Source: Methanosarcina acetivorans C2A (lineage in GTDB: Archaea > Halobacteriota > Methanosarcinia > Methanosarcinales > Methanosarcinaceae). Taken from it: a stretch of DNA of 64,000 nt. Position numbers and translations under genes: made by a program. The stretch covers positions 2,666,001 to 2,730,000 of the forward strand of contig NC_003552.1 of NCBI RefSeq assembly GCF_000007345.1, written 5' to 3'. The notes under the pieces are model-generated. The model was not told the origin of the DNA, made no database searches, and saw nothing but the letters and a program-made list of their open reading frames with translations. This document shows positions 1-64,000 of this stretch, one piece after another; positions within the stretch are counted from its first letter, which is position 1; each line of letters begins with the position of its first letter.

Positions 1-21
1 GGAGACTTCCGGCCTTAGATT

Positions 22-46
22 GTTTTATCCCAAAATTATTTCGCTT
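22..46. repeat. Solo IS481-type terminal inverted repeat
   Basis: The sequence TGTTTTATCCCAAAATTATT followed by TCGC is nearly identical to both ends of the IS481-type element at 29466-32425. No matching transposase follows on its right, so this is a solo end or remnant, or one end of an element lying mostly outside the window. Confidence 0.5.
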
Positions 47-299
47 TGTTAATTTCTTTTATTGCAGTTATATATCGTATACAAATTATCCGCTATTTTA
101 CTTCAACTTCGAATTTGTTTCATTTTACATAATCATTCCATAGTGCCAAAATGGGATTGGAATTTATGCAAAACTTAATCTTTTACGTCTCATGCAATTG
201 TATCTTGTATTGAACTTTCAAATGGTTTTGAATCTGCGAAATCATTTCCGGATACAATAATTTCAGGCTGAAGTTAAAGTTAGTTTTATCTGCTTGTAT

Positions 300-415
300 A
301 ATAAATCATACTATTTACAAAGAATTGTCGATATTATACTAAATTATAGGTAATTTAGTCAGTTTTATGTAGTTTTATGTAATACATTTACACTATCAGA
401 TCAGAGGAAAGTAAC
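300..415 (+). promoter_or_regulatory. Putative promoter region of the binding-protein gene
   Basis: The stretch is A/T-rich with a TATA-like run (AAATTATA) near 340-347. A perfect 10-base direct repeat, AGTTTTATGT, lies at 361-370 and 371-380, about 35 bases before the start codon. The repeat could be a regulator site. The ribosome site is AGAGGAAAG at about 402-410. This is inferred from composition and position only. Confidence 0.3.
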
Positions 416-1507
416 ATGAAAATCATCACTTGTTTCGGAAGAAATGTCACAATACCTGAGAATATCGATAGGGTAGTCTGCTCGGGAGGAGGGTGCCTTC
501 GCTACCTGGTATACCTGCAGGCCCAGAACTATGTAGTAGGGGTTGACAGTATTGAAAAGGAAAAAAGAGAAATTGAGGGCCGTCCCTACGTCCTTGCAAA
601 CCCGCAGCTCAAAGATTATCCTCTTATTGGCGAATTCAGGGGCGAGGATGACCCTGAAAAAATGATTGCCGTTGGCCCGCAGGTAATCTTGAAAACCATC
701 ACACCCGGTTCTGTATCTGTGACCAGTGCGGCTGATGCTGACAAGCTTCAGGATGAAACCGGCATCCCGGTTGTTATGTTCCCGTATGGATCTTTGAAGA
801 ATCAAAAAGACAGAGTTGAAATGAATAACTCCCTCAGAGTAATGGGCGAGGTCGTAGACAAACAGGAGAGGGCAGAAGAAGTAATTGCTTATATCGACGC
901 TACGATGCATGACCTCCAAAACAGGACAGTGGGCATTCTTGAATCCGAAAGAAAGGTTGTTTATGTAGGAGGAGTGAGCAGTAGAGCGGCGGCTTATGGG
1001 ATAATCTCTACCGAGCCGGCTTACCCTCCATTCCTGTGGGTGAATGCAAACAACGTTGCAGCCGGAATAGGTGCAGACCATGCGCATATTGCTATGGAAG
1101 CTCTCTTAGATTGGGACCCGGAGTATCTGTTTGTCGATATGAGTACAATCCAGCGGTGCGATGGAGGAGCCATAGGAGAACTCAAAAATGATGCGGCTCT
1201 CACAGGGCTTTCAGCAATAAAGAATAACAAGGTCTATGGAGTGATTCCTTACAACTATTACAGCATCAACTTTGAATCGGTGCTTGCAAACGCTTATTTT
1301 GTAGGAAAAGTACTTTATCCGGCCCTTTTTGAAGATATCAACCCGGAAGCCAAAGCCAATGAAATTTATACTTTCTTCGTTGGCAAACCGGTATTTTCCG
1401 AACTGAACGGACAGTACGGAAACTTGGTATTCAAGCAAATACCACTGTGTGATGGGGATATAATGGAGTGCATTTTGCCGACGGAGCAGTTCCGGAAGAT
1501 TACCTGA
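416..1507 (+). CDS. Metal-complex (Fe3+-siderophore/cobalamin-type) periplasmic-binding-fold protein, leaderless
   Basis: This 363-residue protein resembles the FepB/BtuF class of ABC-transporter substrate-binding proteins. Family features include the early segment DRVVCSGGGCLRYLVYL, the middle VGPQVILK, the ALLDWDPEYLFVD segment typical before the hinge, and the closing NNKVYGVIPYNYYSINFES. Family members are normally exported lipoproteins, but this one begins MKIITCFGRNVTIPENIDRV with no signal peptide or lipobox, so as read it would stay in the cytoplasm. No permease or ATPase gene lies next to it. It could be a cytosolic metal- or corrinoid-handling protein, or a relic of a transporter. 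The ATG follows GAGGAAAG at good spacing. Fold assignment is fairly safe; ligand is unknown. Confidence 0.8.
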   Translation: MKIITCFGRNVTIPENIDRVVCSGGGCLRYLVYLQAQNYVVGVDSIEKEKREIEGRPYVLANPQLKDYPLIGEFRGEDDPEKMIAVGPQVILKTITPGSVSVTSAADADKLQDETGIPVVMFPYGSLKNQKDRVEMNNSLRVMGEVVDKQERAEEVIAYIDATMHDLQNRTVGILESERKVVYVGGVSSRAAAYGIISTEPAYPPFLWVNANNVAAGIGADHAHIAMEALLDWDPEYLFVDMSTIQRCDGGAIGELKNDAALTGLSAIKNNKVYGVIPYNYYSINFESVLANAYFVGKVLYPALFEDINPEAKANEIYTFFVGKPVFSELNGQYGNLVFKQIPLCDGDIMECILPTEQFRKIT

Positions 1508-1682
1508 CTTATGTCAGGAAAAAATATTTCTGGATCATGGAGAGCTTCGGCTCCTCTTCTATGTGAGTCTATTCGATTTCGGTAGGAGAGGTAACTATCG
1601 TATTCTGAAAAATCCAGAGTGTGGAAAAACTCTGCAGAATGTACTTAAAGGACTTCGAAGGGTTCACATTGGACGCTTCGTT

Positions 1683-2408
1683 CTAACCTTGCCGGCAAAA
1701 CCTCGAGGTCTGGACCCCGAGGAAGGCCTTCCCTGAATATTCTGGTATGGTCTTTACTGCTTCTCTTTTTTTGTGCAGCTTTGCAGCAGCTGCAGTCCTT
1801 CCGGAAAGATCTCCCTGGAAAAATCCTTGCAGGCCAAGACCTCCTTTCTCAGGCGTCAGGATCTTGCAGGTTCTGATACATCCGACTTTCCGCAGATGTC
1901 TTTTCAATTTTCACAATTTTTCTTGCTATCGTTTTTCTGAAAAACTCCATATTTAACCAAACGTACGTTTTTGATATTTTTCCAAAATTTTTGTCTTTTT
2001 GCCTTCGTCGAAAGCCCAAGAAGCCATTTCCATGGGATTCAGTTGAGATAATAGCTGTAATTTTTCGAATAATTATCCAAAAACGATAGCAGAAAAAATG
2101 TTGTTTTTTTGAAGACATCTGCGGAAAGTCCGATACATTATTTCCCGGAAAATATCCTGCAAAAAGGACTTCCTTTTCCTTTTTCCAGTACTTCCTCTGG
2201 TCTTTCCTTGCAGCTGCAGAACCAAAGCTTCCAGAACTTTCCTTGCCGGCAGGACCTCGGGTCCGCATCTAGAGGAAGGCCTTCCCAAGATATCCTTGCA
2301 GGATGTTTCATGCTTCTCTTTTTTGTATTGGTTTGCAGCAACTTTCCTAGCTTCCTAGGGGAAAACCTTCCTGGACCCGGAGAAAATCCTTATTACTCCC
2401 TCTTTTAA
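1683..2408. repeat. Diverged direct repeats in a gene-free, C/T-rich stretch
   Basis: Two diverged copies of a unit of about 160 bases sit at roughly 1686-1850 and 2241-2400. Both contain CCTTGCCGGCA, then the 12-base palindrome GGAAGGCCTTCC (1721-1732 and 2274-2285), then TGCTTCTCTTTTTT and a CTTCCTGG-like tail. Between them are further TTCCTTGC-type units (2170-2240). Open frames across 1508-2439 show no family and look accidental. I see no gene in this interval. Confidence 0.55.
1875..2138. repeat. Long imperfect inverted repeat, MITE-like
   Basis: The left arm (1875-1934) and right arm (2078-2138) are reverse complements over about 60 bases with few mismatches. Shared blocks are ACTTTCCGCAGATGTCTT with its complement, and TGCTATCGTTTTT with its complement. 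The loop is about 140 bases and codes for nothing recognisable. The layout fits a MITE-type element lying inside the direct-repeat region. No target duplication was identified. Confidence 0.5.
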
Positions 2409-2472
2409 TCTATTCCTGCAATCAATATGCATAGATATTGTGTATACTTCGTGTATATATGAGGTATACTTA

Positions 2473-2712
2473 GTGGTTCAAGCAATGATCAACATTGATG
2501 AAATAACAAACCGGGTCCTTAATATCATAAAAGCTACGTACGGCTTGAAAGACAAAAGCGCTGCAATTATGCATATGGCAGCAGAATATGAAAAAGAAAT
2601 TATGGAACCTGCACTCAGGCCTGAGTTTATTGAAAAGGCTTAGGAGATCGTGAAACAGAAGCCTATAGATGTGGGAACGGTTGAGAACTGGAAAAAGATG
2701 CTTTACTGTTGA
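2473..2712 (+). pseudogene. Decayed DUF2683-type antitoxin
   Basis: The frame from GTG 2473 (VQAMINIDEITNRVLNIIK) matches the downstream intact antitoxin at 2889. An in-frame TAG at 2641-2643 ends it after PEFIEKA, but homology continues past the stop (EIVKQKPIDVGTVENWKKML) until TGA at 2710-2712. The protein would therefore lose its C-terminal toxin-contact region. Such small proteins pair with RelE-type toxins in Methanosarcina. Its partner fragment begins 7 bases later. Together they look like an older, dead copy of the locus at 2889-4149. Confidence 0.65.
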
Positions 2713-2718
2713 TCTTAT

Positions 2719-2862
2719 ATGTATCGGCTACAAGTAAGGTCAGAAGTTCAAAAAGTTGTTGAGAAGCTGGCAAAAAATGACAAAAAGCAAGTTGAAATCA
2801 TATTCAGTAAGGTAAACGAGATCCTTCAGAGCCCCTTCCAGAACGACATAATATTAATATGA
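2719..2862 (+). pseudogene. Truncated RelE-type toxin fragment
   Basis: The fragment encodes MYRLQVRSEVQKVVEKLAKN and about 27 further residues. It aligns with the first 40 or so residues of the toxin at 3135 (MYRIKISPKLDEIIQKLDKK), then breaks off after ILQSPFQ into unrelated sequence and a TGA. The C-terminal half carrying the catalytic beta strands is missing, so it should be inactive. It directly follows the decayed antitoxin. Confidence 0.6.
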
Positions 2863-2888
2863 TATTGTTCTTTTATTATATGGTAAAT

Positions 2889-3128
2889 ATGGCTCAAGCG
2901 ATAATAAATATTGATGATCATACTAAAAAAATTTTGGATATTATTAAAACCAGGTATGATTTAAAGGATGAGAGCGCAGCTATTGAGCTAATGGCTACTC
3001 AGTACGAAGAAGAGATATTGGAACCTGAGCTAAGACCTGAATTCGTGGAGAAAATGCAGAATATAATGAAGGAAGAGCCCATAGATATCGGGACTATTGA
3101 AGATCTAAGAGCCAGATATGGGCACTGA
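2889..3128 (+). CDS. DUF2683-type antitoxin
   Basis: This small acidic protein of about 79 residues starts MAQAIINIDDHTKKILDIIK and continues with DESAAIELMATQYEEEILEP, the arrangement of the DUF2683 family that precedes RelE-type toxins in methanogens. The N-terminal half reads like a ribbon-helix-helix DNA-binding segment and the acidic C-terminus would wrap the toxin. I chose the internal ATG at 2889 over 2859 or 2880 because family members begin at MxQAIxNID. The toxin gene starts 6 bases after the stop. The toxin is now split by an IS element, so this antitoxin probably has no functional local partner. It may still repress its own promoter. Confidence 0.7.
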   Translation: MAQAIINIDDHTKKILDIIKTRYDLKDESAAIELMATQYEEEILEPELRPEFVEKMQNIMKEEPIDIGTIEDLRARYGH

Positions 3129-3325
3129 TTTTGAATGTATCGAATAAAAATCTCACCGAAGCTTGACGAAATAATTCAAAAATTGGATAAGAAAAATAAG
3201 AAACAAGTGGATATTATTTTAAAGAAAGCAGGTGAGATCGCAGAAAATCCACATAGATATAAGAACCTTCGAGCACCACTCAACAATTTAAAAAGGGTGC
3301 ATATCGATAAACATTTCGGGTATTG

Positions 3326-3622
3326 TTAATTAAATATAGGTAACTCTTTATTTCTGTTTTTCATCAATAGAAGAACAGAGTACTTTAGCATTTCAAGACT
3401 CTTCGTATAACACTTTGTCTTTCGTCTCAACCTTGCCAGAAAGTGTCTTAATATGCCGTTATATCCTTCAACTGTATACGTTTCTGCTTTGGATTGAGTA
3501 TGAATCGTTTCAGGAATAAACTCTGCATATGCCCTCCAGTGATCAGTCATCACTTCTCCAATCTCTTTCTTCTTTAATTTTTCCCAGAGTAGTTGTCCAG
3601 TTTTCGTTCCTCTGCTACCCAA
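3326..3622 (-). CDS. IS1-type transposase, C-terminal frame (InsB-like)
   Basis: About 98 residues continue the catalytic domain of the frame at 3574-4008: KTGQLLWEKLKKKEIGEVMT, then DHWRAYAEFIPE with the second catalytic Asp. VEGYNGILRHFLARLRRKTK follows, holding the Asn-rich and glutamate segment typical of IS1 and IS240-like enzymes. The true N-terminus is supplied by the other frame, so the nominal start here has no meaning. It overlaps the first frame by about 49 bases. The two frames together match the length of a complete IS1 transposase of about 230 residues. Confidence 0.75.
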   Translation of the reverse strand: MGSRGTKTGQLLWEKLKKKEIGEVMTDHWRAYAEFIPETIHTQSKAETYTVEGYNGILRHFLARLRRKTKCYTKSLEMLKYSVLLLMKNRNKELPIFN

Positions 3623-4008
3623 AGAGCAGTTGATGAACTTTTTCCCAACTCTATCAACAGCAATCCAGATCCAGCAATATTTTTTTTGTTACCGATGTAA
3701 GTGTGCATCTCATCCAGTTCAACAATAGATATCTCATTTTCGCTTTTTAGGTCCTCTATCTCCTGACCAAATTTCTTTATCCATTTTTGGACAGAAACAT
3801 GACTTACCCCTAAAAATCGTCCTATTGAGCGAAATCCTAATCCCTCAAGATAAAGTTGCAAAGCCTGTCTCTTAACTAAAGGAGAACTAGCAGTTGATTT
3901 TAGCTCGACTGAATAGTTATATCCACAATCGTGGCATTTGTAGCGTTGACGTCCACAAACTATACCGTTTTTTGTGTGATTGGAACTTTCGCATCTTGGG
4001 CAATTCAT
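3574..4008 (-). CDS. IS1-type transposase, N-terminal frame (InsA plus first part of the catalytic domain)
   Basis: The 144-residue product begins with a zinc finger, MNCPRCESSNHTKNGIVCGR then YKCHDCGYNYS, followed by a helix-turn-helix (LGFRSIGRFLGVSHVSVQKW). Next comes the first catalytic segment, VELDEMHTYIGNKKN, whose Asp is the first acidic residue of the DDE core. The frame then ends in NYSGKN while homology shifts to the overlapping frame at 3326-3622. IS1 elements commonly make their transposase by ribosomal frameshifting. The switch lies near the A-rich stretch ACGAAAAC (about 3615), so either programmed frameshifting or an inactivating indel is possible. Confidence 0.8.
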   Translation of the reverse strand: MNCPRCESSNHTKNGIVCGRQRYKCHDCGYNYSVELKSTASSPLVKRQALQLYLEGLGFRSIGRFLGVSHVSVQKWIKKFGQEIEDLKSENEISIVELDEMHTYIGNKKNIAGSGLLLIELGKSSSTALWVAEERKLDNYSGKN

Positions 4009-4257
4009 GCAGAAATATAGGTTTTCATGATATATAACTATAATTAACTACCAATGCCACATTTCGTACTAATTTTTTCTATCGATGAGGTATCGAAGAG
4101 CGTCACGCTGGAAAATTACGACCATCATGACGATATTTATAAGCACTAATTTTTCCTGGGAGTCCTGTTTCCGGAATAAAGACTCCTGATAAGGTATTTA
4201 TTTTCCCGGGGAGAATTTTCTCAATTGCTCCTATTCGGTACAAACGTTCGTAAAATT

Positions 4258-4452
4258 TCATAAAACCCTCTCAACCTTTTTTAGCTCCACTTTATCTATT
4301 CTATGTATCCATGTTATCCGGATCCTGTCTCCGGGCTCAAGCTCAAAAAAAGGTGTATCATTTTGAAAACAACAAACTAATGGTCCTTCTTTATTTTTTA
4401 CAGTAACCTTTGAACAGTCTTCAGTTCTTTTATTTCCATCTAAAATTATCAC
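4258..4452 (-). CDS. Small hypothetical protein
   Basis: The 64-residue reading frame is MIILDGNKRTEDCSKVTVKN, then KEGPLVCCFQNDTPFFELEP and GDRIRITWIHRIDKVELKKV. Its alternating hydrophobic and charged pattern, with a GD turn, suggests a small beta barrel, but I recognise no family. The start is GTG with a weak ribosome site. It lies between the toxin-antitoxin remnants and the methyltransferase on the opposite strand and shares no operon with either. It may be a real short gene or a fragment. Confidence 0.4.
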   Translation of the reverse strand: MIILDGNKRTEDCSKVTVKNKEGPLVCCFQNDTPFFELEPGDRIRITWIHRIDKVELKKVERVL

Positions 4453-4597
4453 TTTCCGTATTCCTGCTTTACAAACCCATATGGTTTAGTTTCAGGGATC
4501 CAGGCGACACATGTAATACAAATGGTTATTAATTCCACAACAGCTAAAATCAAGATAAAACAAAAACATAATAAGGACACAACAGTGGGTCACTATT

Positions 4598-5632
4598 ATG
4601 GAAAAACCGAACTTCAGGACAGAAATTCTCAGAACCCTCGAAGGAGAAACTCCCTCTCAGATACCGGTCGGCACTTTCACAACCGCGCCGGTACTAGAAC
4701 TCATGGATATGAGCGGAGCAGCCAGACCCGAAGCTGACCGCCAGCCTGAAAAAATGGCACTACTTGCTTTTTCCCAGTATGTAAATGCCTCTTTTGAAAC
4801 CCTCAGGTATCCATTTGATATGGTGGTGCTCGGGGAAGCCCTGGGCTGCAGAGTTGATCCGGGTACGAAAGCAAAGACTCCTGCTGTGCTGAATGGTCCA
4901 ATGGAACTTTCGCCTGTAGTCCCCAAACTCCCTGAAGACCTCCTTGAAAGGGGCAGAATCCCCGCTGTCCTGAAAGCAACGGAAATCCTCCGGGAAAAAG
5001 CCGGCTCAAACCTACCTTTAATTGTGGGAATGGAAGGCCCGGCTGACCTTGCTGCTTCCCTCTGCGGAATTACCCGTTTCCTTAAATGGACAATCAAAAG
5101 GCCACACATTGTAACAAGGCTGATCGATCTCTGTAGCGATGCCTGCATAATGTATGCCAGGGAATGCCTGAAAAGTGGGGCTGACATTATTGTTATTGCA
5201 GATGCGGTTTCTTCTCCGGATATGATTTCCCCGGATGCTTTTCGGACCCTGATAAAACCCGGCATGGCAAGGGTTCCGAAAGCCCTGGGGGGAGGCAAAA
5301 GCGTGCTCCACATCTGCGGAGCTGCCGATCCGATTATCGCAGATATGGCAGAATGCGGGTTTGACGGGCTCAGCCTTGAAGAAGGTGTAAAAAACCTCAG
5401 AATAGCTGTGGAAACGGCTCACGAATCCGGGGTCGCGGTAATAGGCAGCGTGTCAACCTCCAGGACCCTTTTTAGGGGCAGCCCCGAAGATGTGAAAAAG
5501 GAGGCTTTCACATGTATGGAAAGCGGAGTGGATATCCTTGCTCCGGGCTGCGGTATTGCGCCTGAAACTCCCCTCCGAAATTTGAAAGCCCTGGTGGAAG
5601 CAAGGAATGAGTTATGTGGGAAAACAAGGTAA
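4598..5632 (+). CDS. Methylcobamide:coenzyme M methyltransferase, MtaA/MtbA type
   Basis: This 344-residue protein of the uroporphyrinogen decarboxylase-like fold would transfer a methyl group from a methylated corrinoid protein to coenzyme M in the cytoplasm during methylotrophic methanogenesis. It has the family zinc-site pattern: His and Cys in VLHICGAADP near residue 233, and the distant Cys in ILAPGCGIAPETPLRN near residue 318. Length matches MtaA and MtbA (about 340). The substrate partner (methanol, methylamine or methylthiol system) cannot be told from this window, since no corrinoid protein gene is adjacent. Two decayed copies of its 3' end lie at 8028-8228 and 32556-32825. The ATG at 4598 fits the family N-terminus. 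Confidence 0.85.
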   Translation: MEKPNFRTEILRTLEGETPSQIPVGTFTTAPVLELMDMSGAARPEADRQPEKMALLAFSQYVNASFETLRYPFDMVVLGEALGCRVDPGTKAKTPAVLNGPMELSPVVPKLPEDLLERGRIPAVLKATEILREKAGSNLPLIVGMEGPADLAASLCGITRFLKWTIKRPHIVTRLIDLCSDACIMYARECLKSGADIIVIADAVSSPDMISPDAFRTLIKPGMARVPKALGGGKSVLHICGAADPIIADMAECGFDGLSLEEGVKNLRIAVETAHESGVAVIGSVSTSRTLFRGSPEDVKKEAFTCMESGVDILAPGCGIAPETPLRNLKALVEARNELCGKTR

Positions 5633-6165
5633 TCGAGGAAAAATAAGATCCTTGCGAGAACAAGAGAATTGCAAGAAAATAATATATGGGATAGATTGTA
5701 TCCTCTTCAAATTATGTGAATAAAAGTAAATTTCATGTATTTGCTGAAAATTTAATCAATTCTCCATGTCTGAAAAACAACCTCAAAAGGCGTATTTAAC
5801 TCAATAACTATATTATAAAATTGTTGCATATTTCTCGAGTTGGAAAATTTTCCATTGAATTTGAAGGGAATACAAAGAAACTTTGAAGTGTGATAAACGT
5901 ATAAGCCATTTAAACTTTGAACCTACAAGTAAATAGGGGAAGATTTAGGGATGAATGGTTTGAATCTATGAGAATTTGGAAAATACAGTAATGAATGAAG
6001 TTGATTGCTTAATCGATTGCCAATATATTTATATAATTTTGGGTAAAACATAATTTAGAGGATTTCTACAGAGCTGTAATAAACTTAATTCTTATGCATA
6101 TTACACTCTTGATTTGGCATGTATGCAAAAACATTATTTCCGTGTTTTAGTGTCGAACGAAAAAG
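5633..6165. other. Gene-free A/T-rich interval
   Basis: No frame here shows a protein family. The motif TGTATCCTCTTCAAATT at about 5698-5714 recurs at about 37899-37914 in another gene-free stretch, and might be a short dispersed repeat. The interval separates the methyltransferase from a convergent gene on the minus strand. Confidence 0.5.
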
Positions 6166-6909
6166 TTAAGCACGTTTTTTAATTATAAAGCACATATACC
6201 CCCATCTCTTTATCAGCAAAATTTGTTTTTTAAATTTTTTGTTACCCCAATACCATTCACGATAATCTATAATTTCTAAGTTACATTCTTGAATCATGCT
6301 CCTAAATTCGTCTCTTGTATAAAAACAAACGTCTAACCCATTAATAAATTCTTTAAAAGGAATCTTTATATTACATTTGTTTTGAAAGTCTAACATTGTT
6401 TTAATGGTGTTTCTAGTAAAAGTTGGAAATATGTAGCTTTCATAAAAAAGGTCTCCCAGCAATATGAACCCGTCATCAGTCAAAATATTTCTCATATGTA
6501 TTAACGAATCTACTACCATTTTTTTAGATTCATTTACAGAATTACCAGTCACATGGTGCAAGACGTCTTGAATATGAATATATGAATATTTCGAATTTCC
6601 AGGAATTCTATAAGGTAAATGTCCTTGAATTTTAATTACATTTTGGAAATTTATCCCATCTAATGCTTTTTTTGAAGGATCTAAAGCTGTAATTTCCATG
6701 TCTAAACCAAAATAATTCAGCCAACTAATAAAACGTCCAGTACTACATCCAATATCCAAAACAGATTTTCTTGTGTTTTTTTTTATAAACTCAATAAAAA
6801 AAGCATCTGTAGATCCATATTTATTCGTAGAATCTGAGTTGCCATAAAAATCTATATGATTATCAAAAAAAGTTCCAAGTACGTTTGTTTCTTCAATAGC
6901 ATTTACCAT
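6166..6909 (-). CDS. Class I SAM-dependent methyltransferase
   Basis: The 247-residue protein has the Rossmann-type motif I, SVLDIGCSTGRFISWLN, near residues 49-65. The acidic end of strand 2 is ITALDPSKKALDG, followed by the post-II segment YSYIHIQDVLHHVTG, typical of UbiE/COQ5-like small-molecule methyltransferases. The acceptor is unknown. It is far more A/T-rich than the methyltransferase at 4598 and resembles the glycan genes from 10934 on in codon use, so it may belong to the same acquired material. It stands alone on the minus strand. The ATG is preceded by AGGTGGC at a workable distance. Confidence 0.8.
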   Translation of the reverse strand: MVNAIEETNVLGTFFDNHIDFYGNSDSTNKYGSTDAFFIEFIKKNTRKSVLDIGCSTGRFISWLNYFGLDMEITALDPSKKALDGINFQNVIKIQGHLPYRIPGNSKYSYIHIQDVLHHVTGNSVNESKKMVVDSLIHMRNILTDDGFILLGDLFYESYIFPTFTRNTIKTMLDFQNKCNIKIPFKEFINGLDVCFYTRDEFRSMIQECNLEIIDYREWYWGNKKFKKQILLIKRWGYMCFIIKKRA

Positions 6910-7380
6910 ATAGCCACCTACTTTTAACTATTATATGGTTAATAGTGTTCCATTATTTTTTTGTCTTTTTTGGAAACAAATATTTGTCATTTCATCAAAG
7001 ATTACGCCATAAATCGAATTGCGTATGGTCACCCATCGCAAATAGGCTGTCTGAAATTTTTTGAGTAATATCCAGTTTCATCTTTTTTCGATTTTGAGGT
7101 TTTAAATGCCCTATTTTTTTCATGTTTTTACTGTTAGTCAATTTAGTGTAAGCAAAACCCCTGACCAATGCCAAAAGAAACTTTGCTAACGAGTCCCTTT
7201 CAGCTTTCCGATCATTTTACAAAGAATCAGCGATTAAGATCTTTAAATGGAAAACAAAATGAGGCAGGATTCACTTCATTCCAACCTGAAGGGTGGGGTA
7301 TTCGTAACCCTCCGCGTTCCCATTGTAATAACCTTGTTTTTTTTTCCTTGTTACTTCTAAAATATAATTTGTTTCATTAG
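6910..7380. other. Gene-free interval, possible IS debris
   Basis: The interval contains the promoter side of the methyltransferase at 6166-6909. It also holds a short AGGCTGTCTGAAATTTTTTG segment (about 7044-7063) resembling an insertion-sequence end. No coding family is visible. Confidence 0.4.
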
Positions 7381-7412
7381 ATAAATAACTTTCTAAGATA
7401 ATTTTGTCACTC

Positions 7413-7560
7413 ATGTGCATTCTCAGAACTCTTCTACTTATTACTATTTTGAGAGAAACGAAGGACCATTTTTTGTGGAACTGTTCGAAATCCTGATGTA
7501 AAAACACTTGATTACATGAGAGGGTAATCGCTGATCGTCGGGAACTTAACTCGGGCTTTT
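7413..7560 (+). pseudogene. Archaeal cupin-type glucose-6-phosphate isomerase, 5' fragment
   Basis: The DNA parallels 29205-29340 in the second block, starting with ATAAATAACT and ATTTTGTCACT upstream. It can be read in shifting frames as NPDVKTLDYMR and then VIADREL, the N-terminal region of the archaeal cupin phosphoglucose isomerase (NPDVRxLxDMRxVIxDRE). Frameshifts and stops are present. The rest of the gene is absent, replaced by intron-derived sequence. It is a dead fragment, identified by comparison with the better-preserved copy. Confidence 0.55.
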
Positions 7561-7866
7561 CTGTGGAACGTGGGAAACTGCTCATCGATGTTAAGAGAAA
7601 CCTCCAAGCGGTGGACCCGCAAGGACAAAAGTATCGATGCGATGAACAGGGGCAGAACAATTCGTAGTAGTGATGAAGTGCCTGTAATGGGCATGGAGCG
7701 AAGGGATTGTATTATCCAGTTTTGAACTGCGGTCAACCTTGTCTTCAAGGGAGGAACCAATGGACAAAACAAGGCTTTATGGCTGGATAATGGGAGCCGT
7801 ATGAATCGAGAGATTCACGTACGGATCTGAGAGGGCCTGGGGGTGAAATTCCCCTGGGCTACTTAC
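7560..7866 (+). mobile_element. Group II intron remnant lacking its reverse transcriptase
   Basis: The segment carries intron-like sequence such as GAACAGGGGCAGAACAA and ATGGAGCGAAGGG, which in complete elements flank the 5' end of the reverse transcriptase frame. A domain V hairpin follows at 7794-7828 (GAGCCGTATG, loop, CACGTACGGATCT), with the catalytic AGC and the loop closed by complementary arms. A domain VI-like hairpin, GGGGGTGAAATTCCCC, and a CTACTTACC end near 7866 come next. Almost the whole protein frame is deleted. The 5' boundary is uncertain. Confidence 0.65.
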
Positions 7867-7884
7867 CAATACCCTGACCTTTAG

Positions 7885-7981
7885 AGGCTGTCCGACAATT
7901 ATTGATAAAGAAAGCAAATAAGCCCTTTAAATCAAAAAAGAAGGAATTCTTTTATTACCGAAGGTAATTGTCGGACAGCCT
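7885..7981. mobile_element. 97-bp MITE
   Basis: The element starts AGGCTGTCCGACAATTA and ends with the exact complement, TAATTGTCGGACAGCCT, over 17 bases. A non-coding interior of about 60 bases separates the ends. Size, perfect ends and lack of a coding frame fit a miniature inverted-repeat element mobilised by an IS transposase in trans. No clear flanking duplication was found. Confidence 0.7.
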
Positions 7982-8027
7982 GTTTAGGGTGGGGTGGCCG
8001 CACGCAATTTGATTTCCTGCAGAGTTT

Positions 8028-8228
8028 AGGGTTGCGGTAATATGCAGCGTATCAACCTCCATGACCCTTTTCAGGGGAGGGCCTGAAGACGTTGAAAAGG
8101 AAGCTTTTCCCTGCATGGAAAGCGGAGTGGATATTCTTGCTCCGGGCTGCGGGCTTGCTCCAGAAACCCCTCTGAAAAACCTGAAAGCCCTTGTGGAAGC
8201 GAGAAACGAATTTTGCAGGAGAAGGTGA
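8028..8228 (+). pseudogene. 3' fragment of an MtaA/MtbA-type methyltransferase (copy 1)
   Basis: An open frame of 66 residues (RVAVICSVSTSMTLFRGGPE, later ILAPGCGLAPETPLKNLK, then TGA) matches the last fifth of the methyltransferase at 4598-5632. It keeps the distal zinc-ligand Cys but lacks the catalytic barrel and the HxC pair, so it cannot work. The same fragment recurs at 32556-32825. The 5' break lies just right of the MITE and intron remnant. Confidence 0.8.
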
Positions 8229-8384
8229 ATTTTGCTGAAGAAAATGAGTTTACGGAGAAGCAGTGAAAAATACCCAGAGAGTCAAAAATGAGATACGGTT
8301 TCAGGGCAGGGGTTTTTCGGTTTATTTCAGGCTGACCACACAAAAATCAAGCTTTTCTGGAAGATTTCCCCTGCTTATCAGGGC

Positions 8385-8984
8385 TCAATGAAGAGCCTCT
8401 GCCATTTTTTTACCCGCTTCAAACGTTTTTCTTAGAAGTTCTTCATCCCTTGAAACCGCTCCCCTATCAAAATATCCTGTCACCGGAAACTTTTCCACGA
8501 TCTCATAGCCCAGGGCTTCAAGAGGCATCCCTAGCGCTCCGAGTGTAAAACCCATTTCTTCGATTTCCAGCTGCTCGCAGACCGAAAAAACAATCGCTTT
8601 TCTCCCCTGCCCGGCAAGTTTGCTCGAATAGCGCCTGGGGCGGACGTTCGTGAAATTGTAGTAAGGGTAGAGCCTGTCGATGAAGGCCTTCATCAGGGCA
8701 GTTACATTGTAGTTGTAGGTGGGAGAACCGAGGGTAAGCCCTTTTGCAGCCTCGATCTCGGGATAAAGCAGGCTCATTCCATCATGGAACCTGGTGCAGG
8801 TCCCGGTTTTCCGACACCTTTCGCAGCCGATACAGGGCTCGATCGAATAATCCCTTAAAAGGACTTTTTTCGTTTCGACACCTGCCGATTCCGCTCCTTT
8901 CAAAAAACTGTCAAGCAGCACGTCGGTATTTCCATTTTTCCGGGGGCTTCCTCCAACTCCAAGAATTTTTATATCGTTAATCAT
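8385..8984 (-). CDS. Iron-sulfur flavoprotein / NADPH-dependent FMN reductase family (copy 1)
   Basis: This 199-residue flavodoxin-fold protein has the FMN phosphate loop GGSPRKNGNTDVLL near residues 11-24 and the compact cysteine motif CIGCERCRKTGTC near residues 51-63. That motif is the CX2CX2CX5C pattern binding the 4Fe-4S cluster in Methanosarcina Isf-type proteins. Such proteins are cytoplasmic electron carriers, thought to help with oxygen or peroxide defence. A close paralogue lies at 32983-33579. The first 70 residues differ at roughly 15 positions, but the last 130 at only about four, which suggests gene conversion. The gene is monocistronic here. Confidence 0.85.
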   Translation of the reverse strand: MINDIKILGVGGSPRKNGNTDVLLDSFLKGAESAGVETKKVLLRDYSIEPCIGCERCRKTGTCTRFHDGMSLLYPEIEAAKGLTLGSPTYNYNVTALMKAFIDRLYPYYNFTNVRPRRYSSKLAGQGRKAIVFSVCEQLEIEEMGFTLGALGMPLEALGYEIVEKFPVTGYFDRGAVSRDEELLRKTFEAGKKMAEALH

Positions 8985-9196
8985 CTCACCCTGTATTGTA
9001 TCGGGGATGGAGAATTAAATAGGTTCCGAAAACATGTCCCTGCTTTTTTGTAATAACCCGGAATGGAAATTCCCCTGATCTTAATCTCAGAGCTGAGAAA
9101 AAGCACCCGAGAAAAAGCTGAAACAACCCCGTAAGTAAAACTTATAGTTGCAGAGGCTGTTTAGATACAAAAGGTTAAAAGACTTTAAGCCTAAGT

Positions 9197-9415
9197 TTGT
9201 TTTCAGGGGTTAAAAAAATGGAAGATGCACTTCTCACTATTTTTCGGTTGAGGCTGTTCGAAACCCTCCGCGTTATAGGTGCTTTGATCCTCACTGGCAT
9301 GACCCTCGGAGTACTTGAGCATCGGGCTAATTTTTATGTCCAGAGCGTCTTTGGCACTAAAGCATCCATTTCACATTTTTTCTCTTTTCTACAGATGCGG
9401 TATGTAGTATATTGA
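9197..9415 (+). pseudogene. Truncated M50-like membrane protease gene (copy 1)
   Basis: The first 55 residues (MFSGVKKMEDALLTIFRLRL through NFYVQSVFGTK) match the intact protein at 35395-36213. Just before the HEAGH zinc motif the frame turns into unrelated sequence (ASISHFFSFLQMRYVVY) and stops. Upstream DNA also matches the intact copy, including CTGTTTAGATACAAAAGGTT. The piece is the broken end of the duplicated block and has no active site. The glycan cluster begins about 420 bases downstream. Confidence 0.8.
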
Positions 9416-9837
9416 GTTAAATTTTACTCTCAAGTTTCTGGCTGATTGAAATAAATTTCTTAAACTCCGGAAGAGCCTGCGGCATGTAACTGTGGATATT
9501 TTGTGCTCTTATGATATCGTTTTTCTCGGATTCATTTTATTATTTTGAGTTTATATATTTTTTCACTCCTGTATTTCATATGTTTTTGCAGGCCAGTATT
9601 TCAACAATATAACGTTATATTCATCAAACATAAAGCGTTACTGCTCTTGTTATTGTACACTTTTTATTTATTTCAGAATATCTCTCAATAAATTTATATA
9701 CTGTTTTCATGAATTACATTATAAAAATTTAAAATACGTTTAAAGGTTCAAACGGTTGTACTCCAATACTTTTGATTGACTTTTGAGCCATTATAATTGT
9801 TTCAATTTAATATTATAAATTTAAAAGGAGTTTAAAA
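9416..9837 (+). promoter_or_regulatory. Gene-free leader of the glycan cluster
   Basis: This is the A/T-rich junction between the duplicated block and the first glycosyltransferase. A TATA-like AATTTATATACTG lies at about 9691-9703, and a strong ribosome site, AAAGGAG, at about 9824-9830 precedes the TTG start at 9838. No open frame shows a family. A long leader of this kind could carry regulation, but none is recognisable. Confidence 0.4.
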
Positions 9838-10806
9838 TTGAGTAACGAACTGATTGTGGGCAATAATACTCAGTACCAGGGCCATATAGAGAACCCACAT
9901 TTCAGGGAGGTGTCATCTCAAAATATAACTGTCATCCTTCCAGCTTTTAACGAGGAAGTCTCCATCGGCAGCATAGTCCTTCTTACTAAATTCTATTCCG
10001 ACAACGTAATCGTAGTCGATGACGGGAGCTCTGACCGCACTGCCGAAATCTCCAGGAAAGCAGGAGCTCACGTGATTGTGCATGAGGTCAATAAAGGCAA
10101 AGGAGCAGCCCTCAAAACCGGTTTTGAAGCCGCAGCCAACCTTGGCGCCGATATAATAGTGACAATGGACTCGGACGGTCAGCATAATCCCGCTGAAATT
10201 CCCAAACTTGTAACCCCTATTATTGACGGCTACGCTGAAATGGTCAATGGGAGTCGTTACCTTTCCCACAAAGACAAAAACACTCCTATCTACCGCCGTG
10301 TCGGCCAGACAATCCTTGATACGGCTACAAATATGAACTCCGGTCTCAGGATCACCGATTCACAAAGCGGTTTCCGCGCTTTTGCCGCTTCTACTAAAAA
10401 CGTGTTCCGCTTCGGTGCACATGGCATGGCAATAGAAAGCGAAATGCTTGCTGATGCAGGCAGGTCTGGACTGCGGATCAAGGAAGTCGAAATAGGGGTA
10501 AGGTATGATGTGGACTGTTCAACCATAAGCCCGGTCCAACATGGTTTAGGCGTCCTTGTCATGGTCTTGAAAGATATCGAGTTCAACAAGCCTCTTTATT
10601 ACTTTACAGTCCCAGGCCTATCTCTGGGAGTTGGAGGACTCTACATGGGTGCCCATTTTCTGCAAAACTTCACTATGGGAGGAGGCCTATCCTTCGGGCC
10701 TACCATGCTTATGGTTCTGTTTATTGTTATAGGGACCTTCATGGCATTGACAGGGATAATGCTGCATTCGGTGTCGGCGGTTATGAGGGAATCGAAGGTG
10801 ACTTAA
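9838..10806 (+). CDS. Family 2 polyprenyl-phosphate glycosyltransferase (dolichol-phosphate sugar synthase type)
   Basis: The 322-residue protein has a GT2 domain with ITVILPAFNEEVSIGSIVLL, the nucleotide-sugar motif VVDDGSSDRT and the metal motif TMDSDGQHNPAEIPKL. After the catalytic domain come two membrane spans, around residues 256-280 and 290-315. This is the plan of DPM1/AglJ-like enzymes that load a sugar onto a lipid carrier at the cytoplasmic membrane face. It opens the glycan cluster, so it may start or feed lipid-linked oligosaccharide assembly. TTG is the start, backed by AAAGGAG. Its codon use is less A/T-biased than the following genes. Confidence 0.85.
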   Translation: MSNELIVGNNTQYQGHIENPHFREVSSQNITVILPAFNEEVSIGSIVLLTKFYSDNVIVVDDGSSDRTAEISRKAGAHVIVHEVNKGKGAALKTGFEAAANLGADIIVTMDSDGQHNPAEIPKLVTPIIDGYAEMVNGSRYLSHKDKNTPIYRRVGQTILDTATNMNSGLRITDSQSGFRAFAASTKNVFRFGAHGMAIESEMLADAGRSGLRIKEVEIGVRYDVDCSTISPVQHGLGVLVMVLKDIEFNKPLYYFTVPGLSLGVGGLYMGAHFLQNFTMGGGLSFGPTMLMVLFIVIGTFMALTGIMLHSVSAVMRESKVT

Positions 10807-10933
10807 CTGAGGGTTAGTGAGTTTTTCCTACTTATTATTCTGTAGCACCTGAAATTAATTTCTTTCTATGTAAAAGTCTGTGATCGATATTGGAACTATG
10901 AATTTGATTGTTTGATATTATTTGGAGGGATAA

Positions 10934-11986
10934 ATGTCTGGTAAAGAAAAATTTGCAAGTGTTGTTATTCTCTCATATAACAGCAAGGAAGATCTCGCGG
11001 AGTGTATTCCCTCTTTAATATCTCAAACATATCAAGACTTTGAAATAATCGTGGTAGATAATGCATCTACGGATGCTAGTGAGGAATTCGTGAGGATTAA
11101 CTATCCTGAAATAAAGGTGGTTCAGACAGGAAAGAATCTCGGATACGCTGCAGGGAACAATGCAGGATTTGAGGTAGCGGAAGGAGAATACATAGTAATT
11201 ATAAATCCAGATACGGTTGCAGACTCCAAATGGCTTGCTGAACTAATTAAACCACTTGAAAACGATCTTACAATTGCGGCCACGACTTCAAAGATCCTGA
11301 TGTATTACCAGAATGACAAAATAAACGCGTGCTCAACTATAAACCACTATACTGGACTTACCTTCTGCAGGGGACTCAATAAGCCTGCATGTGAATTTGA
11401 TAACTATCAAGAAGTAGGAGCTGTCGCAGGCTGTTCATTTGCAATAAGGCGCGATATGTTAAAAAATATTGATGGATTTGACTCGGAGTTTTTCCTTTAT
11501 TTGGAAGATACGGATCTTTCCTGGAGAGTACGTTTTGCGGGAGGTAAAATAATGTATGCTCCTGGGTCTATAATATTTCATAAGTGCAAATTATCAATAC
11601 CTCCATGGAAAGAATTTTACCTTGAAAGAAACCGTTACTTAATTTTATTGAAAAACTTCAGTTCGAGAACATTGTTATTATTATTACCTGCACTTATAGT
11701 GACTGAAATCGTTACAATTGGTCATGCTGTTTTAAACGGCCCGAAATACATTAAAAGTAAATTGCAGGCCTATTTATGGGTTATAAAAAATATTAACGAA
11801 ATTTTGACAAAAAGACACAAAACTATTTGCAAAAAAATAACTACTGATAGGGAGTTTTTTGGGCTTTTGGATTGGAAAATCCCCTTTGAACAGGTCATTA
11901 AACTCCCTATGATGAGTAAAACAGTTGATATCGTTTTCAACTCATTTTATGCGTTTCACATGAAACTGATAAGCAGAATTGTCTAA
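10934..11986 (+). CDS. Family 2 glycosyltransferase, rhamnosyltransferase-like
   Basis: The 350-residue protein begins with VVILSYNSKEDLAECIPSLI and has the GT2 motifs VVDNASTDAS and IINPDTVADS. It then carries the WbbL-type segment FFLYLEDTDLSWRVRFAGG followed by a conserved FHK, typical of dTDP-rhamnosyltransferases. The C-terminal third is hydrophobic around LLLLLPALIVTEIVTIG and may sit on the membrane. dTDP-L-rhamnose genes lie at the far end of the same cluster, which supports a rhamnose donor, though this is inferred. ATG follows TTTGGAGGG at good spacing. Confidence 0.85.
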   Translation: MSGKEKFASVVILSYNSKEDLAECIPSLISQTYQDFEIIVVDNASTDASEEFVRINYPEIKVVQTGKNLGYAAGNNAGFEVAEGEYIVIINPDTVADSKWLAELIKPLENDLTIAATTSKILMYYQNDKINACSTINHYTGLTFCRGLNKPACEFDNYQEVGAVAGCSFAIRRDMLKNIDGFDSEFFLYLEDTDLSWRVRFAGGKIMYAPGSIIFHKCKLSIPPWKEFYLERNRYLILLKNFSSRTLLLLLPALIVTEIVTIGHAVLNGPKYIKSKLQAYLWVIKNINEILTKRHKTICKKITTDREFFGLLDWKIPFEQVIKLPMMSKTVDIVFNSFYAFHMKLISRIV

Positions 11987-12065
11987 TCTGGAGCAAATAA
12001 AACAATAATAATTCTTGGATGTAGTGTTAGTTATATTACTTAAAAATACTGGACTGGTGAAAAAA

Positions 12066-12506
12066 ATGAAGATCTGCCTTACCTGCTCGCACGGTGGTCA
12101 TCTTACTGAAATCCTGCAACTTATGGACGCATTCGAAGGTAATGATATCTTTTTTATAACCTATGAAGGAGCCAGGTCCAGCGAACTCACAAGGAAATAT
12201 ACTATGAAAAATCTGGGTAAAAAGCCTTTAAGATTTCTGCTCAGTGTTCCAAAAGTATTTGGCATTCTCCTGCGTGAGAAACCTGATATTATCATTTCAA
12301 CAGGTTCTGAGATTGCAATCCCTGTTTTTTATGCTGCAAAAGTCCTCCGGATAAAAACCATGTTCATCGAAAGCCTGTGCAGAGTAGAAGAACCTTCTTT
12401 AACCGGCAAAATACTCTATCCAGTTTCTGATGTGTTTTTAGTCCAGTGGAAGCAGTTACTCTTCAAATTCGGGAGAAAAGCCCAGTACTGGGGGAATGTG
12501 CTTTGA
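12066..12506 (+). CDS. Alg14/PssD-like glycosyltransferase membrane subunit
   Basis: This 146-residue protein resembles Alg14/PssD/EpsE: MKICLTCSHGGHLTEILQLM at the start, KPDIIISTGSEIAIPVFYAA in the middle, then FIESLCRVEEPSLTGKILYP near the end. In the two-subunit enzymes this half anchors the partner at the membrane and binds the acceptor. I chose ATG 12066, preceded by GGTG, over an upstream TTG because family members start at MKICLxCSxGGH. Its stop TGA overlaps the TTG start of the next gene, so the two are translationally coupled. Confidence 0.85.
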   Translation: MKICLTCSHGGHLTEILQLMDAFEGNDIFFITYEGARSSELTRKYTMKNLGKKPLRFLLSVPKVFGILLREKPDIIISTGSEIAIPVFYAAKVLRIKTMFIESLCRVEEPSLTGKILYPVSDVFLVQWKQLLFKFGRKAQYWGNVL

Positions 12507-12970
12507 TATTTGTAACTGTTGGCAGCCATTATCAGGGTTTTGATAGGCTGGTTAAGAAAATGGATGAGATTGCAGGAAAAATTGATGAAAAAGTAATAAT
12601 GCAAATTGGAAACACGAAATATAAGCCTGTCAATGCAGAGTACTTTGAATTCGCAGAATATTCAAAGATACAGAAACTTAATTCTGATGCTCGGATTATT
12701 GTCAGCCATGCAGGAGTCGGATCGATTCTTACTGCATTTGAACAAAAAACTCACCTTATAATCTTTCCTAGATTAAAAAGATATAATGAAGTCGTAGACG
12801 ATCATCAATTACAAATCGCAAAGGAATTGGCAGAAAATCCTAATGTTACGGTGGTTAATGATGTAGAGGGTCTGGAAGAGGCTTTAAAAATAGATTTTTC
12901 TTTTGTAGAAGGGAGTAACGGGAACAGACTTGTTCCTTCTTTAAAAAAATATATCTTTTCAATTTCTTGA
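12503..12970 (+). CDS. Alg13/PssE-like glycosyltransferase catalytic subunit
   Basis: The protein is about 155 residues and starts MIFVTVGSHYQGFDRLVKKM. It carries the donor-binding segment ARIIVSHAGVGSILTAFEQK and ends with DHQLQIAKELAE, the GT28-type C-terminal half found in Alg13 and PssE. It should work as a complex with the Alg14-like subunit upstream, adding a UDP-sugar to a lipid-linked acceptor. The TTG start overlaps the upstream TGA (TTGA), and no other start gives the family N-terminus. The sugar cannot be named. Confidence 0.85.
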   Translation: MIFVTVGSHYQGFDRLVKKMDEIAGKIDEKVIMQIGNTKYKPVNAEYFEFAEYSKIQKLNSDARIIVSHAGVGSILTAFEQKTHLIIFPRLKRYNEVVDDHQLQIAKELAENPNVTVVNDVEGLEEALKIDFSFVEGSNGNRLVPSLKKYIFSIS

Positions 12971-12993
12971 GATACATTTCTGGTTTGATTATT

Positions 12994-14130
12994 ATGAGAA
13001 TATGTGTAATTACTTCAGCAAATTTTCCCCCTGAAGAAGGAATTGGTAATTATATATATAATATGTCAAAAGAACTTATCCGAAAGGGGAATCAAGTCAC
13101 CATCATAACAAGGGGTAGCTTACGTAAAACTTATAGAGAAGACTTTGATGGTATTGCACTATATAAAGTACCTTTTATATTCGCATATCCTTTTCATGTT
13201 CATATTCATGGATTTTTTGTGAATAAATTATTGAAATCAATTGAGCAAGATTTTGATTTGATTCATATTCACACTCCTTTACCTCCAATAATAAAATCTC
13301 ATATTCCAATAGTAGTAACAGTCCATTCTCCTATGATTAATGGTGCAAAAGCCATAGATATTACAGACTTATTTTCTCTTGCAACTAAATTTCAGGCAAA
13401 ATATATTAGTTATCCATTAGAAAAAAAATTACTAAGATATGCAGGCCTGATCTCTACAGTCTCAATAAATGTATCCAAAGAACTTGAAGAATATGGATTT
13501 AATTCTGAAAATATTACAGTTATATATAATGGAGTTGATGAAAATTTATTTTCACCAGTTGTTAAAAATTGTGGTGAGAAGTATATACTCTATACGGGAA
13601 GAATTAGTTATGGTAAAGGTTTGGTAGAGTTAGTTGAATGTGCAAAAGAAATATGTATGTGCAGGGGTGATATACGCTTCATTTTAGCTGGGGATGGGCC
13701 TTTACTTTCGGATTTTAAAGAACGAGTTAAAGATTTTAATCTTGAAGATCGCATAGAATTTTTGGGGCATGTAAATCGAAACGAAATAGTAAAGCTTTAT
13801 CAAAATGCACATTTATTCGTTTTTCCATCGTACTATGAAGGATTGCCAGGTTCTCTTCTTGAAGCAATGTCCTGTAAACTTCCAATTGTAGCTACAAAAG
13901 TACCTGGAAATATCGAACTTATAGAAAATAACGTAAATGGAATTTTAGTTCCCTCTAAAGATTCAAATGCATTGAAGGAAGCTGTATTGACAATGCTTGA
14001 TGATGCAGAGATGAGACTGAGGCTAGGCGAAAAGGCGAGAGATACTATAATCAAAAATGGTTTTACTTGGAATTCAGTTTCAAATAATATCTTACAATGC
14101 TATCATTCTGTACAGAAAATTGGGAATTAA
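12994..14130 (+). CDS. Family 4 glycosyltransferase
   Basis: This is a GT-B fold protein of about 378 residues. The N-terminal acceptor domain begins MRICVITSANFPPEEGIGNY with the glycine-rich loop. The C-terminal domain has YILYTGRISYGKGLVELVEC, then FPSYYEGLPGSLLEAMSCKL holding the EX7E motif, and PIVATKVPGNIELI. An in-frame TTG at 12967 overlaps the upstream stop. I prefer ATG 12994 because it gives the usual start, but neither has a strong ribosome site. Codon use is strongly A/T-rich. Donor and acceptor are unknown. Confidence 0.85.
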   Translation: MRICVITSANFPPEEGIGNYIYNMSKELIRKGNQVTIITRGSLRKTYREDFDGIALYKVPFIFAYPFHVHIHGFFVNKLLKSIEQDFDLIHIHTPLPPIIKSHIPIVVTVHSPMINGAKAIDITDLFSLATKFQAKYISYPLEKKLLRYAGLISTVSINVSKELEEYGFNSENITVIYNGVDENLFSPVVKNCGEKYILYTGRISYGKGLVELVECAKEICMCRGDIRFILAGDGPLLSDFKERVKDFNLEDRIEFLGHVNRNEIVKLYQNAHLFVFPSYYEGLPGSLLEAMSCKLPIVATKVPGNIELIENNVNGILVPSKDSNALKEAVLTMLDDAEMRLRLGEKARDTIIKNGFTWNSVSNNILQCYHSVQKIGN

Positions 14131-14158
14131 TCGTATATTGGATTTTGGAGAGAGTTAA

Positions 14159-14713
14159 TTGAAATCAAAAGTAATCAATTATCTAAAATCTCTTGAAAAG
14201 TATACTGCCCTTATATTCTATTATTCAATTGCTCGACATCTCCCTCCTTCAGATGAGCCACAATCTTTAAAGTTATCAAAACCAATTAGGGGATTTTTAG
14301 CTTCCAAAATTTTTGATGAATGTGGGGTTGGTGTCAATCTTGAAAAAGGAGCTTACATTGCAGATGGTAAATTTATTCGAGTAGGAAATTATTCCGGCAT
14401 TGGTATAAACTCTCTTGTTCAGAGAAATGTGAGTATAGGAAATGATGTTATGATGGGAAGAGATGTCATTATAATGACCACCAGTCATGAAACTTCAGAT
14501 GCATCAATTCCTATGAGATACCAAGGTGGAAAAGAGGTTTCTCCTGTCATTATAGGCGATGATGTTTGGATTGGAAGTAGAGTTATAATATTACCAGGAG
14601 TAAGGATTGGAACTGGTTCAATAATTGGTGCTGGAGCAGTTGTTACTCGAGATGTAGAGCCATATTCTGTAGTAGGGGGAACCCCCGCAAAGATAATAAA
14701 AAAAAGGAAGTAG
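14159..14713 (+). CDS. Left-handed beta-helix (WbbJ/LacA-type) O-acetyltransferase
   Basis: The 184-residue protein has imperfect hexapeptide repeats from residue 60 on ([40 protein letters not shown]). The loop TTSHETSD holds the catalytic His, and the end is [14 protein letters not shown], typical of sugar O-acetyltransferases using acetyl-CoA. It probably decorates a glycan residue. The TTG start has GGAGAG upstream. It sits between two GT4 genes on the same strand. Confidence 0.85.
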
Positions 14714-14791
14714 TCTTTGAAAGATGGATCTATGGTTTGGTATATTTTCCGATGATTATATATTAATATTTTAGAAGGAGCCGGTTATAAT

Positions 14792-16021
14792 ATGAAAGTC
14801 TGTGTCGTATGTTATGGATTAAGAGAACAAAATATTCGGCTTCAGCCCTGGAGATATATTTCAGAAATTGCATATGGTCTTTTTAATAAAAATTTAGATG
14901 TTATGATAATAACTGATGGTTTTTCCGAAAGGCATTATATTAACGGTATTCCTATAATTCATATGAGAAAACTCAGGGAGTTTCCTTTTCAACAGAATAA
15001 GGAATTAGTTTCTCTGATTAAATCCGAAAAACCAGACATAATTTTATGGTCAGTTAGTGCTCTTGATTATCTCTATTTAAATATATTCAAACAAATACAC
15101 GTACCCATAATTGGAATTTTTACAGGACCGATTTACAGACTTTCGGATATATCAAGAATTGGATCTCGGGAGATAGTGAACAACATAAGGTTTTTATTTG
15201 TACACATTGTTTATGCTTCCCTTCCTCCTTTTTTTATTCGTAATGTTGTAAACTCCCCGCAACTCAATAAAATCTTTGTTATGAGCCGCAAAAACAAAGA
15301 AATAATTACGGACATAGGTGGAAATCAAAACAAGGTTGTTCATATTCCAGTTGGTATTGATGAATATGATTTTGAACAATCTGAAGAGTATAGTTCAATT
15401 ATCAGTAAATATGATCTTGACGAAAGATCATTTAATATTCTTTATTTCGGATCTCCCCTTAGCATAAGAGGTATAGATTCTCTCATTAAAGCTGTTTCAA
15501 AAATAAAAAATGAATATTCTCATGTTAAACTTCTAATCCTTTCCAGACGCAGAGAGAATGAACTAAGCCGTGAAGAGCTGGCTACTCAGGATTTGATTCT
15601 GAAGCTGGGCCTAGAAAAAAACGTTCAGATCATTTCCGGTTTTCTTGACAGAGATGAAGTGAAGAACTTTATCGTTTTTTCCGACTTAATTGCCTTACCT
15701 TTTAAAATAGTTCCCTCTGATGTTCCAACAAGTATTCTCGAATCAATGGCTCTGGGAAAAACTGTAATTTCCACAGAAGTTGATGGTATCCCTGAACTAC
15801 TTGAGGATGGCAGAGGTTTTGTCGTAAAACCAAATAACGAAGAAGATCTCGCTGAAAAAATCGTTTTTTCAATTAAAACTCGAGGTCTAACAAAAAGCAT
15901 GGGTAAAAAAGCTGCATCGTATATGCAAACATATCCGAGATGGCATGAAGTCTCAGAAGCTGTGATATCCGAAATTACGGAAATTTCCAATAAAAGATAC
16001 CTGAACGAGGTGGTTCTGTGA
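14792..16021 (+). CDS. Family 4 glycosyltransferase
   Basis: The 409-residue GT-B protein has an N-terminal domain starting MKVCVVCYGLREQNIRLQPW and a C-terminal domain with NILYFGSPLSIRGIDSLIKA. The donor site PSDVPTSILESMALGKTVIS holds the EX7E-like acidic pair, and GIPELLEDGRGFVVKP follows. The ATG has GAAGGAG upstream. The stop TGA overlaps the GTG start of the next gene (GTGA), so it is coupled to the kinase-like protein. The linkage formed is unknown. Confidence 0.85.
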   Translation: MKVCVVCYGLREQNIRLQPWRYISEIAYGLFNKNLDVMIITDGFSERHYINGIPIIHMRKLREFPFQQNKELVSLIKSEKPDIILWSVSALDYLYLNIFKQIHVPIIGIFTGPIYRLSDISRIGSREIVNNIRFLFVHIVYASLPPFFIRNVVNSPQLNKIFVMSRKNKEIITDIGGNQNKVVHIPVGIDEYDFEQSEEYSSIISKYDLDERSFNILYFGSPLSIRGIDSLIKAVSKIKNEYSHVKLLILSRRRENELSREELATQDLILKLGLEKNVQIISGFLDRDEVKNFIVFSDLIALPFKIVPSDVPTSILESMALGKTVISTEVDGIPELLEDGRGFVVKPNNEEDLAEKIVFSIKTRGLTKSMGKKAASYMQTYPRWHEVSEAVISEITEISNKRYLNEVVL

Positions 16022-16689
16022 ACCAGAAACCAATGTTCATATGTATCACAGGAATTGATGGCGTCGGAAAGACAACCCATGTCAATTTAATTATGGGATA
16101 TTTGCGTGAAAAGGGAATCAAATGCCAGTATAAATGGCTTCGCTCTCACTATTTTTTTTCTTTGCCATTACTCGCTTTTTGCAGGATTGCAGGCTATACT
16201 CGTGTGTCTACACTGGGTGATTCTCAAAAATGCTCATACCATGAGTTCTATAAGTCGAGATTTGTTTCTGCGTTTTATCCTTGGATTTTGTTTTTTGATA
16301 CTCTCTTATTTACGACTATAAAGGTCTATATCCCAATGTTTTTTGGAACAAGTATTGTTTGTGATCGTTTTGTATATGATACTCTGATTGATTTGGCAGT
16401 AGCAATAAAGGATAATGAAATATATAAAAAACCTGTTGGGAAACTATTTCTTAAATTGATCCCAAAAAATGCAATCTTCACTATGCTAAATCTTGATAAA
16501 TCAACTATAATTTCAAGACGAAATGAATTGAAAGACGATGAGTCATTCAATGAACATTATATACTTTATCAAGAATTTGCAGATAAATTCTCAATTGAAA
16601 CTGTAAATAATTATGGTAATGTCAATGATGTGAATCGATTGATAATTGATATTTTTACTTCGAGGATGAAATGTTGCTTTCATACATAA
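16018..16689 (+). CDS. Thymidylate-kinase-like P-loop protein
   Basis: The 223-residue protein opens with FICITGIDGVGKTTHVNLIM, the P-loop of thymidylate kinases, and has SIVCDRFVYDTLIDLAV, which corresponds to the DRY/DRF motif of that family. It departs from classic Tmk in the long hydrophobic middle. TMPK-like proteins occur in several archaeal and bacterial surface-polysaccharide clusters, where their substrate is unknown; a role in making dTDP-sugar donors or phosphorylating a sugar is possible. Translation is coupled to the upstream GT4 by a GTGA overlap. Confidence 0.75.
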   Translation: MNQKPMFICITGIDGVGKTTHVNLIMGYLREKGIKCQYKWLRSHYFFSLPLLAFCRIAGYTRVSTLGDSQKCSYHEFYKSRFVSAFYPWILFFDTLLFTTIKVYIPMFFGTSIVCDRFVYDTLIDLAVAIKDNEIYKKPVGKLFLKLIPKNAIFTMLNLDKSTIISRRNELKDDESFNEHYILYQEFADKFSIETVNNYGNVNDVNRLIIDIFTSRMKCCFHT

Positions 16690-16839
16690 GCAAGGATGGC
16701 TGTCTCAAAACTTGATCCATTTCTACAATTGAACAATCTATATTATTGAGTTTAAACTCAGGTGAAAAATTACTCGAAATAAATGATATTTCCTCACTGT
16801 AAATTAGTACAAAAGTGCTAAGTTCAGAATAGGAGAGGA

Positions 16840-17556
16840 TTGTACAATACTATTACTTTGCAAGGAAAGGTGATTAACATTAAAATTTATAACTATTATA
16901 TGGCTTTTTTAGGTTGGTTGCCAAAGTCTCTGGTACCTTTTGTTGTTTTAAGCGTAAACTGGTTAGTTCAAGGAATAATCGGCTTAGATAAAATTGAACG
17001 AAATTTTAAATTGTTTCTCGATATATTTTTAACATCTATTTTTTATTTTATTTTGATTCAATTTATATCTGTATCTCAAAATATTATTGTTGCTTTTATT
17101 ATTTCTCATACATTAAATTGGATTTTTAATACCAATGTTCACGCTGTACGATCTCACTATGGTGGAACGCGAATTGAAATAAATGATTTTGTTAAATATT
17201 TAAGGGTATTTTCCTTAAAAGTACAAAAACAAAAAGGTATCGAATGTGCAGCAGCATTTGGAAGTTTTTCACAAAAGAGATTCGACGAATTCTCTGATTT
17301 AGATATAACTGTTTATCAAAAACCAGGGCTAGTAAATTGTATCATGACATGTTTGTTTGTAATGTTTGAACGGTCAAAAGCTTTTTTAATGAATTTCCCT
17401 CTTGATATTTATATATTGAATGATATTACAAAACACAAATCGATAGATGAAGAACCAATAATACTTTATGATCCAAATCAAAAAATAAAGATGTTACATA
17501 ATAAAACAATTGATTTGGAGGGGGCAATCAAAAGTTTTTTAGATTCCGATAAGTAA
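16840..17556 (+). CDS. Membrane-tethered minimal nucleotidyltransferase
   Basis: The first half of this 238-residue protein has two or three membrane segments (about residues 24-48, 62-82 and 85-95). The second half carries the nucleotidyltransferase pattern AAAFGSFSQKRFDEFSDLDI, i.e. GSX8SDLD with the two metal-binding Asp residues, near residues 138-157. Such a domain moves a nucleotide onto a target. Its fusion to a membrane anchor in a glycan cluster is unusual, and the target is unknown. The TTG start lies close behind AGGAGAGG; GTG 16870 is an alternative. It follows the kinase-like gene by 150 bases. Confidence 0.7.
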   Translation: MYNTITLQGKVINIKIYNYYMAFLGWLPKSLVPFVVLSVNWLVQGIIGLDKIERNFKLFLDIFLTSIFYFILIQFISVSQNIIVAFIISHTLNWIFNTNVHAVRSHYGGTRIEINDFVKYLRVFSLKVQKQKGIECAAAFGSFSQKRFDEFSDLDITVYQKPGLVNCIMTCLFVMFERSKAFLMNFPLDIYILNDITKHKSIDEEPIILYDPNQKIKMLHNKTIDLEGAIKSFLDSDK

Positions 17557-17652
17557 AAACTAAAGTAGGAGTTGATTACTTCAGTTATTTTAATAGGCAA
17601 TAGTCACAGCATAATAAATTTCCCAAATATAACTTTTCAGACGGTATAACTT

Positions 17653-18837
17653 ATGAATTCTACCATTAAATTAAATAATATCTCTGTTGTCAGAGTTGTA
17701 TCTCAATTTTACCCTCTGATAGGGGGTTCAGCAACACATACTCAAGAACTATCTAAGAAAATCGATCCATATTTGAAAGATCAGACCATAATTGCACCTA
17801 ACTTAGGTGATCGTTGTGCAAATTTTGATAAAACGTTTGGAATAAGAATTATAAGAATAAGGTATTTTTCTTTTAAAACTATAAAAAAAATTCCTCTCCT
17901 TCCATTTGTTGATCTATTTTATGCGATTAGTATATATTCTACATTGAAAAAAGTGGAGAAACCAGATATTATCCATGCTCATGGAATTTCTAATGTTGCT
18001 TACTGTACAATTATTGGAAAAATATTCGGAATCCCTGTGGTAGGTATGCTTCACGGTTCCGGTGCTGCATATTCAAGGGCAGCTGACATATATGAAACAA
18101 TATTGGCAACATTATGTAAACCAAATTTATCTTTTGTATTAGATGATGGATCCGCAACTCTCTCAAAATTCAAAAAAATATGGGGGGATAAAGTTATACC
18201 TGTTTATCATGGAATTGACACCGAATATTTTAAACCTACTGAAAAAAATAATCAATTATTAAATAGATTAGGACTTGATATCTCTAATTTCATTATACTC
18301 TCAACAAGCTCCTTTCATCCTGTTAAAAATATTGATTTGGCCATTAAATCTTTTAAACTATTTTTGGATTCCACAGGATCAAATAATTCTTATCTATTGC
18401 TTGCCGGTCGTGGTCCTCTAAAAGATTCTTTGATAAATTTGACAAAAGAACTTCAAGTAGAAGATCAAGTAATATTCCTTGGCGAACTTTCAAAAAATGA
18501 AATTATAGAATATCTTTCAATCGCTGATGTTGTAATTGCTACCAGTCTTTATAGTAATATGAACCTCTCCGTACAGGAAGCGATGGCTTGTGAAAAGCCA
18601 GTTTTAGCATTTGATAGTGGTGCAACAAGTAATTTAGTAAAGCACTTGGAAAATGGTCTTTTAGCTAAATCTGGAGAACTTGAAGGTTTTGTGTTTCATC
18701 TCAATCTTTTGTACCGTGATTTGGAATTAAGAACGAAGATTGGAAAAAATGCAAGAAAAACTATATTAATGAAGAGAACATGGGAAGAAAGAATTAAAAG
18801 AGAATTGGATTTTTACAGCAAAATATTAATAAAGTAG
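17653..18837 (+). CDS. Family 4 glycosyltransferase
   Basis: The 394-residue GT-B protein starts near VRVVSQFYPLIGGSATHTQE, the glycine-rich acceptor loop. It has KPDIIHAHGISNVAYCTIIG and, in the donor domain, FIILSTSSFHPVKNIDLAIK and TSLYSNMNLSVQEAMACEKP, where the first Glu of the usual EX7E motif is replaced by Asn-Met-Asn. That change may alter activity or donor choice. It is very A/T-rich. It is followed by a gap of about 190 bases and the large membrane protein. Confidence 0.85.
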   Translation: MNSTIKLNNISVVRVVSQFYPLIGGSATHTQELSKKIDPYLKDQTIIAPNLGDRCANFDKTFGIRIIRIRYFSFKTIKKIPLLPFVDLFYAISIYSTLKKVEKPDIIHAHGISNVAYCTIIGKIFGIPVVGMLHGSGAAYSRAADIYETILATLCKPNLSFVLDDGSATLSKFKKIWGDKVIPVYHGIDTEYFKPTEKNNQLLNRLGLDISNFIILSTSSFHPVKNIDLAIKSFKLFLDSTGSNNSYLLLAGRGPLKDSLINLTKELQVEDQVIFLGELSKNEIIEYLSIADVVIATSLYSNMNLSVQEAMACEKPVLAFDSGATSNLVKHLENGLLAKSGELEGFVFHLNLLYRDLELRTKIGKNARKTILMKRTWEERIKRELDFYSKILIK

Positions 18838-19031
18838 TTTATACTACATATGTTGCGATTTTGGTGTAGCATAAATTGCCGACTAACGCAAGAAGATATA
18901 ACACCATCTGACTATAACAATTTAAAAATGATTTTAAAAATGTTTGTTAATAGTGTATTGCAATGAATATGACTGTTGGTGTTGTTTTGTTCCAGGAGTC
19001 ATAGTTATATTGCCGAACTGCTTTATTTTTC

Positions 19032-20840
19032 ATGGAATTATCCATATCGCGACTGATCAATATGAATCGCACAAGTCATTTAAATACAGTAGCAATATTA
19101 TGCTTTACCTCTATAACATTGTCTGTGTTATCTGCATTTTATAATCCCAGTAGAGGATATGAATTGTCGATCTATGATTCAACTCCTTTAATCGTGTGGG
19201 TTGGTTTGATATTCGGGGTAATGGGCGGACTATTTATTATTATCAATCAAGCTTATTCAGAACAATATAAACATAGTAATTTTTGGGTTATCGGATTTTT
19301 TATTCTTATATTATCAAGAATTATATTCCTTTATATACCATACATTAGGGGATATTATTCGTGGAGAGGAGATAATATCACTCAATTAGGGGCTATAAAA
19401 GATATATTATCAATAGGCCATATACCATCAGATAATGTCTATCCAATAACTCACATTCTAGTTACAGAAATTATATCTGTTTCAGGTCTCCCTATTGAGT
19501 TTGTAGTAAATCATAGCACTGCTTTTTTCTCTGCTTTTTATGTTGTTCTTATGTTTTTACTTTCTAGTGCAGTGTTTTCTACAAAAAAAGAAAGACTTTT
19601 CTCTGTTGCAGCTATAGGGTGTGTACTATTCGATGGATATAATATCTATCTAATGCCTAATGGATGGTCATTACTTTATTTGCCGATATTTCTCTATTTT
19701 TATTTCAAGTATTTATCAGGGGAATGTTCATTCCAATTTAACTTACTATTCGTCATTATATTAGTACTATATCCTTTTTTCCATCCAGTTTCGTCAGTGG
19801 TAATCATTGTTACGTTAGTTGTAATCGGGATAACTAATTATTTAATAAAACTTTTTGAAACTAAAAAAATAACCTTCAAATCTATTTTTTATCATATTCC
19901 GCTAAATACTTTATTGGTCGAACTTGTAATTCTTGTCCCTTGGATATTATCATTCCAAAAATTTAATCTAAATATAAGGACTTTTTATCATTCAATAGCA
20001 AAGGGTACAGGCCCTAGTGCAATAACTCAAATGGGAAACACACTGGATAAAATAAACGTTAATGGATTTGAGTTTCTCAAACTTCTATTTAAAACTATGG
20101 GCGATGAACTTATATTTTTGATACTTGCTTTTATTAGCTTTATTCTATTATTGAGAAATCATAACGAACGAAAAAATAATGAAAAAGTGGTACTAGTTTT
20201 GGCTTTGATGTTTTCTATAGGATTAATTTACTTATCATATCTATTTAATATTATTCCCGGTCTTAGACTCATCGGCTCTGATAGATTAGTGTCGTATTTG
20301 GTTCTTTTTTCCCCAATCCCAGTTGGATTTACTCTTAATCATCTTTTTAATATGAAAATTAATATCGCTTCTGTTATTTGCCTTATTATTATATTGATGG
20401 CATCGATTATCAGCATATTTAGTTTATACCCTTCTCCTTATGTTATAATGCCTAATAACGAAATTACAAAAATGGATATGTCTGGAGCAGAATGGCTTAT
20501 ATCTTACTATAATCCAAGTATTGGCACTACACAAATAATGAGTCCAGTTTATCGATTTGCGAATGGTATTTTAGGAATCGTCAATAGCACTCAATTTAAA
20601 CATCGTGAACCACAGGTTCCGGATCATTTTAATTATACTCATTCTATATATTTGGGTGAATCGTTTGCCACAGATAAGTATTTCATGGTTACAATGTTTG
20701 ATCGAGTTGTTTATGTCTCGGTATGGAAAGTTGTTGACAGATTCAATGACGAAGATTTTGAGAAACTAAACACTGATTTATCAGTTGATAAAATTTATTC
20801 GAATAGAGAAACAAATATTTATTATATTCACAATGTCTAA
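19032..20840 (+). CDS. Multi-spanning membrane protein, GT-C-like
   Basis: The 602-residue protein has about 12 hydrophobic spans up to residue 490 and then a soluble tail of about 110 residues. An Asp in the first large outer loop (YSWRGDNITQLGAIKDIL, near residue 110) is placed like the catalytic Asp of GT-C polyprenyl-phosphate-dependent transferases. No WWDXG motif of the AglB/Stt3 oligosaccharyltransferases is present. It may transfer a sugar from the lipid carrier made by the first gene of the cluster, or polymerise units; this is inferred. The start is uncertain: ATG 19032 or ATG 19062, neither with a clear ribosome site. Confidence 0.7.
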   Translation: MELSISRLINMNRTSHLNTVAILCFTSITLSVLSAFYNPSRGYELSIYDSTPLIVWVGLIFGVMGGLFIIINQAYSEQYKHSNFWVIGFFILILSRIIFLYIPYIRGYYSWRGDNITQLGAIKDILSIGHIPSDNVYPITHILVTEIISVSGLPIEFVVNHSTAFFSAFYVVLMFLLSSAVFSTKKERLFSVAAIGCVLFDGYNIYLMPNGWSLLYLPIFLYFYFKYLSGECSFQFNLLFVIILVLYPFFHPVSSVVIIVTLVVIGITNYLIKLFETKKITFKSIFYHIPLNTLLVELVILVPWILSFQKFNLNIRTFYHSIAKGTGPSAITQMGNTLDKINVNGFEFLKLLFKTMGDELIFLILAFISFILLLRNHNERKNNEKVVLVLALMFSIGLIYLSYLFNIIPGLRLIGSDRLVSYLVLFSPIPVGFTLNHLFNMKINIASVICLIIILMASIISIFSLYPSPYVIMPNNEITKMDMSGAEWLISYYNPSIGTTQIMSPVYRFANGILGIVNSTQFKHREPQVPDHFNYTHSIYLGESFATDKYFMVTMFDRVVYVSVWKVVDRFNDEDFEKLNTDLSVDKIYSNRETNIYYIHNV

Positions 20841-21116
20841 GAATACCCGCAAATTTATTTCATTCGAATACCCCTCTAGCTTGTTGCAGGGTTGGAAAAC
20901 TTCTCCGGTAACCGTTAATGATGAAATGATTTATCAATTCCATTTTCTGGTTGGCGACTTCTGCTCAAACTAATGTTTTTAGGGTTATTGTTTCCTTTAA
21001 CGGAATTTGGAGCGGTGGAGCAAATATACCCTGTTGCTTATGGCGGGTGAGCCAGTGAAACTTTGATTGGGTTGACAGTTTATTATAAATTTTCACCATC
21101 AATTTGTTAAAACGAT
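20841..21116 (+). other. Gene-free gap with a possible gene remnant
   Basis: Two frames read sensibly in succession: SFEYPSSLLQGWKTSPVTVN with DEMIYQFHF, then, after a shift near 20955, NVFRVIVSFNGIWSGGANIP. This could be the remnant of a beta-rich extracellular domain, but I cannot assign a family and it may be chance. There is no good ribosome site before the flippase start. Confidence 0.25.
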
Positions 21117-22571
21117 GTGATGTTCTTGTCTGAAATTAAAAAATTTGTATCTGATGTTGGTATTACTTTTGTATCTTCTGCTTTATGTATGTTTTTAGGC
21201 TTTCCTATTACTGTGCTTTTGGGTAGATATCTTGGGGCTAGTGATCTAGGTCTTTATCGAATGGTGAACACAATTTTCGGGACACTCATGCTTTTTGCCA
21301 CAATTGGAATTCCTGCATCTGTTATAAAATATGTGGCTGAATTCCGTGACAATGAAGAAAAACTCCGGGAAATTATTTCGGCAAGTTTGATCACATCTAT
21401 TTTGTTAGGGCTTTTCTCATTTAGTTTTATTTACATTAATGCAGGTATATTCGCGGATTTATTTAATATGCCTGAACTTACAGGCCTGCTGAAGATTCTT
21501 GCGTTTGCATTTCCATTCTCTATTATTAGCAACACACTTCTTGGACTTCTCAATGGCTTGAGGGAGATGACTAAAAACGCATGTGTTTCCATAATTCAGA
21601 GTGCATCTTTACTTATTTTTACGTTTCTTTTAGTTTTTAAGTGTGGTGTAAATGGTGCAGTTATTGGAATCGTACTTTCATCTGTTCTGACAACAATACT
21701 TTTGGTTTTTATTCAACAGATTTCGAAGTTAACGTTTTCCAATATTTATGGAACAATTGTTCAGATTATTGATTTTGGCTCCAAAACAGTGCTCTCAAAC
21801 GCAATAAATCTTATTAATTATCAGGCAGATACCTTAATGATCGGATACTTTATGACCAAAATGGATGTTGGAGTTTATAGTGTTGCAATTATGTTTGCAA
21901 AACTTATCTGGATTCTTCCAGATTCGCTTCAAAGAATTACTTTTCCCCTAATCTCTGAGTATCATGCAAAAAAAATGAGCGACTCAATAAAACAGGTTGT
22001 AGAAAAGTGCATGAAATATAGTTGTCTTTTTTTGATATTTATCAGTACTTTTTTTATTTTTTGGGGAGAGGAGGTCATAGACTTGATTTTTGGAAATGAA
22101 TTTGAAGGCTCATACTTCCCTTTAATTATTCTGCTTATTGGAACTCTTTTTTATGGAATAACTAAATCAGTGGGCTCTATTTTTGCAAGCATAGGAAAAG
22201 TTAGTCTTGTCTACAAAATTCCCCTCGTTTCAGCCGTTTTAAATATTATATTAAATTCTATGTTAATACCTTTATATGGAATAAACGGAGCTGCGTTAGC
22301 AACAACCATCTCCTTACTTGTTTCAGTAACTCTAATGATACATTTTATGGAAAAATTAATAGACATCAAAATAGATTACTTTTGGTATCTTAAAGTCTTA
22401 TTCCTAAGCGGAATTATAGTTTGTTTATATTTAATTTTGAAAAACTTAATTAATGATATGTTATTAGAATCAGTTTTAATGATTTTAGAACTAATATTAT
22501 TTATTGTGTTATTCATAGATGCTAGGGATAAAAATAAAATATTTCAGTTATTTTGTGTACAAGTCAATTAA
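21117..22571 (+). CDS. Polysaccharide flippase, Wzx/MATE-like (MVF superfamily)
   Basis: The 484-residue integral membrane protein has about 14 spans in the arrangement of Wzx/RfbX O-unit flippases. It shows the family opening (FVSSALCMFLGFPITVLLGR then YLGASDLGLYRM) and the central segment FGSKTVLSNAINLINYQADT followed by LMIGYFM. It should flip the lipid-linked glycan across the cytoplasmic membrane. GTG 21117 directly precedes ATG 21120; both lack a clear ribosome site. Its last 24 bases overlap the 3' end of the convergent glycosyltransferase. It is the last plus-strand gene of the cluster. Confidence 0.9.
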   Translation: MMFLSEIKKFVSDVGITFVSSALCMFLGFPITVLLGRYLGASDLGLYRMVNTIFGTLMLFATIGIPASVIKYVAEFRDNEEKLREIISASLITSILLGLFSFSFIYINAGIFADLFNMPELTGLLKILAFAFPFSIISNTLLGLLNGLREMTKNACVSIIQSASLLIFTFLLVFKCGVNGAVIGIVLSSVLTTILLVFIQQISKLTFSNIYGTIVQIIDFGSKTVLSNAINLINYQADTLMIGYFMTKMDVGVYSVAIMFAKLIWILPDSLQRITFPLISEYHAKKMSDSIKQVVEKCMKYSCLFLIFISTFFIFWGEEVIDLIFGNEFEGSYFPLIILLIGTLFYGITKSVGSIFASIGKVSLVYKIPLVSAVLNIILNSMLIPLYGINGAALATTISLLVSVTLMIHFMEKLIDIKIDYFWYLKVLFLSGIIVCLYLILKNLINDMLLESVLMILELILFIVLFIDARDKNKIFQLFCVQVN

Positions 22572-23465
22572 TTTTTTTGTAATCATTCTGGAATCATGAG
22601 TTTTTTCAACATATTTTCTTCCTTGAATTCCAAGTTTAATCCTCAGTTCTGGACTCTCAATGAGTTTAATTAGGTTTGTGTATACTGATTCAGGGGTTGT
22701 ATTTAAGATGGGCAAGTCTTGAAAACTCACTAACAAATCAGGTTTGATATAACATAAAACCGGTTTACCAATACACATCGCCTCTATTGAGAATACTCCA
22801 TACCATCCAAGAATAAGTTGATCTACAATAATATCAGATAGCTCTATTTGTTTTAAGACTTCATCATGAGATATATTTTCGAGCAGAATGAAATCAATAT
22901 CGTATCCATCTTGTTCTAACTTATTAATTGCCTGTATTACGTATTCAGTACCTTTTACGCTTTGATTGCTGGGCGCATGAAGAATCCTCAACTTATGTGC
23001 CTGCAAGTGTGATTTTACAAAAAGGTATCTTTGTGTATCAATCGGATTTGGTAACCATATTGCATGGGGTGACCATTCTAGAAGATCCGGGGTAGATACT
23101 ATTATTTTATCTGCACATTTTGAATACATATATTCTTCTTTTTTATACCTTAGTTCGGATCCATGATGATGAATAATTAATCTCTTCTCTAATAATTTCC
23201 ATATTATGGAATCAACACCCTTAGGTAGAATTGTTCCACCATGGAAATGATATATATCATATTTATAAAAAATCTTTAAAAAAATTATAAATCTCTCAAT
23301 ATAATTATACGGGAATTTAGAGTTAACAGGATAACAATGTTCGTTGCTATAATTAAATGGATGATTTTGAAACGAGATCACTTCACTTTTATATCCTAGC
23401 TTTCTTTGTTCTTTAGCTAATTCTTGTGGAATTCCTGCAACGTTTCCGATGTGTAATATTCTCAT
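22548..23465 (-). CDS. Family 4-like glycosyltransferase
   Basis: This is a GT-B protein of about 305 residues starting MRILHIGNVAGIPQELAKEQ. It has YHFHGGTILP in the acceptor domain and a donor domain with RILHAPSNQSVKGTEYVIQA and DQLILGWYGVFSIEAMCIGK. The EX7E site is only partly kept, as WYGVFSIE. I chose ATG 23465, preceded by AGAGGG, over an ATG 45 bases upstream. It runs opposite to the plus-strand cluster and overlaps the flippase 3' end by 24 bases. Confidence 0.8.
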   Translation of the reverse strand: MRILHIGNVAGIPQELAKEQRKLGYKSEVISFQNHPFNYSNEHCYPVNSKFPYNYIERFIIFLKIFYKYDIYHFHGGTILPKGVDSIIWKLLEKRLIIHHHGSELRYKKEEYMYSKCADKIIVSTPDLLEWSPHAIWLPNPIDTQRYLFVKSHLQAHKLRILHAPSNQSVKGTEYVIQAINKLEQDGYDIDFILLENISHDEVLKQIELSDIIVDQLILGWYGVFSIEAMCIGKPVLCYIKPDLLVSFQDLPILNTTPESVYTNLIKLIESPELRIKLGIQGRKYVEKTHDSRMITKKLIDLYTK

Positions 23466-23649
23466 TATAGCCCTCTGAATTTCAATACACTTGGGTTCTT
23501 TTAGAGGCATTTTTATTGTTTTCTGGATTTTTTATTGGTTGTAGCCATTTGCCGTTGGATTCAGGATGAATTATGGAGATCCAGAAGACATTAAAAAATC
23601 TCTTATTTTATGTTTCAAACATGCTTTAATATTATATCTTAAGTTTTGT

Positions 23650-24681
23650 TTATTCAAAAAGTATATTCAATCTTATTTTTTTACAAATCTCGTATGCATA
23701 AATGGATAATATTATTGACAATATTGTTATTACATATGGAACGATACTAAAATCTAGGTTGGCCACATAAACGACTGATCTTTGTAAGGCTGGAACTATT
23801 ATTGGCACATGGAATAGGTATATTTGAAATGAATATTTGCCGCAAAATTGTAAAATATTATTAATATATTCAAATTTCATTAAAATTGACGATGTCAACA
23901 TCATTAAACATGGAAAAGTTAGTCCATATACACATGTTGTGAGCTGGTATGATGTTTGGCTATGATTGATTATTTGTATCAGAGCAATAACAAACAAAAT
24001 TGAAAAAGCAATAAATATTTTTTTAGTATTCTCATTATCTTTATAATATGCCAAAAACATCCCAAAAATAAATACTGGTAAATATAACATTGTACGATCA
24101 TCAATGAGGAAAATGCTGGTTTTGTAATATCCGGCGCTAATTATATTATATAATAACATTAAAAGAGAAAAAATAAATAAAGTTTGAATATTAAAAAAAT
24201 ATAATATAATAATACAAATCACGGTTATTATTAGTAAAGAAAATAAATACCATAAATGCATTGCAATAAAATTCGTTCCTACTAATAAATTTTCTAGGCC
24301 CTGGATGTTTAAGGAATTCCAAAAATTGGTAATGCCACCAAAATCAGCTTTAAAATAATGTGTTGCTATATATATTGCAATATATTCTGGTATAAATATT
24401 AACAGAGAATATCCGATGTATGGTTTATACAACCTAATGAACCTCTTAGCAAAATACTTTTTTAAAAATTGTTTATCTTCCAATTCATTGATGTGATTTA
24501 ATACAAATTTGTATCCTGAAATAAATGTAAATAAGACTAATCCTAGGACCTGAATTTCAATAGTTGATTTCCAGAAAATGGCATCAGGTGTATTGAATGT
24601 CTGTATTGAATGATAAAATACAATAAGAATTATTGCGATTCCATCAAGTAGAGTTAGCCTATTTAATTTTAGATATGACAT
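23650..24681 (-). CDS. Acyltransferase 3 family membrane protein
   Basis: The protein is about 343 residues with roughly 10 membrane spans. It starts MSYLKLNRLTLLDGIAIILI then VFYHSIQTF, where the His of the LDG...H pattern matches the acyltransferase-3 (OafA/NodX) signature. Family members move acetyl groups from acetyl-CoA onto cell-surface sugars. It probably modifies the glycan made by this cluster. ATG 24681 follows AGAGGC and was preferred to an upstream start that adds 16 poorly conserved residues. The neighbour at 26661 is a different type of membrane acyltransferase. Confidence 0.8.
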   Translation of the reverse strand: MSYLKLNRLTLLDGIAIILIVFYHSIQTFNTPDAIFWKSTIEIQVLGLVLFTFISGYKFVLNHINELEDKQFLKKYFAKRFIRLYKPYIGYSLLIFIPEYIAIYIATHYFKADFGGITNFWNSLNIQGLENLLVGTNFIAMHLWYLFSLLIITVICIIILYFFNIQTLFIFSLLMLLYNIISAGYYKTSIFLIDDRTMLYLPVFIFGMFLAYYKDNENTKKIFIAFSILFVIALIQIINHSQTSYQLTTCVYGLTFPCLMMLTSSILMKFEYINNILQFCGKYSFQIYLFHVPIIVPALQRSVVYVANLDFSIVPYVITILSIILSIYAYEICKKIRLNILFE

Positions 24682-24960
24682 AATGCCTCTATTCAAAACG
24701 AGCGATTTTTGTATTTTGATGAATATCAAGTTTTTCAGAAAAAATTTCTTCAGTTATATAGTACTCAAATTTTCGGTAAGAGATTTTCGTTTTAATGATC
24801 TCAGGCTTTGTGCTGAGAGTAACTGCAATCTTCATATTTTTACTGCTTCCTTGCCGGAAAAAAATTCTCTAATAGACCTCTTAATCTATGTTCTGTCCTT
24901 AGAATGTCTTACTCTTCCATAGAATTGATAGAATAGCTGGCATTTTTATGATTTTTGGCA

Positions 24961-25686
24961 TTATATCCCAAAAGTTTTTTTTTCTCTATTTTGCTTTACA
25001 AGCATTCCTGCTCTTAATAAACTCTCAAATGTTCCCGCATCACTCCAGAACCCATCCAGAATCCCGTACTCCATCATCCCTTTATTTATGTAATAATTAT
25101 TTACATCTGTAATCTCAAGCTCTCCTCTTCCAGAAGGCTTGAGTGTTTTAATTGCGTTAAAAACATCGGAATCATAAATATAGAGCCCTGTAACTGCAAA
25201 ATCAGATTTTGGATTCTTTGGCTTTTCCTCGATCCCTATCACTTTCTTACCTTTTAGTTCTGCCACTCCAAACCTGTGAGCATCAGTAACTTCTTTTAAA
25301 AAGATTTTGGCACCACTATTGAAGTTTGCGACATCCTCTTTGATGTTGTCCTGGAAGATGTTATCCCCGAGAATAACAGTTACACTGTCTCCGTCAACAA
25401 AATCTTCAGCTAAACTAAGTGCTTGAGCAATGCCTCCGGCTTTTTCCTGAATTTCATAGGTAAAATGGACTCCAAAATCGACCCCCGAACCTAAAAGTTC
25501 AAGAAAATGCCCTGCATGCCCTCTACCGGATACGATCATGATATCTTTTATTCCGGCGTTTATCAGGGTCTCCATCGGGTAGTAAATCATCGGTTTGTCA
25601 TAAATCGGCAATAGGTGTTTGTTAGTAACTTTGGTTAGAGGGTACAGTCTGCTGCCTGTGCCGCCTGCAAGTATAACTCCTTTCAT
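24961..25686 (-). CDS. rmlA: Glucose-1-phosphate thymidylyltransferase
   Basis: The 241-residue protein starts MKGVILAGGTGSRLYPLTKV, with the nucleotide loop GGTGSRLXPXT. It has KPMIYYPMETLINAGIKDIM, VILGDNIFQDNI with the metal Asp, and GIEEKPKNPKSDFAVTGLY at the sugar site. It makes dTDP-glucose from dTTP and glucose-1-phosphate, the first step to dTDP-L-rhamnose. It is the short form, lacking the last 50 or so residues of bacterial RmlA that form an allosteric site. Its ATG overlaps the ancestral TGA of rmlD (ATGA), so the two were translationally coupled. Confidence 0.9.
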   Translation of the reverse strand: MKGVILAGGTGSRLYPLTKVTNKHLLPIYDKPMIYYPMETLINAGIKDIMIVSGRGHAGHFLELLGSGVDFGVHFTYEIQEKAGGIAQALSLAEDFVDGDSVTVILGDNIFQDNIKEDVANFNSGAKIFLKEVTDAHRFGVAELKGKKVIGIEEKPKNPKSDFAVTGLYIYDSDVFNAIKTLKPSGRGELEITDVNNYYINKGMMEYGILDGFWSDAGTFESLLRAGMLVKQNREKKTFGI

Positions 25687-25753
25687 ATATTTCTCTCCTG
25701 TATATAATCCTTAAGTGCTTCTTTCCAGTGTCTCATGGGTTCGGTTTTAGTAT

Positions 25754-26488
25754 TCACAAGAACTGAATATATTTCGGCCTTTTTGCTTTTCTTGGGAATT
25801 CTTCACTGGTACAGGGAATTACATTATCGATAATAGAAGAAGCAAATTCGTACCAGGTACAGATTCCATCATTTGTAATATGATATATTCCGGGGTCGAG
25901 TTCAATTATTTCTTTTACTTTGTTGGCAAGATCCATTGTATAAGTGGGTTTGCCGAACTGGTCGTTGACAACCTTAACGGTATCCGTTTCCCCGGATAAC
26001 TTTAGCATGGTTTCAACGAAATTTTTCCCATGGATTCCAAAAAGCCAGGAAATCCTTATAATCCTGTAGTCATTCATATTCTCAATGATTTTCTTTTCAC
26101 CGAGCAGTTTTGAGTGCCCGTATACATTAATTGGGTTTGGGATATCCGTCTCCACATACTCTTTTTTGGAGCCGTCGAAAACATAATCGGTACTGAAATG
26201 AACAAGTGGCGCACCTGCTCTGGCGCAGGCTTCTGCAATGTATCTTGGTCCGTATCCATTTACCTGAAATGCAAGTTCCTTGTTGTCTTCACAGCCGTCC
26301 ACATTGGTATAGGCTGCTGCATTTATCACAACATCAGGTTTTATTTTTAGAATGGATTCAATAACCTGCTCTCTGTCTGTAATGTCGAGGTCATAGTGTA
26401 TCAGTTTAACAGCATCAGGAAAGACTTTGCACAGGTCTGAACCAAGCATCCCGCTGGCGCCGATAATCAGCGTTTTAATGGTCCTCAC
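25754..26488 (-). CDS. rmlD: dTDP-4-dehydrorhamnose reductase, C-terminus frameshifted
   Basis: The 244-residue frame has the SDR Rossmann loop LIIGASGMLGSDLCKVF, the segment VINAAAYTNVDGCEDNKELA and the catalytic YGHSKLLGEKKI (YXXXK). It reduces the last intermediate to dTDP-L-rhamnose. The frame ends early (KRPKYIQFL). Removing two bases in the AAATATATTCAG run near 25768 restores SVLVNTKTEPMRHWKEALKD and YIQERNI, the usual RmlD ending, with a TGA at 25683-25685 that overlaps the rmlA ATG. It is therefore either a real frameshift or a sequence error. The start is GTG, or possibly ATT 26479 behind GGTGAGG. Confidence 0.85.
   Translation of the reverse strand: MRTIKTLIIGASGMLGSDLCKVFPDAVKLIHYDLDITDREQVIESILKIKPDVVINAAAYTNVDGCEDNKELAFQVNGYGPRYIAEACARAGAPLVHFSTDYVFDGSKKEYVETDIPNPINVYGHSKLLGEKKIIENMNDYRIIRISWLFGIHGKNFVETMLKLSGETDTVKVVNDQFGKPTYTMDLANKVKEIIELDPGIYHITNDGICTWYEFASSIIDNVIPCTSEEFPRKAKRPKYIQFL
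26462..26481. repeat. 20-bp direct repeat, rmlD-start copy
   Basis: GATAATCAGCGTTTTAATGG covers the 5' end of rmlD. It is repeated with one mismatch at 27835-27854, across the 3' end of rmlB. The two copies bracket the acyltransferase gene and suggest that rmlB and rmlD were once contiguous. Confidence 0.75.
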
Positions 26489-26660
26489 CCCTGTCTATTT
26501 CCATCCCTATGTTCCTGATGTATTCTGTGAATTTCTGATTCAAATTAATAGAATCATGTTTAGGTTTCATATTATTATGTGAACGTTGAGAGTTAATGGA
26601 AAGAATATGGATCCCTCTTATTATTTTTGATGTTCAGTCTTGTTGATAAGGCCAATATTC

Positions 26661-27722
26661 TCATAAATAAACTTTGGATAATTTTAACATCTTGTCGGTT
26701 CCTTTTCTAATAAGCCACTCAAATCCAAATGCATAATTATAATCCCTCCAGCTTTTTTCAATTTGAACCAGGGCCACAGCTACTATTATGAAATTAATTA
26801 AATTTGATATCGCAGATGGGTAATAATTAAAGAAATTGGTGCAGGATTTTTGTATTGTGAGTATTATCAGTAAATGTATGTAATACGCAGTAAAACATAT
26901 TCCTCCTAATTTTTCTAACGGGTTCATCAAACTGAAGTATATGTGTTTATTATCCACATATCTTATCAGTAACGAAAATATGAACAAATCAATACTGGAT
27001 AATAACAAAAACATTGGAAATTGATTTCTCGTCGATGATGTAAAATCTTTTGTGAATGTCTCAAAGATTAGTAAACTTATGATTAAAATTACGATTGAAA
27101 AACTCAACAAAGTTGTGTCATCTTTTAGATGCTTATTTTGATATAATTCATAAGCAACACGTCCAAACAAAAAATATCCAATCCAGGGAAATAATGGAAA
27201 TGGACCGGTCATCAAAAAGTAAAGAGTTTCTTGAAAGAAATTTGTGATAATATAAGTTATAATAAACGTTGAAATTGTAATAAGAATTTTTGATTTCAAA
27301 TTATTAGGTACAAATAACCCAAAAACATATCCTACTCCAATAATTTGGAATACTCCCCAATGGAAAATATCTATCTTATATCCATTTCCTGTTAAAAAAG
27401 ACGAATAAAAAATGAAAAAAAGACCTACAATTATGTATGGTATTAATGGGATCGTATAAACGAAAAAACCTCTAAATAATGATTCCAAAAAGAGATATTT
27501 TTTTACTTCAGTTTTTATCCTTGATGACAAAAATAAATCATAACTTAAGCCTGAAACAATCAAAAAAAATGGAGCAGCCATAGTTCTTGACCAGTTTGAT
27601 ACCCAACCCACAGATTGAGATATATGGGCTTCAATCATTAATAGTAATGCAAGTCCTCTACAAATATCTACAGCATGCAATCTTTTGTTTGATTTGTTTG
27701 AATTGCGCGTATCTAAAACCAT
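26661..27722 (-). CDS. Membrane acyltransferase, DUF1624/HGSNAT-like
   Basis: The 353-residue protein has about 10 membrane spans. It starts with LHAVDICRGLALLLMIEAHI, the RXXDXXRGLA...H pattern of the heparan-alpha-glucosaminide N-acetyltransferase/DUF1624 group. It also has FFLIVSGLSYDLFL and PFPLFPWIGYFLFGRVAYEL, both typical of that group. It probably acetylates an amino sugar or other sugar across the membrane. It lies between rmlB and rmlD, flanked by a 20-base direct repeat and by non-coding gaps, and is much richer in A/T than both neighbours, so it was probably inserted into an older rmlBDA operon. Confidence 0.75.
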   Translation of the reverse strand: MVLDTRNSNKSNKRLHAVDICRGLALLLMIEAHISQSVGWVSNWSRTMAAPFFLIVSGLSYDLFLSSRIKTEVKKYLFLESLFRGFFVYTIPLIPYIIVGLFFIFYSSFLTGNGYKIDIFHWGVFQIIGVGYVFGLFVPNNLKSKILITISTFIITYIITNFFQETLYFLMTGPFPLFPWIGYFLFGRVAYELYQNKHLKDDTTLLSFSIVILIISLLIFETFTKDFTSSTRNQFPMFLLLSSIDLFIFSLLIRYVDNKHIYFSLMNPLEKLGGICFTAYYIHLLIILTIQKSCTNFFNYYPSAISNLINFIIVAVALVQIEKSWRDYNYAFGFEWLIRKGTDKMLKLSKVYL

Positions 27723-27834
27723 TTATTTAATTCCGTGCTATTTACTATTTTTTGCCTCAGATATCCTTAAAGTCATATTTTTCTTGATGTTTATTCTTCA
27801 TGGTCAAGTCAGCATTTCCTATATAATCTCGGGT

Positions 27835-27854
27835 GATTATCAGCGTTTTAATGG
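27835..27854. repeat. 20-bp direct repeat, rmlB-end copy
   Basis: GATTATCAGCGTTTTAATGG spans the last codons and stop of rmlB and matches the rmlD start region at 26462-26481 in 19 of 20 positions. It reads as a scar of the module insertion between the two genes. Confidence 0.75.
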
Positions 27855-28796
27855 TTCCCACCACCATTTGTTTTCAACGTACCAGCTGTCTGTCTGTTCC
27901 AGAGCAGTATCAAAATCATATTGGGGTTTCCAGCCCATTTTTTCCAGTTTGCCGCCGTCAAGAGAGTAGCGGAAATCGTGGCCTTTTCGGTCTTCAACGT
28001 ACTCGATTGAAGATTCGTCTTTGCCAAGCATTTTAAGAAGGCGATGAGTGATTTCAAGGTTTGTGAGTTCGTTTCCACCGTCTATGTTGTAGATTTCTCC
28101 ACTTTTTCCGTTGTGGAGAATAAAATCAACCGCAGAACAGTGGTCTTCTACATAGATCCAGTCTCGTATGTTCAGGCCTGTGCCGTAAACAGGAACTTTC
28201 TTTCCTTCCATTAACCTGCTGATGAAAAAAGGAATCAATTTTTCAGGGTATTGGTATGGGCCGAAGTTGTTTGTACATCGAGTTATACATACGGGAAGGC
28301 CGTATGTAGTGTGGTATGACTTTGCAAGGAGGTCGGAACTTGCTTTGCTTGAAGAATAGGGGCTTGAAGGGTTCAGATTATCCATTTCGGTGAAGGAACC
28401 TTCCATGGCACTTCCGTATACCTCATCGGTAGAAACATGAATGAATTTTTTGATCTTATTTGCAAGGGCGCTCTGGAGGAGGGTGTTTGTGCCGAGAACG
28501 TTTGTCCTGACAAATACTGAGCCGTCTTCAATTGAACGGTCAACGTGGCTTTCGGCTGCGAAATGAACAACCTGATCTACTTTCGTCATCACCTCATTGA
28601 CAGAGGCGGGGTCGCATATGTCGCCTTTGACAAAAAAATAGTTAGGTTTGTTTTCAATATCTCTGAGGTTTGCGAAATTTTCTGCATAGGTCAGTTTATC
28701 AAGGTTTACAATTTGGTAGTCCGGGTATTTTTTCAGCATATAACGGATAAAGTTGCTGCCTATGAATCCGCAACCGCCTGTTACCAGCATTTTCAA
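27840..28796 (-). CDS. rmlB: dTDP-glucose 4,6-dehydratase
   Basis: The protein has about 318 residues with the NAD-binding loop MLVTGGCGFIGSNFIRYMLK, the substrate segment HFAAESHVDRSIEDGSVFV, and the catalytic STDEVYGSA and SPYSSSKASSDLL (YXXXK). It converts dTDP-glucose to dTDP-4-keto-6-deoxyglucose. It ends WWWEPLKR just where the 20-base repeat begins. I chose TTG 28796, placed 5 bases behind GGTGA, because it gives the family start MKMLVTGG; GTG 28805 is the longer option. An rmlC epimerase gene, the remaining step to rhamnose, is not seen in this window. Confidence 0.9.
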   Translation of the reverse strand: MKMLVTGGCGFIGSNFIRYMLKKYPDYQIVNLDKLTYAENFANLRDIENKPNYFFVKGDICDPASVNEVMTKVDQVVHFAAESHVDRSIEDGSVFVRTNVLGTNTLLQSALANKIKKFIHVSTDEVYGSAMEGSFTEMDNLNPSSPYSSSKASSDLLAKSYHTTYGLPVCITRCTNNFGPYQYPEKLIPFFISRLMEGKKVPVYGTGLNIRDWIYVEDHCSAVDFILHNGKSGEIYNIDGGNELTNLEITHRLLKMLGKDESSIEYVEDRKGHDFRYSLDGGKLEKMGWKPQYDFDTALEQTDSWYVENKWWWEPLKR

Positions 28797-28935
28797 TTCA
28801 GTCACCTTTTTGCGGGGGGTATAGATACTTTTCAGGAGTATGCATTTAAGGAGATCAGAAATTCATTCTGGCATTTTTCAGTTCAGGGAGAAGTTTATCT
28901 TTCTCTGAAAGTTTTGCGTCTTTTTTAGAGATTTT

Positions 28936-29109
28936 TCAGTCAATATTCAGGGTAGGGTCTTTATAGATGATCCCAGCTTCGGCTTCAGAGTGATAGTACT
29001 CGTCGCACTTGTAAGTGAAAAATTCTACTTTTTTTGAATCATCTTTCTTAGTTATTCTTACTCTTTGGTCTTTCCTGTAATCCTTGATCTTGCTTTTCTT
29101 CTTAATCAT
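28936..29109 (-). CDS. Short Lys-rich hypothetical reading frame
   Basis: A 57-residue frame reads MIKKKSKIKDYRKDQRVRIT, KKDDSKKVEFFTYKCDEYYH, then SEAEAGIIYKDPTLNID and TGA. It has the charge pattern of a real protein but matches no family I know. It lies upstream of rmlB on the same strand, next to the duplicated block, and could be a fragment of a longer gene. No strong ribosome site is visible. Confidence 0.3.
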   Translation of the reverse strand: MIKKKSKIKDYRKDQRVRITKKDDSKKVEFFTYKCDEYYHSEAEAGIIYKDPTLNID

Positions 29110-29789
29110 TTTTTTAATTATTAATCCTATTTCCTCGAAACTTTGTAAAATATTTTTACACCTTCATTGCATAAATAACTATCTCAAATAATTTTGTCAC
29201 TTCTATGGATTTTTAGAATTCTTATACGTATCAATATTTTGAGAGAAACTAAAGAATCATTTTGGGGGAAATGTTTGGAATCCTGATGTAAGGATACTTT
29301 ACGACATGAGGTCGGTAATAGTGGACCGGGAGTAGCTTTAACGGCTGAAGACTTTGAGTTTTATTATATTTACAGAGACCTTGCACGTAATGAAGAGTAG
29401 CTCGGGATTATTCGAGATTTCGGGCTGAGGTCTGATATTACTGTCATTCCTCCGGCAAGATTTGGTGTTTTGTCCTGAAATAATTTCGCTTTGAAACTTT
29501 TTTCCTCTTGTCCATGTTTTCACCACCCAAACAATCTCACTCCTATTCTGAACTTTGCCTCAACTGGTAATCTATTCCAGAATGCTTCCTGTGGCGATTC
29601 TAACTGTTCAAGTTTCAAAGCTCCATGAGGCCTCTTGTTATACCACTGTACGAATTCTTCAAATGATTCAAACTCTCCTCTAAACCTTTGATATGTATCG
29701 AACCATTTCTCTATTTTTCCGTTTGTCTGAGGATGTCTTACCCTTGCAAGTATTGGTTTGATTCCAAGTTCTTCAATGCATCTTTTAAA

Positions 29790-31715
29790 CTTTAGTTTCA
29801 AAGAAACGCGATTTTAACCTCAATTTTCTCTAAAAAACAATATCAGCTGACCTTTTGCAAATTCTTTATTTGTAGATCCTAAATATTAAATTCACTTTAA
29901 AAAGTCTATTAATATTGTTTATTTCAAAAAGTTATTTATATAAGTAGATCATAATTAATATTATGGTATTTTTAAGAAAGAAACTCGTCAACGGGAAACC
30001 TTACTGGTACATAGTAGAATCTGCCAGAGTTGATGGAAAGGTAAAAACCATTTTTCAGGTTTATCTGGGTAGCGCAGAAAAAATACTTGAGATGAAAAGG
30101 CAATGTGAATCATTGCCCTATGATAAACTTAGATCCTTTGATTACGGCAAGCTTGCCGCACTCCTTCATGTGAATGAAGAACTTGGATTCACTGACATAG
30201 TTAACAAGCATACTGACAAAAAATTAATAGATGGATTGAGTGTTGGAGAATACCTTTTACTTGACGTAATCGGAAAAAGTCACGGCGTTTTAAGTGAAAA
30301 CGGGATTGAAGAATGGTTCAAAAAATCCCCTTTAGCTTTCATGTGGAAATTCCCGCACAAGTTAAATTGTCAGAATTTTCTGAACCAAATGAATTATGTT
30401 GACTTAGAGACGATGAAAAAGATCGAAGACGATCTTTGCAGAGTTCTTGTAGGAAAGGGATTTACTCCATCAATAATGTTTGTGGATGAATCAAACTGGT
30501 TTACATATGCTAACAATTATGATGACGAGAGCGAACTGCTTCATAAAGGATATAATAAAAAGCATAGGAAAGACAAAAATCAAATCTGTGTTTCGCTAGC
30601 TGTAAACGAGGACAACATACCTTTTATTCATGAAACATATTCTGGAAATGTTCATGACTCTGAAGAATTTTCAGGCATAGTAGATAAAATCATAAACAGA
30701 CTGACTGAATTAAATATCTGTTCTGAAGATCTTGTTCTTGTTTTCGATAAGGGTAACAACTCAAAGGTCAACATTGAAAAGGTAACATCAAAAATGAATT
30801 TTGTAGGATCTGTAAAAGCAAATCAGGCCGAGAAGCTTCTCGATGTTCCACTTTCCAAATATGAGTGTTTATACAAGAATTCGAAAGGTAACAAAATTTT
30901 TGGATACAGGACAAAACACCAGTTTTATGGAACAGAATATACAACCGTAATAACCTACAACGAGGGAACTTACAAGCTTCAAAAGAGCACTTATGAAACA
31001 AACAAATCAAGAATAATTGATAGTTTGGAGGATCTTCGGAGAAGATTAGAAAGCAGTAAAGGAAAAGAAAGAAACAGGAGCAGCGTAGAACGTGAGGTTG
31101 CAGGAATTATTCTGAAAAAATACAGTAGCGTTATAAAATATGAAATAATTGATGCTCTGGAAGGGAAGAAAAAACCTCAGTTAAAGTTCTGGATTGATGA
31201 AGATAACGAAAAAAAGTGCGAAAAGACGTTTGGGAAGAACATCCTATTTACGGACAAGCATAAATGGCAAACTAAAAAGATAGTGAAAACATATAACAGT
31301 AAGAATCTTGTTGAAGATGATTTTAAACTGTTGAATGATCACTTGCTTGTTCCTGTAGGACCAGTATATCATCACAAGGATGAAAACATTAGAGTTCATG
31401 TGTTTTTGGCTATGGTTGGCCTACTTTTCTACAGATACCTGGCATGGGAGACCAAAATGTACGGTTTCTCTATGAAAAAGCTCATTGAAAAACTGTCTGA
31501 GATCAAGATTGCGGTAGTTCAGGAAAAAGAGTCCAAAAAAAGCAAAATTATTGTGGAAGAAATGGACACAAAACAAGCATCGTTATTTTCTTTTCTGAAC
31601 ATGGAAAAATACCTGCCATTTTAACAAAATCGTTAGTGGCAGGATTATTCTTTCGTTAGGCATACACAAACAAAGCCAGAGGATAACGGAAAATCACTCA
31701 TCTTTGAAAGGTGAG
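29790..31715 (+). mobile_element. IS1634-type insertion sequence, 1926 bp
   Basis: It is flanked by the 5-base duplication TTAAA (29785-29789 and 31716-31720). The inverted ends agree in about 18 of 26 positions: CTTTAGTTTCAAAGAAACGC at the left, and CTCACCTTTCAAAGATGAGT at the right on the other strand. The boundaries are supported independently, because cutting it out at TTAAA restores the frame of the host transposase. Confidence 0.85.
29963..31624 (+). CDS. IS1634-type (IS4-like, DDE) transposase
   Basis: The 553-residue protein starts MVFLRKKLVNGKPYWYIVES, the small N-terminal domain typical of IS1634 enzymes. The DDE core shows MFVDESNWFTYANNYDD with the first Asp, DLVLVFDKGNNSKVNIEKV with the second, and a C-terminal region GLLFYRYLAWETKMYGFSMK holding the Tyr-rich segment near the catalytic Glu. 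It is full length with no internal stop and appears intact. An upstream TATA-like TTATTTATATAAG (about 29931-29943) may drive it. Confidence 0.9.
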   Translation: MVFLRKKLVNGKPYWYIVESARVDGKVKTIFQVYLGSAEKILEMKRQCESLPYDKLRSFDYGKLAALLHVNEELGFTDIVNKHTDKKLIDGLSVGEYLLLDVIGKSHGVLSENGIEEWFKKSPLAFMWKFPHKLNCQNFLNQMNYVDLETMKKIEDDLCRVLVGKGFTPSIMFVDESNWFTYANNYDDESELLHKGYNKKHRKDKNQICVSLAVNEDNIPFIHETYSGNVHDSEEFSGIVDKIINRLTELNICSEDLVLVFDKGNNSKVNIEKVTSKMNFVGSVKANQAEKLLDVPLSKYECLYKNSKGNKIFGYRTKHQFYGTEYTTVITYNEGTYKLQKSTYETNKSRIIDSLEDLRRRLESSKGKERNRSSVEREVAGIILKKYSSVIKYEIIDALEGKKKPQLKFWIDEDNEKKCEKTFGKNILFTDKHKWQTKKIVKTYNSKNLVEDDFKLLNDHLLVPVGPVYHHKDENIRVHVFLAMVGLLFYRYLAWETKMYGFSMKKLIEKLSEIKIAVVQEKESKKSKIIVEEMDTKQASLFSFLNMEKYLPF

Positions 31716-32555
31716 TTAAAGTCACTATCCCATGAACCATCCTTATTAATCCTGTGAGCCCCGAATTCACTTCCATGATCCATAATGAGCTCTCTTAAAG
31801 GGTATATGTCCCAGTACTCTTTGACAAGTTCATCAATCACTTTAATGGTGTTCTCCGTGTTGCAATGAACGTACTCTCCACCTGCAATTATCATTCTTGA
31901 TGAATCATCAAGAATGGCACAGACTTGCAGTCCTAACAGGGGATTCTCATGCCAATCGATGTGTGCAGCAGACATGCTGTGTTCGCGTTCGTATCTACAC
32001 CATTTTCTTCTCTGTTTCTTTTTTCGGTTTTCCTTGGCAAGGTCCATGCTAAGTAGATAGTTATGGATTCTGTTATGAGATATCTTACGATTATATTTGC
32101 CTTCGATGAGAATCTCAAGGTAACAGGCTCCAAACTTATAATCAGAGTAAGTTTGGTCAATCAATTCCTTATCAGAGGAGGATAAGGGGTTCTTTGGTCT
32201 TCCAAGATTAATGCCAACTTGAGGAAGCTGACCAGTTTCAACGTATTCTTTGTAGATCTGCTGAACTCGACGGGCTGAGATCCCCTGGATCTCAGCTATC
32301 GTCGAGGTAGATTCACCTTTCGATTTTTGAGCAATGATCCAACGTATCTTTTTTCCATTAAGTTTCACAAAAGATAAGGGATTACAACCGACATATTTAG
32401 CGCGAAATAATTTTGGGATAAAACATCCGGCAAGATTTGGAAAGGAATATTAAAGACTGCGAGCATTACCACCATAAGAAGTCGAAAGCTGATGTTTCTT
32501 ATTCTGAGATTTATCAGGTTTTCGAGGGAAAAGCTGTTTATCCCCTGCAAAAGGC

Positions 32556-32825
32556 TTGTTTGAAGTTCAGTTTGAGGAAGGCGTAAAGGATTTGAAAAAA
32601 ATAGTCGATACTGAACATGAATCTGGGGTTACGGTAATAGGCTGCGTGTCAACCCCTAGGACCCTTTTCAGGGGCAGCCCGGTAGACATGAAAAAAGAAG
32701 CTTTCACCTGCCTGGAAAGTGAGGTTGATGTACTTGCTCCCGGCTACGGGCTTGCTCCAGAAACCCTTCTGAAAAACCTGAAAGCCCTGGTGGAAGCAAG
32801 GAACGAGTTTTACGGGAGAAGGTGA
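32556..32825 (+). pseudogene. 3' fragment of an MtaA/MtbA-type methyltransferase (copy 2)
   Basis: An open frame of about 89 residues (FEEGVKDLKKIVDTEHESGV, TVIGCVSTPRTLFRGSPVDM) matches the C-terminal quarter of the methyltransferase at 4598. It begins right at the PGI fusion point. The distal zinc ligand is lost: the usual APGCG reads APGYG. With both truncation and ligand loss it cannot be catalytic. It is somewhat longer than the copy at 8028-8228. Confidence 0.8.
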
Positions 32826-32982
32826 ATTTTGCGGAAGAAAATGAGTTTACGGAGAAGCAGTGAAAAATACCCAGAGAGTCAAAAATGAGATGCGGTTTCA
32901 GGGCAGGGTTTTTTTCGGTTTATTTCGGGCTGACCACACAAAAATCAAGCTTTTCTGGAAGATTTCCCCTGTTTATCAGGGC

Positions 32983-33579
32983 TCAATTAAGAGCCTCTGC
33001 CATTTTTTTACCCGCTTCAAACGTTTTTCTTAGAAGTTCTTCATCCCTTGAAACCGCTCCCCTATCGAAATACCCTGTTACCGGAAACTTTTCCACGATC
33101 TCATAGCTCAGGGCTTCAAGAGGCATCCCTAGCGCTCCGAGTGTAAAACCCATTTCTTCGATTTCCAGCTGCTTGCAGACCGAAAAAACAATCGCTTTTC
33201 TCCCCTGCCCGGCAAGTTTGCTCGAATAGCGCCTGGGGCGGACGTTCGTGAAATTGTAGTAAGGGTAGAGCCTGTCGATGAAGGCCTTCATCAGGGCAGT
33301 TACATTGTAGTTGTAGGTGGGAGAACCGAGGGTAAGCCCTTTTGCAGCTTCGATCTCGGGATAGAGCAGGTTCATTCCATCATGGAACATGGTGCAGGTT
33401 CCTGCTTTCCGGCATCCTTCGCAACCGATACAGGGCTCGATCGAATAATCCCTTAAAAGGACTTTTCCGGTTTTAGCTCCTGCCAATTCCGCCCCTTTCA
33501 AAAAGCTCTCAAGCAGCACGTCAGTATTCCCATTTTTCCGGGGGCTTCCGCTCACTCCTAGAATTTTAACCTCATTCAT
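32983..33579 (-). CDS. Iron-sulfur flavoprotein / NADPH-dependent FMN reductase family (copy 2)
   Basis: The 198-residue protein starts MNEVKILGVSGSPRKNGNTD with the FMN loop SGSPRKNGNT. It keeps the cluster motif CIGCEGCRKAGTC near residues 50-62. It differs from copy 1 (8385-8984) mainly in the first 70 residues; the rest is almost the same at both protein and DNA level, including the 3' flank. Expected role is cytoplasmic electron transfer with FMN and a 4Fe-4S cluster. The ATG is preceded by an AGGGGTAAT-like site. This copy may be the parent, since its surroundings are less degraded downstream. Confidence 0.85.
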   Translation of the reverse strand: MNEVKILGVSGSPRKNGNTDVLLESFLKGAELAGAKTGKVLLRDYSIEPCIGCEGCRKAGTCTMFHDGMNLLYPEIEAAKGLTLGSPTYNYNVTALMKAFIDRLYPYYNFTNVRPRRYSSKLAGQGRKAIVFSVCKQLEIEEMGFTLGALGMPLEALSYEIVEKFPVTGYFDRGAVSRDEELLRKTFEAGKKMAEALN

Positions 33580-34207
33580 CTTATTACCCCTTTTGTATCG
33601 GGAATCAGGGGTTAAATAAGTTCGGGAAACGGGCTATATAGAAGTCCTCAACCAATTCAAGATATTTCGAAAATATAAAAATTAGAGATAAAGTCGGGAA
33701 TTAAATGTAAAAATCGGGAATTAAATGTAAAGTCAAAATATTGATGTGAAGTGTTCGAATAAAAGTAAAAACTGACAATGGCAATTTATTCTGCAAGCTC
33801 TTTTTTTCAGCAATTTCGGAAAAGGCCGCCCGCTTTGCGGACGGTGAGGCCCCCCTGTTATCTATACGAGGAAGAAACTACCAGATTTGAATCAGTATCA
33901 AACCCTTTCACAAAAACCGGGGCCGTTTCAAACAATATTTCAAGCAATATGGCAGGATTCCTCCTTAGCCTGAAAATGAGCTCCATATTTTGTAGAATCA
34001 GGGCTGGAAATTAAAGTCAGGACCAATGAACCATATTAAATCTCAGAACATTATATATTATAAAACTCCAGATTTTTTATCTGGATAATTAACAGGTTTA
34101 CTAAACTGGTTTTGATTCCGGTAATACCGTTAATTCCGGCAATATTGCAATACCGACAATTCCGGTAACACCGGCAATATCTATATTCGTGGATATGAGG
34201 CAAAAAA
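33580..34207. other. Gene-free interval with short repeats
   Basis: TCGGGAATTAAATGTAAA is repeated in tandem at about 33694-33711 and 33714-33731. A run of CCGGTAATACCG and CCGGCAATATTG-type units spans 34119-34176, just before the TPR gene. A frame at 33778-34014 has no family and unusual composition. TATA-like ATTATATATTATAAAAC lies at about 34049-34065. Confidence 0.5.
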
Positions 34208-35050
34208 ATGGCAAAAATGGCAAAAACACTCAAAACCCTTGAAAAAGCCGCAGAGGGGAGTACCGGTAAAGGCAAGGTCTTTTTCGATATGGGTAAATAT
34301 GAAGAAGCCCTGCAGGCTTACGGGGAAGCCGCCGAGACTCGGAAAAAAATGGCAGACCTCCTTTTAGAAAATGGGAAAGAGGAGAGTGGAAACATCTTCC
34401 TGGAAAAGGTCTTCGAAGCAGAGTCCCGTTGCGGGATGGCTCTTTTCAAGCTTGGAAAATACGAAGAAGCCCTGGAAGTCATTGACAAAGCCCTGGAACT
34501 GAAACCCGAAAGCCCCACAGAGTGGTCCAACCGGGGTTTTGTGCTTTCGTCAATGGGCAGAAATGGAGAGGCACTCGAAGCCTTTGATAAAGCCCTTTCC
34601 CTGGACCCCGAATCCCCCAAAATCGTGACCAACAAAGGGGTTGTCTATTTCAGGATGGGGCTCCCGGAAAAAGCCTTGGAAACCTTTGACAAAGCCCTGG
34701 CGACCGAACCCAAAAAGGTTTCGGACTGGGCATGCAAACTTCCCAGATTCAGCTTCTTTTCCCGAAACAAAGCTCCCATAATGAGACCTGACAATGCTGA
34801 GACCTGGTACTGGAAAGGCAACGTTTTCCTTGAGCTTGGAGAAAAAGAAAAAGCCCTTGAAGCCTATAAAATGGCTCTTGAAAGCGACCCTGACCACCTG
34901 AACTCCCTCCTGTGCGGAGGAGCCCTGCTCTGTGAATTTTCAGAATACAAAGGGGCTTTCAAGTGCTATGTGCGAGCCCTTAAACTAAGCCCTGGAATCG
35001 AAGCTGCAAAACAGGGAAAAGAGCTCTGCGAAGAAAAGATTAACCAATGA
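34208..35050 (+). CDS. TPR-repeat protein
   Basis: The 280-residue soluble protein is built from tandem tetratricopeptide repeats. Clear units include VFFDMGKYEEALQAYGEAAE, ALFKLGKYEEALEVIDKALE, ESPTEWSNRGFVLSSMGRNG followed by EALEAFDKALSLDP, VVYFRMGLPEKALETFDKAL and VFLELGEKEKALEAYKMALE. It has no signal peptide or membrane span. TPRs hold protein partners; the partner is unknown. It is present only in the downstream copy of the duplicated block. The start could be ATG 34208 or 34217, as the sequence repeats ATGGCAAAA. Confidence 0.9.
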   Translation: MAKMAKTLKTLEKAAEGSTGKGKVFFDMGKYEEALQAYGEAAETRKKMADLLLENGKEESGNIFLEKVFEAESRCGMALFKLGKYEEALEVIDKALELKPESPTEWSNRGFVLSSMGRNGEALEAFDKALSLDPESPKIVTNKGVVYFRMGLPEKALETFDKALATEPKKVSDWACKLPRFSFFSRNKAPIMRPDNAETWYWKGNVFLELGEKEKALEAYKMALESDPDHLNSLLCGGALLCEFSEYKGAFKCYVRALKLSPGIEAAKQGKELCEEKINQ

Positions 35051-35394
35051 ATGTTTATCTGTGTATCTGCGGGTGCAAAAAAGATGTCCAGTACCGTTGA
35101 CCGTTTCGGGACATCCTTAAATTGAATCTTCCAGTTTTCTCTCCTGCACCGCACGGGACTGTAACCAGCCACCAGCAATAAAAAAGGCAATGTATGAACC
35201 GGATCTCCAATCATGCGAGATCTAATCCACAAAATCTCCACCTGTTTACCTGATTGTCTGCCGAAATATGGAAAAATGAACGGAAGGAAAAAAGAAGGGA
35301 TTTGTAAAGTTTATAGTTGCTTATAGTTGCAAGGCTGTTTAGATACAAAAGGTTAAAAGACTTTTAAGCCTAAGTTTGTTTTCAGAGGTTAAAA
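35051..35394. other. Gene-free leader of the M50-like gene
   Basis: Non-coding. CTTATAGTTG is repeated in tandem near 35310-35330 but single in the other block copy. From about 35325 to the start codon the sequence matches 9140-9220, including CTGTTTAGATACAAAAGGTT. Confidence 0.5.
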
Positions 35395-36213
35395 ATGGAA
35401 GATACACTTCTCACTATTTTTCGGTTGAGCCTGTTCGAAACCCTCTGCGTTACAGGCTCTCTGATCCTTACAGGCATGATCCTCGGGGTGCTTGAGCACC
35501 GGGCTAATTTTTATGTCCAGAGCGTCTTCGGCATGAAAGGAATCATGGCTACAGCCTGGATAGGCACCTCGGTCCATGAAGCCGGCCACCTACTCATGTG
35601 TTATCTCTTCAAGCACAAAGTGAGAGAATTCAAGCTCTTTACCCTGAGGCCCCGGGACGGAGTCCTTGGCTACGTCAACCACAGCTGGAACCAGAAAAGC
35701 CTCTACCAGAACATAGGGAACTTCTTCATAGGCATGGGCCCCATATTCAGCGGAACGCTTTCCCTGATCCTTGGGATGTCCCTCTTCCTGCCTGATTCTT
35801 TTTCCACCTTTTTAAACTATCTGGCCCTTGATGCCGGCCAGCCTGACCCACAGACACTGGTAAGTATTTTTGCACTAACAGCCCAGCTTTTTAAGAGCCT
35901 TTTTTCGGCAGAAAATCTGACTTCAGCTGGTTTCTGGGTCTATTTGGCCCTTGCAATCGCTATCTCCTCTCACATAGCCCTGAGCAAAGAAGACCTCAAA
36001 GGAGCAGCAAGGGGCCTGTTTACAATTTTCTTTTTTATTTTACTGGTCAATGCATTTGCCCTGCTTCTCAATGCCGATTTTACTGGCTTTTTTTCCGGGA
36101 TTCTTACCTTAAACGTTTACATGCTGGCGTTTTCAATGGTTTCGGTTGTGTTTTCTTCAATCAGGCTGGTTTTAAGTGGTTTTGCTTATGCGCTTGTGTC
36201 CAGAATCAGGTGA
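35395..36213 (+). CDS. M50-like membrane metalloprotease family protein
   Basis: The 272-residue membrane protein has about seven spans. The zinc motif sits in GTSVHEAGHLLMCYLFKHKV near residues 60-79 (HEAGH, i.e. HEXXH), as in site-2-protease-like M50 enzymes. The second zinc ligand, an Asp in an NPDG-type motif, is not obvious, so activity is uncertain. The family cuts substrates inside the membrane. A truncated copy without the motif lies at 9197-9415. ATG follows AGAGGTTAAAA. It is the last gene of the duplicated block. Confidence 0.75.
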   Translation: MEDTLLTIFRLSLFETLCVTGSLILTGMILGVLEHRANFYVQSVFGMKGIMATAWIGTSVHEAGHLLMCYLFKHKVREFKLFTLRPRDGVLGYVNHSWNQKSLYQNIGNFFIGMGPIFSGTLSLILGMSLFLPDSFSTFLNYLALDAGQPDPQTLVSIFALTAQLFKSLFSAENLTSAGFWVYLALAIAISSHIALSKEDLKGAARGLFTIFFFILLVNAFALLLNADFTGFFSGILTLNVYMLAFSMVSVVFSSIRLVLSGFAYALVSRIR

Positions 36214-36382
36214 TGTGCAGCAACTTTTCCTCTAATGATCCTTCGAATCTCTCATGTTCAATGTAAAACTGATAAAATGCAAAATTATAGTCCAATTATA
36301 CCAGAAAATAGAAATATGAAAGAAAATAAAAGAGAAAGTGTAAATAAAAAGAAGATTTTCCCGGACAGCAAGGGGAGATATT

Positions 36383-36751
36383 GTGACAGGCCGAAAAACG
36401 CACATAACAGCAGGAGTTTTAATCTCCTTTATCCTGATCTGGTATCTGGTTCAAAAAGGACTTGTTCTTAGCCCGATGATTCTTCCGATAGCTTTAGCTT
36501 CCTCAGCCCTTGGAGCCGTGCTTCCTGACCTGATCGAGCCTCCCAGAAACCGGCGCCATCGAAAGTTTTTCCATTCGCTGCTTTTCTTTGCACTTTTGCT
36601 TCTGTATCTTAATCGGACCTATTTAAGTCTGTTAACCGCAGGTCCGGCAGATGAAGTTACTATTGGACTCTTTTTTGCAGGAGCTGGGTATGCTTCTCAT
36701 CTGGCGCTTGATGCGTTTACGCCTGCTGGGCTACCGGTCGTGGGGTTATAA
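36383..36751 (+). CDS. Membrane-bound metal-dependent hydrolase, YdjM/DUF457-like
   Basis: The 122-residue membrane protein starts MTGRKTHITAGVLISFILIW. It has GAVLPDLIEPPRNRRHRKFF then HSL, and later GAGYASHLALDAFTPAGLPV. The conserved TH, PDXXE, RXXXHS and HXXLDXXTPXG residues are the signature of the YdjM/DUF457 family of predicted membrane metal-dependent hydrolases. The substrate is unknown. It is shorter than most relatives, ending just after the last motif. GTG 36383 follows GGGGAG. Confidence 0.75.
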   Translation: MTGRKTHITAGVLISFILIWYLVQKGLVLSPMILPIALASSALGAVLPDLIEPPRNRRHRKFFHSLLFFALLLLYLNRTYLSLLTAGPADEVTIGLFFAGAGYASHLALDAFTPAGLPVVGL

Positions 36752-37323
36752 GTGATTTTGATTTTTTTGACCCTGACAACCATATTCGCTATATTGTGTC
36801 GTTCTTTTTCCGCTCGACGAAGGAGAGCGGTCGTCTCAAAAAATTGAAAAAACAAAAATAAGAGTTAAAATAGCCAAATTCCCTGCAGGATGTAAATCTA
36901 TCAGGATGTAAATAGGACTTAAACTTTCTAAAAAATACTTATTTTCAAGTTTCTTCTTTAGTCTTAATTTTCTTTTTGCGTTTTGGGCAGGGCCGCCAGA
37001 CAAGCTGGCGGAGGCTCTTATATCTCTCTGAATTACAAAACTATTTCCGGATTTAATATACCGCTAATCAAATTCAGCTACCTATGATGACTCAAAAATC
37101 TTGGAAATTTTCTCCAATAAGGCAACAGGAAGATTACTGTTAAGCTTCAATCTCTCCAATAATTAACAGTAAACTATAATCTTGGTTTTATTGTTAAATT
37201 TTAGCCTTTACAGTACTTTACAGTAAATTCAATAACATGAGACCCACTGTTAAATTTCCACGTTTACAGTACTTTACAGTAAACTCCTCATTGAAGGCTT
37301 TAACAATTTAAGAGAAAAGCAGA
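36752..37323. repeat. Gene-free interval with a spaced repeat
   Basis: TTTACAGTACTTTACAGTAAA occurs twice, at about 37205 and 37264, embedded in a longer 59-base unit that begins TGTTAAATTT. A third, weaker copy (TGTTAAGCTTC, TTAACAGTAAACT) starts near 37138. The repeats lie just past the 3' end of the minus-strand gene at 37324. They could be regulator sites or debris of a duplication. Otherwise nothing coding is visible. Confidence 0.55.
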
Positions 37324-37782
37324 TTAAAAACCACTTTCTTTCCCGGTCATCTTCTCAATCTCAATCCTGATCACGCACAGCCTGTTAACCTTCCACTCCT
37401 CAAACTCAAACGGCCCCTTTTTTCCGTAATGCTCGGAAAGCACGGTAAGCCCATCGACCTTTTCATTGTAAGCTTCCAGAAACTTTGCCTGCCCGAACCC
37501 GATAACACTTCTGTAGCGGACGTTATAATTGCAGGGGTCGTCAGCGATGATAAGTTCGGTTTCGGCGGCGGCTTCGAAACAGATCCTGGGGTTCTTTTTA
37601 AGGATCTCGATTTTCCTGCCTTTCTGGGAGCTGTGGAGATAAATAGCATTTTTCTTATAGCCGAAGGACATGGGGACGATGTACGGGTTTTCGGCGTCGG
37701 AAAGGGCGAGGCGGAGGAATCTGGCGGTTGAAAGGATGGATTCGATTTGCTGAGGGTCCTGGATCAGTTTCTTGCTTCCCAT
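37324..37782 (-). CDS. Pyridoxamine 5'-phosphate oxidase-like / NimA-type flavoprotein
   Basis: The protein is about 152 residues of the split-barrel FMN-binding fold: FLRLALSDAENPYIVPMSFG then YKKNAIYLHSSQKGRKIEIL, and later RYRSVIGFGQAKFLEA. This is the layout of NimA-like (nitroimidazole-resistance) and related PPOX proteins. It probably binds a flavin or F420 and reduces a small molecule. I chose ATG 37782, six bases behind AGGTG, rather than the GTG nine bases upstream. It is monocistronic. Confidence 0.8.
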   Translation of the reverse strand: MGSKKLIQDPQQIESILSTARFLRLALSDAENPYIVPMSFGYKKNAIYLHSSQKGRKIEILKKNPRICFEAAAETELIIADDPCNYNVRYRSVIGFGQAKFLEAYNEKVDGLTVLSEHYGKKGPFEFEEWKVNRLCVIRIEIEKMTGKESGF

Positions 37783-37791
37783 TTTTTTCAC

Positions 37792-38354
37792 CTGAAAGAA
37801 ATAGTTCGTGAATAATTCTATAAAATTTACTAAACTGATAACTCTTCATTTTTATTTAAAACATTACATGTAAAACAATGTCAGATTAGATGAAACTGTA
37901 TCCTCTTCAAATTTCAGTGACAAAGAAATGCGCAGGAAACTGGATTATGTTTTCTCGCTTAATGGATATAAAACTACTAAGAACGTGTTTTAAAATTCAA
38001 CTGAGAGTGTCTTAAAATTCAACTTGATCTCACAACGGGATTTAAAAGGATGAGATTTTTGTTTCTTTACAGGTTTCATAGTTTTTTATTACCTTATACA
38101 TTCAATCAGCTACTTTGTTTCGAAATCTTGTTTCTCATAATTATAATATTATAGTATTATATTTAAATAAATATTAAACACGATATTATTGACCAAATAT
38201 TAAATATGTCAACAAATAACTCGAGCCAATTTTTACACTGTACTCAAACACCAAGAAAGCAGTTTCATCGATTTTTAATTGAAGAGGCCTGCTTTAAACT
38301 CTTTAGCAAAAACCTGGTCTCTTCTCCTAATTTAAATTTTGTGGGGATACGTCT
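37792..38354. other. Gene-free A/T-rich interval
   Basis: A divergent promoter region between the flavoprotein and the exported peptidase. TATA-like runs include TATTATATTTAAATAAAT at about 38156-38173. The motif TGTATCCTCTTCAAATT (about 37899) is shared with 5698-5714. No coding frame is visible. Confidence 0.45.
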
Positions 38355-39059
38355 ATGAAAATAGATACTGAGAGTTTGAATATAAGAAAAGCAGCATTTT
38401 TTCTAAGCGTTGCTGGTTTGGCAATATTAATCGCTATAGGAATACCTGCAGGCGCCAGTGAGATCAAAGTTAAATGTGTAGTTCCTGAGAATGGCACAAC
38501 TATGTTGTTACAGGTGCCTGATGTGCGCCAATCCACCAACTACTCGTGTGGAGCTTCATGCTTTCAGGCTGTAGTAAGCTACTGGGGCGGTAAAGATATG
38601 GGAGAAGGCCAGTTTATTGAGCTCGTCAATACTACTCTCGGAGAGACTGACCGCAAGGGCACCACCCCCAGCGGCATCGTAGAAGGGGCAGAAAAAATGG
38701 GGCTTAGAGCCGAGATTAGGGAGAACCTGACACTGGACGATTTGAGAGACTCCATTAATAAGGGCATTCCAGTAATAGTTAGACTTCAGGCCTGGAAGAA
38801 TGAGGATCAAACCTGGGAAATGAATGCGAGCAGTCACTACATGGTAGTCATAGGCATAGACAGCAAAAATGTGTACTTTGAAGACCCATGGATACTTGGC
38901 AGCAGAGGGTATATTCCACATGATGAGTTCGTAGAACGCTGGCACACTTTCAGTTATGCATCTCCTACAGCTGATAAAAAAACAAATATGATTCATATGG
39001 GAATCTTTATCAGTGGAGACAAGCCTGCACAAAATCCTGGTTTCATACATGTGGACTAA
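38355..39059 (+). CDS. Exported C39-like cysteine peptidase family protein
   Basis: The 234-residue protein has a signal segment (KAAFFLSVAGLAILIAIGIP, cut near AGASE). The papain-like core follows: the catalytic Cys in QSTNYSCGASCFQAVVSYWG near residue 63, the His in SSHYMVVIGIDSKNVYFEDP near residue 162, and the Asp 16 residues later. This is the Peptidase_C39_2 arrangement. It would work outside the cell or at the cell surface; the substrate is unknown and no bacteriocin-type transporter is adjacent. ATG follows GGGGATACGTCT. Confidence 0.8.
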   Translation: MKIDTESLNIRKAAFFLSVAGLAILIAIGIPAGASEIKVKCVVPENGTTMLLQVPDVRQSTNYSCGASCFQAVVSYWGGKDMGEGQFIELVNTTLGETDRKGTTPSGIVEGAEKMGLRAEIRENLTLDDLRDSINKGIPVIVRLQAWKNEDQTWEMNASSHYMVVIGIDSKNVYFEDPWILGSRGYIPHDEFVERWHTFSYASPTADKKTNMIHMGIFISGDKPAQNPGFIHVD

Positions 39060-39289
39060 TCCAGGTACCAATATGCTTGAATATTTCCAGAATCGAGAAA
39101 TCCAAGAGCATGTCTTAAAATTAAATATGATTCCGGGTCCTTACATAAAATCGACTTCACTGTCTTAAGAACCATGTTCTGGAACCGCAGGGGAAACCGA
39201 AGAAACCGAAAGTAGAGTTTCGATCCCGTAGATTTAGGAAATCCGGGCAACGGAACTCTAAGCTTTCCGAATCTTAAATGACCTTTCTT

Positions 39290-39337
39290 CGTTTCATTTT
39301 ATCTCACAAACAAAACGTTCTCATATAAAATGAAACG
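39290..39337. promoter_or_regulatory. 13-bp perfect inverted repeat upstream of a small gene
   Basis: CGTTTCATTTTAT (39290-39302) and its exact complement ATAAAATGAAACG (39325-39337) are separated by 22 bases. They lie 45 bases before a small membrane-protein gene. The site could be an operator overlapping the promoter, or a terminator hairpin for the peptidase gene, although no T-run follows directly except TTTTTTATA. Confidence 0.5.
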
Positions 39338-39381
39338 TTTTTTATAGGTTACAACCCTTAAAATCTCAGTGGAGCAGTAAA

Positions 39382-39480
39382 ATGGACATAAAAAAAATTA
39401 TCTGTGCAGCTATATCCCTTCTCATTTCTTTATTGATTTTGATCATTATTTTTAAGTATACTCCAAACCCGTTCACGTAA
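39382..39480 (+). CDS. Small single-span membrane protein
   Basis: A 32-residue frame encodes MDIKKIICAAISLLISLLIL, then a hydrophobic stretch and KYTPNPFT before TAA. One membrane span fills residues 6-24, with a basic start. GTGGAGCAG lies about 9 bases upstream as a ribosome site. It is too short for family assignment, but the inverted repeat just upstream supports a real, regulated transcript. Confidence 0.45.
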   Translation: MDIKKIICAAISLLISLLILIIIFKYTPNPFT

Positions 39481-39600
39481 AAAGGCAGGTATACTTCTTC
39501 GCGTTTTCTATTTTTATATTAATTAGCCGTAAGAGAAAATCACTGCATTTTTACTCGGCTTCCCTTGTCTCACATTTCATCGTTCTCAGTTTCCCTGGCC

Positions 39601-41265
39601 TCACGTTTTGTTAGTCTCAGCTTTCCTTGTCTCACATTTTATCAGTTTTACCCTCCCGCCCGAGCCCTCATTGTCCTGTTCCATCTCCACTGTATACGTG
39701 TAATCCGATATTTCCGCAAGCCCGCCGGCTCCGCTGCCTCCTACTATCAGCGAGTAGACCTTTGCGTTATACTTCTTTTTTGCCTCTTCCCAGCGGGCAA
39801 GGACGAGCTCATCAGAGATTTCGGACTTCCCGTCGGTAATAAAAAGCAGATCTGCTCCCTGGAAGTCCTTTTCTTTCAGGGACCTGAGGCCTGAAGCAAG
39901 CGCTGTATTGAAGTCCGTCCCGCCGCCGAAGGTATAGAGCAGGAAGTTCAGGAACCTCTCTGACATCTTTTTCCTGCTGCTGAGTTCGATTTCCAGGTGC
40001 TGGCTTGTGGAGGCAAAAAGAATGACCTTCATGTCTCGCTGCTGGGCAAGCATAAGCTTTGCCATGGCAAGCACGGCAGACTTGGCAAGCGTTTGCGGGG
40101 TCCCGTGCATGGAACCCGAGGTATCGACGAGAGTGATCATGGGCCCTCGCGGTTTTATTCTGGGAGGACCTGTATAGTGCTTTCCGAGCAGCTGGTAGCT
40201 CAGGAGTTTTCCTTCAAGCATATCAGCATAGAACTTCCGCTTCAGAGCCGGGTTGAGGAGCTTTGCGGCTTCCATGGGCAGGAGGTTGTTTATCGAGTCC
40301 GAAAAGCGCACGGTCTGAATCCTGTTTTTCCCAAAAGGCGAATAGCGTATGCGGTCGGATGGGGGGTCAAACTCCCTCCTGCCTATAAAGTTCACGATTC
40401 TTCTCAGGTCAGGGTTTTTTTCAAAAAAAGCCGAGTAATTTTTCAGCATCTTAAGCTGGACATAAAATGGCTCTTTTTTAAGCTCCTTTACGGAATAACT
40501 CCAGCTCCTTCCAGGGAAAAGAAGGGCGAGGGTATCGAAAAGGTCAAGGTTTTCTTCCATTTCGGAGATGAACTCCTGCATTCTGGAGTAGAGCCCTTCC
40601 AGCATCCCGTCAAGAAAATCCTGGCACCCATCCTTCTGCATGAAATTGAGGACGGCTTCGTAAATGTCGGACTTTCCGGAAACTTGGGCAGAAGACTGAA
40701 CATTCCGGGCTACCAGATCCTCGGGATTCCCGCCTGCCCAGAGGAGGAGGGTTTGTTTAAGGATTTTTTCAAACTCCCTGAGGATGGCTCCAGTTTCGGC
40801 ATCAAGCCTCATGAACAATTCTTTTTCCGAACCGCTATTCTTAGCTCCTGAAAAGCGTTCCATAAGGTCGTAGATCAGAGGCAGAAGCAGCTTCAGACAT
40901 GCAACTCCTGCTCCTCGACTCCTTTTTGTAATCTTTTGAAGCCCTGGCCACGGCCCTGAGTTTCTCAGGGCAAGAAAGATAGGGTAAAATGCCCCGAAAA
41001 GCTCTATGAACCTTTCAGCATCTTTTATCTCATACGGTTGCTCAAAGAGGATTTCAAGGGCAATCACTTCGGCTATCTTCTCGCGCAGAGGGCGGGGAAT
41101 CGTGCGGGGGTAAGCAATGGTGCTTCTCAGTTCACCTTCCAGCAGGGAAGCTGCCTGTCTCTGAACAGAAAGAGCTTCGTGCCAGAGCCTGTTTCTGGAA
41201 AAAAAAGAGTATGACTCAGAAGAGGCTCTATCAGGACTGCTCAGAAAACCGGTTGAATCTTCCGT
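39601..41265 (-). CDS. VWA-domain protein, partner of a MoxR ATPase
   Basis: This is a protein of about 554 residues. The C-terminal third is a von Willebrand A domain with the MIDAS motif MITLVDTSGSMHGTPQTLAK and a later GGGTDFNTAL, i.e. DXSXS plus Thr. It resembles the ViaA-like partners of RavA/MoxR ATPases, which act as chaperone-like complexes. The open frame has no ATG, GTG or TTG near its natural 5' end; the first is a GTG at 41067. Coding sequence (FLSSPDRASSESYSFFSRNR) clearly continues upstream to an ACG at 41263-41265, 5 bases behind GAGGTG. I take ACG as the likely start. It lies 17 bases after the MoxR stop. Confidence 0.8.
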   Translation of the reverse strand, partial: TEDSTGFLSSPDRASSESYSFFSRNRLWHEALSVQRQAASLLEGELRSTIAYPRTIPRPLREKIAEVIALEILFEQPYEIKDAERFIELFGAFYPIFLALRNSGPWPGLQKITKRSRGAGVACLKLLLPLIYDLMERFSGAKNSGSEKELFMRLDAETGAILREFEKILKQTLLLWAGGNPEDLVARNVQSSAQVSGKSDIYEAVLNFMQKDGCQDFLDGMLEGLYSRMQEFISEMEENLDLFDTLALLFPGRSWSYSVKELKKEPFYVQLKMLKNYSAFFEKNPDLRRIVNFIGRREFDPPSDRIRYSPFGKNRIQTVRFSDSINNLLPMEAAKLLNPALKRKFYADMLEGKLLSYQLLGKHYTGPPRIKPRGPMITLVDTSGSMHGTPQTLAKSAVLAMAKLMLAQQRDMKVILFASTSQHLEIELSSRKKMSERFLNFLLYTFGGGTDFNTALASGLRSLKEKDFQGADLLFITDGKSEISDELVLARWEEAKKKYNAKVYSLIVGGSGAGGLAEISDYTYTVEMEQDNEGSGGRVKLIKCETRKAETNKT

Positions 41266-41282
41266 ACCAACACCTCATTTTC

Positions 41283-42830
41283 TCATCTGAGCTTGAATCT
41301 GGACCCGAGCCCTTTCATAAAACCACTGGAATTGCTGCCTGAATCCGGTACCTGGACTTTTGCTTCAATTTTTGATGCATGGGGGTCGGAAGTATCTGAA
41401 TATCCTGGTTTTGCAGGCCTGAGCTCTCCAGACCTGAATTCTTTGTGCTGCAAGCCCAGCAGGGTTTTGATTTCGCCGATCAGGGTTTCTGTTCCGGAAA
41501 GCTGTGTGCTTCCTGCGTCGTGCAGGAGCAGGGCTTCGTTTCTGTCAGGGGTTGAAAGCCAGATGTTTGAATCCATAAGATTTCTGAGCAGTTCCTTTTC
41601 TTCCTCAAGCCGCTGTTTTACTCGATTTACTCTTCCAGCCAGGGTTTCGAATTCTTTTTCAAAAACCGCTCTCTGACTTTGAGACAGGGTATTTTTCTTC
41701 CCTGAACGTTCATGGAGAGAATCAATTTCCCTTACCAGGTTCTCATAAGGATAGATCCTCGAATTTCCTTCCTGCTTCAGAGTATAGCTGTGGTTCGGGC
41801 AGGCAGTATGGTGCAGCTCCAGTTTATCTCTAAGCTGGAATTCTTCCCCGCAACTGTCGCAGATGATTCCAACGGGAAGCTCGTTTTTCAGGGCGATACT
41901 GAGTGCCGTTTTCAGGTCTTCCGCATCAAGGCGGAGTTTTTCGGTGTTTGTCCCGCCGGATACTACGAGTTTGAAAACTGTTTTTCGGATGGTTTCCCGC
42001 TCTTCGGGCAAGTTCCAGAGCATGTGCTGGAGCAAAAGGATCATTGTCCTGTCAACAGCCGGACAGCCGCTGCTGCAGGCTGCAACCTTCAGGACCTGAA
42101 CAATTCTTTTCCAGCGCCGGTCCGAGATTTCTATTTCCTGCAGCTGGAGGTTTTTCCGGAGTTCCGTGATTATAACTTCAACATCAGGGTCAACAGGCAG
42201 GGAGTTTGAGCTTCTGCGAAGCTTTTCGATTTCTGAAACCTGAATGCTTGCAGCAGGCCTGAAGTCCTCAGGTGCTCTGAAAAGGAGATTTTTGAAGTTT
42301 TCATCATTCTGGATATAGGAGAGCCTGTACCTGAACAGGAAACGGTCATAAAGTGCTTCTAAACTTTCGTCTTCTTCCGGAAGCTCGTTCGAAGCCCCGA
42401 AGACCGAAAGCAGAGGGACATCGACTATCTCCCTCCCATTATGGTATTTTCTTTCGTTCAGTATGGTCAGGAGACTGTTGAGGATAGCACTGCTTGCCTT
42501 AAAAATCTCGTCCAGCAAAGCAATATGGGCCGTCGGGAGGCAGCCGTTGATGTTTCTCCTGAACTCGTCTTCTTCAAGGGCTTTTAAAGAAAGAGGCCCG
42601 AAGATCTCTTCGGGGGTTGAAAAGCTTGTTAAAAGGTAATTAAAAAAGTTCCCGCCTTCAATTGTCTGGCAAATGCTTCTGGCAAGCTGGGTCTTGGCTG
42701 TGCCGGGGGGGCCCAGAAAGAGCAGGTTTTCTCCTGAAAGGACAGCAAGGAGGGAGCCGTTTATTTCGGCTTCGCGTTCTTTGAAGTAGTCTGCAAATTC
42801 CGATTTGATTTCGAGGAGAGTTTCTTTCAG
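41283..42830 (-). CDS. MoxR/RavA-type AAA+ ATPase
   Basis: The protein is about 515 residues. Walker A is FLGPPGTAKTQLARSIC near residues 31-47 and Walker B is HIALLDEIFKASSAILNSLL near residue 103, followed by the sensor-type GASNELPEEDESLEALYDRF and an arginine-finger region. A coiled C-terminal part holds a small zinc-finger-like segment (CDSCGEEFQLRDKLELHHTA). The frame contains no ATG, GTG or TTG before Walker B. A CTG at 42828-42830, seven bases behind GGGAGG, gives the expected N-terminus LKETLLEIKSEFADYF. The VWA partner follows in the same operon. Confidence 0.82.
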   Translation of the reverse strand: MKETLLEIKSEFADYFKEREAEINGSLLAVLSGENLLFLGPPGTAKTQLARSICQTIEGGNFFNYLLTSFSTPEEIFGPLSLKALEEDEFRRNINGCLPTAHIALLDEIFKASSAILNSLLTILNERKYHNGREIVDVPLLSVFGASNELPEEDESLEALYDRFLFRYRLSYIQNDENFKNLLFRAPEDFRPAASIQVSEIEKLRRSSNSLPVDPDVEVIITELRKNLQLQEIEISDRRWKRIVQVLKVAACSSGCPAVDRTMILLLQHMLWNLPEERETIRKTVFKLVVSGGTNTEKLRLDAEDLKTALSIALKNELPVGIICDSCGEEFQLRDKLELHHTACPNHSYTLKQEGNSRIYPYENLVREIDSLHERSGKKNTLSQSQRAVFEKEFETLAGRVNRVKQRLEEEKELLRNLMDSNIWLSTPDRNEALLLHDAGSTQLSGTETLIGEIKTLLGLQHKEFRSGELRPAKPGYSDTSDPHASKIEAKVQVPDSGSNSSGFMKGLGSRFKLR

Positions 42831-43171
42831 GTTCCAGCCTCCCGGTTTGTTATTTTATGAGATAATTCAGTAATGAAAGAGTTTAATGTATCTGGTTTCA
42901 GTTGGGGGATGGTTTTAGTTATGAAATGGTTCCATTGTGAGATAATTCCGGGATAAAAGAGTTTTTTGAAGACTGTTTTAGGTCTGTTTTCTAAGTCTTT
43001 GGCTTGATTCTATTTAAGACTTGCAATTATGTTTTGATCCGGTTTTTCAGAAATCCTTTTCGATGTAGTTTCAATTGTCAACAGCGGTTTAATTTTCCCC
43101 ACATTGGTCGGTTTAAATTTCCCCATCTTTTGATATAAATTTTACTCAATTTTTCATAAACTTGTTAGAAA

Positions 43172-43945
43172 TTACTGGTAGATATTTCCTGATTTTATAC
43201 CATGTTTCTTCCTTTCTTTCAGCCTGTAACTTTCTCCTCTGATGTTAATTGTAGTACAGTGATGGAGAATTCTATCAAGTACAGCAGCCGCTATTACCTG
43301 GTCTTTGAATATCTCTCCCCATTCTCCATATGATTTATTTGACGTAAAGATGGTCGAACTCTTTTCATAACGTCTGGAAATCAACTGAAATAAACAGTGA
43401 GCTCCTTCCTCATCAAATGGGAGATAACCCATTTCATCAATGATCAGAACTTTAAATTTCATAAAGCCTTTGAGTTTCTTTTCAAGCATTCCTTCTCGAT
43501 TTGCTATTTTCAACTTCTCGATAAGGTTTCCTGTATTGGTAAAGTAAACCGAAATCCCTGCTTTTGCTACTTCAATCCCAAGAGCGATTGCAAGATGAGA
43601 CTTTCCAACTCCGGGAGGACCAAGGAAAACAACGTTTTCTACGTTATGAACAAATCTCAACGTTGCAAGGTCTTCTATGACTTTTTTATCAATAGATGAC
43701 TGAAACTCAAAATCGAATTCATCAAGCGTCTTTTTCACAGGAAATGCTGCACTTTTCATCCTTCTCTCAATTGCAGCAGCTTCTCTGTGCTTCTTTTCCT
43801 GTTCAAACAGATAATCAAGTACTTCCATTGTTGTCTTGCTATCTCTTGCAGCAATTTCAAGATAGTTGTCCAGAACCTCTTCAATAGTATTCAGTTTGAG
43901 GTATTGCAGGTTACTGTGAAGTCTCTCATAGCTGAAATTGTTCAT
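43172..43945 (-). CDS. istB: IS21-type transposition helper ATPase IstB
   Basis: The 257-residue DnaC-like AAA+ protein has Walker A in NVVFLGPPGVGKSHLAIALG and Walker B in KVLIIDEMGYLPFDEEGAHC. STIFTSNKSYGEWGEIFKDQ follows as sensor 1. IstB assembles on target DNA and stimulates the IstA transposase. Length is typical. Its ATG overlaps the istA stop by four bases (ATGA), so it is translationally coupled to istA. Confidence 0.93.
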   Translation of the reverse strand: MNNFSYERLHSNLQYLKLNTIEEVLDNYLEIAARDSKTTMEVLDYLFEQEKKHREAAAIERRMKSAAFPVKKTLDEFDFEFQSSIDKKVIEDLATLRFVHNVENVVFLGPPGVGKSHLAIALGIEVAKAGISVYFTNTGNLIEKLKIANREGMLEKKLKGFMKFKVLIIDEMGYLPFDEEGAHCLFQLISRRYEKSSTIFTSNKSYGEWGEIFKDQVIAAAVLDRILHHCTTINIRGESYRLKERKKHGIKSGNIYQ

Positions 43946-45186
43946 TCAAAATCACCGTCACTGAATGTTTCATAGATGTCAAGAGACCTCTTTTCAACTT
44001 CAGGACCTGAGAACTTCAACGGAATCTGTAATTCTTTCTTGCATTTTGAATTCTCTTTAAGAATCTCACTCAGGAGGCCCTGAAAATGTTCCTTTTTTCT
44101 GGAAACCCTACAATTACCTGAAAGAATTTCATGTTCACAAACCTTCTCATAATCAACATAGACCTCGAATATTCCTTCAAAAATCTGAAGCTCTGCAGTT
44201 CTTCCTGCAAACCTGTAAGGAACAGAATACTTATTTCCAAGGAACGAAATATAACAGTCTCTGGAGACCTTTCTGGTCTCCTTATGGACAACTTTGTAAG
44301 GAGGAACCTGATCCAGAGGGATCAGTTTCTCCTCCTTAAAACGTTCAAGGGGGATTTGATAGGTTGTTCCGTGGACAGTTGAATTTACCCTTTCCAACCA
44401 ACTGTGAACTTGGGCGTTCAGGTCTTCGAGAGAGGTAAATCGTCTTCCAAGGAAGAAATCCCTCTTGACATAGCCTACCGTATTTTCAATTTTACCTTTT
44501 GTCTGAGGCCTGTAAGGCCTGCATAACCGTGGAATAAAACCAAAGCATTTGAAGAAATCCTCAAACTGTGAGTTCCATTCAGAATCTGATGATTTTAAGG
44601 CTCTTTTGATAACAACCTGTTTCATGTTATCATAGAGAATCTCCTGTGTAAATCCTCCAAAGTACTCAAAGGCGTTCAGATGACACTGGATAAGAGTGGA
44701 AGTGTCTATGCCCAGTGTAAATTCAACATATTTCATCCTGGAATATCCAAGAATCATGTTGAAGCAAAAGAGTTTCTTTATCTTTCCATCAACCTCAACT
44801 GTTCCCATCTCTGCCCAGTCAACCTGAGCCTGTACACCTGGTTTTGTTTCATAGCGGAATACAGCAGGGACTCCCTGCTGAGGTCGGACTTCTCTTACAA
44901 AGTCCTTGACGATGGTCATTCCTCCATCAAAACCCATTTCTTTGATTTCCCGATAGAGCCGAGCAGTAGTGTAGGAGCCTTCTTCAAGCTTTTTGAGTAT
45001 ATAAGGTTTATATGGATCAAGCTTGCTCTTTCTTCCGGGACGTTTCTGGGGTTCAGGTAAGGTTTTCAGCTGGAGATATTTCCTCACAGTTTTCCTGTCA
45101 AAACCGGTTTGTCTGGCGATTTCACTAATGCTCAAGTTTTGTGAACTTAAATCTCGAATCAAGAATAAATCCTCCTTTTTCAGCAT
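43942..45186 (-). CDS. istA: IS21-type transposase IstA
   Basis: The 414-residue DDE transposase has an N-terminal helix-turn-helix (LSISEIARQTGFDRKTVRKY) and the first catalytic Asp in QAQVDWAEMGTVEVDGKIKK. The second Asp is in ILYDNMKQVVIKRAL and the Glu in PQTKGKIENTVGYVKRDFFL. The C-terminal beta domain is complete. No stops or frameshifts are present, so the element should be active. ATG 45186 lies 89 bases inside the right end. Confidence 0.93.
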   Translation of the reverse strand: MLKKEDLFLIRDLSSQNLSISEIARQTGFDRKTVRKYLQLKTLPEPQKRPGRKSKLDPYKPYILKKLEEGSYTTARLYREIKEMGFDGGMTIVKDFVREVRPQQGVPAVFRYETKPGVQAQVDWAEMGTVEVDGKIKKLFCFNMILGYSRMKYVEFTLGIDTSTLIQCHLNAFEYFGGFTQEILYDNMKQVVIKRALKSSDSEWNSQFEDFFKCFGFIPRLCRPYRPQTKGKIENTVGYVKRDFFLGRRFTSLEDLNAQVHSWLERVNSTVHGTTYQIPLERFKEEKLIPLDQVPPYKVVHKETRKVSRDCYISFLGNKYSVPYRFAGRTAELQIFEGIFEVYVDYEKVCEHEILSGNCRVSRKKEHFQGLLSEILKENSKCKKELQIPLKFSGPEVEKRSLDIYETFSDGDFE

Positions 45187-45360
45187 GATTCACAATCCTC
45201 GAACTTTTCTCAAGGATTGAGAATTGGGGAATTTTAATCCGCCGAAAATGGGGAATTCTTAACCGCCGTTGACACAATAAGTTAAAAGATGTGTGAAAGA
45301 AAATCCAGACTAAAATATTTGTACTGTATACAATGAGTTTACCAGGGAACTTGAAGAGGT

Positions 45361-45430
45361 AAAAAGGGTTTTATTGAAAGATTGAAGCATTGAAAGATTG
45401 AAGCGTGAAAGATTGAAGCATGAAGGAGAT
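45361..45430. repeat. Short tandem repeat
   Basis: Three or four copies of a GAAAGATTGAAGC(A)-type unit of 14-16 bases lie at about 45374-45423, between the IS21 element and the CotH gene. Non-coding. Confidence 0.6.
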
Positions 45431-45452
45431 GAAGGAAGGTAAAAGATTTTTG

Positions 45453-47051
45453 TTATTTAGCTACTTCTTCTTTTTCTTCTTCAATATAGTTTCTCATATC
45501 CTCGACTTCTTTGTCATAATCGTCCTGATTTAACAGGTTATGCACTGAGTTGTATTCCGTAAAAGTACTGGAGATCAAATCCAACTTTTCCAGGAGCAGG
45601 TCATTACCATAGATAGTATCTGCAATCTCCAGATATCTCTCTTCATACATTGCACTGAAATTCTCATTTGCGAAGAAGCGGGTTTTTAAGGTGTTTTCCC
45701 CATTCTGTGAATTTCCTCTTTCTCCTCTGTTAACCCCTCCCTGCTCAAAGTTTCCATTTAGCTCTCCCATCCCGGGAACATTCCCAAAGTTACTCATATT
45801 ATTTTGGGGCATTCCAGGGCCTTCAAAACCGTCGGTAATATTGCCGAAGTTGTCCATATTATCCTGAGGCTTCCCGAAATTGCCCATATTTTCAGGTCCT
45901 GTAAAGTTTTCCATGTTTCCTGGAGCTGCCGGGGGTGTGAAATTGCCCATGTTTTCAAAATCAGGAGCTTGCTGCATTCCTTCGGGGCCGCTTCTCATTG
46001 TCCTGTTTTCCCCTCCTTCAATATTCTCAAATGCGCCTCCCCTTTGCATATTTCCCTGTCCCATCATTGCACCGAATGCAAGATTCATGTCCCACGCCAG
46101 AATTATGAATTTCTCGGTTTCAGGGTTGTAGTAGAAATAATAGTTGCTGTTCATTCCCGAAAATGAGTCCGAATTCTCAACCAGGTCATTTACTGCCATC
46201 ATTGTGATCAGGGCATCAACGTCAAGCCAGTATGGTAGCTCTTCTTCAAACTCTTCATCGCTCGATTCGCTGACAAATTTTAAAAACGAGATCAGGGGTG
46301 CAAGGTCCTCTTCGTTAACCTGTGTTTTCTGCTCAAAATCGCTCATGTATTCTGTCTGGTCATCGCCTTTGTAAGTCAGGTCGACGAAGTTTCCGGCTTT
46401 GTATAATACTCCGTCGTAGTCATTAAAGTATTTCACCAGATAACTTTCATCAATCTGTTCACAGATTACATAATAAGCGGGATCCAGATCTGAAACCGTC
46501 ACACTTGCATAGGAGCACTCCGGGACGACCGCTCCGCATATGCTGTGGGCATAAAGTGCAAGAGGCTCTTCAAGCAGGGAATCGCTGCTCCCTATACGGA
46601 CTGCAAGTTCGGTAATTCCCCGATAATTCTGTCCGTCTACATATTTGTCGAATTTTATCAAAAAAGGAAGCTGCATACTGTCGATGTATGAGCTGCCTTT
46701 GAAGGCATGCTGTAAAGTCATCTGACCTTTCAGACGAACCCCTACGTCGTCAATAGTTACGCCATCAATAACGACATCAGTTTTAAAATATTCTTTCAGA
46801 CCTGTCTCTTCGTAAGTTGCTATAAGGGATTCGTAATCTTTCCGATCCATATCAATCTGGACCTTGTGAATCATGCTGTCGTCAAAAATATCCACATTGT
46901 TTTCAATTGTAATCGTGTTGAGTTTTTCCTGATAATTTGCATCCGTGCTGTAAGGAATTATCATAGAATCTCCAAAAAAGCAGAGCAGAGAAAAAACGGA
47001 TAAAATGAAGAGCAAGATTACCCAATAATATCTCCGAAGCCGCATATCCAT
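45453..47051 (-). CDS. CotH-family (atypical kinase-like) membrane-anchored protein
   Basis: The 532-residue protein has a single N-terminal span (YWVILLFILSVFSLLCFFGD), after which it should lie outside the cell. The CotH core runs to about residue 325 and includes VGVRLKGQMTLQHAFKGSSY, NYRGITELAVRIGSSDSLLE and the metal-binding segment FIILAWDMNLAFGAMMGQG. CotH of Bacillus is a secreted protein kinase for coat proteins; the archaeal substrate is unknown. A low-complexity Asn/Gly/Met/Phe-rich stretch (NMGNF, NMDNF, NMSNFGN units, residues about 345-450) follows. It is the last gene of the VTC-DUF4956-CotH operon. Confidence 0.85.
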   Translation of the reverse strand: MDMRLRRYYWVILLFILSVFSLLCFFGDSMIIPYSTDANYQEKLNTITIENNVDIFDDSMIHKVQIDMDRKDYESLIATYEETGLKEYFKTDVVIDGVTIDDVGVRLKGQMTLQHAFKGSSYIDSMQLPFLIKFDKYVDGQNYRGITELAVRIGSSDSLLEEPLALYAHSICGAVVPECSYASVTVSDLDPAYYVICEQIDESYLVKYFNDYDGVLYKAGNFVDLTYKGDDQTEYMSDFEQKTQVNEEDLAPLISFLKFVSESSDEEFEEELPYWLDVDALITMMAVNDLVENSDSFSGMNSNYYFYYNPETEKFIILAWDMNLAFGAMMGQGNMQRGGAFENIEGGENRTMRSGPEGMQQAPDFENMGNFTPPAAPGNMENFTGPENMGNFGKPQDNMDNFGNITDGFEGPGMPQNNMSNFGNVPGMGELNGNFEQGGVNRGERGNSQNGENTLKTRFFANENFSAMYEERYLEIADTIYGNDLLLEKLDLISSTFTEYNSVHNLLNQDDYDKEVEDMRNYIEEEKEEVAK

Positions 47052-47073
47052 TTTTTCTCAACTCCAACTAATT

Positions 47074-47772
47074 TCAGAGGTCCGTTGTGTTGTATCCTGT
47101 GATTAAGAACACTTTTTGATTTCCGTTCAGTTTTTTGATGGCTTCGATAAATTCATGTTTGTTTGCTTTTTTCTTTAAAATTACACTGTACACAAGCTCC
47201 GTGCCGGTATCTGAACGGACAGAATCTATTCCTATAAGGTCTGCTGATGAGGTGTATTTGACAAATACTTTGCCAAATAATTTCTCGAAGTCTACTTCTT
47301 TGTCAAGTTGAATTTTTAAGATCTGACTTATTGCAGGTCTTGAATACCAGTCAAATTCATACATGATGAAAATCAGGGTGCCGATTATTGCTGTTGCAAT
47401 TATTGCAAGCAGGTAGAATCTTGTCCCTGTTGCCATTCCGATAGCCATTGCAAAGAAAATAAAACCTACGTCACGTGTTTCTTTAACCGCATTCCTGAAA
47501 CGAATTATTGAGAGTGCACCTACCAGGGAAAATGCTCGTGCAATATTTGAGCCGACAATCAACATAATTATGTCAACGACCAGGCCCATCATTATAAGAG
47601 TATGAACATAACTTTGAGTGTAAGATGTTCCTCTATGTGTTCTTTTATAGAGCCATCCAATTGCTGATAGTAAGATAAAAGACAGGAGCAGACCCACCAC
47701 AACATCCGTGATTGTGAATGTCCCGCTTAAATCTTCAAAAGCAAAAATGTCTTCAAGGGTTTCCAATGCCAT
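47074..47772 (-). CDS. DUF4956 membrane protein
   Basis: The protein is about 232 residues with four membrane spans in the first 140 residues (TDVVVGLLLSFILLSAIGWL; LIMMGLVVDIIMLIVG; IGMATGTRFYLLAIIATAII). It has the conserved segment LVGALSIIRFRNAVKETRDV, then a soluble alpha/beta tail. This is the DUF4956 family, known to sit beside VTC-domain and CotH genes; no function is proven. ATG 47772 lies directly behind the VTC stop, so the operon is tightly packed. An upstream TTG would overlap the VTC gene by 44 bases. Confidence 0.85.
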   Translation of the reverse strand: MALETLEDIFAFEDLSGTFTITDVVVGLLLSFILLSAIGWLYKRTHRGTSYTQSYVHTLIMMGLVVDIIMLIVGSNIARAFSLVGALSIIRFRNAVKETRDVGFIFFAMAIGMATGTRFYLLAIIATAIIGTLIFIMYEFDWYSRPAISQILKIQLDKEVDFEKLFGKVFVKYTSSADLIGIDSVRSDTGTELVYSVILKKKANKHEFIEAIKKLNGNQKVFLITGYNTTDL

Positions 47773-47773
47773 T

Positions 47774-48517
47774 TTAGTACGCCTCAATTCTTCTAGGGAA
47801 CTCTTTTTCAACTTCAAGCCCGGTACAGTACTTGCTGATTCTTACAAGCCTGTAGTTGTTCTGAGCAATTAGTTCTGTAAGCCAGAAAGGTACTCTTTCA
47901 TTGGCTTTAATTTCGAGAATAACCCTGTCAGGTGATACAATAAAGCGTCCAGGTTTTTTAGAGTTCAGATCAAGGTCGTTTATCCTGTATCTTATGTTTG
48001 AATCAAAGGTTATCCTCAGTCCAATATCGTAATCAGTTCCGACAAAAGCATGCCTGAAATAACTTGTGATCAGGGTTGGCTGCAGGTTTCTTTCCTCAAC
48101 CATTGCAAGAATTTCTTCTATGACAGGCGTATCCTCTTCGTTATGTTCTGGAATTATTCTCTCGTTGCATAGGGTCAACGAATCCTTATATTTCATTTCA
48201 ACTCTTCTTTTTTGAATAGTTTTGTCATAGCGCTGCTTGACTTCTACAAAAATGAGTGAATCCTCTGTCAGCTTTTCTTTTGTTTCATAAAAACGAATTC
48301 GTAATTTTTTTCGGAACTTAATCCCGTTGACTTTTTCCCAGTAACATTGGAGGTCCGGGCTATCATAATAGAGACTTGTGATTACATAATCACCCGATGC
48401 CCAGCTGTAAGGGTCCGGAATAAGGTAATGCTTTACTTGTTCCTTTAATTCATTTGCCTGTTTTATAGTAAGCAAATATTTTAACTCGAATCGATTGAAC
48501 TTTCGAATTAATTCCAT
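47774..48517 (-). CDS. VTC-domain protein (polyphosphate polymerase-type tunnel fold)
   Basis: The protein has about 247 residues of the VTC/TTM fold: FNRFELKYLLTIKQANELKE, the Lys/Arg-rich strands KFRKKLRIRFYE and SLIFVEVKQRYDKTIQKRRV, and the closing RVILEIKANERVPFWLTELI. In yeast Vtc4 these basic strands line a tunnel that makes polyphosphate from ATP. Whether this protein does so is untested. I chose ATG 48517 because the fold starts right there; an in-frame TTG at 48640 adds 41 residues without clear homology. First gene of the operon with DUF4956 and CotH. Confidence 0.8.
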   Translation of the reverse strand: MELIRKFNRFELKYLLTIKQANELKEQVKHYLIPDPYSWASGDYVITSLYYDSPDLQCYWEKVNGIKFRKKLRIRFYETKEKLTEDSLIFVEVKQRYDKTIQKRRVEMKYKDSLTLCNERIIPEHNEEDTPVIEEILAMVEERNLQPTLITSYFRHAFVGTDYDIGLRITFDSNIRYRINDLDLNSKKPGRFIVSPDRVILEIKANERVPFWLTELIAQNNYRLVRISKYCTGLEVEKEFPRRIEAY

Positions 48518-48794
48518 TCTTTTCTTAAGAAGGTTTATAGGACTATATAGGTTGGGGTTAAATATATTTTCCAATTGTAATAATTGAAATGAGCGATGTA
48601 CATCGTAAATATTTTCATCTATATACTCAATTTTATCCAAATGTAATTGTCACTATATTTGACAGTAAAAATTAATGTATATTCTCAGAATTAATGCATT
48701 TATTCGGGACTCATAACTATCCGAATGACTTTAGAGTCTAATTTCAATCTCAGAGAAAATTCCTGAAAATGAAAGCAAATTTTGTTGATGGATA

Positions 48795-48907
48795 TTTTTA
48801 AATAGGATTGTATCCTTTCGATTATCACAACTTTGTTGATTTTACATCAATCCATATTCAAACTATCCACATATTGACCATTGAGATTTCATCAATTGAA
48901 ATGTCAA
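48795..48907 (+). promoter_or_regulatory. Promoter and putative MarR operators (first regulator pair)
   Basis: A TATA-like TTTTTAAATA lies at 48795-48804. About 30 bases on is a palindromic site, GTTGATTTTACATCAAT (48835-48851), and further half-sites TTGA...TCAA follow, e.g. TTGAAATGTCAA at 48896-48907. The same half-sites occur before the paralogous MarR gene at 55755, pointing to autoregulation. Confidence 0.5.
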
Positions 48908-48939
48908 CTATTACTGTCTTGTAACTCCCCGGAGGAAAC

Positions 48940-49425
48940 ATGGACCCTGAATGCAGTAGAAAAGTAAGGTTGATGAACCTTGAATTCCAGGCACTTTATA
49001 CTAAAATATTTGAAGATCGGTTTTTCCACAAAATAGCCGCCTCTCAAAACGCCGAACTCAAGGAACTTAACAAAAACCAGCCTCTAGTTATTATGTTGAT
49101 AGGAATGGTAAAGGAAATCATGCCCTCTACAATCGGGACTTATATGGGTATGGACCGGAGCAGTCTTTCGAGAATGGTGGATTCCCTGGAAGAGAAAGGA
49201 TTTGTCCGGAGAAAAAGCGATCCTGAAGACCGGAGAAAAGTCCTCGTTTCCCTAACTGAAAAAGGTGAGAGGTGCTACGAATTCCTGAATAAAATCTCTG
49301 AGGAGATGGCTGCCGAGATCCTTGGGCTGGGTGAAGAGCAGGATTTCAGGGATTTTGAAAAGAGCCTTGAAACAATGTTGAGAGTCCTGAGAAAAATCGA
49401 TTCTGCAATGGAAAGCAAAAAATGA
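48940..49425 (+). CDS. MarR-family transcriptional regulator (pair 1)
   Basis: The 161-residue winged-helix protein has AELKELNKNQPLVIMLIGMV, the recognition helix in STIGTYMGMDRSSLSRMVDS and the wing GFVRRKSDPEDRRKVLVSLT, a canonical MarR DXRXXR signature. It is probably a dimeric repressor responding to a small ligand. It is clearly paralogous to 55755-56243, and both are followed by a TrmB-like gene. ATG follows GGAGG at ideal spacing. An RND exporter lies about 800 bases downstream and may be its target. Confidence 0.9.
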   Translation: MDPECSRKVRLMNLEFQALYTKIFEDRFFHKIAASQNAELKELNKNQPLVIMLIGMVKEIMPSTIGTYMGMDRSSLSRMVDSLEEKGFVRRKSDPEDRRKVLVSLTEKGERCYEFLNKISEEMAAEILGLGEEQDFRDFEKSLETMLRVLRKIDSAMESKK

Positions 49426-49541
49426 GCTCGGGACCGGAAGCTTCGAAATAGGGTCCCCAAATGGGGCATCAATATTAACATGAGATTATATCGAACCAAT
49501 GCAAAACTTTCGTTTTTAGCTTCTTTTCATGAGGAGAAAGC

Positions 49542-49901
49542 ATGACTCTGAAACTTATTAATAACCTGCAGAAACTTGGCTTTACCGAAAACGAGGCCAA
49601 GATTTATGCTGCCCTTGTCTGTATGAAAACGGCAACTGCAAGGGAAATCTATGAAACTAGCGGAGTTCCCAGGCCCAAGGTGTACAAAGTCCTGAGGGGG
49701 ATGGAAGAGAAAGGATACGTACAGATAATTGAGGGGGAACCGATCCGTTTCAGCTGTATAAGTCCGGAGGAACTGATCACAAGGATCAGGAATGACTTTT
49801 TACTCTCTCTGAACGAAACCTTCTGCTGGCTCCATGCTTTGAACCCTGAAAGGAAACCCCTCAGCTCCGAAAAATCTGTAGAACTCGGGATGAGGTGTTA
49901 A
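49542..49901 (+). CDS. Short TrmB-like winged-helix regulator (pair 1)
   Basis: The 119-residue protein has MTLKLINNLQKLGFTENEAK, REIYETSGVPRPKVYKVLRG and MEEKGYVQIIEGEPIRFSCI, the TrmB-type winged helix. It stops soon after and lacks the C-terminal sugar-binding domain of full-length TrmB (about 340 residues). It may act as a small DNA-binding partner or antagonist of the neighbouring MarR protein. ATG follows GAGGAGAAAGC. Paralogue: 56379-56738. Confidence 0.85.
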   Translation: MTLKLINNLQKLGFTENEAKIYAALVCMKTATAREIYETSGVPRPKVYKVLRGMEEKGYVQIIEGEPIRFSCISPEELITRIRNDFLLSLNETFCWLHALNPERKPLSSEKSVELGMRC

Positions 49902-50065
49902 AAAGGTTCCAGGGCAGTTTTCCGGTGTTATTCGGGCTATTTTTGTACCGAAATCAGTCCCGTAACTTTTGCTGTATTGCTATTTGTCCAGTGATTTTGT
50001 TCAAAAATGGAATGAAAAAATAGACTGAAAACTGAATTGTTGGAAAATAAAGTGGTTGGCAAATG

Positions 50066-50142
50066 AACTGGCTGAAAAACAAACTGGCTGAAAAACAAAC
50101 TGGCTGAAAAAAACTGGCTGAAAAAAATTGACTGAAAAACAA
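50066..50142. repeat. 17-bp tandem repeat before the RND gene
   Basis: Five units of AACTGGCTGAAAAACAA or close variants follow one another (the fourth and fifth lose a few bases). Non-coding, directly upstream of the ribosome site of the exporter gene. Confidence 0.7.
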
Positions 50143-50163
50143 GTCTCCTAAGGGGGATTCCTT

Positions 50164-52569
50164 ATAAAAAACGTCTTTGAAAAACTGGGAATTTTTATTC
50201 TGAACAACCGTCCCGTCATAATGGCTGTCGTACTTTTGCTGGTTCTGCTATCTTTGCAAGGTGCCCAATATATCGAAATGGCATCCGGAACCGAGACCCA
50301 GGTATCAAAAGATTCGCAGCTGTACAAGGACTATGACCACCTCTTTCTGAACACTTTCAGCACAGAGAGCGTCATTGTGATGGTTGAAGGAAACGATGTG
50401 AAAACCGAGGACGTCGTGAAAGCTGCCGACAGGCTGGGGCAGCAGGCTCTGCTGGTTCCGGGAGTTACCAAGGTTTCAAGTGCTGCATCCATAATGAAGC
50501 AAATTAACTATGCTGAGTCTGGCAGGTCAAAAATCCCTAATTCGGATCGGGAAGTACGGGAATCGATTGAGAGCTACCCGGAATATTTTGAGAATCTTGT
50601 ACTTGATGAAACCCACACGCTCATAGTTATCCAGATCGAAGGGAGCAGTACTAGCCAGCAGAAGGAAGACATTATCAATAATATTGAAATAGCGTTAGAA
50701 GAAGCTGATTTTCCTCCCGGCTACAAACTTACTGTTACAGGCAGCCCTTCTCTCAGGCTCGACATTGAAAGTGAAATGGGAGCCAGTATGGGCGTGCTAC
50801 TCGGAATTGCAGGAATCCTGATGGTAGTCGTTCTTCTCCTGGTGTTTAAGCACGTCAGGTGGGGGCTGCTCCCACTTCCTGTTGTGCTGTTTGGAGTCCT
50901 TTTTACTTTCGGAGCAATGGGATATCTTGGAGTGCCCATGACAATGGTTTCCATGGCGGCTTTTCCGGTACTTATCGGGATAGGGATTGATTATTCCATT
51001 CAGTTCCACAACCGTATGGAAGAGGAAATCCACTGTGGCAAAACTTCTTCGCAGGCTCTTGTCTCTACGGTCAAGAATACCGCACCTGCCGTACTGATCG
51101 CGCTTGCAATGACGGCTCTCGGTTTTGTCTCGCTTTTTACTTCCGTTGTCCCAATGATCCAGGACTTTGGCAAACTCCTGCTCATCGGGGTAATCATGTG
51201 CTATCTTTCCTCGCTCTTTTTCGGGCTGGTAACTCTCTATAGTTTTGACTGGATTGCCCGGAAAAACCCGTGTGGGCTGTTCAGGAAAAAGGGGGATGAA
51301 GAGGGTAAAGTAGGTGAAAATGGAAACAATGGGCCGAAAAGAGACCTGGAAAATTCACTATGTGCAGGAAATATTCCGACACATGAACCCGGAGCAATTG
51401 AAAAAGCCTTGAAAAAAGTTACCGGTTTTACCATCAGACACTCTACCGTTATTCTTGTAGTTGCCTTTTTGACCTGTTGTGCAGGGCTTTATGCCGACCA
51501 GTCAATCCCCATCCAGACTGATACCAATTCCTTCATTCCTCAAGACATGCCCTCCCTGATCAACTACAAAAACATGCAGAGTATCATGTCGGGTTCGGGA
51601 GACCACCTTAATGTCATTCTGAAAGTAGATGACGCAAGTGACCCGGAACTGCTGGAGTGGATGGATGAGTTCTCCCAGCACGAAGTTGCAAACAGAGGGC
51701 ATGTTTACAGTGCCACAAGCATAGTGGACCTTGTAAAAGAACGGAATGGCGGGACGATTCCCGAGACTTCCGAGGAAATACAGGCGATATACGATGAAAT
51801 CCCCGCCAGCGAGAAAGGGGAATATATCGAAGGAGGTCAGCTGCTTCATATCGATCTGGATATAGGAACCGCTATGGCAGACCTTGAAATTACAGGCATA
51901 GAAGAGCTTCGAGATATTGTCCTTGCAGATATCCAGTGGATGCAGCCGCCCCCTGGTGTCACGGTTACAATAACTGGCAACTCGGTAGTTATCATTGACA
52001 TGGTTGCCGGGCTTACAACAGGCCGAAGTATGATGACTCTGCTTGGGGTCTTCCTGGTTCTTATCGGACTCCTGGTAGTTTACCGGGACATTGTGAAGGC
52101 TCTTTCTCCAATTATCCCGATGCTGGTCGTTATCGGCTGGTCAGGCCTGGTGATGACTGCCATGGATATCGCATATAACCCTATGACTGCAGTTATGGGT
52201 GCCCTGATCCTCGGAGTCGGGTCTGAGTATTCGATTTTGATGATGGAGCGCTATTTTGAGGAAAGGGATGCGGGACTGAGTCCTGTGGATGCTATCTATC
52301 AGGCCTCGTCTACTACAGGTACAGCCCTTATTGCTTCGGGGGCCACAACAGTATTTGGTTTCTCCGCCCTGATAGCCTCGCCGTTCCCGATGATTAGCAG
52401 CTTCGGGCTGGTAACGGTCATAGATGTCCTCCTGGCAATGATCGTCACTTTCGTAATCTTCCCGCCCCTGATAGTCCTGATGGACAGCCACAGGGGAAAG
52501 AAGCTGGACATTTTCGAGAAATTACAGGGACTCAGGAAAAAACGTCAGGCAGGACTTACCAATACCTGA
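50164..52569 (+). CDS. RND-superfamily exporter, HAE3/MmpL-like
   Basis: The protein has about 801 residues with 12 predicted spans in two repeats. Each half has a large outer loop (residues 40-205 and 450-605), with a charged cytoplasmic linker of about 50 residues (EEGKVGENGNNGPKRDLENS) between the halves. Span 4-type residues occur in PVLIGIGIDYSIQFHNRMEE and ALILGVGSEYSILMMERYFE, the family GXXXDY/E signature. It probably exports lipids or hydrophobic compounds using the ion gradient. The first ATG (50221) falls inside the first helix. An ATA at 50164, seven bases behind AGGGGG, gives the expected cytoplasmic N-terminus KNVFEKLGIFILNNRP. Confidence 0.88.
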   Translation: MKNVFEKLGIFILNNRPVIMAVVLLLVLLSLQGAQYIEMASGTETQVSKDSQLYKDYDHLFLNTFSTESVIVMVEGNDVKTEDVVKAADRLGQQALLVPGVTKVSSAASIMKQINYAESGRSKIPNSDREVRESIESYPEYFENLVLDETHTLIVIQIEGSSTSQQKEDIINNIEIALEEADFPPGYKLTVTGSPSLRLDIESEMGASMGVLLGIAGILMVVVLLLVFKHVRWGLLPLPVVLFGVLFTFGAMGYLGVPMTMVSMAAFPVLIGIGIDYSIQFHNRMEEEIHCGKTSSQALVSTVKNTAPAVLIALAMTALGFVSLFTSVVPMIQDFGKLLLIGVIMCYLSSLFFGLVTLYSFDWIARKNPCGLFRKKGDEEGKVGENGNNGPKRDLENSLCAGNIPTHEPGAIEKALKKVTGFTIRHSTVILVVAFLTCCAGLYADQSIPIQTDTNSFIPQDMPSLINYKNMQSIMSGSGDHLNVILKVDDASDPELLEWMDEFSQHEVANRGHVYSATSIVDLVKERNGGTIPETSEEIQAIYDEIPASEKGEYIEGGQLLHIDLDIGTAMADLEITGIEELRDIVLADIQWMQPPPGVTVTITGNSVVIIDMVAGLTTGRSMMTLLGVFLVLIGLLVVYRDIVKALSPIIPMLVVIGWSGLVMTAMDIAYNPMTAVMGALILGVGSEYSILMMERYFEERDAGLSPVDAIYQASSTTGTALIASGATTVFGFSALIASPFPMISSFGLVTVIDVLLAMIVTFVIFPPLIVLMDSHRGKKLDIFEKLQGLRKKRQAGLTNT

Positions 52570-52668
52570 ACAGGGAGGAGTCCTGTAAAAAATGCGGCAT
52601 GGAGAGGGAACCAAGACTTGGAGAGAACTAATACATGGAGAGCGAACTTAATGCATGAAGAGAGAAAT

Positions 52669-52748
52669 TCTCTCTTCTCAGTCTCTCTTCTCAGCCTCTC
52701 TTCTCAGCCTCTCTCCCATCTCTCTCCCACCTCTCACCTCTCTTCCAG
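52669..52748. repeat. Pyrimidine-rich tandem repeat
   Basis: CTCTCTTCTCAGTCT/CCT units of 15 bases repeat about three times, then degrade into CTCTCCCATCTCTCTCCCAC. Non-coding, between the exporter and TrkH genes. TATA-like TTAAATAAATAAAAA at about 52761-52775 may serve trkH. Confidence 0.6.
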
Positions 52749-52791
52749 AGTTAAACAGACTTAAATAAATAAAAAAATATTACTGACTTTT

Positions 52792-54270
52792 ATGTATGAG
52801 CTTGTCTCTCCAGTAAACCCCCTTGCTGTCCTCAGGTACATCGGGCATCTTTTGCTTGTCTTTTCAGCAGTCCTGCTCGTCCCTGTACTTGCTGCTTTTG
52901 TTCTTGGGGAAACAGATGCAGCCGTGATCTACGGAAGCAGTGCCCTTGTAACTGCAGGGACGGGTTTTTTACTCCAGAAGGTACTTCCTGACTTCGAACT
53001 TGAAATTAAAGAAGCCTTGATTCTTGCAGCTCTTACCTTCCCCCTTTGCTCTTTGGTCAGCGCGGTTCCAATGGCATTTTCAACCGGTATGCCCTTTCTG
53101 GACGCTTATTTCGAGTGTGTCTCGGGCCTGACAACAACCGGCCTGAGCCTTGCCCCGCCTTCTCCCACCCGGCTTTTTTTCTTCACCCGCTCCTGGCTGC
53201 AGTGGATTGGGGGAATAGGCATAATCGTGCTAGTGCTTGGAATCCTTATCCGCCCGGGGACTACGGCTTTCAGGCTCTACAGGGTGAACTTCGGGGAAAG
53301 CCGGATCCGCCCGAGTGTAATTACAACTGCAAGGACCCTGGGGACGGTTTACCTCGTCCTGACCTTGCTTTCACTGCTGCTTCTGCTTTTCAGCGGCATG
53401 CCTTTTTATGATGCTGTTTGCCATACCCTGAGTTCGATTTCTACGGGCGGATTTTCAACGCAGGCTGGAAGCATCGGAGCCTATGGTGGCTTCCTGATCC
53501 CGTTCCTGATCACCGTTTCCTGCATAATGGGTGCGATCAGCTTCTCGCTCTACCCGGAGGTCCTGAAGGAACCCGGCACGCTTATCAGAGACCCTCAGGT
53601 AAGATACCTGTTCGGGCTTTCCCTACTCGGGACAGCCCTTTTTGTTTTAACTCTCTCAGGAGGGGAGGGTGGACCTGAACTGTTTCATATGATGCCGGAT
53701 GCTGTTTTTCAGGTAGTATCAGCCCTTACCGGAACCGGTTTTTCCACTATAGACCTGGCTCCTCTTTCCGACGCTTCAAAAGGCTTTCTCAGTGCAATCA
53801 TGTGTATAGGGGGCAGCATAGGTTCGACTACAGGAGGGATCAAGCTCTTCCGGCTGATCGTAATCGTGCAGCTCATAAAGCTGGTCTTCTATCGCTTTTT
53901 CCTCCCCAGGGAGGCGATTACCCCTCTCAAGGTAAAGTCCCAGGTAGTTGATCCTGACGATTTCTATCGAATCATGACCTACGTCCTGCTTTATTTGGCT
54001 GTACTCGTGTTCTCAGCTTTCATTTTCATGTTTTACGGGATAAACTCGGCCGATGCTATTTTTGAGACTTCGAGCGCTCTGGCGACAGCAGGGCTCTCAA
54101 CAGGCGTAACAACTCCCGGAATGCCGTCCCTGCTCAAGCTTGTGCTCTGTGCGGATATGCTGCTCGGGAGAGTGGAGATAGTTCCGCTCTTTATTTTGCT
54201 CCTGCCTAGGACCTGGTTTGAGATAAACAGGAATACCGGAGAAAAAAGAAGTTCGAAAGACACAGCATGA
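52792..54270 (+). CDS. trkH: Potassium uptake protein TrkH
   Basis: The 492-residue membrane protein belongs to the Trk/Ktr/HKT class. The four selectivity-filter loops can be seen as SGLTTTGLSL, SISTGGFSTQ, SALTGTGFSTID and SALATAGLSTGV, each with the pore Gly. The NADH/ATP-gated cytoplasmic regulator TrkA is encoded 150 bases downstream. Together they import K+, important for osmotic balance and internal K+ in methanogens. The start MYELVSPVNPLAVLRYIGHL is typical. No strong ribosome site is seen, so it may be translated from a short leader. Confidence 0.93.
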   Translation: MYELVSPVNPLAVLRYIGHLLLVFSAVLLVPVLAAFVLGETDAAVIYGSSALVTAGTGFLLQKVLPDFELEIKEALILAALTFPLCSLVSAVPMAFSTGMPFLDAYFECVSGLTTTGLSLAPPSPTRLFFFTRSWLQWIGGIGIIVLVLGILIRPGTTAFRLYRVNFGESRIRPSVITTARTLGTVYLVLTLLSLLLLLFSGMPFYDAVCHTLSSISTGGFSTQAGSIGAYGGFLIPFLITVSCIMGAISFSLYPEVLKEPGTLIRDPQVRYLFGLSLLGTALFVLTLSGGEGGPELFHMMPDAVFQVVSALTGTGFSTIDLAPLSDASKGFLSAIMCIGGSIGSTTGGIKLFRLIVIVQLIKLVFYRFFLPREAITPLKVKSQVVDPDDFYRIMTYVLLYLAVLVFSAFIFMFYGINSADAIFETSSALATAGLSTGVTTPGMPSLLKLVLCADMLLGRVEIVPLFILLLPRTWFEINRNTGEKRSSKDTA

Positions 54271-54420
54271 ATGAGATTCAGAGAGAAAAAGAGTAAAAGA
54301 TATATGGTAAATTTAGAGGAAGCCGGTAAAAGAGAGAAATAAGAGTAAAGAGACCAAAAAAAGGTTATGAAAATAGAGCCCGTTAGATAAAGAAATAAGT
54401 CACAGAAAAGGAAAGAAAAA

Positions 54421-55071
54421 ATGAGATTAATTATTATTGGAGCGAGTTCCCTGGGGATGCACCTGACTCACACGATGATCCGGCAGGGAAATGAGGTTGT
54501 CCTTATAGAAAAGGACGAGGAAGTTGCGAGAGAGCTTGCTGAAGAGCTTGACTGCACCGTAATAAATGCCGAAGGCACTCACCCGGACATCCTTGAAAAA
54601 GCAGGAATGGACTGCACGGATGCGGTTGTAGCCTGCACTAACCATGACCAGGACAATATCCTGATCGGGCTGATCGCACAGGAGGCAGGAGTGGAAAGGG
54701 TTATTGTCAAAACCGATGATACGAAGTTTATGGAAATTGCAAAGAAGCTGGGGATCAGCTCTCCGATTAACCCGCCTCATATCTCTTCAACTATTATTTC
54801 CGATGCCCTGCGCGGAATTGACACAATCGAGCTGAGTAACCTCATCAGGGCTGATGTACGCGTAATCAGCTTCACAACAGGGGAGCAGCATGCCGGCAAA
54901 AGGATCTCTGAGGTTCAGTTCCCGGAAAATACCGAATGTATCGGGTTTTACAGAAACAATGACTTTATCCTTGCTCGGGAAAATCCGAAGCTTGAAGAAG
55001 GAGACGAGCTTCTCATAATCACACGTTCCGGACATATCGACAGGATTTACGAGAAACTTCGAGAAACTTAA
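54421..55071 (+). CDS. trkA: Trk regulatory subunit TrkA (RCK/KTN)
   Basis: This 216-residue cytoplasmic protein has one RCK-N domain, MRLIIIGASSLGMHLTHTMI with the nucleotide-binding loop, followed by EKDEEVARELAEELDCTVIN, AEGTHPDILEKAGMDCTDAV and VIVKTDDTKFMEIAKKLGIS. An RCK-C domain fills residues 130-216. The canonical GXGXXG reads GASSLG, a common variant. It gates TrkH by binding NAD(H) or ATP. ATG follows AAAGGAAAGAAAAA. Single-unit length (about 220) matches archaeal TrkA. Confidence 0.93.
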   Translation: MRLIIIGASSLGMHLTHTMIRQGNEVVLIEKDEEVARELAEELDCTVINAEGTHPDILEKAGMDCTDAVVACTNHDQDNILIGLIAQEAGVERVIVKTDDTKFMEIAKKLGISSPINPPHISSTIISDALRGIDTIELSNLIRADVRVISFTTGEQHAGKRISEVQFPENTECIGFYRNNDFILARENPKLEEGDELLIITRSGHIDRIYEKLRET

Positions 55072-55591
55072 GTCTGTAAATCCGCCTGCTGTCTCTATCT
55101 GCAGTTTCTATCTGCAATCTCCACCTTCAGTCCCCACCTTCAGTCCTTTTTCACTCGCTGCGCTCGTTCAAGAGGCCAAATTTAAGGATTGGATAGCAAG
55201 CTTCACTCAAGTGGATCCATTACGATTTCTCTAACCCGTACAACATTATTTGCTGTACTGAACTGTTTTTGTCCGGCAGAGTTGCGGCTCTGCAGTACGC
55301 GGTCCGTTTCGCTCCGCTCAAACAGACTATTTATGGGAAGAAATGAGCTACGCTCAAGAGGGCTAACTAAAACAGTGGTAAAGTAAAGAGACGCAGGAGA
55401 GAGGTCTTCTCATTCTGAAGTCTGCTTTTACTGTGTTTTAAAGTTTTTTCTTTCTTCCTTCTATTTCTTTCCACTTTTCGCGAAGAGCTGCCTGACAGGC
55501 TGATAGAGAGATATTTTAGAGATATTTTATAACGTGTGAATTCTCCAAGCATTTGTTTTCATTTAATGTTTTATTTGTGGAAGTATCGGAA
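55072..55591. other. Gene-free interval with GCTC-type repeats
   Basis: Contains CACTCGCTGCGCTCGTTCAA, TTTCGCTCCGCTCAAA and GAGCTACGCTCAAGAGG, three variants of one G/C-rich motif within 200 bases (about 55150-55365). No protein family is evident in any frame. Confidence 0.4.
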
Positions 55592-55643
55592 CGTATAAAT
55601 ACAATCAAATTGTAGTTGATTTATCAACGATTGATATATCAAT
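55592..55643 (+). promoter_or_regulatory. Promoter with two palindromic MarR-type operators
   Basis: TATA-like CGTATAAATA lies at 55592-55601. GTTGATTTATCAAC (55615-55628) and the perfect palindrome ATTGATATATCAAT (55630-55643) follow, with centres 15 bases apart. They cover the expected transcription start, so binding would block transcription. The MarR gene begins 110 bases downstream. Similar half-sites precede the paralogue at 48940. Confidence 0.6.
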
Positions 55644-55754
55644 TATTGTTTTTAGTATAATTGAAAATTCAACTTGTTGCATGGGAATCATCATATTCTG
55701 GTAATAAAAGGCCAGTTTTTCGGAAAAGGTTTCGGTGGAATCCGGTAAAAAGGG

Positions 55755-56243
55755 ATGATAAAGAAAATGGATGAGGCAACACTTAGTAAGATCATTCTCC
55801 TGTCAATGGAAAGGGATGCTCTCGATAACCTGATTTTTGAGCAGACCTTTCAGAAAAAAATTGCAGGCAAATTTAGGGAACTGAGCAAGAATCAGCCGTT
55901 GGTAATTAAGATCATAGGGATCGAAGGAGAAATTATGCCTTCCACGCTTGGAAAATATACCGGCCTGGAAAAGAGCAGCCTGACGAGGATGGTCGATGAT
56001 CTGGAGAAGAAAGGGATTGTGTTCCGGAAAACCGACCCTGGAGACAGGAGAAAAGTGCTTGTTTCTCTCACTGAAAAGGGGCTTGAATATTACAATTGCC
56101 TGAGCCAGATTACTACCGAAATGGCTGATGAAATCCTAGAGTTTGTTGATGACAAGGACGTTGAGGATTTTCACCGGAGCCTTGAGACGATGGTAAGAAT
56201 CCTGAGGAAAGTAGATGCCAGACGGTCTGCAAGACCAAGGTAA
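55755..56243 (+). CDS. MarR-family transcriptional regulator (pair 2)
   Basis: The 162-residue winged-helix protein is closely similar to 48940-49425. It has FRELSKNQPLVIKIIGIEGE, STLGKYTGLEKSSLTRMVDD and GIVFRKTDPGDRRKVLVSLT, with the DXRXXR wing. It is probably an autorepressor acting at the two palindromes upstream. The start MIKKMDEATLSKIILLSMER is behind AAAAAGGGATG; the second ATG at 55767 is also possible. It is followed by a TrmB-like gene, as in pair 1, but no transporter gene lies next in line. Confidence 0.9.
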   Translation: MIKKMDEATLSKIILLSMERDALDNLIFEQTFQKKIAGKFRELSKNQPLVIKIIGIEGEIMPSTLGKYTGLEKSSLTRMVDDLEKKGIVFRKTDPGDRRKVLVSLTEKGLEYYNCLSQITTEMADEILEFVDDKDVEDFHRSLETMVRILRKVDARRSARPR

Positions 56244-56378
56244 TGCGATTGGCTCAGGGGAACTCTTAGCTGTGTGAAATTATTGAGTACTGGAGCTTTC
56301 AGATGATGAAGAATATTCAGATGATAAAGAATATTGTATAGATCAGATCTTAGCACGTGAAAGATGGAGGAAACCGGA

Positions 56379-56738
56379 ATGACTCTTAGACTTATTGAGA
56401 ACCTCCAGAAACTGGGGTTTACCGGCAACGAAGCCAAAGTTTACGCGTCTCTTGTCTGCCTGAAGCAGGCAAAAGCAAGTGATATTGCCGAAAGTGCGGG
56501 AGTTCCGAGACCCAAGATCTATGGAACTCTAAGAGGGATGGAGAAAAAAGGTTACGTCAGGATAATTGAAGGCGAACCAACCCTTTTTTGCTGCGTGCAG
56601 CCCGAAGTGCTCATTTTAAGGATAAGGGCAGATTTCATGCTTTCTTTAAGTGAAACCGCCAGTGAGCTGAATTCACTATCCCCAGGGAGCAGCAACTTTG
56701 CTTCAGAAAGTTTCTATGGAGAACAGATAAGGGTCTGA
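56379..56738 (+). CDS. Short TrmB-like winged-helix regulator (pair 2)
   Basis: The 119-residue protein reads MTLRLIENLQKLGFTGNEAK, SDIAESAGVPRPKIYGTLRG and MEKKGYVRIIEGEPTLFCCV, a TrmB-type winged helix without the C-terminal ligand domain. It is paralogous to 49542-49901 over its whole length. I chose ATG 56379 behind GGAGG rather than ATG 56364, to match the paralogue. It ends with a Ser-rich tail. It lies about 135 bases after the MarR gene. Confidence 0.85.
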   Translation: MTLRLIENLQKLGFTGNEAKVYASLVCLKQAKASDIAESAGVPRPKIYGTLRGMEKKGYVRIIEGEPTLFCCVQPEVLILRIRADFMLSLSETASELNSLSPGSSNFASESFYGEQIRV

Positions 56739-57393
56739 AAAAAGAGAAAGAGAAAACGTTTTGTTTTTCAACCCATGTAAATTTTTTCCGGTTTGTTGTG
56801 TTTCCAATGCTTTTTTCCGGTTTCATAGGTTTCGGTTTTTTATGTGTCTCAATATTTTATGAGTAGACGCGCTTAGGCCGGATGTTTTGAATAAATTGAT
56901 AGAAGATTCCATCGAGGAACTAATAGACGTTGATAAGTTCAACCGGGTACTGGAAATGGAGTAGAAGGACAAACGGGTACTTAGCGCCTATCCGAAAAGT
57001 GTTGTGACCTACTGTAACTTACCATTAGCAAATTTGTCTATTGAGTTTTACTCTTTACCAATACCGACACCTAAGTCATACGCTATTCTATCAGCCATCG
57101 AAAAATCATGTTAGAATCCTGAGAAAATATGAGGTTAATTCCAATAATGGCATTTTATTGAAAATTTATCCCTTTATTTCCACTGTCAGATATTAAACAC
57201 GTGAATTTCACAAAAGGATAATATTCTTCATTAAATTTCACAATTAGGATATGTTTGAATCGGATATCTTTTTTGTTAGTATAAATATACACCAGTAAAA
57301 CTCATGATAAATCTATATAGTAATACATATTATGTGATATAATATCTTTTTTTCTGTAAAATCTTTATATAGTGTTAGCACATATGTGATAAC
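56739..57393. other. Gene-free interval with a possible gene scrap
   Basis: An open stretch at 56881-56964 reads DVLNKLIEDSIEELIDVDKF then NRVLEME and a stop. It has the look of a protein tail, but without a start or family. A TATA-like CTTTATATAG at 57362-57371 precedes the decayed AbrB gene. Nothing else is seen. Confidence 0.35.
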
Positions 57394-57565
57394 ATGGTAA
57401 GACGAGTCTTTACCGCGGACGCGGAAAACCGTGTCAGGCTGACGTTACCGGCATATCTATGAGACAAGCTCGACATCAAAACGGGACATTGCCGAGATAA
57501 CGGACGACGATGAGAAGATAATCATAAAAACGGAAAAGAATAAGGCAGTGGATGAACAGCAATGA
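57394..57565 (+). pseudogene. Decayed AbrB/SpoVT-type DNA-binding protein
   Basis: The frame starts MVRRVFTADAENRVRLTLPA then YL, an in-frame TGA, DKLDIKTGH, a frameshift, and IAEITDDDEKIIIKTEKNKA then VDEQQ. Joined, it follows the AbrB swapped-hairpin plan seen intact at 58165-58350. The stop and frameshift make it inactive. Its final TGA overlaps the ATG of the next small gene (ATGA), the scar of an operon like the one at 58165. Confidence 0.65.
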
Positions 57566-57783
57566 AACAGAATCGGAGCATATTTGATAGGCTGGATCAG
57601 GTTACACGATGGGCCGGAGCGGTAATGTTTTGGTTTTTTATTGGAACTCTGTTGCAGTACATGAACCCTGGTTTTTTTACTGCGGTTGGATGGGTTTGGT
57701 TACTTGTGATAGCTGCGTGGTTATACGGTGGCGTCATGTGCATTTATGATTCATTAGCAGTGGGGAAACATGAACAAAATTAG
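57562..57783 (+). CDS. Small two-span membrane protein
   Basis: The 73-residue protein has two membrane segments (WAGAVMFWFFIGTLLQYM and WVWLLVIAAWLYGGVMCIY) joined by a short loop, with charged ends. No family is recognised. Its start overlaps the end of the decayed AbrB gene, so it was the second gene of that operon. A short overlapping frame follows. Confidence 0.55.
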   Translation: MKQNRSIFDRLDQVTRWAGAVMFWFFIGTLLQYMNPGFFTAVGWVWLLVIAAWLYGGVMCIYDSLAVGKHEQN

Positions 57784-57877
57784 GAAACGTTTTTTTCGGA
57801 TACCTATACCCCAAGAGTTTAATGTGAGGCATCAGATTCGAACCCGCAGAACCTATGAGAGCAATGACAACAAGTGA
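57770..57877 (+). CDS. Short basic reading frame overlapping the membrane protein
   Basis: A 35-residue frame reads MNKIRKRFFRIPIPQEFNVR then HQIRTRRTYESNDNK. Its ATG overlaps the last 14 bases of the upstream gene and has GGGGA 3 bases before it. The product is strongly basic. It may be a real coupled small gene; no family is known. Confidence 0.35.
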   Translation: MNKIRKRFFRIPIPQEFNVRHQIRTRRTYESNDNK

Positions 57878-58164
57878 ACTAACGAAATTAAAGCTGAACT
57901 TACAGGCTTCAAGCAGGCTTTGTGATCAGAACTAAACCCCAACTGGACATCTCCGAAAGTTCAGATCTCCCGGGGGGGCTTAGAATTGATTCAATTTTAA
58001 AAGATAACCATAAACCATACACATATCTAGTAATTTAAAACTGTAAAATACTACCAATCTTTCACCTTTTATAACAGTTATGGATATCAAAGCAAAGCTT
58101 CAGGAATGGAGAATCTTATGGAAAATAGATAATATATACATTTATATGTACACACTGTACCTGC

Positions 58165-58350
58165 ATGGTAAAGCGTAGAATTAACCAAGATAAGCAAGAC
58201 AGGACGTCAGTTTACATTCTCTCATCACTACGTGATAAGTTAAATCTTAAAAATGGTGATGTTGTGGATATCGACTTTGAAAACGATGTAATTGTAATGA
58301 GATTAGTCGAAGAGGAAGACATAATTGAAGATCCCAATATGATGAACTGA
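58165..58350 (+). CDS. AbrB/SpoVT-type DNA-binding protein
   Basis: The 61-residue protein is MVKRRINQDKQDRTSVYILS then SLRDKLNLKNGDVVDIDFEN and DVIVMRLVEEED. This is the swapped-hairpin AbrB fold (basic start, LRDKLxLKxGDxVxI). Such proteins act as small repressors or antitoxins. It is the first gene of a three-gene operon: its TGA overlaps the next ATG (TGATG). A TATA-like AATATATACATTTATATG lies about 40 bases upstream. A dead relative lies at 57394. Confidence 0.75.
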   Translation: MVKRRINQDKQDRTSVYILSSLRDKLNLKNGDVVDIDFENDVIVMRLVEEEDIIEDPNMMN

Positions 58351-58577
58351 TGGAAATCATTTTTGAAAGTATTATAAAGGAATCAATAATTACTGTCGAT
58401 GACGTGGCAACGGAACTTTCTTATGATCGAGATGATGCTAAAAAACGGCTCAATCGGCTTGTGGACAAAGAGATAATTGTGGAAAGCCTTGACGATGACT
58501 ATCCCGACGCTTACAAGATCAACTGGGAAATGTACGAAATCAGAAAACGAGGGAGGGGAAAGCGTGAAAATCCGTGA
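58350..58577 (+). CDS. Small winged-helix-like protein
   Basis: The 75-residue protein reads MEIIFESIIKESIITVDDVA, TELSYDRDDAKKRLNRLVDK, then EIIVESLDDDYPDAYKINWE. This looks like a short winged helix: a helix-turn-helix with DVATELSYDRDDAKKRLNRL followed by a wing. The gene overlaps both neighbours by a few bases, a sign of tight co-expression. The basic tail (RKRGRGKREN) could bind nucleic acid. The role is unknown. Confidence 0.6.
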   Translation: MEIIFESIIKESIITVDDVATELSYDRDDAKKRLNRLVDKEIIVESLDDDYPDAYKINWEMYEIRKRGRGKRENP

Positions 58578-58885
58578 GCGATTGGAGATTTGGCTCGCTA
58601 AAATTCTGGATTTGGACAAACCGACGAAGAAGTGGAAACTTTGTACAATATTTAGAGAAAAACAACCTTTGGTATGGTGTTGTGTCCTATAACTCCGATC
58701 CAAACCGGAATCATGGAGGGCTTTTTATCCACGATACTTATCGTCAGAAATGGGGTGGAAGGACGCACATAGACACGGGGTGTCCTGATGTACATCTAAT
58801 GCTTGACAGGCATGATGCTCCAATGTTTATCGACTACATAAAGAGCTTAAGGGCATCAGAATGGACAACAAATGGCATAGTATAA
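58574..58885 (+). CDS. Unknown small protein, third gene of an AbrB-led operon
   Basis: The 103-residue product contains NFVQYLEKNNLWYGVVSYNS, DPNRNHGGLFIHDTYRQKWG and TGCPDVHLMLDRHDAPMFID. It is rich in His, Asp and aromatic residues, with no family that I can name. The GTG start overlaps the upstream TGA (GTGA). In this position behind an AbrB-like gene, it could be a toxin or effector, but that is only a guess from layout. Confidence 0.55.
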   Translation: MSDWRFGSLKFWIWTNRRRSGNFVQYLEKNNLWYGVVSYNSDPNRNHGGLFIHDTYRQKWGGRTHIDTGCPDVHLMLDRHDAPMFIDYIKSLRASEWTTNGIV

Positions 58886-59198
58886 AGCATATCTAACAAG
58901 CATATCTAAAAGCACATCTAACAGGTTTCACTTTAAACGGGCTCAAATCAATTTAAAATTTAAGATTTATAAAAATATAACAAATAATTCATCTTAATTA
59001 CCTACTCATTGACGGAGTAGTACACTCGAAGAGGTCATTTCGCAATACTTCCAAAAATAACAGTTCTAACTTTACTACGTATTTTGTATAACACGTATCA
59101 CACTAAGCTTATTCAGCAACTTCTAATGTCTTTTTTATAGAAACCTTTAAATATCACATATCACCACATTTTAAAAATCCTCTTTTATGTGGTGTATT
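58886..59198 (+). promoter_or_regulatory. Gene-free interval with repeat and promoter
   Basis: ACAAGCATATCTAAAAGCAC and similar ATCTAA units repeat at about 58886-58925. A TATA-like TTTAAATAT (59146-59154) precedes the AI-2E-family gene by about 45 bases. No coding frame is visible. Confidence 0.45.
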
Positions 59199-60260
59199 AT
59201 GGAAAATATATCAATGAATAACTACTATAATATTATGAAGTTTCTGGCATTGACAACCATACTTTTCGTATTGTTTTTTGCGATACTCTTCTATTTTCAG
59301 GACATTTTCATAGTCCTCATTCTAGGCGCAGTCCTGATTTTGATTGCGGAAAAAATGATACAGTTCTTCAACAGGTTTATGGACAGTTTTCCCAAATTCA
59401 ATCGAAAAGCAGTGGGTCTGGTACTACTCACCGGTGCAGGGCTTATTTTTCTGCTTTTTGTGGGCAGTCAGGTACAGGCTCTTGGGGTTCTTATAGGGGA
59501 TTTCAGTAACATCCAGCAGGACTATGCAAGCGGAGCTTCTGCCCTTTTTTCCGAACACGAGTCCGAACTTTCAAAGCTTGCGGATTCCGGTATCATTAAG
59601 CCCCAGGACCTGCAAAAGATAGGAAACACCATCTTCTCCGGGGTAACCGACCTGGTTTCGAAAGTCTCTTATTATCTTTTTACCGGTTTGTTGATAATTC
59701 CTCTTATGTTCGGTGTGTATTTCAAGCACCACAATAAAATAGGAAGCTACATTCAGACTTACGCTCCTCCTGAACATGCAGAAGGGATCACCAGAGCCTT
59801 GAAACGTATGGGTCGTGAGCTTGAAGACTTCTTCAGTGCTAAAATGCTTGAGTCAGCTGTTGTGGGTCTGATTTGCTGTATAGGGTTTTATCTCGGAGGG
59901 CTTGAAGGGTGGTTTTACCTGGGTATTCTGGCAGGCTTTTTAAATATCATCCCTTATCTCGGGCCTCTTCTGGGTGCGATTCCTCCGGTTATTGTGGGGT
60001 ACATCGACAGTCCCATGACAGCACTCTTTGCAGTGATAACGGTCATAGTTGCCCAGACTATCGATAACCTTTACCTCATTCCGTTCATGATCTCGGAAAA
60101 AGTGGATATCAACCCGCTCCTTAGCGTTGTCCTGACGCTTGCCGCCTCCAAACTCCTTGGTCCTCTCGGCATGGTACTTGCGATTCCTATATACATCATC
60201 TACAAAATAATTATTAAAGAGTCATACCGAGAACTGGTTAATATATATAAAAATGATTAA
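59199..60260 (+). CDS. AI-2E transporter family (UPF0118/YdiK-like) membrane protein
   Basis: The protein has about 353 residues and some 7-8 membrane spans, with a soluble middle region (residues 105-150). It shows the family C-terminal motif ILAGFLNIIPYLGPLLGAIP near residues 245-264 and DNLYLIPFMISEKVDINPLL after it. Relatives export diverse small molecules or ions; a Na+/H+ or quorum-signal role cannot be inferred here. I chose ATG 59199 behind GGTG over ATG 59187. Confidence 0.85.
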   Translation: MENISMNNYYNIMKFLALTTILFVLFFAILFYFQDIFIVLILGAVLILIAEKMIQFFNRFMDSFPKFNRKAVGLVLLTGAGLIFLLFVGSQVQALGVLIGDFSNIQQDYASGASALFSEHESELSKLADSGIIKPQDLQKIGNTIFSGVTDLVSKVSYYLFTGLLIIPLMFGVYFKHHNKIGSYIQTYAPPEHAEGITRALKRMGRELEDFFSAKMLESAVVGLICCIGFYLGGLEGWFYLGILAGFLNIIPYLGPLLGAIPPVIVGYIDSPMTALFAVITVIVAQTIDNLYLIPFMISEKVDINPLLSVVLTLAASKLLGPLGMVLAIPIYIIYKIIIKESYRELVNIYKND

Positions 60261-60454
60261 TGTCTTTTTATACCTAAGGAGTCCGGCCCTCCTCCAAAAA
60301 TGTCCTCAAAACCAAAAGTTTTTGATGCCGGATAAGAACTCCAAAAGCCATTTTTTTCAGCAGTTTTGGAACTTTTTTGACTTTTTCTCAGAAATTTCCG
60401 GCCCTGTCTTCTCAGAAATTTCGGAATACTTCTTATTTGTTCTGTAAAACAGAA

Positions 60455-60533
60455 AGGTTTAAAAATATATTGAGAGTATTTATGAATATATATTTAACTG
60501 TTTGAGCGATATTACTCTGAAGGAGCCTGAAAT
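60455..60533 (+). promoter_or_regulatory. Promoter of the ABC exporter genes
   Basis: GGTTTAAAAATATAT at 60456-60470 is a good BRE/TATA-like element. The ribosome site AAGGAGCC lies about 8 bases before the ATG at 60534. The gap 60261-60455 is otherwise gene-free. Confidence 0.5.
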
Positions 60534-61298
60534 ATGATTGAGGTAAAGGGTCTTTCCAAATTCTACGGACAAACAAAAGCAGTAGATTGTGTGGACCTTT
60601 CTATAGGCAAAGGTGAACTTTTCGGTCTCCTGGGCCCCAACGGCTCCGGAAAAACAACCATGATCAAAATGCTTACAGGGCAGATAAAGCCAGGTTCAGG
60701 CACTCTTAAGGTACACGGGATAAATGTGCTGGAAGACCCCCTGAAGGTCAGGGAACTTGTAGGCGTAATCCCGGAACAGGAGACTCCCCCGAGTTTTCTG
60801 ACTGCGGAAGAGTACCTGCATTTCGTTGCAAAGGTACGAAAAATGGAACACTGTGAAGAGGTCTGCGAGAAATGGTTTGAGTTCTTCGATTTTGGGGACC
60901 AGAGAAATTCCCTCTGCAAAGACCTCTCAAGAGGCACGAGACAGAAACTGATGTTTGCCCAGGCTTTTCTACATGAGCCGGAACTTGCTATTATCGATGA
61001 GCCTCTTATTAATCTCGATCCTGTGATGCAGAAGAAAGTCAAAGACTTCTTACGGGGCTACGTGAAGGATGGGGGAACTATTTTTATTTCCACGCACATC
61101 CTCGAAATCGCAAAAGAAATCTGCACAAGTATCGGAATTATTTACCGAGGAAAACTGATACACACCGGTCGCCTTGATGACCCGTTTCTTCAGGGCAGGA
61201 ACTTTGAAGAGTTTTTCCTGGAACTGGTTGGCAGGTGGAAAGAAATTCCAAAGGATATTCCGAAAGATCCTTTGAAAAAGGTACCGGCACTTGCTTAA
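60534..61298 (+). CDS. ABC transporter ATP-binding protein
   Basis: The 254-residue ATPase has Walker A in LFGLLGPNGSGKTTMIKMLT, a signature motif LSRGTRQKLMFAQAF (LSRGT in place of LSGGQ), Walker B in LAIIDEPLINLDP and the switch His in IFISTHILEIAK. It belongs to the ABC-2 exporter type and works with the membrane protein encoded next. The substrate is unknown. ATG follows AAGGAGCC with a clear promoter upstream. Confidence 0.92.
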   Translation: MIEVKGLSKFYGQTKAVDCVDLSIGKGELFGLLGPNGSGKTTMIKMLTGQIKPGSGTLKVHGINVLEDPLKVRELVGVIPEQETPPSFLTAEEYLHFVAKVRKMEHCEEVCEKWFEFFDFGDQRNSLCKDLSRGTRQKLMFAQAFLHEPELAIIDEPLINLDPVMQKKVKDFLRGYVKDGGTIFISTHILEIAKEICTSIGIIYRGKLIHTGRLDDPFLQGRNFEEFFLELVGRWKEIPKDIPKDPLKKVPALA

Positions 61299-61436
61299 GG
61301 ACCCCTGTAAGTTATTTGGGTTTACACTCTTTCTAACTTTTCACTTCTGTAAAGGTTGAAAAAGTAAGTATAAAATATAAGTGTTAAAGACGGAAAGCAC
61401 AAGAATGTGAGTACCAAAAAAAACGGCAGGGATTTT

Positions 61437-62852
61437 ATGTTTGACATTTTCAAAAGCATGATTAAAGAGGAGTGGCGGATGCACTCCAGTCTTTTCGGGC
61501 ACAGGGGTTTTGTCCTCTTTCCGGTCTTTATTTTTTTATTCACGTTTTTTGCAAGCCTGGTCCTGCCCTTGTTCAGGGAGATTGTTAGCGATGCCCAGAT
61601 CGCTCTCGGGATGCATTATCTTTTCCTGCTTGCGGGAGGCATGGTCGGGGCTTTCGGGCTTATGGGCCGCGAATTTATGAACCGTCGTTTCGGGCAGGCA
61701 AGCCTGATTGCATATTCTTCTAGAGTGCTTCCTGTATCTGAAAGGTTTATCTTTGCCAACTTCCTGGGAAAAGATATCGTATATTATTTTGGCCTCTACA
61801 TCCTGCCCTTTGTTGCAGGCTTTGCCTTTGCAGCAAAATTTGTCCCTGCGGGCAATTTCGGAGCTCCTTCAATCCTCCTGACCCTTCTCCTGACCCTTTC
61901 TCTTTCCTTTATGATCGGGATTTCTGCAGTATTTTTCCTGTCAACCGTTTACGCTCACTCAGGAAAGATCTCGCTTTTCTGCCTGTTCACCGCTTCACTG
62001 TTCCTGCTCCGTATATCAGGAAATATGAATCATGAGACCCTGTACAGCCTTCCAAGCCTTTCCTTTTTCCTTGCTCCCTCCGAAAAGCAGCTCCTGCTTT
62101 CCGGGGTTCTGATCCTTGTCCCTTCCGCACTCTCGCTTATTTTCCTGAAACTCGAATTCCCTCAGGCACAGAAGAGTTTTTCCAACTCTTTTTCAAAGCT
62201 CTGCGGGTATCTCGGTTCGTACAGATATGCAGCTTTTGTTGCAAAAGACTCCCTTGATCTTAAGAGAAGCGAAGGGGGGCTCGGGAAAATCATTTTCTCT
62301 TTCGTGCTCCCTTTCCTGCTCGTCTGGACCCTGCTCTCTGCGCTCGGGAAGGTTATGCCGGCTTTAAGCACGCTTACACTTTTTGCCCTCGTGCTCGGCG
62401 TGCTTTCATCTTCGATGTATAACTGGCTTACCGAATACGATATTTTTTCATCCTATTCCTTTCTTCCCCTGAGGGTTTCGGATATGATAAAGAGCAAGCT
62501 AAACAGCTATCTTCTTCTTAACCTGATCCCCCTGGTAATTCTGACCACTCTCGCCCTTAAAAATGATCCCTCATCCCTTATCCCGTCCCTTCTGCTCTTC
62601 CTGACGATCTCCCTTTACATGGTTTCGGTACTCGTTTACCTGACCGGGCTCTCCCCTTCCATTAACCTCTACAACGGAAAGACCTTTGCCCTTTATACTC
62701 TTTCAGTAATGCCCCTCCTGCTGCTCAACATAATCCTGTCCATGTTCGGGCCGTACTATGCACTTGTGGACCTTTTGCTTGTGCCTGTTGCCCTGTACCT
62801 TCTCCTGAAAGGGTTCAGAAAATGGGATTGCAACGAAAGCCGGTATTTTTAA
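61437..62852 (+). CDS. ABC exporter membrane protein
   Basis: The protein has about 471 residues and 10-12 membrane spans. The first span follows MFDIFKSMIKEEWRMHSSLF, a cytoplasmic start typical of ABC-2-like permeases. Soluble parts are few. Located 138 bases after the ATPase gene on the same strand, it is the likely partner. ATG 61437 is behind GGCAGGG; an upstream GTG at 61407 would add ten Lys/Ser-rich residues. Confidence 0.75.
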   Translation: MFDIFKSMIKEEWRMHSSLFGHRGFVLFPVFIFLFTFFASLVLPLFREIVSDAQIALGMHYLFLLAGGMVGAFGLMGREFMNRRFGQASLIAYSSRVLPVSERFIFANFLGKDIVYYFGLYILPFVAGFAFAAKFVPAGNFGAPSILLTLLLTLSLSFMIGISAVFFLSTVYAHSGKISLFCLFTASLFLLRISGNMNHETLYSLPSLSFFLAPSEKQLLLSGVLILVPSALSLIFLKLEFPQAQKSFSNSFSKLCGYLGSYRYAAFVAKDSLDLKRSEGGLGKIIFSFVLPFLLVWTLLSALGKVMPALSTLTLFALVLGVLSSSMYNWLTEYDIFSSYSFLPLRVSDMIKSKLNSYLLLNLIPLVILTTLALKNDPSSLIPSLLLFLTISLYMVSVLVYLTGLSPSINLYNGKTFALYTLSVMPLLLLNIILSMFGPYYALVDLLLVPVALYLLLKGFRKWDCNESRYF

Positions 62853-62937
62853 GGGAGAGTGTTTTCCATGACGGGGTTTGACCGGTGGTTTTGAATATGA
62901 AATCAATTGACCAAAAACTAATATCAGGAGTTTAGGT

Positions 62938-63030
62938 GGATAGCTGTTTTTTAGCAGATAGATGTCTTTTAGCAGATGTATGCCTTTTAGCTGAATAGAT
63001 GTCCTTTAGTGGATAGATGTCTTTTTAATC
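62938..63030. repeat. 18-bp tandem repeat
   Basis: About five units related to GATAGATGTCTTTTAGCA follow one another (GATAGCTGTTTTTTAGCA, GATAGATGTCTTTTAGCA, GATGTATGCCTTTTAGCT, GATAGATGTCCTTTAGTG, GATAGATGTCTTTTTAAT). Non-coding, between the ABC permease and the K+ channel. Confidence 0.7.
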
Positions 63031-63156
63031 ATTGATTGAAAATATATAATTGGGGAGAGGTTAGAAGCCAATTTCTCATCCCCTGGGTTAATTCCGAAGA
63101 GTTCCCTCTCAGGCGGATCGGAAATCGGATAACGTGATTTATCGGAGGAAGAGACT

Positions 63157-63570
63157 ACGATTCCATTTCTCTTAACTTTACTTGCATTTTTAAGAGTACT
63201 AAGAAGGTTGCTTAAGGACGAGAAGTTCCGTGCCCTCCTGTATATCACGGCGTTCACTCTTGCTATTGGGACTTTTTTCTATCATTCTGTTGAGGGTTGG
63301 GACTGGCTTGATTCTCTCTATTTCTCGGTTATCACCCTGACAACTGTGGGGTATGGAGATTTTACCCCTAAAACAAACATCGGGAAATTTTTTACAATAA
63401 TTTATATTTTTATAGGGTTGGGGATCCTTGTCGCTTTTGTTACTCCTATCGGAGAATATATAGTAGATAGAAGACTTGACAGGATACAGGAGAGGGAGCA
63501 GAAGAAAGAAATACCTGAAAATGAGTTTGATTTCTCCGGCGTAATCGGAAAGTTGAGGGGAAAAAAATAA
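63157..63570 (+). CDS. Two-TM potassium channel
   Basis: The protein has about 137 residues with an outer helix (LLYITAFTLAIGTFFYH), a pore loop with the K+ selectivity filter TLTTVGYGDFTP, an inner helix (IIYIFIGLGILVAFVTPIGE) and a charged tail. It should form a tetrameric K+ channel. Starting at TTG 63208 would drop the preceding hydrophobic coding sequence IPFLLTLLAFLRVLRRLLKD. An ACG at 63157, seven bases behind GGAGGA, starts that segment exactly. I take ACG as the probable start. A T-rich run after the stop (GGTTTTTTCTTTT) may end transcription. Confidence 0.85.
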   Translation, partial: TIPFLLTLLAFLRVLRRLLKDEKFRALLYITAFTLAIGTFFYHSVEGWDWLDSLYFSVITLTTVGYGDFTPKTNIGKFFTIIYIFIGLGILVAFVTPIGEYIVDRRLDRIQEREQKKEIPENEFDFSGVIGKLRGKK

Positions 63571-63635
63571 GGTTTTTTCTTTTCCAGACTTCTTACATCA
63601 GATTAATCTATTATGTTTTTTATAATTCATATAGT

Positions 63636-63680
63636 GCATCATTCGATGTTGTATCATTTGATATTGCATCATTTCATAAC
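63636..63680. repeat. 15-bp tandem repeat
   Basis: Three units, GCATCATTCGATGTT, GTATCATTTGATATT and GCATCATTTCATAAC, lie between the channel gene and the lipoprotein gene. Non-coding; possibly regulator sites. Confidence 0.55.
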
Positions 63681-63737
63681 CGTGTATCGGGCATATGTGC
63701 AATAATTTTTTAAAATTAAACAAATGGGGTGAGGAGC

Positions 63738-64000
63738 ATTAACAGATTCAGTTTTTTTGTAATGGTAGTGCTTATTACAGCAATGTTATTTGTTTCCGGT
63801 TGTTCTCAGAATACACCTGAAGAAGATACAACCGAAGAAACAGGTGGCGAAGTGACCGAAGAGGTAACCGAAGGAGCAATGGAAGGAACAACGGAAGAAA
63901 CAACTGAAGGAGTAACTGAAGAAGCAACAGAAGAAGCAACGGAAGAAACAACCGAAGGGGTAATGGAAACAGAAGGGGAAGGAGGATATAGCTCTGTTAT
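63738..64000 (+). CDS. Thr/Glu-rich lipoprotein, 5' part only
   Basis: The frame runs off the window. It reads NRFSFFVMVVLITAMLFVSG then CSQN, a lipoprotein signal with the lipobox-like VSGC. More than 60 residues built from TEE, TTEE, TEGV and ATEE repeats follow, a flexible acidic linker such as those tethering a binding domain to the membrane. The start may be GTG 63729, or ATT 63738, which lies behind GGGGTGAGG and gives the usual signal-peptide start. The function of the missing part is unknown. Confidence 0.65.
   Translation, partial: MNRFSFFVMVVLITAMLFVSGCSQNTPEEDTTEETGGEVTEEVTEGAMEGTTEETTEGVTEEATEEATEETTEGVMETEGEGGYSSV

Follow-up and report, generated by a model that had tools for sequence, protein, structure and literature searches.

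The bacterial genes infC, which encodes IF3, and pcnB start at AUU, a near-cognate codon that is thought to limit their output. For archaea, the available text of a review names AUG, GUG, and UUG alone as start codons (PMC7531240). In Methanosarcina mazei, CTG starts about 5% of the unannotated small ORFs found by Ribo-seq, according to the accessible part of that study (PMC11456600). Here we analyzed a window of 64,000 nucleotides, bases 2,666,001–2,730,000 of the single-contig genome (5,751,492 bp) of Methanosarcina acetivorans C2A. Positions refer to the window unless they are marked as genome positions. The minus strand carries an adjoining pair of genes for a MoxR AAA+ ATPase (RavA-like) and a VWA-domain protein (ViaA-like). 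The start codons read in the sequence, CTG for MoxR and ACG for VWA, are each one base off AUG, and neither is GUG or UUG. From the comparison with orthologues, we consider it very probable that translation of MoxR begins at CUG and that of VWA at ACG, each with an initiator Met-tRNA that tolerates one mismatch, on a 30S subunit held by the Shine–Dalgarno (SD) motif, and that a few other Methanosarcina genes are initiated likewise.

Start codons of the MoxR and VWA genes

The MoxR gene (41283–42830, minus strand, CTG to stop) matched Pfam bpMoxR (3e-56) and AAA_5 and has the codon substitution pattern of a coding sequence, and its closest solved structure is RavA (PDB, 4e-57). The VWA gene (39601–41265, minus strand, ACG to stop) matched Pfam VWA_2 (5.5e-11) and VWA_CoxE. 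Matches to the RavA and ViaA models, the latter from NCBIfam, were significant (5e-68 and 1e-35, respectively) but under the curated equivalog cut-offs. An IS21-like pair, recognized by eye, lies on the minus strand at 43172–45189 and consists of an IstB-like gene (43172–43945) and an IstA-like transposase gene (43942–45189). The MoxR start sits about 340 bases downstream of this pair, which may carry or cut off the promoter of the MoxR–VWA operon in the M. acetivorans strain.

The MoxR frame (41283–42854) begins with an in-frame TAA, followed by AAT AAC AAA CCG GGA GGC TGG AAC CTG. The CTG (42830–42828) is 7 nt after GGGAGG (42843–42838), and the earliest in-frame ATG, GTG, or TTG is TTG 42518, which is codon 105 and lies behind Walker A. 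The VWA frame (39601–41274) opens with TGA GGT GTT GGT ACG. Its ACG (41265–41263) is 5 nt after GAGGTG (41276–41271), and no canonical codon comes in frame before GTG 41067, which is codon 67. The sequence thus reads as an earlier note on this DNA had described it, with 104 codons in MoxR and 66 in VWA free of canonical start codons. Both starts have an SD motif at normal spacing that is conserved (GGGAGG-N7-CTG and GAGGTG-N5-ACG), and when measured from the last G of the (G)AGG core the distance is 7 nt in both genes. Based on the codon usage of the genome, where ATG, GTG, and TTG together make up 4.47%, the chance of canonical-free gaps this long is 0.9% for MoxR and 5% for VWA. Alone, such gaps are suggestive but weak evidence and no proof; it is the orthologue comparison that makes the case.

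MoxR orthologues were drawn from 60 relatives, and the codon aligned to the start could be read in 28 loci of the genus. It was CTG in all 28, with GGAGG or GGGGG at the place of the SD motif in every one. In a second set, made of named genome contigs and partly overlapping the first in genomes, the start was CTG at 21 of 21 loci; these named relatives come from Methanosarcina species or MAGs, and for a few the label goes no further than Methanosarcinaceae or Euryarchaeota. Upstream, three of the loci have in-frame stops at most nine codons before the start, and the codon two before it varies (TGG, TTA, TTG, TCA, AAA, CTG, CTA, or ATG). By this comparison the region before CTG is non-coding, and the SD motif is its conserved part. 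Behind the start, pairwise differences per site in codons 2–104 were 0.060, 0.043, and 0.408 at positions 1, 2, and 3, a pattern that places these codons under strong purifying selection.

For VWA, the codon aligned with the start was ATG in 14, ACG in 10, and ATT in one of 25 orthologues, and nearly all of them have a GAGG-type SD motif at that same position. When only species with ACG were compared, the two halves of codons 21–66 gave 0.154/0.160/0.337 and 0.176/0.080/0.498 at positions 1/2/3. The third-position excess therefore persists in codons that would be untranslated if GTG at codon 67 were the start. Codons 1–20 are loosely constrained (0.301/0.332/0.411 per site), and therefore the exact VWA start is placed by the SD motif and by the ATG of the relatives. 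Both genes have a translation signature behind the start (codons 2–104 of MoxR and 21–66 of VWA), with stops and variable codons before it. Comparison among relatives thus shows where the starts lie, that they are conserved, and that the codons behind them are translated. The CTG of every MoxR orthologue and the 14 ATG and 10 ACG of VWA, read in the alignment with orthologues that the earlier note had suggested as a check, strongly support its proposal of genuine near-cognate initiation.

If translation began instead at TTG 42518 and GTG 41067, which are the first in-frame ATG, GTG, or TTG of the two genes, shortened proteins would be made. An ATG at MoxR codon 13 in 15 relatives might point the same way, but codons 2–12 are still constrained there. 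Moreover, purifying selection acts on the codons before TTG 42518 and GTG 41067, MoxR would lose Walker A, and the position of the canonical codon shifts between species while the SD motif and CTG stay fixed, so that initiation downstream is highly unlikely. We found no evidence for a sequencing error or a decaying gene in the M. acetivorans strain. The same codons are present in independent assemblies of many species, and the frames are open and under purifying selection; the chance of error or decay is negligible.

The same genome also has a paralogous MoxR–VWA operon (positions 78–3376 of the stretch at genome 305500–310500), in which ATG opens both genes. Its MoxR is 63% identical to that of the window across the ATPase part, and the N-terminal helix of the CTG-started MoxR is also found in this ATG-started paralogue, directly behind its start. 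The earlier note had pointed out that two adjacent genes of one operon share the trait. Both genes of the window operon do have it, but it is not special to the operon: the paralogous operon uses ATG in both genes, and unrelated genes of the genus have near-cognate starts as well.

Near-cognate candidates in the window and the genome

Four further places in the window had been suggested as similar cases, of which one was rejected. The start of an HAE3/MMPL exporter gene (50152–52569, plus strand; TIGR00921) at 50164 is solid by conservation. Its SD motif GGGGGA (50152–50157) precedes an ATA start codon (50164–50166), and across orthologues and paralogues this codon is ATA, ATT, or ATC at all 29 loci and never ATG. 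The orthologues have a G-rich SD motif before the start codon, and many have a stop a few codons upstream. The case for a two-helix ion channel gene (63144–63570, plus strand; Pfam Ion_trans_2) at 63157 is good on the same kind of comparison. GGAGG (63144–63148) precedes ACG (63157–63159). Besides the window, six relatives have ACG as the start codon; about ten have ATG, one has ATA, and one, from an incomplete assembly, has ACA. A lipoprotein-like gene (63726–63998, plus strand), which runs past the window end, likely starts at ATT (63738–63740). This codon is ATT in the window and six relatives, and one relative has ATG. A GTG in frame, three codons before the ATT, is an alternative start in the window; only some of the loci have it. 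In an RmlD-like reductase gene (25754–26488, minus strand; Pfam RmlD_sub_bind), an in-frame GTG at 26488, three codons upstream of ATT 26479, makes the ATT unnecessary. In the 21 other RmlD-like loci compared, ATG or GTG stands in frame five codons upstream.

Many of the AUU-type HAE3 exporters have a short out-of-frame mini-ORF (of the ATGAGGGGAATCTACTATTAA type) that holds the SD motif and ends on the AUU start, and the AUA-type exporters are without it. Ribosomes might thus arrive from an upstream start or from another frame, by termination–reinitiation at a mini-ORF or by frameshift, and CTG and ACG would then not be selected by the SD motif. Several VWA and exporter orthologues do have a short mini-ORF of the form NTG-AGG-... 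across the start, and coupling by termination–reinitiation has a precedent in archaea in the available part of one study (PMC10666635). However, conservation does not extend to the mini-ORFs (one VWA orthologue has lost the stop, and the ATG is missing in others), and we saw none upstream of MoxR and none in ATA-type exporters. Delivery of ribosomes from such ORFs is therefore improbable, and SD-led initiation at the near-cognate codon is the reading we prefer.

To see how frequent such starts are, genome positions 150,001–550,000 (400 kb) were compared with stretches of three relatives. Codon-level evidence was obtained for 255 genes, and 83 of them aligned over at least eight codons upstream of the first canonical codon. 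Nineteen of the 83, picked by substitution pattern, were inspected closely, and the rest were judged from the table only. Three further near-cognate starts were upheld among the 255 genes: ATT in an FMN reductase and in a paralogue of the exporter, and CTG in an FmdE-like gene. The FMN reductase gene (genome 524821–525492) has ATT or ATC at 28 of 28 genus loci and never AUG, with GGGGG just upstream, and the Pfam FMN_red model starts exactly at its ATT codon. The FmdE-like gene (genome 447356–447997) has CTG at 10 loci, in the M. acetivorans clade, and TTG at 19 others. Near-cognate starts thus look rare (an estimate near 1% of genes, with a wide margin), yet old and shared by the genus.

Several short candidates of the survey resembled shadow ORFs or conserved non-coding sequence and were dropped. 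The frame at genome 171194–171964 was also set aside; by eye, it reads like the part of a methylamine methyltransferase gene behind an in-frame TAG of the pyrrolysine type, and the 54 codons that follow the TAG include no canonical start.

Weak start codons: selection or drift

In the mechanism we propose, an SD motif at normal distance would keep the 30S subunit over CUG or ACG, and the anchored subunit would let Met-tRNAi pair at a codon with one mismatch to AUG. Other Methanosarcina genes would initiate likewise at AUU, AUA, AUC, ACG, and CUG. The weak codon may be retained because output stays low, which we infer less surely than decoding by Met-tRNAi. In archaea, aIF1 destabilises mispaired initiation complexes, as described in the available parts of two papers (PMC7531240, PMC6237735), and therefore near-cognate output should be low and could track the state of the initiation factors. 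A low-output design of MoxR and VWA is plausible by analogy only, since Escherichia coli RavA and ViaA are scarce, with about 350 and 90 copies, respectively, in the accessible text of one study (PMC3893208). More generally, near-cognate starts may plausibly keep expression low or respond to initiation factors, as the earlier note suggested. A near-cognate start like that of infC was looked for in the aIF1 gene, and its start is ATG.

The conservation of the MoxR codon allows a modest argument that the weak codon is kept. A canonical start codon at this position was found in none of the 28 orthologues, across a neutral (fourfold) tree length of about 6.9 substitutions per site, and only 7 of 188 fourfold sites are invariant. 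Position 1 is invariant although A, G, or T there would give a standard start. Furthermore, Leu is invariant at 41 MoxR columns, and only three of these, including the start CTG, use one and the same codon in all species.

The start codons might instead have drifted neutrally, with a good SD motif making weak codons tolerable and no selection for low expression. On the tree of MoxR and VWA genes, the VWA start codon changed at least three times, and the channel start codon changed at least five times; ACG and ATG are both found among close relatives. ACG is in both deep clades, and thus it is probably old at the VWA start. Since the VWA and channel starts become ATG in some species, the orthologues indicate that a weak start is not essential in these two genes. 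The paralogous operon with its ATG starts likewise speaks against a strict requirement. On the other hand, the MoxR CTG, the exporter AUH, and the FMN reductase AUY are never AUG, though one substitution away, while neutral sites take about 6–7 substitutions over the same tree. Neutral drift is a serious possibility, if somewhat short of an even chance. We put selection for weak start codons at well under one half. The fuller proposal is that a gene set of Methanosarcina (MoxR, the HAE3 exporters, FMN reductase, and others) is held near-cognate by selection against AUG and that its output follows the stringency of aIF1, aIF1A, and aIF2; it is rather unlikely. In the 400-kb sample, we saw no case in which ATG had been replaced by a near-cognate codon after a strong SD motif, and counting the codons that follow conserved SD motifs gave too much noise for any enrichment to be visible.

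Comparison with known systems

The AUU, AUA, ACG, and CUG starts described here are conserved across a genus with genetically tractable species, whereas the usual archaeal starts are AUG, GUG, and UUG. In the open PMC literature, outside which lie most subscription papers and all preprints, we found no paper describing archaeal genes with conserved starts at ACG, AUU, or AUA and nothing directly on point for archaeal ACG, AUU, or CUG starts. Annotation that allows only ATG, GTG, and TTG will truncate such proteins, and MoxR would lose Walker A. These genes also offer a test bed for asking how strictly the start codon is checked by the eukaryote-like initiation factors of archaea.

Like infC and pcnB, the genes here would use SD-led initiation at a conserved codon one base from AUG. 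Unlike those two, which depend on bacterial factors and IF3 proofreading, they are in an archaeal host with aIF1, aIF1A, and aIF2, and they do not encode initiation factors. The CTG-started small ORFs of M. mazei are from the same genus and share the CTG codon of MoxR; the accessible text of that study deals with small ORFs without conservation analysis and does not mention ACG, AUU, or AUA starts or full-length conserved genes (PMC11456600). In archaeal start selection led by the SD motif, as far as the available text of two papers goes, the motif positions the ribosome, as we propose here (PMC7531240, PMC6237735). Finally, the E. coli RavA–ViaA pair has a MoxR ATPase next to a VWA partner, as the window pair does, but the model scores of the window pair are under the equivalog cut-offs.

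Follow-up and report, generated by a model that had tools for sequence, protein, structure and literature searches.

Genes for CotH, a polyphosphate polymerase, DUF4956, and DUF4832 have been described as Pel accessory genes in streptococci and clostridia (PMC7112168). In Streptococcus intermedius, the trio (SIR_1592-1594) lies beside the Pel genes; the available sections of a 2025 paper report that deletion of the DUF4956 homolog raises Pel and deletion of the CotH homolog lowers it, with altered aggregation, whereas for deletion of the VTC homolog those sections report no change in aggregation or Pel, and they state that the trio was not found outside Pel (PMC12345266). The accessible accounts of NELoc-2 of Clostridium perfringens report a locus in which a CotH gene accompanies genes for VTC-domain proteins (PMC2879425, PMC11677781), without describing it as Pel; they do not name DUF4956 and call two genes beside VTC (222 and 226 aa) tubulin/FtsZ, and the gene order resembles that of a Planococcus locus in our sample (L091). 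In yeast, the polymerase of the VTC complex (Vtc1/3/4) is seated on a channel with a basic-residue lining. For prokaryotic VTC proteins, we found no measured activity in the literature as far as it was accessible.

The window, the whole 64,000-nucleotide stretch that was analyzed, carries the same three families encoded together, in the order VTC-DUF4956-CotH. As supposed from the DNA alone in a preliminary description, the host is an archaeon, Methanosarcina acetivorans, which belongs to a genus with working genetics. This genome was searched for PelG and for DUF3492, which we take to be PelF, and neither gave a match. The Pel cassette differs in adjoining Pel synthesis genes; its membrane protein is described, in the part of the paper available, as MgtC plus ACT (PMC12345266), like DUF4956 here. 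The preliminary description also held that the system has no established function, which stands for its biochemistry but passes over the Pel and aggregation changes reported on deletion of homologs in S. intermedius (available part of PMC12345266). The trio beside Pel genes was already known; new here are the near-obligate pairing of VTC with DUF4956, the swappable exported partner, and the recognition of DUF4956 as a remote MgtC relative. Our results suggest, contrary to the statement in PMC12345266, that the trio is more than an appendage of Pel. Tentatively, and with somewhat more doubt than confidence, we propose that VTC and DUF4956 together constitute a polyphosphate synthase-translocase, analogous to yeast VTC but split between two prokaryotic proteins, that would pass polyphosphate to a surface partner. 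The preliminary description had likewise suggested polymer synthesis coupled to export, which is plausible, with surface proteins then possibly being phosphorylated.

Gene layout and the VTC and CotH proteins

The three ORFs are intact, lie on the minus strand, and are, as first described, tightly co-encoded. The VTC-domain gene (47774..48517) was assigned to ATG 48517, residue 42 of a longer ORF that stays open up to TTG 48640; residues 1 to 44 of the VTC model have a pLDDT below 50, and the first possible start of three Methanolobus-clade ORFs (L034, L036, and L038) falls at the same position, so that ATG 48517 fits better as the start. Sequence comparison indicates that the DUF4956 gene (47074..47817) probably begins at ATG 47772, residue 16 of its ORF; in six of seven Methanolobus-clade DUF4956 ORFs, no start earlier than the one at this position is possible. 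Only 1 nt separates the VTC stop from this ATG, and 22 nt lie between the DUF4956 stop and the start of the gene for the 532-aa CotH-fold protein (45453..47051). An NCBIfam search at E values up to 0.01 returned no family for any of the three products.

The polyphosphate-polymerase fold that had been predicted for the VTC protein was borne out by its match to Pfam PF09359 (E = 2.1e-58, above the curated cutoff), which was its sole domain at E values up to 0.01, with no SPX domain; hydropathy revealed no hydrophobic stretch. The single sequence gave a weak Vtc4 match among solved structures (E = 0.19), which was resolved by a 26-row profile (E = 9.5e-15 against yeast Vtc4). The model (best Foldseek E value, 1.9e-14) was nearest to yeast Vtc2/3/4, with Z scores of 17.5 to 21.1 for nine VTC entries. 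Whether active-site residues had been lost from the VTC and CotH proteins was a question set beforehand, and in neither case had they been. Residues R264, R266, and E426 of Vtc4, where substitutions inactivate VTC (PMC9911596), correspond to R114, R116, and E243 here and are kept in all 41 VTC proteins, as are E133, K135, R196, R209, and K270, with K54 present in 40 of the 41. The fold is common to hydrolytic tunnel enzymes, which scored Z values of about 11 to 14 against the model, and VTC might accordingly degrade triphosphate or polyphosphate as other enzymes of this fold do; we regard this as very unlikely, given that the best non-VTC entry, a tunnel enzyme, reached only 15.4 and that the important Vtc4 positions are kept. 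The sequence and the model together predict a cytosolic polyphosphate polymerase.

The CotH protein (Pfam PF08757; E = 3.2e-35, above the curated cutoff) has one N-terminal hydrophobic stretch (residues 5 to 23) and a Gly/Asn/Met-rich insert at about residues 329 to 455. In a profile alignment to Bacillus CotH (5jd9), D295 and D321 match its two Asp residues (D228 and D251 of Bacillus subtilis). The protein thus shares with the spore-coat kinase the fold, the catalytic Asp, the Asn, and the metal-binding Asp, but has three residues inserted between the catalytic Asp and the Asn, is membrane anchored, and belongs to an organism with no spore. Each of the two Asp residues is found in 18 of 19 CotH proteins, a set that includes a separate copy (L053) and leaves out a fragment cut by a contig end (L056), which was still counted as adjacent. 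The exceptions are L051 and L053; at the D295 column, L051 has His in the multiple alignment and Asp in a smaller one. Three bacterial proteins (L090, L091, and L092) have Ser instead of Asn at the position of N303; together with the L051 His, this fits poorly with a strict kinase reading.

DUF4956, its pairing with VTC, and the exchange of the surface partner

Among 392 genomes, VTC was found in 33, DUF4956 in 33, and both in 32 (Fisher P = 1e-44, a nominal value since the genomes are related). For 28 of the 33 archaeal VTC genomes, including that of the window, extended regions were retrieved, with G212, G315, G325, G337, and G386 judged from search tables only, and neighbors were counted from every ORF of at least 90 aa. 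Both genes occurred in 41/41 loci; in 40, DUF4956 adjoined VTC on the same strand, and in L051 it was one gene apart, with CotH between. The pairing is thus almost obligatory. CotH itself is not, as a carbohydrate-binding beta-helix protein, Cthe_2159, replaces it in many operons, and the third, exported protein is therefore swappable. One or both of these partners were present in 33/33 VTC genomes, compared with 9/359 others, and by genus in 16/16 with VTC, compared with 1/120 others; the sole genus in the latter group is that of G300, one of the nine partner-bearing genomes without VTC, whose only match, to Cthe_2159, is below the curated cutoff. The named control genomes with VTC follow the same rule, Corynebacterium glutamicum and M. 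acetivorans having CotH and Bacteroides ihuae having Cthe_2159. The Cthe_2159 form occurs in seven Methanolobus-clade genomes (VTC 72 to 78% identical), one of which also has the CotH form, and a genome-wide scan returned two Methanolobus loci. This rule, with CotH or Cthe_2159 in every sampled VTC genome, provides a concrete handle on DUF4956.

Hydropathy gives the DUF4956 protein (Pfam PF16316; E = 4.9e-18, above the curated cutoff) three strongly hydrophobic stretches, and a low-confidence model (mean pLDDT, 65.7) places five membrane-length helices before a C-terminal ACT-like domain. In hhalign, window-type DUF4956 matched short MgtC at 96.2% (P = 2.5e-9) over 188 columns covering the membrane and C-terminal domains, compared with at most 0.4% for six control membrane families of 3 to 10 sequences each (no more than 2.5% whichever DUF4956 profile was used). 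The match to long MgtC was weaker (54%), the other DUF4956 type gave 62.7% and 0.5%, and a further MgtC comparison gave 86%. At E values up to 1, MgtC was matched by 10 of 24 DUF4956 members (best, 0.0067), while the single window sequence scored 17.2 bits against Pfam MgtC, below the cutoff of 31.4. Foldseek returned no match to the model at an E value of 0.001 or better, and 7qa5, the solved MgtC C-terminal domain, reached a Z score of 5.8, tied with many ferredoxin-like folds. An aquaglyceroporin match of the window protein (E = 6e-5) was dropped, as the 24-row profile found no solved structure at E values up to 1. On these sequence comparisons, DUF4956 is a remote relative of MgtC/SapB with an invariant Arg (R108 in 41/41, R106 in 38/41). 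It differs from MgtC in pairing with VTC in nearly every genome and in carrying an S-I-x-R-x-R-like signature in place of the Gly-rich stretch of MgtC.

In the text available, MgtC is said to act on ATP synthase and phosphate regulation and is not portrayed as a channel (PMC12345266); kinship with it allows DUF4956 a regulatory role as well as that of a channel. DUF4956 could then regulate ATP or phosphate homeostasis in the manner of MgtC, with VTC as a cytosolic sensor or signal producer, CotH or Cthe_2159 as the surface output, and no export. We consider this unlikely, though a serious contender: the MgtC match covers both domains, and the available S. intermedius data show the DUF4956 and CotH deletions shifting Pel in opposite directions, with no effect reported for VTC, but the polymerase residues of the VTC tunnel are kept in 40 to 41 of 41 proteins, beyond what a sensor would be expected to need.

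A possible route for polyphosphate to the cell surface

In the synthase-translocase that we tentatively propose, VTC, as a cytosolic tunnel enzyme, would make polyphosphate from ATP, and DUF4956 would dock it and move the growing anionic chain outward; the invariant Arg of DUF4956 is predicted to lie where one of its membrane helices meets the cytosol. Outside, the chain would reach a dedicated partner protein at the surface, whose gene belongs to the unit or is located elsewhere in the genome. This partner, CotH with its kinase fold in the window and the beta-helix Cthe_2159 in Methanolobus-clade genomes, would either fix the chain in the cell surface matrix or take it as a phosphoryl donor. 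Polymer identity, export, phosphoryl transfer, and the role of the surface protein are what we infer from several lines of evidence: the retained Vtc4 residues, the VTC-type Z scores, the pairing, R108 as a counterpart of the basic yeast channel, the partner rule, and the phosphate genes that neighbor bacterial units. Against it stand the VTC-homolog deletion in S. intermedius, for which the available report gives no change in aggregation or Pel, beside the phenotypes of the other two; a Methanolobus-clade genome in which a broken VTC copy lies beside intact DUF4956 and CotH genes (another VTC is present there); and the resemblance of DUF4956 to MgtC, a protein not portrayed as a channel, together with its poor model. 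The likeness to yeast VTC extends to the polymerase fold, the catalytic residues, and a membrane partner with basic residues, but the unit here consists of separate subunits and has neither SPX nor the three-helix DUF202 membrane domain, which was absent from the families listed for DUF4956. M. acetivorans also already has PPK and PPX enzymes (PMC6821655), which argues against the proposal, and a role for VTC in bulk polyphosphate was set aside for that reason.

If true, the synthase-translocase would give prokaryotes a pathway dedicated to both the production of polyphosphate and its delivery to the outside, in contrast to PPK enzymes, and it would offer a way of supplying extracellular kinases that does not require ATP. 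A more specific version, which we think improbable, is that CotH uses the extruded polyphosphate instead of ATP to phosphorylate surface proteins or glycans; in the alternative form of the unit, Cthe_2159 would trap the same chain in the matrix, perhaps together with calcium. Where the ATP for phosphorylation of the spore coat by CotH comes from has been called an unanswered question (PMC7821199); polyphosphate as the donor, if confirmed, would explain how CotH kinases outside the cell obtain their phosphate.

Bacterial units and flanking genes

Bacteria were sampled through a plasmid collection, which gave 23 hit rows and 13 fetched regions; the ten rows left out comprised eight from Aminobacter, one from Shinella, and one that duplicated a Streptomyces location already represented. 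Seven bacterial units have neither CotH nor Cthe_2159 nearby, and four of these adjoin phosphate genes: a phytase-like protein is encoded beside the unit in Aminobacter, Nitratireductor (together with a phosphate transporter), and Shinella, and an acid phosphatase and a phosphonate ABC transporter lie near that of Deinococcus QL22. Other neighborhoods point to glycans, the Planococcus trio adjoining a GT2 gene and the Pseudobutyrivibrio unit lying within a glycosyltransferase/pyruvyltransferase cluster. Together with the trio beside Pel genes (PMC7112168; PMC12345266 in its available part) and the carbohydrate-binding annotation of Cthe_2159, this is consistent with a unit that finishes or anchors an exopolysaccharide, VTC/DUF4956 giving phosphate or polyphosphate to a glycan and CotH or the beta-helix acting on the polymer outside. 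We judge this distinctly unlikely: no glycan synthase was found among the family-searched window genes around the operon, the genome lacks PelG and DUF3492 matches, and the Deinococcus taeanensis trio has no glycosyltransferase annotated within 8 kb.

The unit was found in 2 of 15 sampled Methanosarcina genomes, the other being of a distant type, and within the plasmid collection the closest VTC is that of the actinomycete Nonomuraea. Directly downstream lies a transposase gene pair (43172..45186, minus strand; ORFs of 414 and 257 aa) that we take to be of IS21 type, with the 257-aa ORF presumably the helper; the 414-aa ORF has rve and Mu-transpos_C_2 domains (Pfam). The pair is outside the operon and marks its boundary. 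Such features would suit a unit that was gained by horizontal transfer and now serves no role in this strain, a possibility to which we give a very slim chance, given three intact genes with retained active sites and a Methanolobus-clade ortholog that is 63% (CotH) and 85% (DUF4956) identical.

On the other side, a divergent MarR-family gene (48940..49425, plus strand; Pfam MarR, E = 1e-13) is a possible regulator of the VTC operon. A TrmB regulator and an MMPL transporter are encoded near VTC in the window and in L047 (two cases), and a second MarR-TrmB pair occurs in the window, far from the operon.

The operon and its active-site residues

The three genes lie on the minus strand and are transcribed in the order VTC (48517 to 47774), DUF4956 (likely 47772 to 47074) and CotH (47051 to 45453), with intergenic gaps of 1 and 22 nt; each product matches its Pfam family above the cut-off, and VTC and DUF4956 each have a single match in the whole genome. 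The operon is flanked downstream by a transposase element, which we take to be of the IS21 type, and upstream by a divergent MarR gene. A MarR-TrmB regulator pair occurs twice in the window: at 48940-49901, where its neighbors are the operon and a gene for an MMPL transporter, and about 7 kb off, at 55755-56738. Near the transposase element, a MoxR-type ATPase open reading frame (41283-42518) lacks its N-terminal part, the family match beginning at profile position 103; a group II intron lies at 7792-7867 (Rfam, 51.5 bits).

A profile built from 26 archaeal VTC proteins matched yeast Vtc4 (E 9.5e-15), and the predicted structure of the window protein (mean pLDDT 75.9) had nine Vtc2/3/4 entries as its closest matches (Z 17.5-21.1), with other tunnel enzymes at Z 15.4 and lower. 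Residues R114, R116 and E243 are the counterparts of Vtc4 R264, R266 and E426, the last by the aligned LEVK motif, with the R264/R266 numbering checked separately; substitution of these Vtc4 residues inactivates the VTC complex, according to the part of PMC9911596 available to us. All three are kept in 41/41 proteins, as are E133, K135, R196, R209 and K270, and K54 and K144 are kept in 40/41.

In CotH, profile alignment places D295 and D321 at two Asp residues of the Bacillus CotH structure 5jd9, whose spacing of 23 in the chain equals that of D228 and D251, the inactivating positions of B. subtilis CotH in the portion of PMC7821199 consulted. Over 19 CotH proteins, D295 and D321 are conserved in 18/19 each and N303 in 16/19. 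The window protein is longer than 5jd9 by three residues between the catalytic Asp and Asn. The preliminary description had staked its reading on the basic tunnel residues of VTC and the catalytic Asp residues of CotH; both sets are present, so this check was passed for each protein. A second CotH in the same genome (locus L053, G000:C1:3143512-3144285; 395 aa) has no hydrophobic stretch and carries Gly in place of the metal-binding Asp (WG for WD); it is perhaps an inactive cytosolic relative.

A paired core and an alternating surface partner

Among 392 genomes of the phylum, taken out of a larger group, VTC and DUF4956 were each found in 33 and together in 32, the exceptions (G315 and G074) being partial hits. 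CotH occurs in 26 of the 392 and Cthe_2159 in 21, one below cut-off; one or the other is present in all 33 VTC genomes (16/16 genera) and in 9/359 genomes (1/120 genera) outside them, associations whose P values are nominal because the genomes are related. VTC and DUF4956 both matched the same three of 14 named control genomes, two with CotH and the third with Cthe_2159.

Of the 41 loci, 40 have DUF4956 and VTC as same-strand neighbors, and in the remaining one (L051) CotH separates them. The 28 archaeal loci read have CotH adjacent in 14 (one ending at a contig end), Cthe_2159 in 9 and neither in 5, and in these five a CotH or Cthe_2159 gene lies elsewhere in the genome. In bacteria, DUF4956 adjoins VTC in 13/13 fetched loci, CotH lies within the locus in 5 (two genes farther along in L096) and Cthe_2159 in 1.

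Exchange of the partner is visible between close relatives. In the VTC tree, the seven proteins of the Methanolobus clade form a group of 8 rows with the window protein (support 97/96), and Nonomuraea joins next (9 rows, 92/89). The third gene is Cthe_2159 in all seven clade loci, which include Methanolobus profundi, M. vulcani and others under the same genus label, and CotH in Nonomuraea. One clade genome, G130, has two units. In one, VTC, DUF4956 and Cthe_2159 are all intact; the other (L101, G130:C1:1660000-1679000, 7672-10325) has intact DUF4956 and CotH, 85% and 63% identical to those of the window and likely their orthologs, beside a VTC remnant broken up by stop codons. This swap and the double set indicate that the core evolves separately from its surface partner, each as a module of its own, and VTC might work in trans.

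Many exported partners share Gly/Met/Pro/Asn-rich low-complexity stretches despite unrelated folds: most archaeal CotH proteins (window, L040-L047, L050, L052, L058 and L060), the Cthe_2159 proteins of L033-L039 and small lipoproteins of L049, L050 and L058. No such conspicuous composition was seen in CotH of L051, L053 and the bacterial loci L090-L092.

DUF4956 and the polyphosphate export reading

The window-type DUF4956 profile matched short MgtC proteins with 96.2% probability (P 2.5e-9; 188 columns) across the membrane and C-terminal domains, while six unrelated membrane families (3-10 sequences each) did not exceed 0.4% with that profile, nor 2.5% when all three DUF4956 profiles are considered. 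Other comparisons were weaker: 54% for the window type with long MgtC, 62.7% and 0.5% for the other DUF4956 type, and 86% for mixed alignments. The C-terminal domain of a poor model (pLDDT 65.7) resembled ferredoxin/ACT-like folds, including that of MgtC, with none preferred. The assignment is not new, since PMC12345266, in the part available, independently gives the Streptococcus homologue an MgtC part with an ACT domain and counts four membrane segments in it. A conspicuous feature is the signature S-I-x-R-x-R (R108 in 41/41, R106 in 38/41); the positive-inside rule would place it where a membrane helix meets the cytosol.

Phosphate genes stand beside four of seven bacterial units without nearby CotH or Cthe_2159: a phytase-like protein in Aminobacter, Nitratireductor (also with a phosphate transporter) and Shinella; the neighbors in Deinococcus QL22 encode an acid phosphatase and a phosphonate transporter. 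Of the other three units, one has a phospholipase-D-like gene. The five bacterial units with CotH include two beside glycan genes (Pseudobutyrivibrio and Planococcus), two on unannotated records and that of Deinococcus taeanensis, with no glycosyltransferase annotation within 8 kb. Phosphate-gene and matrix-gene neighborhoods both agree with surface polyphosphate.

Against export of polyphosphate by VTC and DUF4956 stand deletions in Streptococcus, as given in the accessible part of PMC12345266: loss of the DUF4956 homologue raised Pel and lowered aggregation, loss of the CotH homologue lowered both, and no such change was reported there for the VTC homologue. These results favor a role for DUF4956 and CotH independent of VTC under those conditions. 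The functional PPK and PPX of M. acetivorans, described in the part of PMC6821655 consulted, also count against the export reading, as does the lack of any reported activity of a prokaryotic VTC protein in the accessible parts of the open-access papers searched.

Occurrence within and beyond Pel loci

The fetched flanks place the trio also in other archaea, Nonomuraea, Planococcus and Deinococcus. PelG and DUF3492, presumably the PelF family, have no match in the window genome. Both PMC7112168 and PMC12345266, in the portions available, had already placed the trio at Pel loci, and the analyses in the accessible part of the latter did not find it outside Pel. In the open-access papers searched we found no description of the archaeal form, the near-obligate VTC/DUF4956 pair or the CotH/Cthe_2159 alternation. 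A VTC and CotH locus has been published as NELoc-2 of Clostridium perfringens (PMC2879425), with Pel unmentioned and DUF4956 unnamed in the part consulted. Its "tubulin/FtsZ GTPase" genes (222 and 226 aa) adjoin VTC genes, match DUF4956 in size and place, and may be misnamed DUF4956 genes; from the same partial source, the gene order of NELoc-2 is similar to that of the Planococcus locus L091.
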